A stretch of DNA of 20,250 nucleotides, from the IMG/VR virus record IMGVR_UViG_3300029264_000208, positions 1 to 20,250 of that record; one strand, written 5' to 3'. Both the position numbers and the translations under genes were made by a program. Under the pieces are notes generated by a model, which did no database searches, was not told the origin of the DNA, and saw only the letters and a program-made list of their open reading frames with translations. Of this stretch, positions 1 to 20,250 are shown piece after piece. Each line of letters opens with the position of its first letter. The first letter of the stretch is position 1. The stretch is from a virus.

Positions 1-10
1 GAAACAATCA

Positions 11-145
11 ATGGCGTGTCATAGATGCGAATCTGAATTCGTAATCGAATGTGACGAAACAGTTAAACACTGCCCAGTTTGCGGTGGCGACAGTTCCGAA
101 TTGGAAGAGCTTTATGGCGCTTCTAATGAAGAGGTATGGGATTGA
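11..145 (+). CDS. Small zinc-ribbon protein (possibly 5'-truncated)
   Basis: This is a 44-residue reading frame from the ATG at 11 to TGA at 143-145. It contains two CxxC pairs (CHRC at residues 3-6 and CPVC at 21-24), separated by a short beta-like stretch and followed by GG. This is the usual pattern of a one-zinc ribbon. The tail is acidic. No ribosome binding site is visible and the frame is open to the window edge, so the true start may lie upstream. It overlaps the next gene by 10 bases. Zinc binding is inferred from the cysteine pattern only, and the cellular role is unknown. Confidence 0.6.
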   Translation: MACHRCESEFVIECDETVKHCPVCGGDSSELEELYGASNEEVWD

Positions 146-609
146 GCTGGTATTACAAAGGCGAAGTCTACGAACCATCTGAAGAAGAGATGAAAGAGTG
201 GATGGGATTTATCTATGTAATCACCGATCTATCCACCGATAAAATGTACGTAGGAAAGAAACAGTTTTGGTCTAAAAAGACTTTGCCACCACTCAAAGGC
301 AAAAAGCTTAAAAGAAGATCCATTATTGAATCTGACTGGAAGAAGTATTACGGATCAAGCGATCTTGTTAAGCAGCTTCTAAAAGAACACGGCGAACAAA
401 ACTTCCATAGAGAAATCTTATACTTCGGCAAAACCAAAGGCGAACTTGGATATGTCGAAGCAAAGGAACAGTTCGACCGTAATGTGCTTTTAGACGATCG
501 CTACATGAATGGAATTATTAACTGCAGGATTCATAAGAATCATGTAAAAAGAGTGAAGGAGAAGTTCGATGACAAGCATGACACTATTAGAGAAGAAGGA
601 AGCCAATAG
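136..609 (+). CDS. GIY-YIG nuclease-like phage protein
   Basis: The protein has 157 residues. Residues 25-42 carry the GIY-YIG signature in the form FIYVIT...MYVGKK, followed by a basic stretch (KGKKLKRR) and a YYGSS segment. Later come FHREILYFGKTKGEL and a conserved-looking EAKEQFDRNVLL. I recall this overall pattern from phage proteins annotated as putative GIY-YIG or Seg-like endonucleases. Such enzymes cut DNA, either as homing endonucleases or in DNA processing. The N-terminal SWYYKG segment fits the family, supporting a start at or near 136. The start overlaps the preceding stop, and the end overlaps the next gene by 41 bases. Which DNA it cuts cannot be told. Confidence 0.75.
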   Translation: MGLSWYYKGEVYEPSEEEMKEWMGFIYVITDLSTDKMYVGKKQFWSKKTLPPLKGKKLKRRSIIESDWKKYYGSSDLVKQLLKEHGEQNFHREILYFGKTKGELGYVEAKEQFDRNVLLDDRYMNGIINCRIHKNHVKRVKEKFDDKHDTIREEGSQ

Positions 610-778
610 GCGCTTTTGGATGGCGAAGGGATGTTTGATCCCCCAAGGTTGGACAGACCGTGAGATTACCGAAATCTCTGCAACTCTCTTTAACAATATG
701 TGGGGCAACCACGAAGCAAGCATCCATGAAGCAGGATTCGAGCAGGCTTGGAACCAGCGGACTATGCTCTTTGGTTAA
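569..778 (+). CDS. Hypothetical 69-residue protein
   Basis: The ATG at 569 is preceded by AAGGAG at 556-561 with normal spacing, which is the main evidence that this frame is used although its first 41 bases overlap the GIY-YIG gene. The product is a mixed alpha-helical, soluble-looking protein with several Trp and Phe residues (RRFW, QGW, MWGN, AWNQ). I recognise no family. The gene ends just before the first copy of the repeated early-type promoter. Confidence 0.55.
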   Translation: MTSMTLLEKKEANRRFWMAKGCLIPQGWTDREITEISATLFNNMWGNHEASIHEAGFEQAWNQRTMLFG

Positions 779-796
779 TTTCAAATAAAGTGAATT

Positions 797-831
797 AGGG
801 GGTTTACATCCTAGGTTACATGGTGTATTGT
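797..831 (+). promoter_or_regulatory. Early-type promoter module, copy 1
   Basis: The -35 is GTTTACA (TTTACA at 803-808) behind a run of five G. A 17-bp spacer leads to TATTGT at 826-831, directly preceded by TG. The sequence from about 774 (AATTTCAAATAAAGTGAATT) is also shared with copies 2 and 7. It drives the gene at 865. The -10 is weaker than in other copies. Confidence 0.75.
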
Positions 832-864
832 ACTATTAACAACTAAATAAATAGGAATTACATT

Positions 865-1134
865 ATGTCTATCTCAAAAACAACTCTTCTTGATATCGCT
901 CAAATGGATGTTGCGGAATTGGAAATGATTACCGCAGCTATTAAAGCTCGCAAGCTTATTCTTAATCCTATCGCGGCGGTGGAAGTTGGCGATGCAGTTT
1001 ACTTCGATGCCAATACTCGTGGCATTATTAAAGGCCGCGTAGAAAAGATTAATCCAAAAACCGTTATCGTTCGCGGCCTTGGCGGCGATCTATGGAAGGT
1101 GTCACCCGGCCTTATCAAGCGTCAAGCAGCTTAA
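865..1134 (+). CDS. Hypothetical 89-residue protein, possible KOW/SH3-like fold
   Basis: An N-terminal helical part (residues 1-33) is followed by a beta-rich part containing VEVGDAVYFDA, IIKGRVEKINPKTVIVRG and LWKVSPGLI. Alternating hydrophobic strands with a GD turn and a Gly-containing turn resemble small SH3/KOW-like barrels, but no family signature is certain. The ATG follows AGGAA at moderate spacing and lies downstream of promoter copy 1. It may be the first gene of a two-gene unit with the small zinc/membrane protein at 1165. Function unknown. Confidence 0.7.
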   Translation: MSISKTTLLDIAQMDVAELEMITAAIKARKLILNPIAAVEVGDAVYFDANTRGIIKGRVEKINPKTVIVRGLGGDLWKVSPGLIKRQAA

Positions 1135-1164
1135 TTATAACCCCCTTCTAGAAAGAATTATATT

Positions 1165-1326
1165 ATGAAAACTAAAACATGCGACGCATTCTTCTGTGGA
1201 TCCACAACCCCTAAAAAGTATGCTTACTGTTATTCCTGTGCTAAAAGCAAGGGGTTAGCTCGCGAGAATGGTATAGGTGTATTTGGTTGGGTTATGATTC
1301 TTATGTTTTTTGCGTGGCTTTTTTAA
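1165..1326 (+). CDS. Small Cys-rich protein with C-terminal membrane helix
   Basis: The frame of 53 residues starts MKTKTCDAFFCG and ends in a hydrophobic segment (about residues 38-53, GVFGWVMILMFFAWLF) that runs to the last residue. Four cysteines at 6, 11, 22 and 25 (CxxxxC and CxxC) could bind one zinc. The likely topology is a small zinc knuckle tethered to a membrane by one helix. The ATG is preceded by GAAAGAA, a weak binding site. The gene sits between a hypothetical gene and promoter copy 2. Function unknown. Frame use is supported by fit to the gap and by the sensible domain pattern. Confidence 0.55.
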   Translation: MKTKTCDAFFCGSTTPKKYAYCYSCAKSKGLARENGIGVFGWVMILMFFAWLF

Positions 1327-1343
1327 TTCGAATAAAGTGAATT

Positions 1344-1378
1344 AGGGGGTTTACATCCTAGGTTACATATGTCATAAT
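1344..1378 (+). promoter_or_regulatory. Early-type promoter module, copy 2
   Basis: TTTACA at 1350-1355 behind five G, 17-bp spacer, CATAAT at 1373-1378 with an extended -10 (TGT before it). The leader TTAACAACAAAGGAACATAC places the ATG at 1406. The upstream part (AATAAAGTGAATT) and the downstream CCTAGGTTACAT match copy 1 almost exactly. Confidence 0.85.
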
Positions 1379-1405
1379 ACTGTTAACAACAAAGGAACAT
1401 ACATT

Positions 1406-1654
1406 ATGAAAACTGTTTATCAAGTCACTGGTTCGGAAGATGGCGTAATTGGAATATATTCCAGCTGGAAAAAAGCAACAGCTCGTGCATATCAATACGT
1501 AGGCGAAACATGCGCGGAAGATCTTCCAACAGATACCGACGACTTACACCGCTCATACGTTCGCTTCTTTTATCAGTCAATACATACTGATGAGCATGGC
1601 CTCATCCATCGCGATGGCACATCTGCAACAGTAGAACTCTGGGAGGTAAAATAG
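1406..1654 (+). CDS. Hypothetical 82-residue protein
   Basis: The start is the ATG of the standard promoter leader, with AAAGGA 8-9 bases upstream. The product begins MKTVYQVTGSEDGVIGIYSSWKKA, then has a helix (TARAYQYVGET), an acidic loop, a Phe/Tyr-rich segment and a final strand SATVELWEV. It looks like a small alpha/beta domain of the kind seen in phage accessory proteins, but I recognise no family. Its TAG stop is the first part of the next promoter's TAGGGGG box, so gene end and promoter are fused. Confidence 0.75.
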   Translation: MKTVYQVTGSEDGVIGIYSSWKKATARAYQYVGETCAEDLPTDTDDLHRSYVRFFYQSIHTDEHGLIHRDGTSATVELWEVK

Positions 1655-1687
1655 GGGGTTTACATCCCGTCCCGCTTATGGTACAAT
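1653..1687 (+). promoter_or_regulatory. Early-type promoter module, copy 3
   Basis: TTTACA at 1659-1664, 17-bp spacer, TACAAT at 1682-1687 with TGG in front (extended -10). The leader GGTAACAACAAGGATACATT leads to the RNase H start at 1713. The box overlaps the stop codon of the preceding gene. Confidence 0.9.
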
Positions 1688-1712
1688 AATATGGTAACAA
1701 CAAGGATACATT

Positions 1713-2567
1713 ATGATTATCGTAGATTTCTCGGGCATAGCTATTGCCCCTATCGCACAAAAATACGTTACGCCTGACGACGTAGATTTATTCCGTCATA
1801 TGGTGCTTAACAGTCTTCGCATGTACCGTCAGAAGTTCAAGAAGTATGGCGAGCTGGTTATTGTAGCAGACGGTGGCGGCAACTGGCGTAAAGACGCTTA
1901 TCCAGAATACAAAGGTAAGCGTAAGGTTAACCGGGATAAGTCTCCTATCGATTGGTCCACAGCTTGGCAAACCATTACTACTGTATTGGACGAAATCAAA
2001 GTCAATATGCCATACAAGGTTATCCACCAATGGGGTTGCGAAGCAGACGATGCTATTGCAGAACTTGTTATGCATACCCAAACGTTTGGTAACTGGGAAG
2101 ACGTTATGATCGTATCTTCAGATCACGACTTCATCCAGCTACAAAAGTATGACAACGTTAAGCAGTTCTCTACCAACACTAAGAAATTGGTTAAAGATCC
2201 TAACCCCCGTCTATACCAGCAAATGCACTTCCTAACCGGCTGCAGTGGCGATGGTGTGCCTAACGTATTATCCGATGACGATGCTATTGTTAATGATGAC
2301 AAGCGTCAGAATACACTTACTGCTAAGAAAAAGCAAATGCTTCTGGATGATCCTAAGTGCCTTGGCGAAACCGTGTACCGCAACTACCTACGCAACGTAG
2401 CTATGATCAATCTCACAGAGGATACTAAATGTCCAGAAACTGTGCGTAATGAAATTATAAATACTTATGAGGGATATGATGTTCCGGATAAGTCTAAAGT
2501 GTTTCCTTACTTTATCGACAAGAACTGCAGACGCCTGATTGAAGATATAATGGAATTCACCAACTAA
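1713..2567 (+). CDS. rnh: T4-type RNase H (5'-3' exonuclease / flap endonuclease)
   Basis: This 284-residue protein matches T4 RNase H (305 residues) in layout. In T4 the enzyme removes RNA primers and flaps from lagging-strand DNA with two metal ions. Visible metal-ligand motifs are D5 in IIVDFSGIA, D53 in IVADGG, the GCEADDA block (E110, D112, D113), SSDHDF (D137, D139) and GDGVPN near residue 190. HxYxNVKQ(F/W)S after SSDHDF is also T4-like. The C-terminal KVFPYFIDK resembles the T4 KIYSYFVK segment. Its own early-type promoter suggests expression at the start of replication. Confidence 0.92.
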   Translation: MIIVDFSGIAIAPIAQKYVTPDDVDLFRHMVLNSLRMYRQKFKKYGELVIVADGGGNWRKDAYPEYKGKRKVNRDKSPIDWSTAWQTITTVLDEIKVNMPYKVIHQWGCEADDAIAELVMHTQTFGNWEDVMIVSSDHDFIQLQKYDNVKQFSTNTKKLVKDPNPRLYQQMHFLTGCSGDGVPNVLSDDDAIVNDDKRQNTLTAKKKQMLLDDPKCLGETVYRNYLRNVAMINLTEDTKCPETVRNEIINTYEGYDVPDKSKVFPYFIDKNCRRLIEDIMEFTN

Positions 2568-2587
2568 CTGATTGGAATTTTTTACTA

Positions 2588-3010
2588 ATGAAGCTAATGA
2601 TACATGAGATTATTGATGCTGCCAAAGCAGCAAAGACCAAAGAAGAAAAAATCAATATCCTAAGAAAGAATGACTCTTGGGCACTGCGAGACGTGCTAAG
2701 AGGTACTCTGGATGCAAAGCTAGGATGGGAGTTACCAGGTGGTAAAGTCCCGTATGAAGCTAACAAAGAATACAGCATCCCTTCCAATTTACTGAAAAAG
2801 AGCACTCTGTTCAAGTATTTCGTAAAAGGAAACCCTGCCACAAAAGACATGAAGCCGCTTCGACGCGAGCGTATGTTTGTTGAGCTCTTGGAATCTATTC
2901 ATCCAAGAGATGCCGAATTGGTTGTGCAAATGATTAACAAAGAAAAGTTTGGTGGTGGTATCACCGTTAAGCTAGTTAATGCTGCATTTCCAGCACTAGT
3001 GAGTTCTTAA
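2588..3010 (+). CDS. Conserved T4-like phage protein (resembles DUF6433)
   Basis: The protein has 140 residues. The opening, a short helix followed by AAKAAKTKEEKINILRKNDS and LRDVLRGTLD, then LPGGKVPY and a C-terminal LVNAAFPAL, resembles a family I recall from cyanophage and other T4-like genomes as DUF6433 (name from memory). It is mostly helical and basic, with no catalytic motif that I can see. It lies 20 bases after RNase H and is probably co-transcribed with it. The ribosome binding site is weak (TTGGA), and the second ATG at 2597 is an alternative start. Function unknown. Confidence 0.75.
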   Translation: MKLMIHEIIDAAKAAKTKEEKINILRKNDSWALRDVLRGTLDAKLGWELPGGKVPYEANKEYSIPSNLLKKSTLFKYFVKGNPATKDMKPLRRERMFVELLESIHPRDAELVVQMINKEKFGGGITVKLVNAAFPALVSS

Positions 3011-3051
3011 TATTATGTAATTTTAACCACTACATTCCAGGAGAAACCATC

Positions 3052-3216
3052 ATGGTCGCAATCCAAATTGAACGTCTACAGCAAGATCTAAACGCTATCA
3101 AGGCACATGCATCTCAGCTTAAACGTGAAGGTCGAACGGAAACCGCGAAGAAGGTCGAACGCAAAGGTAATTATCTAAAAGAATATCTTGCAGGGGTAAC
3201 GGGTACAATTAATTAA
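3052..3216 (+). CDS. Small basic helical protein, 54 residues
   Basis: The ATG at 3052 is preceded by CCAGGAGAAACC, a strong ribosome binding site with good spacing. The product is almost entirely helical and charged: IERLQQDLNAIKAHASQLK, then REGRTETAKKVERKGNYLKEYL. It looks like a short helical hairpin or coiled coil. A strong terminator follows 18 bases after the stop, so it is the last gene of the RNase H unit. No family recognised. Confidence 0.65.
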   Translation: MVAIQIERLQQDLNAIKAHASQLKREGRTETAKKVERKGNYLKEYLAGVTGTIN

Positions 3217-3234
3217 CAGGAGCTTTGTTAGTAC

Positions 3235-3269
3235 AAGTGGAGGTAAGGAAACTTATCTCCACTTTTTTT
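3235..3269 (+). terminator. Rho-independent terminator
   Basis: AAGTGGAGGTAAG (3235-3247) pairs with CTTATCTCCACTT (3252-3264) with a single G-T wobble. The loop is GAAA, and the second arm runs into a tract of seven T (3263-3269). This 13-bp stem with a GNRA-type loop is a textbook terminator. It ends the RNase H unit. The next gene begins only 20 bases later with no early-type promoter in between, so read-through or a promoter of another class probably serves 3289 onward. Confidence 0.9.
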
Positions 3270-3288
3270 ATCTAAGAGGAATATAATT

Positions 3289-3705
3289 ATGAAAGTTAAA
3301 ATTGGTAAAATCTACCCGGACTGTCATTGGTGGTCAGCGAAACTGCTTGGTTGGAATTCCAAGCGAAAGGTAAGTGTTCGTATTGACAAGTGCGATACGT
3401 GGAGCATGGATAATACCCTTGCTTACATCATTCATCCTATGCTTGTACAACTAAAAGCAACACAGCACGGACATCCTGCAAACTTATCAGAAAGACAATG
3501 GGATGATACGCTAGACGAAATGATTTGGGCATTTGAACAAAAAATGGATTTCAATTGGGAAGATCAGTTCTATGGACCATACATTAAAAAGGCAGGCAAA
3601 CACTCGTTCGAATGGATTGACCACGAAGGCCTTAAGGCACATCAGAAACGAATGACCGCGGGATTTAAACTGTTTGGTATATATTACGAAAACTTATGGG
3701 ACTAA
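3289..3705 (+). CDS. Conserved phage protein of unknown function
   Basis: This 138-residue protein has a pattern I recall from many tailed phages of several types: VSVRIDKCDTWSMDNTLAYII, then PMLVQLKATQHGHP, WDDTLDEMIWAFEQK, EDQFYG and a C-terminal GFKLFGIYYENLWD. It is rich in Trp and acidic residues. No enzyme motif is evident. Phage homologues are usually annotated as hypothetical. The start follows AAGAGGAA. It is the first gene after the terminator at 3235-3269 and runs with 3-base spacing into the next gene. Confidence 0.8.
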   Translation: MKVKIGKIYPDCHWWSAKLLGWNSKRKVSVRIDKCDTWSMDNTLAYIIHPMLVQLKATQHGHPANLSERQWDDTLDEMIWAFEQKMDFNWEDQFYGPYIKKAGKHSFEWIDHEGLKAHQKRMTAGFKLFGIYYENLWD

Positions 3706-3708
3706 ATA

Positions 3709-4035
3709 ATGAGTAAATATAGACCTGACAATTGGGTAATTATTAAATTTAAAACCGCCTATCCTCACTACCGTGTTCTGGTAGGATGGAGTGGTGGTTA
3801 CTTAGATGGCGACAGTTGGCGTTTAAACAGTGGCATTACTCGTGTTGACGATGAATACGATCACTTGTTATTTTACGGTAACTCTGGCTCGGCGTATTGT
3901 TGTAATAAACTTTCTTATAGGCTAAGAATCAATAACGAAGGAACATGGAGACAACTGCAAGAAATTTACGGTGACAAAGTAGAAATGATGCCAGAAGACA
4001 CCGACTGGTTAAACATAGATTGGATTATTCAATGA
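3709..4035 (+). CDS. Conserved phage protein of unknown function
   Basis: A 108-residue protein with PDNWVIIKF, RVLVGWSGGYLDGDSWRLNSGITRV, LLFYGNSGSAYCC and a C-terminal helical part. I recall similar small proteins (xDNWVIIK...GWSGGYLDGDSWR) in T4-like and other marine phages, always unannotated. It starts three bases after the previous stop. Its own stop overlaps the next start as ATGA, so 3289-4481 reads as one operon. The beta-rich, aromatic sequence suggests a small globular barrel. Function unknown. Confidence 0.75.
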   Translation: MSKYRPDNWVIIKFKTAYPHYRVLVGWSGGYLDGDSWRLNSGITRVDDEYDHLLFYGNSGSAYCCNKLSYRLRINNEGTWRQLQEIYGDKVEMMPEDTDWLNIDWIIQ

Positions 4036-4481
4036 GCAAAAGAATTGAACTCTATAACTTTAGAGTGAAACAAGTAACAAGAGTGGTTGACGGCGACACG
4101 TTCGACTGTATACTGGACTTGGGATTCGACGTATTGCTAGCAGGCAGAGTCAGGATGTTAAACATTGATTCGCCAGAAAGCCGCACAAGAAATCTGGAAG
4201 AAAAAGCATACGGCTTACTTGCAAAAGACTGGTTATGTGAAAACATTAAAGGCGAAGACATACTAGTGCAAACCGTGCTGGATAACGAAAAAGGTAAATT
4301 CGGCCGTATCCTTGGAACGGTATTAGTGGACGGAGTGGACGTTAATGCTAAAATGATTGAAGAAGGTCATGCAGTTGCATACCACGGACAATCAAAAGAC
4401 GAAGTTGCCCAAGCCCATTTAGATAACCGAGCAATGCTAACCGAACGCGGTATTGTTCCTACCTGGCATTTTAAAGGATAA
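4032..4481 (+). CDS. Staphylococcal-nuclease-like endonuclease (TNase/SNc domain)
   Basis: With the ATG at 4032, chosen because it forms the ATGA overlap common in this window, the protein has 149 residues (an in-frame ATG at 4020 is possible). It has a nearly complete SNase domain: RVVDGDT (Ca2+ ligand D22, T23), RVRMLNIDSPES (catalytic Arg41, Asp46, Glu49) and KFGRILG (Arg92, the second catalytic arginine), followed by VDVNAKMIEEGHA. These match the Arg35/Glu43/Arg87 triad of micrococcal nuclease. The family hydrolyses DNA and RNA. No signal peptide is seen, so it probably acts inside the host, perhaps in nucleic-acid breakdown. Confidence 0.85.
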   Translation: MSKRIELYNFRVKQVTRVVDGDTFDCILDLGFDVLLAGRVRMLNIDSPESRTRNLEEKAYGLLAKDWLCENIKGEDILVQTVLDNEKGKFGRILGTVLVDGVDVNAKMIEEGHAVAYHGQSKDEVAQAHLDNRAMLTERGIVPTWHFKG

Positions 4482-4487
4482 CGAAAT

Positions 4488-4522
4488 AGGGGGTTTACAT
4501 TCCAATTGCAATACGTTAGTAT
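4488..4522 (+). promoter_or_regulatory. Early-type promoter module, copy 4
   Basis: TTTACA at 4494-4499 behind five G, 17-bp spacer, TAGTAT at 4517-4522. The leader ATTAACAACAGAGGATATATA leads to the HD hydrolase at 4547. Here the right half of the dyad is ATTCC rather than ATCCC. Confidence 0.8.
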
Positions 4523-4546
4523 AGTATTAACAACAGAGGATATATA

Positions 4547-5065
4547 ATGAACTACTTAATCTCCAAAGCTCATGCATTTGCAACCGGCGCACATGGCGCA
4601 ATCGGTCAAAAGCGCAAGTATACCGGCGAAGACTATATTGTTCACCCACGCAGGGTGGCAGAAACGATTATAAGAATTGGGGGTTCGGGAGAGATGATCG
4701 CAGCAGCATATCTTCATGATGTTGTTGAAGATACCCAAGTCTCTGGGTCAATAATTAAGGAAGAGTTCGGCACGGTCGTATATGAGCTTGTGATGGGTCT
4801 AACAGACGTCAGTAAACCAGGAGATGGTAATCGTAAGCTTAGAAAATCAATGGACGCTGTTCATACTGCCTCTGCAAGTAGAGAAGTTCAAATCATTAAG
4901 CTTGCCGATCTAATCGATAATACCACGGACATCGTTCGTTACGATCCATGGTTTGCAAAGGTATATCTTGAAGAGAAAGCAACAATGCTGACAGTAATGG
5001 ACAAGGTTCACGACCATGAATTATTTACGCTTGCACAAAGTAATTGGCCTGAAGGGTATGACTAA
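4547..5065 (+). CDS. SpoT/MESH1-type HD-domain alarmone hydrolase
   Basis: This 172-residue protein has the RelA/SpoT-type HD hydrolase signature and no synthetase or regulatory domain. The blocks are AHGAIGQKRKYTGEDYIVHP (H33, with the family's G-x-x-Y-I-x-H-P), AAYLHDVVEDT (H57, D58 and the E61-D62 pair) and KLADLIDNT (D121). In SpoT and in small alarmone hydrolases these residues bind Mn2+ and remove the 3'-pyrophosphate of (p)ppGpp. The likely role is lowering host alarmone during infection, but another 3'-phosphorylated nucleotide is possible. It is first in a bicistron with gluconokinase, whose GTG start directly follows its stop. Confidence 0.85.
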   Translation: MNYLISKAHAFATGAHGAIGQKRKYTGEDYIVHPRRVAETIIRIGGSGEMIAAAYLHDVVEDTQVSGSIIKEEFGTVVYELVMGLTDVSKPGDGNRKLRKSMDAVHTASASREVQIIKLADLIDNTTDIVRYDPWFAKVYLEEKATMLTVMDKVHDHELFTLAQSNWPEGYD

Positions 5066-5593
5066 GTGAAAGGGATTGTAATCATGGGAGTTGCCGGCTG
5101 TGGGAAATCCTCGGTTGGCGCCGCCTTGGCAGAGCAACTCGGGCTTAACTATTTAGATGGTGATCATCTTCATTCTGCTGAAAATATTGCTAAAATGTCT
5201 ATGGGAGAACCACTGACTGACGCAGATCGTGAGCCATGGCTTCGCGAGATCGGACAGCAGTTTGCAGCTTCGGATGCTTCGTTGATCATTGGTTGTTCAG
5301 CACTGCGGCGTGTCTATCGTGACTGGATTAGACAGTATGCAAATACTGCAGTTATATTTGTGCATCTTGCTGGTAACCGCGAAGTGATTAAACAGCGGAT
5401 GGCTACAAGAGAAGGTCACTTTATGCCGGTAAAATTGCTGGATAGTCAATTTGCTGCTTTGGAACCTTTGCAAAGCGATGAGACTTCGATTGTGGTGGAT
5501 ATTGACCAGCGGTTTGCAAGCGTTGTTGAAAATGCTTTATCCAAGATTAATATTGAAATAGGGGGTTTACATCCCGATCGCGATATGTCATAA
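5066..5593 (+). CDS. gntK: Gluconokinase (gluconate kinase)
   Basis: The protein has 175 residues, the usual length of the bacterial GntK family, which phosphorylates D-gluconate to 6-phosphogluconate with ATP (EC 2.7.1.12). It has the P-loop GVAGCGKSS (8-16) and the family block DGDHLHSAENIAKMS..PLTDADREPWL (31-59). It also has CSALRRVYRDWIR (77-89) and REGHFMPxxLLxSQFAALEPL (115-135). The start is GTG directly after the preceding TAA, with GAAGGG upstream. Residues from about 165 on (IGGLHPDRDMS) are encoded by the next early-type promoter, so the native C-terminus was probably replaced. I do not know this enzyme as a common phage gene, so it is likely host-derived. Confidence 0.9.
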   Translation: MKGIVIMGVAGCGKSSVGAALAEQLGLNYLDGDHLHSAENIAKMSMGEPLTDADREPWLREIGQQFAASDASLIIGCSALRRVYRDWIRQYANTAVIFVHLAGNREVIKQRMATREGHFMPVKLLDSQFAALEPLQSDETSIVVDIDQRFASVVENALSKINIEIGGLHPDRDMS

Positions 5594-5594
5594 T
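5560..5594 (+). promoter_or_regulatory. Early-type promoter module, copy 5 (inside gntK 3' end)
   Basis: TTTACA at 5566-5571 behind five G, 17-bp spacer, CATAAT at 5589-5594 with TGT in front. The whole module lies in the last codons of gntK, and the gntK TAA stop is part of the -10 box. The leader ATATAGGAAACATACATC leads to the ATG at 5622. Confidence 0.88.
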
Positions 5595-5621
5595 AATTAC
5601 ATCATATAGGAAACATACATC

Positions 5622-6182
5622 ATGAATATTTTTATACTCGACAAAAACCCAATCAAAGCCGCTCAGCTACAGTGCGACAAGCACGTGGTTAAAATGGTCT
5701 TGGAATCAGCTCAAATGCTATCCACCGTGCATCGCGTATGCGACGGCTCACTAGGCAAAGCACCATCCAAATCCGGCAAGACTATGGTCAAGCATTGGAC
5801 CTTGGAAAACAAAGCTATGGACGACGTCTTGTACAAAGCTGTTCACGTTGGTCACCCTTGCACAGTATGGTCTATGGAATCAGTCCAAAACTACATCTGG
5901 CATTACGATCACTTCCAAGCTTTGTCTACGGAATTTACATATCGTTATGGCAAACAGCATAAGTCATGGGTAGATCTGCAGGATGCTTTATCTGTCCCGC
6001 CTACTAACATTCCACATATTGGTCTTACCCCATTCAAACTTGCAATGGGTGCAGCACCAGAATGTATCAACGATGCAGATCCTGTTGGTTCATATCAAAA
6101 GTATTACATGTCTAAGCAGGAACGTTTTGCTATGGATTGGTCCAAGCGCGATACACCCGAATGGTTTATCCGTGCCGCGTAA
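5622..6182 (+). CDS. Conserved phage protein with QCDKHVVKM motif
   Basis: The 186-residue product starts MNIFILDKNPIKAAQ and then has QCDKHVVKMVLESAQMLSTVHR. Later come HPCTVWSMESVQNYIWHYDHFQALSTEFTYRYGKQHKS and TPFKLAMG. I recall this pattern from many phage proteins, where DxxPxxAAxxxxDKHVVKM and HPCxxWxxxSxxNYxWL are nearly invariant. The clustered His, Asp, Lys and Cys suggest an active site, but I know of no proven function. It is the first gene of a unit with its own early-type promoter. Its stop overlaps the GTG proposed for the next gene. Confidence 0.8.
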   Translation: MNIFILDKNPIKAAQLQCDKHVVKMVLESAQMLSTVHRVCDGSLGKAPSKSGKTMVKHWTLENKAMDDVLYKAVHVGHPCTVWSMESVQNYIWHYDHFQALSTEFTYRYGKQHKSWVDLQDALSVPPTNIPHIGLTPFKLAMGAAPECINDADPVGSYQKYYMSKQERFAMDWSKRDTPEWFIRAA

Positions 6183-6591
6183 GAAAACACCAATTCCCAC
6201 ACAGTTATTCGAAACTGAACAATATGTGGTTTTGGGTGAACTTATTATTGGTGATCCCAAAAAGCCTGGTACTCACCTACGCCTTGTAACAAGCACGAAT
6301 ACTAAAGTCGACCGGAATTATATACAGCTATGGTCTTTCTTGTCAATGCAATGGAATATCATGTATAGATACAATGTAGAAGAAGAATGGGAGAAATGGA
6401 AAAAATTATGCCTCAGTATACAATTAAGAACAAACAAACCAAAGAAGAGGTTGACGTCGTCTGCTCCTGGTCCGACCTCCAAGAAGCGCTCGCCGAAGAC
6501 AAAGACCTTATCCAAAAACCCTGTGCCCCAAAAATTATTAGCGGAGTCGGTACTGCGGTCACGCGCGCGGGTACGAACTGGCGAGATCTAA
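6172..6591 (+). CDS. Hypothetical protein with GTG start and long 3' overlap
   Basis: The GTG at 6172 overlaps the previous stop and opens a frame of 139 residues. Residues 1-80 look like real protein: VPRKKTPIPTQLFETEQYVVLGELIIGD, a strand-rich part, then NYIQLWSFLSMQWNIMYRYNVEEEWEKWKK. The remaining part overlaps the FmdB-like gene by 184 bases and is a low-complexity Lys/Arg/Ser/Pro sequence, typical of an unconstrained frame read over another gene. No better frame covers 6183-6407. The start has no clear binding site, so translational coupling is likely. Function unknown. Confidence 0.45.
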   Translation: MPRKKTPIPTQLFETEQYVVLGELIIGDPKKPGTHLRLVTSTNTKVDRNYIQLWSFLSMQWNIMYRYNVEEEWEKWKKLCLSIQLRTNKPKKRLTSSAPGPTSKKRSPKTKTLSKNPVPQKLLAESVLRSRARVRTGEI

Positions 6592-6641
6592 TGGGCAAAA
6601 TCAAGAAGGGTTCCGGCAAAGGGAACACAGTAAACACATAA
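6408..6641 (+). CDS. FmdB-like small phage protein (no zinc cysteines)
   Basis: The start at 6408 gives MPQYTIKNKQTKEEVDVVCSWSDLQEAL..., 77 residues. The opening MPxYxFxNKxTGE, a helix ending in EDKDLIQK, and the PKIISGVGTAV segment match a small protein family I recall from T4-like phages, related to FmdB regulatory proteins. The usual cysteine pairs are absent. The C-terminus (NWRDLMGKIKKGSGKGNTVNT) is basic. An in-frame ATG at 6387 would add seven residues, but the MP(Q)Y start fits the family better. Its stop overlaps the phoH start by one base. Role unknown. Confidence 0.75.
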   Translation: MPQYTIKNKQTKEEVDVVCSWSDLQEALAEDKDLIQKPCAPKIISGVGTAVTRAGTNWRDLMGKIKKGSGKGNTVNT

Positions 6642-7348
6642 TGGTAAATAAAATGTCAAAACAGACTAACTCTTCCCACTTGGTTTCATCCGAAGAATTG
6701 GAACCTGTTGCGCCTATGACTCCTAACCAGGAAAAAGCTTTTACTGCTTGGGACGATGGAAAGAACTTGGTATTGGCAGGGTCTGCTGGTACCGGAAAAA
6801 CATTTATGGCAATGAACTTTGCTCTCAAGGCATTGTTAAACGACGATCGCTATCGTAAGGTTATGATCCTTCGCTCTATGGTATCCACGCGCGACCCCGG
6901 TCACTTGCCTGGAACAAAGGAAGAGAAAGAAGAACCGTATAAGCTTCCATATAAGCAACTATGTGCACAGATCTTTGGATATGAAGGTGCATGGGGTAAG
7001 CTTACTACTACGGGTAAACTACACTTTGAAACAACTTCTTATATCCGTGGCACAACCTTTGATCAGACTATTATCATTGTTGACGAGATGCAAAACCTAA
7101 ACTTCCATGAGCTTGACTCTGTTATTACCCGAGTAGGTAACGATTGTAAAATCATCTTCTGTGGTGACTATAAGCAATCAGACTTCCGCTTTGCTGATGA
7201 AAAAGCAGGTCTTATGCAGTTCCTTTCGATTCTTGAACTTATGTCAGACTTCCGTGTAATAGAATTTGAATGGGCAGACATTGTTCGCTCAGGCTTTGTT
7301 CGTGATTATATTATGACAAAAGAATTAGTTCAATCAAATCAGTTTTAG
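6641..7348 (+). CDS. phoH: PhoH-like P-loop ATPase
   Basis: This 235-residue protein has MTPNQEKAFTAWDDGKNLVLAGSAGTGKT (Walker A, around residues 46-55), VMILRSMVSTRDPGHLPG, TIIIVDEMQN (Walker B) and IIFCGDYKQSDFR. These are the diagnostic PhoH blocks, in particular the R-x-x-V-x-x-x-x-x-G-x-L-P-G segment. PhoH ATPases are frequent in marine phages. An RNA-related helicase or nuclease-linked role is proposed, but the phage function is not settled. It lacks the KH and PIN domains of longer relatives. The start overlaps the preceding TAA by one base (an ATG at 6653 is possible). Its TAG stop is the first part of promoter copy 6. Confidence 0.92.
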   Translation: MVNKMSKQTNSSHLVSSEELEPVAPMTPNQEKAFTAWDDGKNLVLAGSAGTGKTFMAMNFALKALLNDDRYRKVMILRSMVSTRDPGHLPGTKEEKEEPYKLPYKQLCAQIFGYEGAWGKLTTTGKLHFETTSYIRGTTFDQTIIIVDEMQNLNFHELDSVITRVGNDCKIIFCGDYKQSDFRFADEKAGLMQFLSILELMSDFRVIEFEWADIVRSGFVRDYIMTKELVQSNQF

Positions 7349-7380
7349 GGGTTTACATCCTATCCTTAGTATGGTATAGT
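7347..7380 (+). promoter_or_regulatory. Early-type promoter module, copy 6
   Basis: TTTACA at 7352-7357 behind four G, 17-bp spacer, TATAGT at 7375-7380 with TGG in front. It overlaps the phoH TAG stop (7346-7348) and drives the HAD gene at 7406 through a leader with ATAAGGAATATAC. Confidence 0.9.
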
Positions 7381-7405
7381 AATATCACCAAATAAGGAAT
7401 ATACT

Positions 7406-7987
7406 ATGAAACACACTAATGACCAACTCATTCTCACCGACTGTGATGGTGTACTGATGAACTGGGAATACAGCTTCCTTCAATGGATGGAGCGTCGGCA
7501 TAATATGTTTGCCACCTCTCGCGAATACGATATAGCCAAGCGCTTCGGACTTACAAAAGCCGAAGCGTGGAAGCTTGTCGTAGCATTCAATGACTCTGCA
7601 TGGGTCGAACATCTACCTCCTCTTCGCGATGCTATTCATGTCATTCGCGAACTACACGAGAAACATGGTTACGTATTTCAGATGATTACGTCTATGACCG
7701 ATGATCCACATGCTCAAGCCTTACGCATTAAAAACACTGAAAACCTATTCGGCAAAACTGCCTTTGTAGGTTATGAGTTCACATCGTGCGGTGGCGACAA
7801 AGATCACCTATTAGAAAAATATCGTGATTCAGGTCTTACTTGGATCGAAGATAAACCAGAAAATGCCTTGCTTGGAAAGGAGCTTGGTCTCGACGCTTTG
7901 CTAATCGAACACCCTTGGAACGTAGACTTCGGTCATGACATTCCGGTTCACAAATCCTGGAAATCAATATATGAGTATCTTACATGA
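7406..7987 (+). CDS. HAD-superfamily phosphatase, 5'-nucleotidase-like
   Basis: This 193-residue protein has HAD motif I as ILTDCDGVLMNW (nucleophile D12, acid/base D14), motif II around MITSMTDD (T95/S96), a Lys near 132 for motif III and WIEDKPENA (E148, D149) for motif IV. The layout resembles the compact 5'(3')-deoxyribonucleotidase and phage HAD proteins, so nucleotide dephosphorylation or salvage is the likeliest role. The DNA 3'-phosphatase type cannot be excluded. It has its own early-type promoter and overlaps the next small gene as ATGA. Confidence 0.82.
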   Translation: MKHTNDQLILTDCDGVLMNWEYSFLQWMERRHNMFATSREYDIAKRFGLTKAEAWKLVVAFNDSAWVEHLPPLRDAIHVIRELHEKHGYVFQMITSMTDDPHAQALRIKNTENLFGKTAFVGYEFTSCGGDKDHLLEKYRDSGLTWIEDKPENALLGKELGLDALLIEHPWNVDFGHDIPVHKSWKSIYEYLT

Positions 7988-8154
7988 GCATCTTTAACTA
8001 TTTAAATCTTCGCACCGAATTGGAATCCATTATAGGCACCGACGCAACAACAAAGAATATTAAAAACTTTCTTAAGGGTGGGTTCGGGTCTTATCTTCGT
8101 CAAGCGGATCGCACAAGAGCAACAACAATCGCAAAGGCAATCTTAGAAGGTTGA
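7984..8154 (+). CDS. Small hypothetical protein, 56 residues
   Basis: The ATG at 7984 forms an ATGA overlap with the HAD stop, indicating coupled translation. The product reads MSIFNYLNLRTELESIIG, then TKNIKNFLKGGFGSYLRQADRTRATTIAKAILEG. It is basic and helical with a GGFGSYLRQ turn, so it could bind nucleic acid. No family recognised. The next gene, the first glycosyltransferase, begins ten bases after its stop. Confidence 0.6.
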   Translation: MSIFNYLNLRTELESIIGTDATTKNIKNFLKGGFGSYLRQADRTRATTIAKAILEG

Positions 8155-8164
8155 TATATACTAT

Positions 8165-8950
8165 ATGAAAAGAATGATTTATCAGGTGTACGTAGGCCCG
8201 CGTAAGAGGCTATATGATCATTGCACCCAGTCTGTAGCGCGCTATTGCGCTGAACATGGTATCGATCATATCATCCAGACCTCACCAATTCTACGTATTA
8301 AACCAGATATCTTATTGACAAATAGAAGTAAAGAGTCATATGGTAAACATGGTGGCTATCTTCCCATCTATGAAAAAGAGAATGCATTCGCTTACTTCGA
8401 TCGTTATGATCAAATTGCCATTGTAGATGGAGACATATGGATCAGACCAGACAGTCCCAACATCTTTGATGAATTAGATGATGGGGTAGAGTTTGCCGGA
8501 GTTATCGAGCGACAGATGCCACTGACTCCCAAGTACTTTAACAAGATTGCAAACTATTCTAAGATGCAATACCACACGTTAAAGCATATTGATTGGAAGT
8601 GGGATAAGCACGGCGCCGAGTTCTACAACATGGGTATGATGTTGATGAGCAATAGTATTGCTAAGTATTTCAAAGACCAAACACCTATGGAATTCCTTAT
8701 GCGACATCGCTTTAAAGACTTTATCGACGGCAGAGATGCTTGGAAATGGTCTACCGATCAGACATTGCTTAACACTTGGGTACGTGAAGAGAAGATGAAA
8801 CAGAAACATCTTCACTGGAAATGGAATGGATTATTTAATGCTATTCCGCATAATAGAATGCAAGAAGCTCACTTTCTACATTTCTTCCTTAAAGATCTTC
8901 TCCCACACGGAGGAGAGAATATCGAAGAGCTAATGAAGTTAGTGGAATAA
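8165..8950 (+). CDS. Glycosyltransferase, GT-A fold (GT8-like), first of the cluster
   Basis: The 261-residue protein begins MIYQVYVG, has an ARYCAEHGIDHIIQ helix-strand, and then QIAIVDGDIWIRPDSPNIFDE. The DGD at 88-90 at the end of a hydrophobic strand is the metal- and nucleotide-sugar-binding DxD motif of GT-A enzymes. YNMGMMLMS and STDQTLLNTW further on match the acceptor-side and second catalytic regions of GT8-like enzymes. The same architecture recurs at 9939 and 11323, so these are likely paralogues. The sugar and acceptor are unknown. The ribosome binding site AGAAGG lies within the end of the previous small gene. Confidence 0.8.
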   Translation: MKRMIYQVYVGPRKRLYDHCTQSVARYCAEHGIDHIIQTSPILRIKPDILLTNRSKESYGKHGGYLPIYEKENAFAYFDRYDQIAIVDGDIWIRPDSPNIFDELDDGVEFAGVIERQMPLTPKYFNKIANYSKMQYHTLKHIDWKWDKHGAEFYNMGMMLMSNSIAKYFKDQTPMEFLMRHRFKDFIDGRDAWKWSTDQTLLNTWVREEKMKQKHLHWKWNGLFNAIPHNRMQEAHFLHFFLKDLLPHGGENIEELMKLVE

Positions 8951-8973
8951 TAAGATATATCGAGGAGGAAAAT

Positions 8974-9939
8974 ATGAAAGTATTAATCACAGGGGGAGCA
9001 GGCTTTATTGGCTTTCACCTCGCAGCTAAATTTAAAAAAGAAGGCCATGATGTAGTTTGTCTGGATAACTTTAATGACTACTACGACCCACTCTTAAAAA
9101 AGCAGCGAGCTCATATCCTTGAAGGAGGATACGGTGTTCAAGTCATTAACGTAGACTTGGCAGCAACAATCCTTGATGATATCTTTAAGTTGCATAGGCC
9201 TCATTTGGTAGTGCACCTTGCTGCAAGCGCCGGCGTTCGGGTGTCTATGGATGAGCCACTGGAATACATCGAAAACAACATTGTGAACACTCAGCGGGTA
9301 ATTAACGCATGTGAAAAGTATGATGTGGAAAATGTAATCTATGCATCTACCTCGTGTGTAATGGGCGGCAATCAGCTACCATGGAACGAGCACGATCCTA
9401 TCGGTATGCAACTTAGCCCGTATGGATATACCAAGGCAACGAACGAGAATCAGTTTGATATCTCTAAAATTCCAAACGTAGCAGGTCTACGTTTCTTTAC
9501 AGTTTACGGTCCTTATGGTAGACCAGATATGGCATTGTTCGACTTTACTAAAAACATTCTTGCAGGCAATCCAATTACCGTATATAACAACGGTGATATG
9601 GTTCGTGACTTTACATACATAGATGACATTGTCCAGGGTATTAACCTTGTATCTAGGAACATGACCGGCAATTCGGAATACCATATTCGGAGCACGTACG
9701 AGCGGGATATCTATTGTATTGGTCATGGCGCGCAGGTCCAGCTTATGGATTTTATTAGTGCTATTGAAAAAAATCTTAATAAGTCAGCTATTATCAAATT
9801 CGCTGATATGCATCCCGCAGATGCTAAGCACACCTGGAGCGATACTACTAAAATTCAAAAGCTCGGTTACAAATCTACTACGTCAATTGAAGAAGGCGTG
9901 GAGAAATTTATCCATTGGTATAAAGGACATTACAAGTAA
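8974..9939 (+). CDS. NAD-dependent sugar epimerase, UDP-glucuronate 4-epimerase-like
   Basis: This 321-residue short-chain-dehydrogenase-type enzyme has the NAD-binding GGAGFIG (7-13), LDNFNDYYDPLLKKQRA (30-46) and HLAASAGVRVSMDEPLEYIENNI (81-103). It also has the catalytic STS (about 125-127) and YGYTK (Tyr150, Lys154). NDYYD, AGVR and RFFTVYGPYGRPDMALFDFT are characteristic of UDP-glucuronate 4-epimerases, which make UDP-galacturonate. The family usually has AAQAGVR where this has AASAGVR, so another UDP-sugar is possible. It has the strongest ribosome binding site in the cluster (GAGGAGG). It probably supplies a donor sugar to the flanking glycosyltransferases. Confidence 0.88.
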   Translation: MKVLITGGAGFIGFHLAAKFKKEGHDVVCLDNFNDYYDPLLKKQRAHILEGGYGVQVINVDLAATILDDIFKLHRPHLVVHLAASAGVRVSMDEPLEYIENNIVNTQRVINACEKYDVENVIYASTSCVMGGNQLPWNEHDPIGMQLSPYGYTKATNENQFDISKIPNVAGLRFFTVYGPYGRPDMALFDFTKNILAGNPITVYNNGDMVRDFTYIDDIVQGINLVSRNMTGNSEYHIRSTYERDIYCIGHGAQVQLMDFISAIEKNLNKSAIIKFADMHPADAKHTWSDTTKIQKLGYKSTTSIEEGVEKFIHWYKGHYK

Positions 9940-10751
9940 TGACTAAAAACTTAATCTATCAAGTTTGGGCTGGTGAATTAAGACCGGGCTGTAAACATTC
10001 ATCTAAGCTTATGAAAGCCTATGCCGATAGAATTGGTGCAGACTATAGACTAGACATTGATCCAAACATTGCTTCGGCAGTATGTGATGTGCCAATGTAT
10101 TTTGAATGGTTGAATCCTATGCTTGATGATTCTTTTTTAGAGTATGATAATGTTCTAGTCGTGGACTTAGATATATTTCCTACGACTAACTGTAGAAATA
10201 TCTTTGATGAGGCTTACTTGGATGTTGGTATTTGCACTGAACCTTTCCAAGGTAAATATAGAGCGTCTACAACTATCGGTGGTCACATAGGAATGGCTAA
10301 CGACGAAAAATGGTTTAGATCCGTGCAAAAACAGTATGAGATAGACCTACCGAGAGATGCCGATGGTTATCTGAAAATCTATAATGCTGGAATGGTTCTA
10401 TTCTCTAATAAAGGTCTACGGAAATGTAGAGAAAAGTTTGAAGCTTTCCAAGAATATATTAACTATATGAGAACGCAAAAACTAGGAAGATTTTATACTG
10501 TAGACCAAAATTACTTTCATGTGATGATGTGTCAACATTTAGATTATACCGAAATGAGCAACGAATGGAATTGCTATATACACTACACAAGAGGTCCGCT
10601 TGGGCTAACAGAGCCTATTCATGATGGAAGAGGACCAGACCCGCAGTTTGTACACATACAACTATCGGGAGCAGACTATTTTGAAGACGAACAACTTGAC
10701 CTAATTACTAATGAAAAATTGGGGCTTAAAATGAGAGAGAAACTATTATGA
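9939..10751 (+). CDS. Glycosyltransferase, GT-A fold (GT8-like)
   Basis: A 270-residue protein starting MTKNLIYQVWAGELRPG, with VLVVDLDIFPTTNCRNIFDEA (DxD at 76-78), IYNAGMVLFS and TVDQNYFHVM. It has the same order of motifs as the gene at 8165: IYQV at the N-terminus, DxD followed by NIFDE, YN(A/M)G, and a DQ motif. It is therefore a diverged paralogue. The start overlaps the epimerase stop as TAATG, and its end overlaps the next gene as ATGA. It is cytoplasmic, with no membrane segment. Donor and acceptor are unknown. Confidence 0.8.
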   Translation: MTKNLIYQVWAGELRPGCKHSSKLMKAYADRIGADYRLDIDPNIASAVCDVPMYFEWLNPMLDDSFLEYDNVLVVDLDIFPTTNCRNIFDEAYLDVGICTEPFQGKYRASTTIGGHIGMANDEKWFRSVQKQYEIDLPRDADGYLKIYNAGMVLFSNKGLRKCREKFEAFQEYINYMRTQKLGRFYTVDQNYFHVMMCQHLDYTEMSNEWNCYIHYTRGPLGLTEPIHDGRGPDPQFVHIQLSGADYFEDEQLDLITNEKLGLKMREKLL

Positions 10752-11326
10752 TTAATGTAGACTTAAGCTCTGCGACGACCGTAGAAGAATTTTATAATAA
10801 CATCCGGGCAGGACAAGAGGGTGAACACGGTGACGACTATTGCGCTCAGCACGATGCAATGCGAAAGTTCTTTAAAGAAGGCGGATGCACTTCGTACAAA
10901 GAACTTGGCACACACCAAGGTGGCACAGCCGCCAATGCTATGCTTATGGGTGCAAAGTATATCGAGTTAGTTGATATTGACATGCACAGATACCGCAAGT
11001 TTCTTAAACCCCTAGCTGAACGATATTGCGCCGAGCATAAGATTGAACTGGTTGTAAAAGAGATAAGCTCTGTTGGCCTTCAAGCCCAAGTAATGGCACC
11101 AATGGTTGACATGATGTTAATCGACTCTATTCACAAATGGCATTGGACAAACCAGGAGCTTGATACCCACGCGACGAACGTGCGAAAGTTTATTGCATTC
11201 CATGACACCGCCACATGTCACGATATCCGGAATGGTGTAGATAAGTGGTGTCAGAATAACCCGTGGAAGCTGGTTGATCGAGGCACAACAAATGTGGGCT
11301 ATACGGTATTGCAGCGCACAAAATGA
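10748..11326 (+). CDS. Class I SAM-dependent methyltransferase-like protein
   Basis: The 192-residue product has a motif-I-like YKELGTHQGGTAANAMLMGAK (residues 50-70), followed by the acidic strand ELVDID (73-78). Later come MMLIDSIHKWHWTNQELD and KFIAFHDTATCHD. GTxxGGTA plus VDxD and the later LIDSxHxxxxxxxEL and HDT elements resemble the Methyltransf_24 type, often found in sugar and surface-polysaccharide clusters. The likely job is O-methylation of a sugar or processing of a glycan precursor. A related hydroxylase-type family that shares this fold is the main alternative. It overlaps both neighbours by ATGA. Confidence 0.7.
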   Translation: MINVDLSSATTVEEFYNNIRAGQEGEHGDDYCAQHDAMRKFFKEGGCTSYKELGTHQGGTAANAMLMGAKYIELVDIDMHRYRKFLKPLAERYCAEHKIELVVKEISSVGLQAQVMAPMVDMMLIDSIHKWHWTNQELDTHATNVRKFIAFHDTATCHDIRNGVDKWCQNNPWKLVDRGTTNVGYTVLQRTK

Positions 11327-12003
11327 ATAATATTATTCTGCAACACTTCGATGGCGAGCTTAGAGAGCTGGATAAACTTTCTATGGCCAACATCCAAAAG
11401 TATGCTAAGATGGTTGGTGCTGAATATAAACTAATCACTGGTAAACCATTTAGAAAACATCTTACATCGCCTTGTCAAAAGGTACACATGCTAGATCAAC
11501 AGTTTGACGAGTATGACGAAGTTCTTATGCTTGACATTGACATGTTTGTTCCAAAAGGCATGACAGTTAATGTGTTTGATGAGGTTGGGGTAGGACTGTA
11601 TAATCCTATTCAACAGAATCTGCATCGCAAATTAGCTCGGTCGTATCCTTTCCATGCAGCGGAAAGCGCACCGTATTGGGGTGGTGCTATATACAAGATG
11701 CCATTGCTTATGCGGAAATGCTTGAGAGAGCAATTAGGCGGTGATGAACATTGGATGAGTTCGTATAACCAGCCCTACCACTTTGAAGACGAAGGGATCT
11801 TTCATACACTTGCTTATAGAGCTGGGTATCTTAAGAATGATAATCTTAACCTAGATCCTAGATGGTGCTATGATAACTATCTTGAAGATCCGGCGTCTGC
11901 TGGCATGATCCACATCCGCACTAAGGTAACACCAAGTGGGCCTAAACGTGAAAAGATTGTGAACTATCAAGCTTTGGTGGATCAAGGAATTATTAGCAAT
12001 TAA
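11323..12003 (+). CDS. Glycosyltransferase, GT-A fold (GT8-like)
   Basis: A 226-residue protein: MNNIILQHFDGELRELDKLS, AKMVGAEYKLI, then EVLMLDIDMFVPKGMTVNVFDE (DxD at 71-73 followed by NVFDE, as in the other two paralogues), WGGAIYKM and EDEGIFHTLAY. The order of elements matches the genes at 8165 and 9939, though the N-terminal IYQV is replaced by IILQ. The ATGA overlap with the methyltransferase suggests coupled translation. It is the last gene before promoter copy 7, which restarts transcription in the middle of the cluster. Confidence 0.78.
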   Translation: MNNIILQHFDGELRELDKLSMANIQKYAKMVGAEYKLITGKPFRKHLTSPCQKVHMLDQQFDEYDEVLMLDIDMFVPKGMTVNVFDEVGVGLYNPIQQNLHRKLARSYPFHAAESAPYWGGAIYKMPLLMRKCLREQLGGDEHWMSSYNQPYHFEDEGIFHTLAYRAGYLKNDNLNLDPRWCYDNYLEDPASAGMIHIRTKVTPSGPKREKIVNYQALVDQGIISN

Positions 12004-12021
12004 TTTCAAATAAAGTGAAAT

Positions 12022-12056
12022 AGGGGGTTTACATCCCCTGTTACATAGTGTAGAGT
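12022..12056 (+). promoter_or_regulatory. Early-type promoter module, copy 7
   Basis: TTTACA at 12028-12033 behind five G, 17-bp spacer, TAGAGT at 12051-12056 preceded by TG. The upstream AATTTCAAATAAAGTGAAAT and the downstream GTTACAT are shared with copies 1 and 2. It restarts transcription in the glycan cluster, reading into the gene at 12089. Confidence 0.82.
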
Positions 12057-12088
12057 AGTATCAACAACACAAACAAAGGATATACATT

Positions 12089-12298
12089 ATGACAACCTTG
12101 AACTTCATCCCAGCCTTCGACGCAGCATTCCACGCAGCAGTTGCTAACCCAGAGAATACTTTCCTCACTGGTGGATACGATTGGAGCTTTATTGAGTCAG
12201 ACATTTGGGTCGATCTTAAAGGTCAAGGCTTTGACGTAGTCGCAATGGAATCACAACTTGTAGAAGAATTCAAATTTGCTTTGGAAGATTACGCATAA
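12089..12298 (+). CDS. Small acidic hypothetical protein, 69 residues
   Basis: The start lies in the standard promoter leader with AAAGGA upstream. The sequence (MTTLNFIPAFDAAFHAAVANPENTFLTGGYDWSFIESDIW...) is acidic and mostly helical, ending VEEFKFALEDYA. It is soluble, with no motif I recognise. Its stop overlaps the next glycosyltransferase start as TAATG. Being first behind a promoter and coupled to a GT25-like gene, it could be an accessory to the cluster, but nothing in the sequence shows that. Confidence 0.65.
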   Translation: MTTLNFIPAFDAAFHAAVANPENTFLTGGYDWSFIESDIWVDLKGQGFDVVAMESQLVEEFKFALEDYA

Positions 12299-13008
12299 TG
12301 GATGCTTACATCATAAACATGCCGGACAATGCCCAATCACGTGTAGGCACCAATGGCCTGATAATGAGCATGGCCAAGCACGCTCCTCGTGTAAATCCTA
12401 TCCTTGAGAAAGCAGTTACCCCTACTGACCTACGCTTTGATCAGTATAAAGATCTTTGGAACTACCCGTGGGGTTTTAAGGAACTTGATCGTGAAACAGA
12501 CCTTCTTAAAACCCCATATAAAACCTCTAACCCTTCGGCTCACGTTTGCTGTTCTATCTCACATTATCTTCTATGGAAAAAAGCTGCACAGTTAATGCAA
12601 CCTATTATGGTTCTTGAGCATGATGCTTTGTTCACTTGTAAGTTTAACCTATATGGCCATGACGTTCAAGACTGGGACGTAGTTGGTATTAATGATCCTC
12701 GTGGCAATACCCGAAAGTCAGGCGTATACCACCAGGGAGTACAAGATCTTGCAGATAAGCAAATGCGTATAAATCAAGTCGTTGTTGTGCCATGGGTAAG
12801 TTACGGACGTCGTGACATACCTCAAGGCCTTGCTGGTAACTCTGCATATATAATAACACCAAGTGGTGGACGTCGTCTAGTAAAACTGGTAGAGCAATAC
12901 GGCTTATGGCCAAACGATGCTCTTATGTGTAAACAGCTTATGGATGACCTTGGGCAAACGCATACATACTATACAACCACTCAACACTTAGAAAGTACTA
13001 CAACATGA
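12298..13008 (+). CDS. Glycosyltransferase family 25-like protein
   Basis: A 236-residue protein with MDAYIINMP at the N-terminus, CCSISHYLLWKKA (about 84-96), MVLEHDALF (104-112) and GNSAYIITPSGGRRLVKLVEQYGLWPNDALM. GT25 enzymes (LPS and collagen glycosyltransferases) carry SHxxLW followed by an ExDA-type metal site and an AYxxSxxGA segment. EHDA here replaces the usual EDDA. GT25 members commonly add galactose in LPS outer core or glycans, but the acceptor here is not known. It overlaps its neighbours by TAATG and ATGA. Confidence 0.8.
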   Translation: MDAYIINMPDNAQSRVGTNGLIMSMAKHAPRVNPILEKAVTPTDLRFDQYKDLWNYPWGFKELDRETDLLKTPYKTSNPSAHVCCSISHYLLWKKAAQLMQPIMVLEHDALFTCKFNLYGHDVQDWDVVGINDPRGNTRKSGVYHQGVQDLADKQMRINQVVVVPWVSYGRRDIPQGLAGNSAYIITPSGGRRLVKLVEQYGLWPNDALMCKQLMDDLGQTHTYYTTTQHLESTTT

Positions 13009-13220
13009 TTAGATATGAAGAAAAGTGCACCGTTAGCAATGAGGGTCGTAAAGTAGACGTAGAGGTTGAAATCGACAACTATAAAGCAGGTCAAGGCTTT
13101 ATGGCATATCTCTCTGGTGCTAAGTTTAAGATGCGCTATAACCCGTCTTTAAGCACCTATGAAGGACGTGTAGCAGGTATGGATCTTAGTTCTAAAGGTC
13201 CACGGGTATGGAAGCTATGA
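13005..13220 (+). CDS. Small hypothetical protein, 71 residues
   Basis: The ATG at 13005 forms ATGA with the preceding stop. The sequence (MIRYEEKCTVSNEGRKVDVEVEIDNYKAG...) alternates charged and hydrophobic residues in several strands, ending AGMDLSSKGPRVWKL, and suggests a small beta domain. No family recognised. It is embedded between two GT25-like genes with overlaps on both sides, so it is expressed with them. Confidence 0.65.
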   Translation: MIRYEEKCTVSNEGRKVDVEVEIDNYKAGQGFMAYLSGAKFKMRYNPSLSTYEGRVAGMDLSSKGPRVWKL

Positions 13221-13864
13221 AGGCGTTTGTAATCACGATCGAAGGTCACGACCTTTCTAATCAAGCCGCAGAACGTTGTATTGAATCGGGCGCGCGACAC
13301 GGTGTAGAAGTTATTAAGTGGAGAGCTACTACCCCCGACGATAATCCAGTTTCTCTCTTTCGGGCTAAAGGTCTTAACCCGAATGGCTTTGGTGAGTCAT
13401 ACTCTCGGACAATAAACTGCATGGCAGCTTTCCTATCCCATCTATCTCTTTGGAGACATGCTGCAGACACCGATGAAGATGTTTTTATATTAGAGCACGA
13501 CGCAGTCTTTGTAAACAGGATTCCCAATATAAACACACGGAACTCAGTAATCTCAATGGGTAAGCCATCCTATGGTAAGTTCAATACTCCTGACACCATG
13601 TTTAATCCTGTTAAGCTAATGTCTAAACCATACTTCCCGGGCGCGCACGCGTACGTGGTATCAAAGGATGCTGCACCGGTTATTGTAGAGGCAGCAAAGG
13701 AACGTGCCGCACCAACCGATCTATTCTTTAGTAACAAAAACTTTGACTTCCTATACGAATACTACCCATGGCCGGTAGAAGCCATGGATAGCTTTACAAC
13801 CATACAGAATAGAACAGGATGTATTGCTAAGCATAACTACGGGGAGGAATATAAAATTGTATGA
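13217..13864 (+). CDS. Glycosyltransferase family 25-like protein
   Basis: With the ATG at 13217 (ATGA overlap; an in-frame ATG at 13208 is less likely), the protein has 215 residues. It starts MKAFVITIEGHDLSNQAAERC, has CMAAFLSHLSLWRHA (68-82) and VFILEHDAVF (89-98), then PGAHAYVVSKDAAPVIVEAA. These are the same SHxxLW, EHDA and (A/S)AY(V/I) blocks as in the gene at 12298, so the two are diverged paralogues of the GT25 type. No membrane segment. Confidence 0.8.
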   Translation: MKAFVITIEGHDLSNQAAERCIESGARHGVEVIKWRATTPDDNPVSLFRAKGLNPNGFGESYSRTINCMAAFLSHLSLWRHAADTDEDVFILEHDAVFVNRIPNINTRNSVISMGKPSYGKFNTPDTMFNPVKLMSKPYFPGAHAYVVSKDAAPVIVEAAKERAAPTDLFFSNKNFDFLYEYYPWPVEAMDSFTTIQNRTGCIAKHNYGEEYKIV

Positions 13865-14468
13865 TGACGATCTATTCATAACCGGCTGCGATAGTAACAC
13901 TCGATGGATGTTGCCTTGGTTCGAAGAACGCTTCTATAAGCACGTGCCAAATGGACAACTAAAGGTGTTTGACTTCGATAAAGAAGAACTAAACGGCTGG
14001 ATGAATAAACCCCATGCAATGTTAAAAGCAAGTGGCATGGGTCGAAAGCGGGTATGTTGGCTTGACACTGACTGTGAGATACGTTCGGACATATCTGACA
14101 TTTTTGAATACACCGAAAGAAATAAGCTCTTAATGGGAATAGACCAACCATGGAGCACACGAAGCTACGAGACATGGCATAACACAGGCGTAGTTGCGTT
14201 TCAATGTCTACCGGACATACCCCATATTCTTTCGGACTGGGCAAAAGAAGCAGTAACGTCGGGTGGAACGTTTCGTGGTGACCAAGAGCTATTACATGAG
14301 ATGCTTAAAATTAATCTTAACAGACTCATATATATTACACATCTACCAAAGGGCTATAATACTTTAAGGCTCGACGTTATGGATAACACTGCGCCGAGAA
14401 ATATAAAAATTATGCATCATACTGGTCCTAAAGGTAAACTGGAAATAAAAAGGCAAATGAAAACATGA
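13857..14468 (+). CDS. Glycosyltransferase, GT-A fold, with TTG start
   Basis: No ATG in this frame fits the start. A TTG at 13857 sits nine bases after GGGGAGG (13841-13847) and overlaps the previous stop, giving 203 residues: M(TTG)YDDDLFITGCDSNTRWMLPWFEE. VCWLDTDCEIRSDIS holds the DxD (70-72), and RGDQELLHEML (140-150) fits the second conserved site of GT8-like enzymes. WHNTGVVAF corresponds to the N-x-G strand. Donor and acceptor are unknown. The end overlaps the next gene as ATGA. Confidence 0.75.
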   Translation: MYDDDLFITGCDSNTRWMLPWFEERFYKHVPNGQLKVFDFDKEELNGWMNKPHAMLKASGMGRKRVCWLDTDCEIRSDISDIFEYTERNKLLMGIDQPWSTRSYETWHNTGVVAFQCLPDIPHILSDWAKEAVTSGGTFRGDQELLHEMLKINLNRLIYITHLPKGYNTLRLDVMDNTAPRNIKIMHHTGPKGKLEIKRQMKT

Positions 14469-15067
14469 ACCCCATACATATTGTTGGTAATGGAAAATCT
14501 GCCGCTCTTTACGAATATGCAAAAAGAGAAGGAACCACTTACACTTGCAACCTTCCACCGTTTGCTGTTCCTCACGCAAAAGCCACTTTCATGGTAGACT
14601 TTAAGATGATGAAAGCTATTCATGAAGGTTCAGTTCAGGTGCCAGGCGATTGGATTATTGGTGATCGGCCTAAAAGATACACGGAAATGAATTCGGATTT
14701 TTATCTTCGATATGCCCCACATATTAAAGAGTTCTACTTAGACCTTCCAAAGTATGCCGGTAACTACACAAACTTTAACTGCGGGCATATGGCAACATAC
14801 TATTGCGCATCAAAGCTTGGTGCACAAGATATTCACTTATATGGCTTTGATTCCATCTTTGGTCCGGAGCTACGAAGCAGCACAGACTTTTATTTAACGT
14901 CGGATCGCAGTGTAGAAAATAGTGTTAGACTTGCAGGAAACTGGCGCCCAATATGGGAAAAAATGTTTCACCAATTCAAAGACACTACGTTTCACCTGCA
15001 TTACTTTAAGCCGAACGATTTAATGAAGTTTCCTAATAATGTGAATATTGTTATTGACCGAAAGTGA
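14465..15067 (+). CDS. Putative glycosyltransferase-like protein (DUF115/sialyltransferase-like pattern)
   Basis: A 200-residue protein that opens with a beta strand and glycine turn, IHIVGNGKSAALYEYAKR. It then has ATFMVDFKMMKAIHEG, WIIGDRPKRY, NFNCGHMATYYCASKLGAQDIHLYGFDSIFG and a C-terminal TTFHLHYF. The GNG(K/P)S turn and the GA(x)xIHLYGxD segment occur in DUF115 motility-accessory proteins and GT29/GT42-like enzymes, which act on nine-carbon sugars. That link is a weak pattern match, and no catalytic residues can be assigned. It is the last clear gene of the cluster. Confidence 0.6.
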   Translation: MNPIHIVGNGKSAALYEYAKREGTTYTCNLPPFAVPHAKATFMVDFKMMKAIHEGSVQVPGDWIIGDRPKRYTEMNSDFYLRYAPHIKEFYLDLPKYAGNYTNFNCGHMATYYCASKLGAQDIHLYGFDSIFGPELRSSTDFYLTSDRSVENSVRLAGNWRPIWEKMFHQFKDTTFHLHYFKPNDLMKFPNNVNIVIDRK

Positions 15068-15170
15068 AAACGAGCTCAGGTTAATTTGGTATCGTAATAC
15101 CCATGATGATCCATGTGACGATTGCTCTCACTGGATCTCACATATGAAATTAAAAAAGGCGCCCGATTAA
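15054..15170 (+). CDS. Possible 38-residue ORF before the terminator
   Basis: From TTG at 15054 (overlapping the previous stop by 14 bases) the frame reads (M)TESENELRLIWYRNTHDDPC, then DDCSHWISHMKLKKAPD. It ends at the TAA at 15168-15170, inside the loop of the terminator hairpin. A CxxC pair is present. The composition is protein-like and the frame fills an otherwise empty stretch, but there is no good ribosome binding site and the start is unusual. Alternatively this is only the 3' leader of the terminator. Confidence 0.3.
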   Translation: MTESENELRLIWYRNTHDDPCDDCSHWISHMKLKKAPD

Positions 15171-15185
15171 GGCGCCTTTCTTTTT
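15155..15185. terminator. Bidirectional Rho-independent terminator
   Basis: AAAGGCGCC (15155-15163) pairs perfectly with GGCGCCTTT (15171-15179) around a seven-base loop. On the + strand the hairpin is followed by CTTTTT. On the - strand the complement of the A run at 15152-15157 gives a U tract. It lies between the glycan cluster (+) and the fibre operon (-), where two convergent transcripts need to be stopped. Confidence 0.92.
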
Positions 15186-15198
15186 GTTTAAATTAACT

Positions 15199-15218
15199 CG
15201 AATCTTTATAAAGATTCG
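15199..15218. repeat. Perfect 20-base palindrome
   Basis: CGAATCTTTA (15199-15208) is followed directly by its exact reverse complement. A second short palindrome, CTCCTAGGAG (15219-15228), adjoins it. The stop codon of the minus-strand gene (15206-15208) lies inside. No T tract follows on either strand, so it is not a standard terminator. It might be an RNA-end-stabilising hairpin or a protein binding site. Confidence 0.8.
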
Positions 15219-15520
15219 CTCCTAGGAGGGAACAACGGTTCGCTTGATCCAGCAACGTTGCATGCTGCGGTAATATATTGCGCGCATTGTTTAACGTTCG
15301 CAAATAATTCGTTATCAGCGTTTCTAAACAATTTCCAAGATAGGCCTTTCATCTCATACACAGACTGTTTATTTGTAGAAGAAGCGTTGTTAATAATGTT
15401 TATGTTGTCGCCATCGATCTCTGCACTTAAGCATCCATTCCAATGGGTCATTGCATTTAATCCAACAAAGTGAACGCAATTTCCTTCTTCATTTCTTATT
15501 ACTTTAATAGTTCCTGACAT
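15206..15520 (-). CDS. Hypothetical virion-associated protein, 104 residues
   Basis: A minus-strand product starting MSGTIKVIRNEEGNCVHFVGLNAMTHWNGCLSAEIDGD, with NIINNASSTNKQSVYEMKGLSWKLFRNADNELF and a helical KQCAQYITAAC near the end. Its ribosome binding site (AAGGAG) lies within the last codons of the fibre gene just upstream. Short proteins of this kind are often found next to tail fibre genes in T4-like marine phages, and a structural or fibre-cap role is an inference from position alone. The C-terminal RSESL is encoded by the palindrome at 15199-15218. Confidence 0.65.
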   Translation of the reverse strand: MSGTIKVIRNEEGNCVHFVGLNAMTHWNGCLSAEIDGDNINIINNASSTNKQSVYEMKGLSWKLFRNADNELFANVKQCAQYITAACNVAGSSEPLFPPRSESL

Positions 15521-15526
15521 GGGAAG

Positions 15527-18082
15527 TTATCTCCTTACGTTGAATTTAGCTGAAAGTGGTTGGAACTTAAACGATTTGTTTCCTTTAATGGCTACAAGTG
15601 CATTTGCATGTAAATCTTGTTCGCTTCTAATTACATGATTAATTCTAATAGATTCAGGGAAACATACGCCTGCAAAATCGGATTTACTGTAGTTAAAAGT
15701 CCCAGCAGGTATAATCTCAGTGCCCGTTACTGCGCCACCCGCGGAATCACGTTTTGCAATAATGAGTGCTGCCGAAACAAGTGTCGTGCCTGACTGCGGG
15801 ATAATATTCAGATTCATATCAATCAGAACTTCATCTCCCATTCTTAACTGCGACATATCGAATGAACCTGTAGCAGAATTCATGCGTTCTTTTTGTGGTC
15901 CTACGTGAGCACTATCTGTCCATCCACTAATAGCAGAATCAAAGTTGAACATATTTGTTACGCCCTCAGCCATATAAGCTCCGCCGAAAAGTCCTGTGCC
16001 TTGATAATCAGTAGTTCCTGAATGAGGAGCTTCTTCGATGTTGGGTCCGTTTGCCCAATTAGGTGCATCAGCAGAAATATTAGATGCGCCGTCAAATCCT
16101 ATCCTATACCAGAAGCTACTGTCATATGGTGCGCTAGCAGCATCTGCTCCATCAAGGATAGCATAGTTGGCATCAGTTACCGCATCCACGCCTGACAGTG
16201 CACCTGATACATAATCGGTAAATCCAGATGTCTGTTCAAAGCCACCTTTAGCAGCCAACAAAGTCTTAGTTTTTTCGCTAGCAATACGACCAATGGCTGC
16301 GATGATTGAGGCGGCATTGATAGCTATATCAGAGTCAATTAAGACTTTCAAGTCAGAGTCAGCATTACCAAATGCAGTTGTTACCACAGCGTCAGCAGCT
16401 CCGAATGCGTTTGTTACCACGACGTTAGCAGCAAGACTGTTAACTAGTGCACTACTATCAGCATCCGCAAAATCATTTCTTATGGAAGTATTTTGCGCTG
16501 CAAAGGCGGTAAGCAATGATGCTTGTAACGTGGCGTCACCAGCGGCAAAATCATCACGGATATCAGAATCTGTATCATTAATTTTTACATCTTGTGCGGC
16601 GACTAGAGCAACGTTAGCAGCAAGATTGGCTACTAATGCATCGCTATCTGCGTTTTGGAATGCGGTTGTTACTACAACATCAGCAGCTACGTGTGCCGCA
16701 GTTACCACAGCGTTAGCAGCAAGATTGGCTACTAATGCATCTGAGTCAGCATCCGCAAAAGCGGATCTTATAGAAGTATTTTGCGCTGCAAAGGCGGTAA
16801 GTAGGGATGCTTGTAAAGCGGCGTTAGCAGCTACGGCTGCAGCGGTTACGTCAGAGTCAGCATTACCGAATGCAGTTGTTACCACAGCGTCAGCATTACC
16901 GAATGCAGTTGTTACCGCAACGTTAGCGGCAAGATTAGCTACTAGTGCATCCGAGTCAGCGTTTTGGAATGCTGTTGTTACCACAGCGTCAGCAGCTACG
17001 AATGCCGCAGTTACTACAACGTCAGCAGCGGGAAATTCGTCACGTATATCTGAGTCTTGATTTCTGCGGCGCTGGTTTGTTTGGCCGTCTGCCACTAGGG
17101 AAGCAACTAATGCATCGCTATCTGCATTTGCAAATGCACTTGACAATGCGGTGTTTTGCGCAACGATTAGATTACCAACGGCTACTAGTGCATCTGAGTC
17201 AGCGTTTTGGAATGCTGTTGTTACCACAGCGTCAGCAGCTACGAATGTGGTAATTAGCACAGCGTCGGCAGCAACGGCTACAGCGGTTACGTCAGAGTCA
17301 GCATTACCGAATGCAGTTGTTAATGCGGTGGTTTGCGTGGCATCTGCCGCGCTGGCGAAGACCTTTGCAGCCGCAAGGGTATCAGAGTCAGCATTACCGA
17401 ATGCAGTTGTTACCACAGCGTCAGCAGCTACGAATGCGCCAGTTAGAGAGACGTCACTAGCTACGAAATCAACACGAATGTCAGAGTCAGCATTTTGGAA
17501 TGCTAATGTTACTCCTGCGATAGAACCACTCGCTGTGATTAATGCTCTAACGTCCGAGTCGGCATTTTGGAATGCTGTTGTTACCACTTTGTCGGCAGCA
17601 AGAGCTACAGCGGTTACGTCAGAGTCAGCATTACCGAATGCAGTTGTTACCCCACTGATTGCACCTGTAATTACGCTTTGTAGCGCGGATGATTGCGCAA
17701 CGTCCGCAGCGGAAGCGAAGGCCTTTGCTAGAACTAAACCATCAGAGTCTTTATTCCGTCGACGGTCGTTTGCAACGCCAATATCATGCTTAGTATCGCT
17801 ATCCAGAATGGCGTCAGCAGCTAGAAATGCGGCAGTTACTACAGCGTTAGCAGCAAGATTGGCTACTAATGCATCTGAGTCAGCGCCACCGAATGCGGTT
17901 GTTAATGCGGTGGTTTGCGCGGCATCATCGGATATTGATAATGCTCGAATTATAGATTTCTGATCGGAGTCAAGATTACCGACCCCAACCATAATCGCTG
18001 CAGTCAAGGTGGCGTCGTCAATATCGGTACGACTAATATCCATCTTCTGCGTAAGGGGGTTAAAGTTGTATGTAGTTCCCAT
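15527..18082 (-). CDS. Long repetitive tail fibre-like structural protein
   Basis: An 851-residue protein. The N-terminal YNFNPLTQKMDISR resembles the baseplate-binding start of phage fibres. Residues about 54-580 are an Ala/Val/Asp/Ser-rich shaft built from 11-residue units such as ADAVVTTAFGN and ADSDALVANLA, with the ADSD motif about 14 times and spaced mostly 22 or 33 residues apart. Two inserts contain RRRN. Residues about 600-851 form a non-repetitive domain (FWYRIGFDGASN, WANGP, LIDMNLNIIPQSGTTLV, FKFQPLSAKFNVRR), probably a receptor-binding or virion-surface head. No signal peptide or lytic domain is visible. The start overlaps the upstream stop as TAATG. Confidence 0.85.
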   Translation of the reverse strand: MGTTYNFNPLTQKMDISRTDIDDATLTAAIMVGVGNLDSDQKSIIRALSISDDAAQTTALTTAFGGADSDALVANLAANAVVTAAFLAADAILDSDTKHDIGVANDRRRNKDSDGLVLAKAFASAADVAQSSALQSVITGAISGVTTAFGNADSDVTAVALAADKVVTTAFQNADSDVRALITASGSIAGVTLAFQNADSDIRVDFVASDVSLTGAFVAADAVVTTAFGNADSDTLAAAKVFASAADATQTTALTTAFGNADSDVTAVAVAADAVLITTFVAADAVVTTAFQNADSDALVAVGNLIVAQNTALSSAFANADSDALVASLVADGQTNQRRRNQDSDIRDEFPAADVVVTAAFVAADAVVTTAFQNADSDALVANLAANVAVTTAFGNADAVVTTAFGNADSDVTAAAVAANAALQASLLTAFAAQNTSIRSAFADADSDALVANLAANAVVTAAHVAADVVVTTAFQNADSDALVANLAANVALVAAQDVKINDTDSDIRDDFAAGDATLQASLLTAFAAQNTSIRNDFADADSSALVNSLAANVVVTNAFGAADAVVTTAFGNADSDLKVLIDSDIAINAASIIAAIGRIASEKTKTLLAAKGGFEQTSGFTDYVSGALSGVDAVTDANYAILDGADAASAPYDSSFWYRIGFDGASNISADAPNWANGPNIEEAPHSGTTDYQGTGLFGGAYMAEGVTNMFNFDSAISGWTDSAHVGPQKERMNSATGSFDMSQLRMGDEVLIDMNLNIIPQSGTTLVSAALIIAKRDSAGGAVTGTEIIPAGTFNYSKSDFAGVCFPESIRINHVIRSEQDLHANALVAIKGNKSFKFQPLSAKFNVRR
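16345..17925 (-). repeat. 33-base repeat array inside the fibre gene
   Basis: Degenerate and near-identical 33-base units encode the 11-residue shaft repeats. Blocks such as GTCAGAGTCAGCATTACC followed by AATGCAGTTGTTACC (as read on the + strand) recur almost unchanged near 16350, 16853, 17292, 17383 and 17620, and a GTTTTGGAATGC variant recurs near 16650, 16960, 17205 and 17560. Such high nucleotide identity points to recent duplication or unequal recombination. Confidence 0.85.
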
Positions 18083-18303
18083 TAGCTTGTTCTCTCCACA
18101 GATGTAAGGTTATTGCTGCCATCATACACAAATTCCAAGATGCCTACATTTTGCCCGCCTGCTTGTAATCCTCCGCGAAAATATTCCGTTTTGGTAATTA
18201 GTCCGCCGGCATTATAAGTGTTTCTCATGAAATCATGAGGTCCGATACCGAAGCCGGATACTCTCGAGTTCTCTACCTTGTGTATTTTGTTGTTAAAAGC
18301 CAT
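18082..18303 (-). CDS. Small hypothetical structural protein, 73 residues
   Basis: First gene of the minus-strand virion operon: MAFNNKIHKVENSRVSGFGIG, then HDFMRNTYNAGGLITKTEYFRGG and VGILEFVYDGSNNLTSVERTS. It is beta-rich, with Asn and Gly turns and an EFVYDGSNNLTSVxR segment common in phage virion proteins. The ribosome binding site GGAGAAAAG precedes the ATG. Its stop overlaps the fibre start as TAATG, so the two are translated together. Function unknown; a fibre-attachment or virion role is inferred from position. Confidence 0.75.
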   Translation of the reverse strand: MAFNNKIHKVENSRVSGFGIGPHDFMRNTYNAGGLITKTEYFRGGLQAGGQNVGILEFVYDGSNNLTSVERTS

Positions 18304-18349
18304 ATCTTTTCTCCGTAGCTGGTATTGGGTTACTCTTCTCTTTCACAAC

Positions 18350-18357
18350 TATTTATG
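18350..18357 (-). promoter_or_regulatory. T4-late-type promoter candidate (CATAAATA)
   Basis: Read on the minus strand, CATAAATA differs at one position from the T4 late -10 box TATAAATA. It lies about 45 bases upstream of the first virion gene and faces it, which is the right position and orientation. No early-type module exists on this strand. T4-type late genes use such boxes with a phage sigma-like factor. Confidence 0.55.
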
Positions 18358-18370
18358 TCTTTTTTAACTT

Positions 18371-18405
18371 AGGGGATTTACAAAGTAGTGAAAGGTCGGT
18401 ATAAT
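18371..18405 (+). promoter_or_regulatory. Early-type promoter module, copy 8 (variant)
   Basis: TTTACA at 18377-18382 behind AGGGGA, 17-bp spacer, perfect TATAAT at 18400-18405. The right dyad arm (ATCCC) is missing and replaced by AAAG. It drives the metallopeptidase at 18439 and lies back-to-back with the late-type box of the virion operon. Confidence 0.85.
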
Positions 18406-18438
18406 AAAGAGAGTTCATTCGGAAGGGATAGAACACCC

Positions 18439-18873
18439 ATGTATAATCTTAATCATGTATATGTAAGCAATGAGTCAATTAAGATCAAACGCTTCACAGA
18501 AACTGTAGTGTACTATGCTATTCAACAACTAATGCCCCGAATGAAAACACTCTCTGTTGATGTTATCTATGAAGAAAATACACCCTCTTTTGGCTACTGC
18601 CTATCCATTGATGCAAGAGAGTTCGAGATAACATTAAGGAAGAATATGAGTCATGATGATCTTGTTACTACTCTCCTGCATGAAATGATCCACGTTAAGC
18701 AATATGCAAGGAAAGAACTGGTTCAAAAAGAAGCGGGTGAATACTTCTGGATGGGTAATCCTATAAGCAAGGACATAGACTACTGGGATCTTCCATGGGA
18801 GAAAGATGCATATAAAACGGAAATAAATCTATTTAGGGGGTTTACATCCACATCTACTTACGGTAATATATAA
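18439..18873 (+). CDS. HExxH zinc metallopeptidase-like protein
   Basis: With the ATG at 18439 the protein has 144 residues. An in-frame GTG at 18388 lies inside the promoter and is rejected. LVTTLLHEMIHVKQYA (76-90) carries HExxH, with two zinc-binding histidines (81, 85) and the catalytic Glu82. DLPWEKDAYKTE (117-128) likely gives the third ligand. The layout resembles small SprT-like or other minimal phage metallopeptidases. Substrate unknown. The last residues, from RGF onward, are encoded by the next promoter (copy 9), which overlaps the gene end. Confidence 0.78.
   Translation: MYNLNHVYVSNESIKIKRFTETVVYYAIQQLMPRMKTLSVDVIYEENTPSFGYCLSIDAREFEITLRKNMSHDDLVTTLLHEMIHVKQYARKELVQKEAGEYFWMGNPISKDIDYWDLPWEKDAYKTEINLFRGFTSTSTYGNI
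18835..18869 (+). promoter_or_regulatory. Early-type promoter module, copy 9 (inside metallopeptidase 3' end)
   Basis: TTTACA at 18841-18846 behind five G, 17-bp spacer, TAATAT at 18864-18869. The module lies in coding sequence and gives the upstream protein its last 13 or so residues. The leader ATCAACAAAGGAACATATATT leads to the ATG at 18897. Confidence 0.85.
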
Positions 18874-18896
18874 GCATCAACAAAGGAACATATATT

Positions 18897-19091
18897 ATGA
18901 AACTACTTAACTGCCTTGTTATCGCATACCTTGGCTCTGCTTTCTATATGGGTTATGCGGGTGCTAAAGATATGTGGAACCTCGGAACGGAAAGTGCTAT
19001 GATGGTTGGCGGCTTAGGTGTCCTTGCATCATTGCCAACGCTTGGTTTAATATACTTAGGCTTCCTCATTGTTAATCGGTTAAGCTCATGA
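18897..19091 (+). CDS. Small two-helix membrane protein
   Basis: A 64-residue protein with two hydrophobic segments: about residues 3-23 (LLNCLVIAYLGSAFYMGYAG) and 37-60 (VGGLGVLASLPTLGLIYLGFLIV), separated by a short polar loop KDMWNLGTES. Both termini are short, so it is probably an inner-membrane hairpin. It has its own early-type promoter and a good ribosome binding site. Phage proteins of this size and topology include superinfection or lysis modulators, but no family is recognised. It overlaps the next gene as ATGA. Confidence 0.75.
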   Translation: MKLLNCLVIAYLGSAFYMGYAGAKDMWNLGTESAMMVGGLGVLASLPTLGLIYLGFLIVNRLSS

Positions 19092-19300
19092 GCAAGGTGT
19101 TCGCTACGAGTGGTATAAATACAATGAATCACTTCCTTGTTGGTACTGAATGGGAATACGGTGCAAAAGGTAATGTCGTAATGCACAACGAAGGATTTAG
19201 CTGTTCTTGTCAGAAGCAACCACGTTTCCCGTGTAAGCATATCACTAACGTGAAGCTCCGGTTATATGGTACTTTCGATGAGCACTATCTTTTAGAATAA
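19088..19300 (+). CDS. SWIM-type zinc finger miniprotein
   Basis: A 70-residue protein whose centre reads EGFSCSCQKQPRFPCKHITNVKLRLYG. The CxC-x6-CxH spacing is the SWIM zinc-finger pattern (CxCxnCxH), usually found in larger DNA- or protein-binding proteins such as SWI2/SNF2 ATPases and MuDR transposases. Here it is nearly the entire protein. The N-terminal half, HFLVGTEWEYGAKGNVVMHN, forms the strands that precede the finger in SWIM domains. Start by ATGA overlap. The likely role is nucleic acid or protein binding; the target is unknown. Confidence 0.75.
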   Translation: MSKVFATSGINTMNHFLVGTEWEYGAKGNVVMHNEGFSCSCQKQPRFPCKHITNVKLRLYGTFDEHYLLE

Positions 19301-19308
19301 TAAGAATT

Positions 19309-19385
19309 GGTTCCGTAGCTCAGCTGGATAGAGCAGCCCACTTCTAATGGGCAGGTCGTAGGTTCGAATCCTACCGGGACCACCA
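19309..19385 (+). tRNA. tRNA-Arg (UCU)
   Basis: A complete cloverleaf: acceptor GGTTCCG pairs with CGGGACC, D stem GCTC/GAGC, anticodon stem GCCCA/TGGGC with loop CTTCTAA (anticodon TCT), and T arm GTAGG/CCTAC with loop TTCGAAT. Discriminator A and CCA are encoded. It reads AGA codons, which are frequent in the neighbouring genes. Confidence 0.93.
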
Positions 19386-19392
19386 GAATAAC

Positions 19393-19469
19393 ACTCTTCT
19401 AGCTCAATTGGTTAGAGCAGAACGCTCATAACGTTTTGGTTACAGGTTCGAGTCCTGTGGGGAGTACCA
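19393..19469 (+). tRNA. tRNA with CAU anticodon (Met or Ile2)
   Basis: Acceptor ACTCTTC pairs with GGGGAGT (two G-T), D stem GCTC/GAGC, anticodon stem GAACG/CGTTT, loop CTCATAA (anticodon CAT), T arm ACAGG/CCTGT with TTCGAGT. Discriminator A and CCA are encoded. The paired first acceptor base argues against an initiator. Elongator Met or a lysidine-modified Ile tRNA cannot be told apart by eye. Confidence 0.88.
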
Positions 19470-19478
19470 AAATAATAT

Positions 19479-19567
19479 GTCAGGGCTGGTTCGCTAGCAG
19501 TTTACAACAGGTATCACAGGCGTCATACCTATTACTGCGGTAGGGTTCAATCCCCTACCTGACACCA
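19479..19567 (+). ncRNA. tRNA-like element without a normal anticodon arm
   Basis: The ends are tRNA-like: GTCAGG (19479-19484) pairs with CCTGAC (19558-19563), followed by A and CCA. A T arm TAGGG/CCCTA with loop TTCAATC is perfect. Between them, GCTGG-TTCG-CTAGC (19485-19498) forms a UUCG hairpin where a D arm should be. The next paired element, AGGTAT/ATACCT, encloses a 10-base loop rather than a 7-base anticodon loop. No anticodon can be assigned. It may be a degenerate long-variable-arm tRNA, a tRNA pseudogene or a tRNA mimic. Confidence 0.55.
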
Positions 19568-19582
19568 TTAATAAAATACATT

Positions 19583-19617
19583 AGGGGATTTACATCCCGT
19601 TTGTAATAGTGTATAAT
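19583..19617 (+). promoter_or_regulatory. Early-type promoter module, copy 10
   Basis: TTTACA at 19589-19594, 17-bp spacer, perfect TATAAT at 19612-19617 preceded by TG. The box reads AGGGGATTTACATCCC, making a perfect dyad GGGAT-TTAC-ATCCC. The leader ATTAATAACAAAGGAACATACGCT leads to the ATG at 19645. Confidence 0.92.
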
Positions 19618-19644
19618 ACTATTAATAACAAAGGAACATACGCT

Positions 19645-19851
19645 ATGAAATTTGTGATTAGAAAAGACGGCAACCTCGTGAAAGAGATCGCTATTACCCC
19701 ATCCAAAAGCGCCAGAGGATTGGCAGCACGGACAAACCAATCTACGAGAGATATCCGTATCCTTGAATTTAGTACCCTATGTGCAGCTCAAGAAGTTGCT
19801 AACGTATGGGATTTAGCGGAAATAGTAGCTATAACAAAGGCAATGAAATGA
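19645..19851 (+). CDS. Small hypothetical protein, 68 residues
   Basis: The start is the ATG of the standard leader (AAAGGA upstream). An earlier in-frame GTG at 19609 lies in the promoter and is rejected. The sequence MKFVIRKDGNLVKEIAITPS, then KSARGLAARTNQSTRDIRILEF and an amphipathic C-terminal helix, suggests a small beta-alpha fold. No family recognised. It overlaps the next gene as ATGA. Confidence 0.72.
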   Translation: MKFVIRKDGNLVKEIAITPSKSARGLAARTNQSTRDIRILEFSTLCAAQEVANVWDLAEIVAITKAMK

Positions 19852-20000
19852 TTACTCAAGACGACATTGATTATTTTATGGAGTTTAATGTGGTAGAAAA
19901 ATCACCCGTAGAACAAGAACATGATGGAATGGCCAATGACGGTTCATCTAATCCCATCGAAGGATTTAACCTTATTATTATGGAAACTAAAAATGATTAA
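19848..20000 (+). CDS. Small acidic hypothetical protein, 50 residues
   Basis: The ATGA overlap selects the ATG at 19848 (AAAGG upstream). The product MITQDDIDYFMEFNVVEKSPVEQEHDG, then NPIEGFNLIIMETKND, is strongly acidic and may mimic a negatively charged surface. No family recognised. It overlaps the start of the exported protein at 19993. Confidence 0.62.
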   Translation: MITQDDIDYFMEFNVVEKSPVEQEHDGMANDGSSNPIEGFNLIIMETKND

Positions 20001-20250
20001 AACTATTATTGCAGCTGTAGCACTTGCAGCAACCTCGACTACCGCTTTTGCAAACGAACAAGTATATAATGTAAAAGTATTCGACCACGTAAAAACTATT
20101 GTAGAAAGCAATGGTGGTGGTGGAACACGTTGCAACAACGTAGAAGTTCCTGTCTATGGACAAAGTGGCGGTGCTTCTGGTGGAGACGTTTTTGGTGGTA
20201 TGCTCCTTGGTGGATTACTCGGTAAAGGTGTTACTAACGATGACCCTCTC
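19993..20250 (+). CDS. Exported Gly-rich protein with glycine zipper (3' cut)
   Basis: The frame runs off the window. MIKTIIAAVALAATSTTAFA is a typical signal peptide with cleavage expected after AFA, then NEQVYNVKVFDHVKTIV, an NGGGGTRC turn, VEVPVYGQSGGASGG and GDVFGGMLLGGLLGKG. The last part resembles the glycine-zipper segments of 2TM outer-membrane lipoprotein-like proteins, which insert in or span membranes. I recall similar signal-peptide plus glycine-zipper proteins in marine T4-like phages, with unknown role. It overlaps the previous gene by eight bases. Confidence 0.75.
   Translation, partial: MIKTIIAAVALAATSTTAFANEQVYNVKVFDHVKTIVESNGGGGTRCNNVEVPVYGQSGGASGGDVFGGMLLGGLLGKGVTNDDPL

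Follow-up and report, generated by a model that had tools for sequence, protein, structure and literature searches.

A predicted small alarmone hydrolase gene adjoins a predicted gluconokinase gene at an accessory site in a T4-like phage contig

Two abutting genes in an uncultured T4-like phage are predicted to encode a stand-alone HD-type small alarmone hydrolase (SAH) and a gluconokinase (GntK). Judging from their sequences, we consider it probable that they form an early accessory cassette for host takeover, in which an active SAH of the PaSpo type and an active gluconokinase act largely independently of each other. Sequence analysis supplied the gene identities, the operon layout, the accessory position, the predicted folds, and the finding that the catalytic residues are intact, and it is the gluconokinase that appears to be the new part, suggesting that a phage may draw on host sugar-acid metabolism in a manner not seen before.

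The window, that is, the stretch of DNA analyzed here, is a whole IMG/VR virus record of 20,250 bp; given this exact length, it probably represents an incomplete phage genome. The phage origin claimed in the first-pass annotation was confirmed by a T4-like gene content, comprising PhoH, a T4 RNase H-type exonuclease, a SegE-type GIY-YIG protein, two tRNAs, and a glycosyltransferase-like block. For two flanking genes, the closest named phages are the Kyanoviridae record C48C1, Yersinia phage YerA41, and Pelagibacter, Methylophilales, Stenotrophomonas, and Caulobacter phages, with protein identities of about 40 to 60%, and a near-identity search of the window among phages gave no match. The glycosyltransferase-like ORFs run from 8165 to 15064, include a nucleotide-sugar epimerase at 8974-9939 (PHROG 540), and differ in gene order among relatives; they perhaps serve DNA or capsid glycosylation. 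Farther downstream, the minus strand encodes an 851-aa protein (15527-18082) with many degenerate repeats of type AADAVVTTAFGNADSD and no PHROG match, possibly a fibre-like structural protein.

Table 1. Features of the accessory block and its edges, in window coordinates
Feature	Coordinates	Strand	Remarks
Intrinsic-terminator-like hairpin, 13-bp stem, T tail	3235..3264	+	Left edge of accessory block; similar hairpin sequence in sister contig L118 at the same place
First part of accessory block	3289..4481	+	ORFs 3289-3705 (PHROG 11543) and 3709-4035; SNase-type nuclease within 4020-4481
Early-type promoter serving the SAH gene and gntK: AATAGGGGGTTTACAT with -10-like hexamer	4485..4523	+	One of 8 copies
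SAH gene (stand-alone HD small alarmone hydrolase, PaSpo-like)	4547..5065	+	Predicted from profile matches, catalytic residues, and fold
Shine-Dalgarno-like GAAGGG	5051..5056	+	Lies in the SAH 3' end, 9 nt upstream of gntK GTG
gntK (predicted gluconokinase, GntK/IdnK type, Walker A GVAGCGKS)	5066..5593	+	GTG start, 175 aa
Promoter of next gene (5622-6182), inside gntK 3' end	5557..5594	+	CATAAT -10 overlaps gntK stop
Conserved T4-group gene, PHROG 624, annotated DNA-binding	5622..6182	+	Right flank of accessory block

Both open reading frames of the pair proved to be real at the coordinates first assigned to them, the SAH gene starting with ATG and encoding 172 aa, and they adjoin with zero gap, the SAH stop codon TAA (5063-5065) being followed directly by the GTG start of gntK. 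The early-type promoter that had been proposed to serve both genes was likewise recovered, as a copy of the element AATAGGGGGTTTACAT at 4485-4500. Allowing up to 3 mismatches, this element has eight matches in the window (at 794, 1341, 1650, 4485, 5557, 12019, 18832, and 19580), all on the plus strand, where shuffled sequences give 0.24. Seven of the eight copies lie 62 to 71 nt upstream of a listed ORF and the copy at 19580 lies about 53 nt upstream of an ATG at 19633; in several copies, a TATAAT-like hexamer comes next at a spacing of 17 nt. The copy preceding the SAH gene carries TTTACA and a -10-like hexamer, either TAGTAT (at 17 nt) or TATAGT (at 20 nt), which makes for an imperfect -10, weaker than that of some other copies. 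The copy at 5557, which belongs to the next gene, also encodes the tail of GntK from residue 164 on. The element has a G-run upstream of its -35 region (GGGGGTTTACAT). Its 16-mer is also present in 58 stretches of IMG/VR contigs and could serve for tracing this phage group.

The accessory position of the pair emerged from comparison with a sister contig (L118), which is collinear with the window at 78% nucleotide identity up to 3274 and at 81% from 5620 onward. Between these flanks, the sister contig holds only the terminator-like hairpin, the same promoter, and an ORF of 103 aa; promoter and ORF lie at L118:2285-2664, and the product's N terminus is signal-like, with segments rich in glycine/alanine elsewhere in the protein. 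Across 56 relatives, the interval between the homologues of the ORFs starting at 2588 and 5622 varies in content and is shorter than 800 bp in most cases, against about 2.6 kb here. Together, these comparisons delimit the accessory block, about 2.3 kb long (3275-5558), between terminator and promoter. The ORFs in its first part, one of which (3709-4035) is of unknown type, are not in L118 and have homologues in other phages of the group. From the edges of the block, we infer cassette exchange at the promoter repeats, and we propose that phages of this group swap early genes as promoter-bounded cassettes, which would explain why the SAH gene and gntK adjoin. The result is a clear accessory-gene slot in an uncultured T4-like group, bounded by a terminator and an early-type promoter, which would put anti-stress and metabolic genes under ready-made early control.

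The first gene of the pair matches HD families only, namely Pfam HD_4 (E=3.6e-16), the metal-dependent phosphohydrolases of PHROG 990 (E=5e-33), and, over the HD part of the profile, TIGR00691 RelA/SpoT (E=5e-23); its product has no synthetase, TGS, or ACT domain. These matches bear out the hydrolase identity given in the first-pass annotation, as TIGR01313 does for the gluconokinase. Residues R23, K24, H33, H57, D58, E61, D62, D121, and N125, assigned as catalytic by reference to RelSeq and MESH1, occur without exception and do not vary among 33 aligned phage sequences. The AlphaFold2 model (pLDDT 95.2) has MESH1, Corynebacterium glutamicum RelH, bacterial SAHs, and SpoT/Rel as its top fold matches in the PDB. 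In phylogenetic analysis, the protein groups in a clade that is almost wholly viral, and a match at E <= 1e-20 was found in only 2 of 289 alphaproteobacterial genomes. Relatives turned up in 264 phage records of GenBank and in 201 stretches of IMG/VR, numbers for which the earlier description of phage alarmone hydrolases as a minor class is too weak; by sequence, this half of the pair is an ordinary representative of a known and common phage gene class. The neighbours of SAH genes in other phages are varied and mostly small. In Komagataeibacter phage phiKM1 (L268:1834-3013), the SAH gene lies directly after a HicA/HicB toxin-antitoxin pair.

Control of host growth by removal of (p)ppGpp, the role first proposed for this hydrolase, stands as one reading, and the closest characterized relative, PaSpo of Salmonella phage SSU5, points at least equally to the reversal of toxSAS action (tRNA 3'-CCA pyrophosphorylation, ppApp). 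PaSpo, which shares 53% identity over 148 aa with our SAH, removes the FaRel2 modification on tRNA (PMC11559606), and overproduction of the SSU5 SAH alleviates FaRel toxicity (PMC7644958). It is therefore tempting to speculate that the SAH chiefly serves counter-defence, undoing toxSAS/CapRel-type tRNA pyrophosphorylation or ppApp, with gntK as an unrelated passenger in the early operon. The variable neighbourhoods of SAH genes in many phages, including the position beside HicAB in phiKM1, agree with this interpretation, to which we assign a considerable probability, if somewhat short of an even chance. However, the PaSpo evidence (PMC11559606, PMC7644958) bears on toxSAS and not on the natural role during infection, (p)ppGpp is also a substrate of many SAHs, and PADLOC has no matching model for the SAH and gave no convincing defence match for either SAH or GntK. 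In the tree, which covered phage SAHs, SSU5 PaSpo was placed outside most rows, with long-branch warnings. We also considered an NADPH-phosphatase role, as described for MESH1 and XccSAH (PMC9765508), which in the phage would oppose a gain of NADPH from gluconate.

As for the second gene, family and fold both indicate that it encodes a bona fide GntK/IdnK gluconokinase. Its product scores 196.2 bits (E=3e-58) against TIGR01313 therm_gnt_kin, for which the curated cut-off is 113.75, and below the cut-offs of the narrower equivalogs PRK11545/PRK09825. It matches 43 of the 45 columns that are conserved at >=85% in a family sample; it has R81 where 88% of the family have K, and L135 where 93% have P. 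The structural model (pLDDT 85.2, with low confidence at residues 168-175) has ten best PDB fold matches that are all gluconokinases or sugar kinases closely related to them (4eun, 3t61, 1knq series; E <= 3e-13); adenylate and APS kinases come next, with E-values some six orders of magnitude poorer (3e-07). Alternatively, the protein might be a repurposed kinase that acts on a different small molecule, such as another sugar acid or a nucleotide, given that this P-loop kinase fold is diverse, that the Walker A motif GVAGCGKS differs slightly from the common GVSGSGKS/T, and that a sugar-nucleotide epimerase and glycosyltransferase-like genes lie near in the same phage. We regard this as improbable: the family-conserved columns are retained almost throughout, the fold and sequence matches to gluconokinases stand far above those to all other kinases, and GCGKS is the majority form in the alignment consensus of the nearer bacterial relatives. 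The nearest relatives found are GntK/IdnK enzymes from Sinorhizobium plasmids (about 60% identity; support of 99/92 for the join in the tree), suggesting an alphaproteobacterial origin of gntK, a suggestion that holds for a tree sampled mainly from Alphaproteobacteria rather than from all bacteria.

The remark that phage gluconokinases are hardly known at all was upheld by searches of IMG/VR, BFVD, and GenBank phages. Among the 2.9 million contigs of IMG/VR, no other viral GntK was found, either by a single-sequence search or by scans with two family-pattern sets; being pattern based, these scans could miss divergent copies. Whole-record searches of 50 viral entries that carry an SAH or are related brought up no GntK over the family cut-off, and Foldseek detected no GntK-like protein among the BFVD viral models (best match, 12% identity). 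Twelve GntK matches in GenBank "phage" entries are bacterial or look so. Two fecal scaffolds carry a GntR/FCD regulator in one case and a GntP permease plus lyase in the other, and an Acinetobacter "phage" record contains edd-eda-gntT-idnK. Salmonella "phage" records were set aside by title, size, and annotation; the S.Kent and ECO95 records are short and unannotated. Literature searches on gluconokinase or gluconate together with phage turned up no phage gene; the "gluconokinase" reported for YerA41 is encoded by the host and goes down in the course of infection (PMC7354516).

Could a bacterial gntK have been joined to a phage contig, as host DNA or through an assembly artefact? The gene is known from a single contig, GntK was otherwise not found in the viral databases searched, and short promoter repeats flank the pair. 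Yet the left neighbour is a phage-clade SAH in a zero-gap operon structure, the gene on the right lies in sequence collinear with that of the sister phage, and the phage promoter of the next gene sits within the gntK reading frame. Moreover, the composition of gntK (GC, 0.459; GC3, 0.383) is inside the range of its phage neighbours, and the exact edge repeats, at about 22 bp, are short for a misjoin. A chimeric origin is thus very improbable, and with phage flanks, a sister phage, and a phage promoter inside the gene, gntK qualifies as a phage-encoded metabolic gene.

The linkage of the two genes, which the first-pass annotation had presented as a functional unit, found no support within the reach of our searches: the pair was found in this one contig only, in an accessory slot, and did not co-occur in related phages, an outcome that the annotation itself had named as refuting it. 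If the genes had been selected as a pair, they would form a cooperative growth-state module with the first phage gluconokinase, in which rRNA and nucleotide synthesis would reopen once (p)ppGpp is removed, and GntK would supply ribose-5-phosphate and NADPH for this synthesis and for that of phage DNA. The abutting stop and start codons and the common promoter speak for such a module, its pathway logic is compatible, and cyanophages carry pentose-phosphate genes. Against it, the two family-pattern scans of IMG/VR returned no further GntK, none of the 50 viral records contained a GntK over the cut-off, no SAH was found in 41 mostly bacterial gntK loci (many only about 3.5 kb), and the genes next to SAHs in other phages differ from case to case and are mostly small. 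We therefore find the module unlikely, though less so than a repurposed kinase; since the pair co-occurs nowhere else among the sequences searched, cooperation is possible and unsupported, and the linkage, resting on one contig, is to be held lightly.

We thus favor an early cassette of two mostly independent enzymes, whose activity, early timing, and metabolic effect we infer as follows. The SAH gene and gntK would be cotranscribed from one early-type promoter, probably with translational coupling. The SAH, with Mn2+ bound in its HD site, would take the 3'-pyrophosphate off (p)ppGpp/(p)ppApp and/or toxSAS-modified tRNA, whereby host growth arrest would be lifted. GntK would convert gluconate and ATP to 6-phosphogluconate, which host enzymes could take into the pentose-phosphate route, giving NADPH and ribose, or into the Entner-Doudoroff route. 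Each enzyme would favor phage replication, for the most part independently of the other.

If GntK is active, this entry point into the pentose-phosphate and Entner-Doudoroff routes would be new for a virus and would bear on phages whose bacteria feed on sugar acids, while the SAH would be one further member of a common, little-studied phage gene class. The closest parallel for the latter is SSU5 PaSpo, also a stand-alone phage HD hydrolase, which has the motifs QKRKYTGEDYI, LHDVVEDT, and KLADL in common with it. In contrast, the SSU5 protein is longer (214 aa), comes from another phage type, and has no gluconokinase annotated next to its gene. MESH1, C. glutamicum RelH, and P. aeruginosa SAH share the fold (TM-score, about 0.7 to 0.8) and the HD active site, whereas MESH1 and the bacterial SAHs are only 22 to 27% identical to the phage protein, in a family whose substrate preference varies and is not readable from sequence. 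Cyanophages carry the pentose-phosphate auxiliary metabolic genes zwf, gnd, and talC, which, like gntK, are phage-borne and expected to raise pentose-phosphate flux. Unlike them, the phage GntK would enter at free gluconate instead of glucose-6-phosphate, in a phage not known to infect cyanobacteria. Finally, in fold and conserved residues the phage GntK resembles the enzymes of Sinorhizobium pSymA/pNGR234b, E. coli GntK (PDB 1knq), and S. meliloti 3t61, the Sinorhizobium plasmid enzymes being closest in sequence. However, while pSymA gntK belongs to a bacterial sugar-acid gene group (with L-idonate 5-dehydrogenase and an SDR), the phage gene lies in a putative early operon and has its C-terminal tail encoded by a phage promoter.
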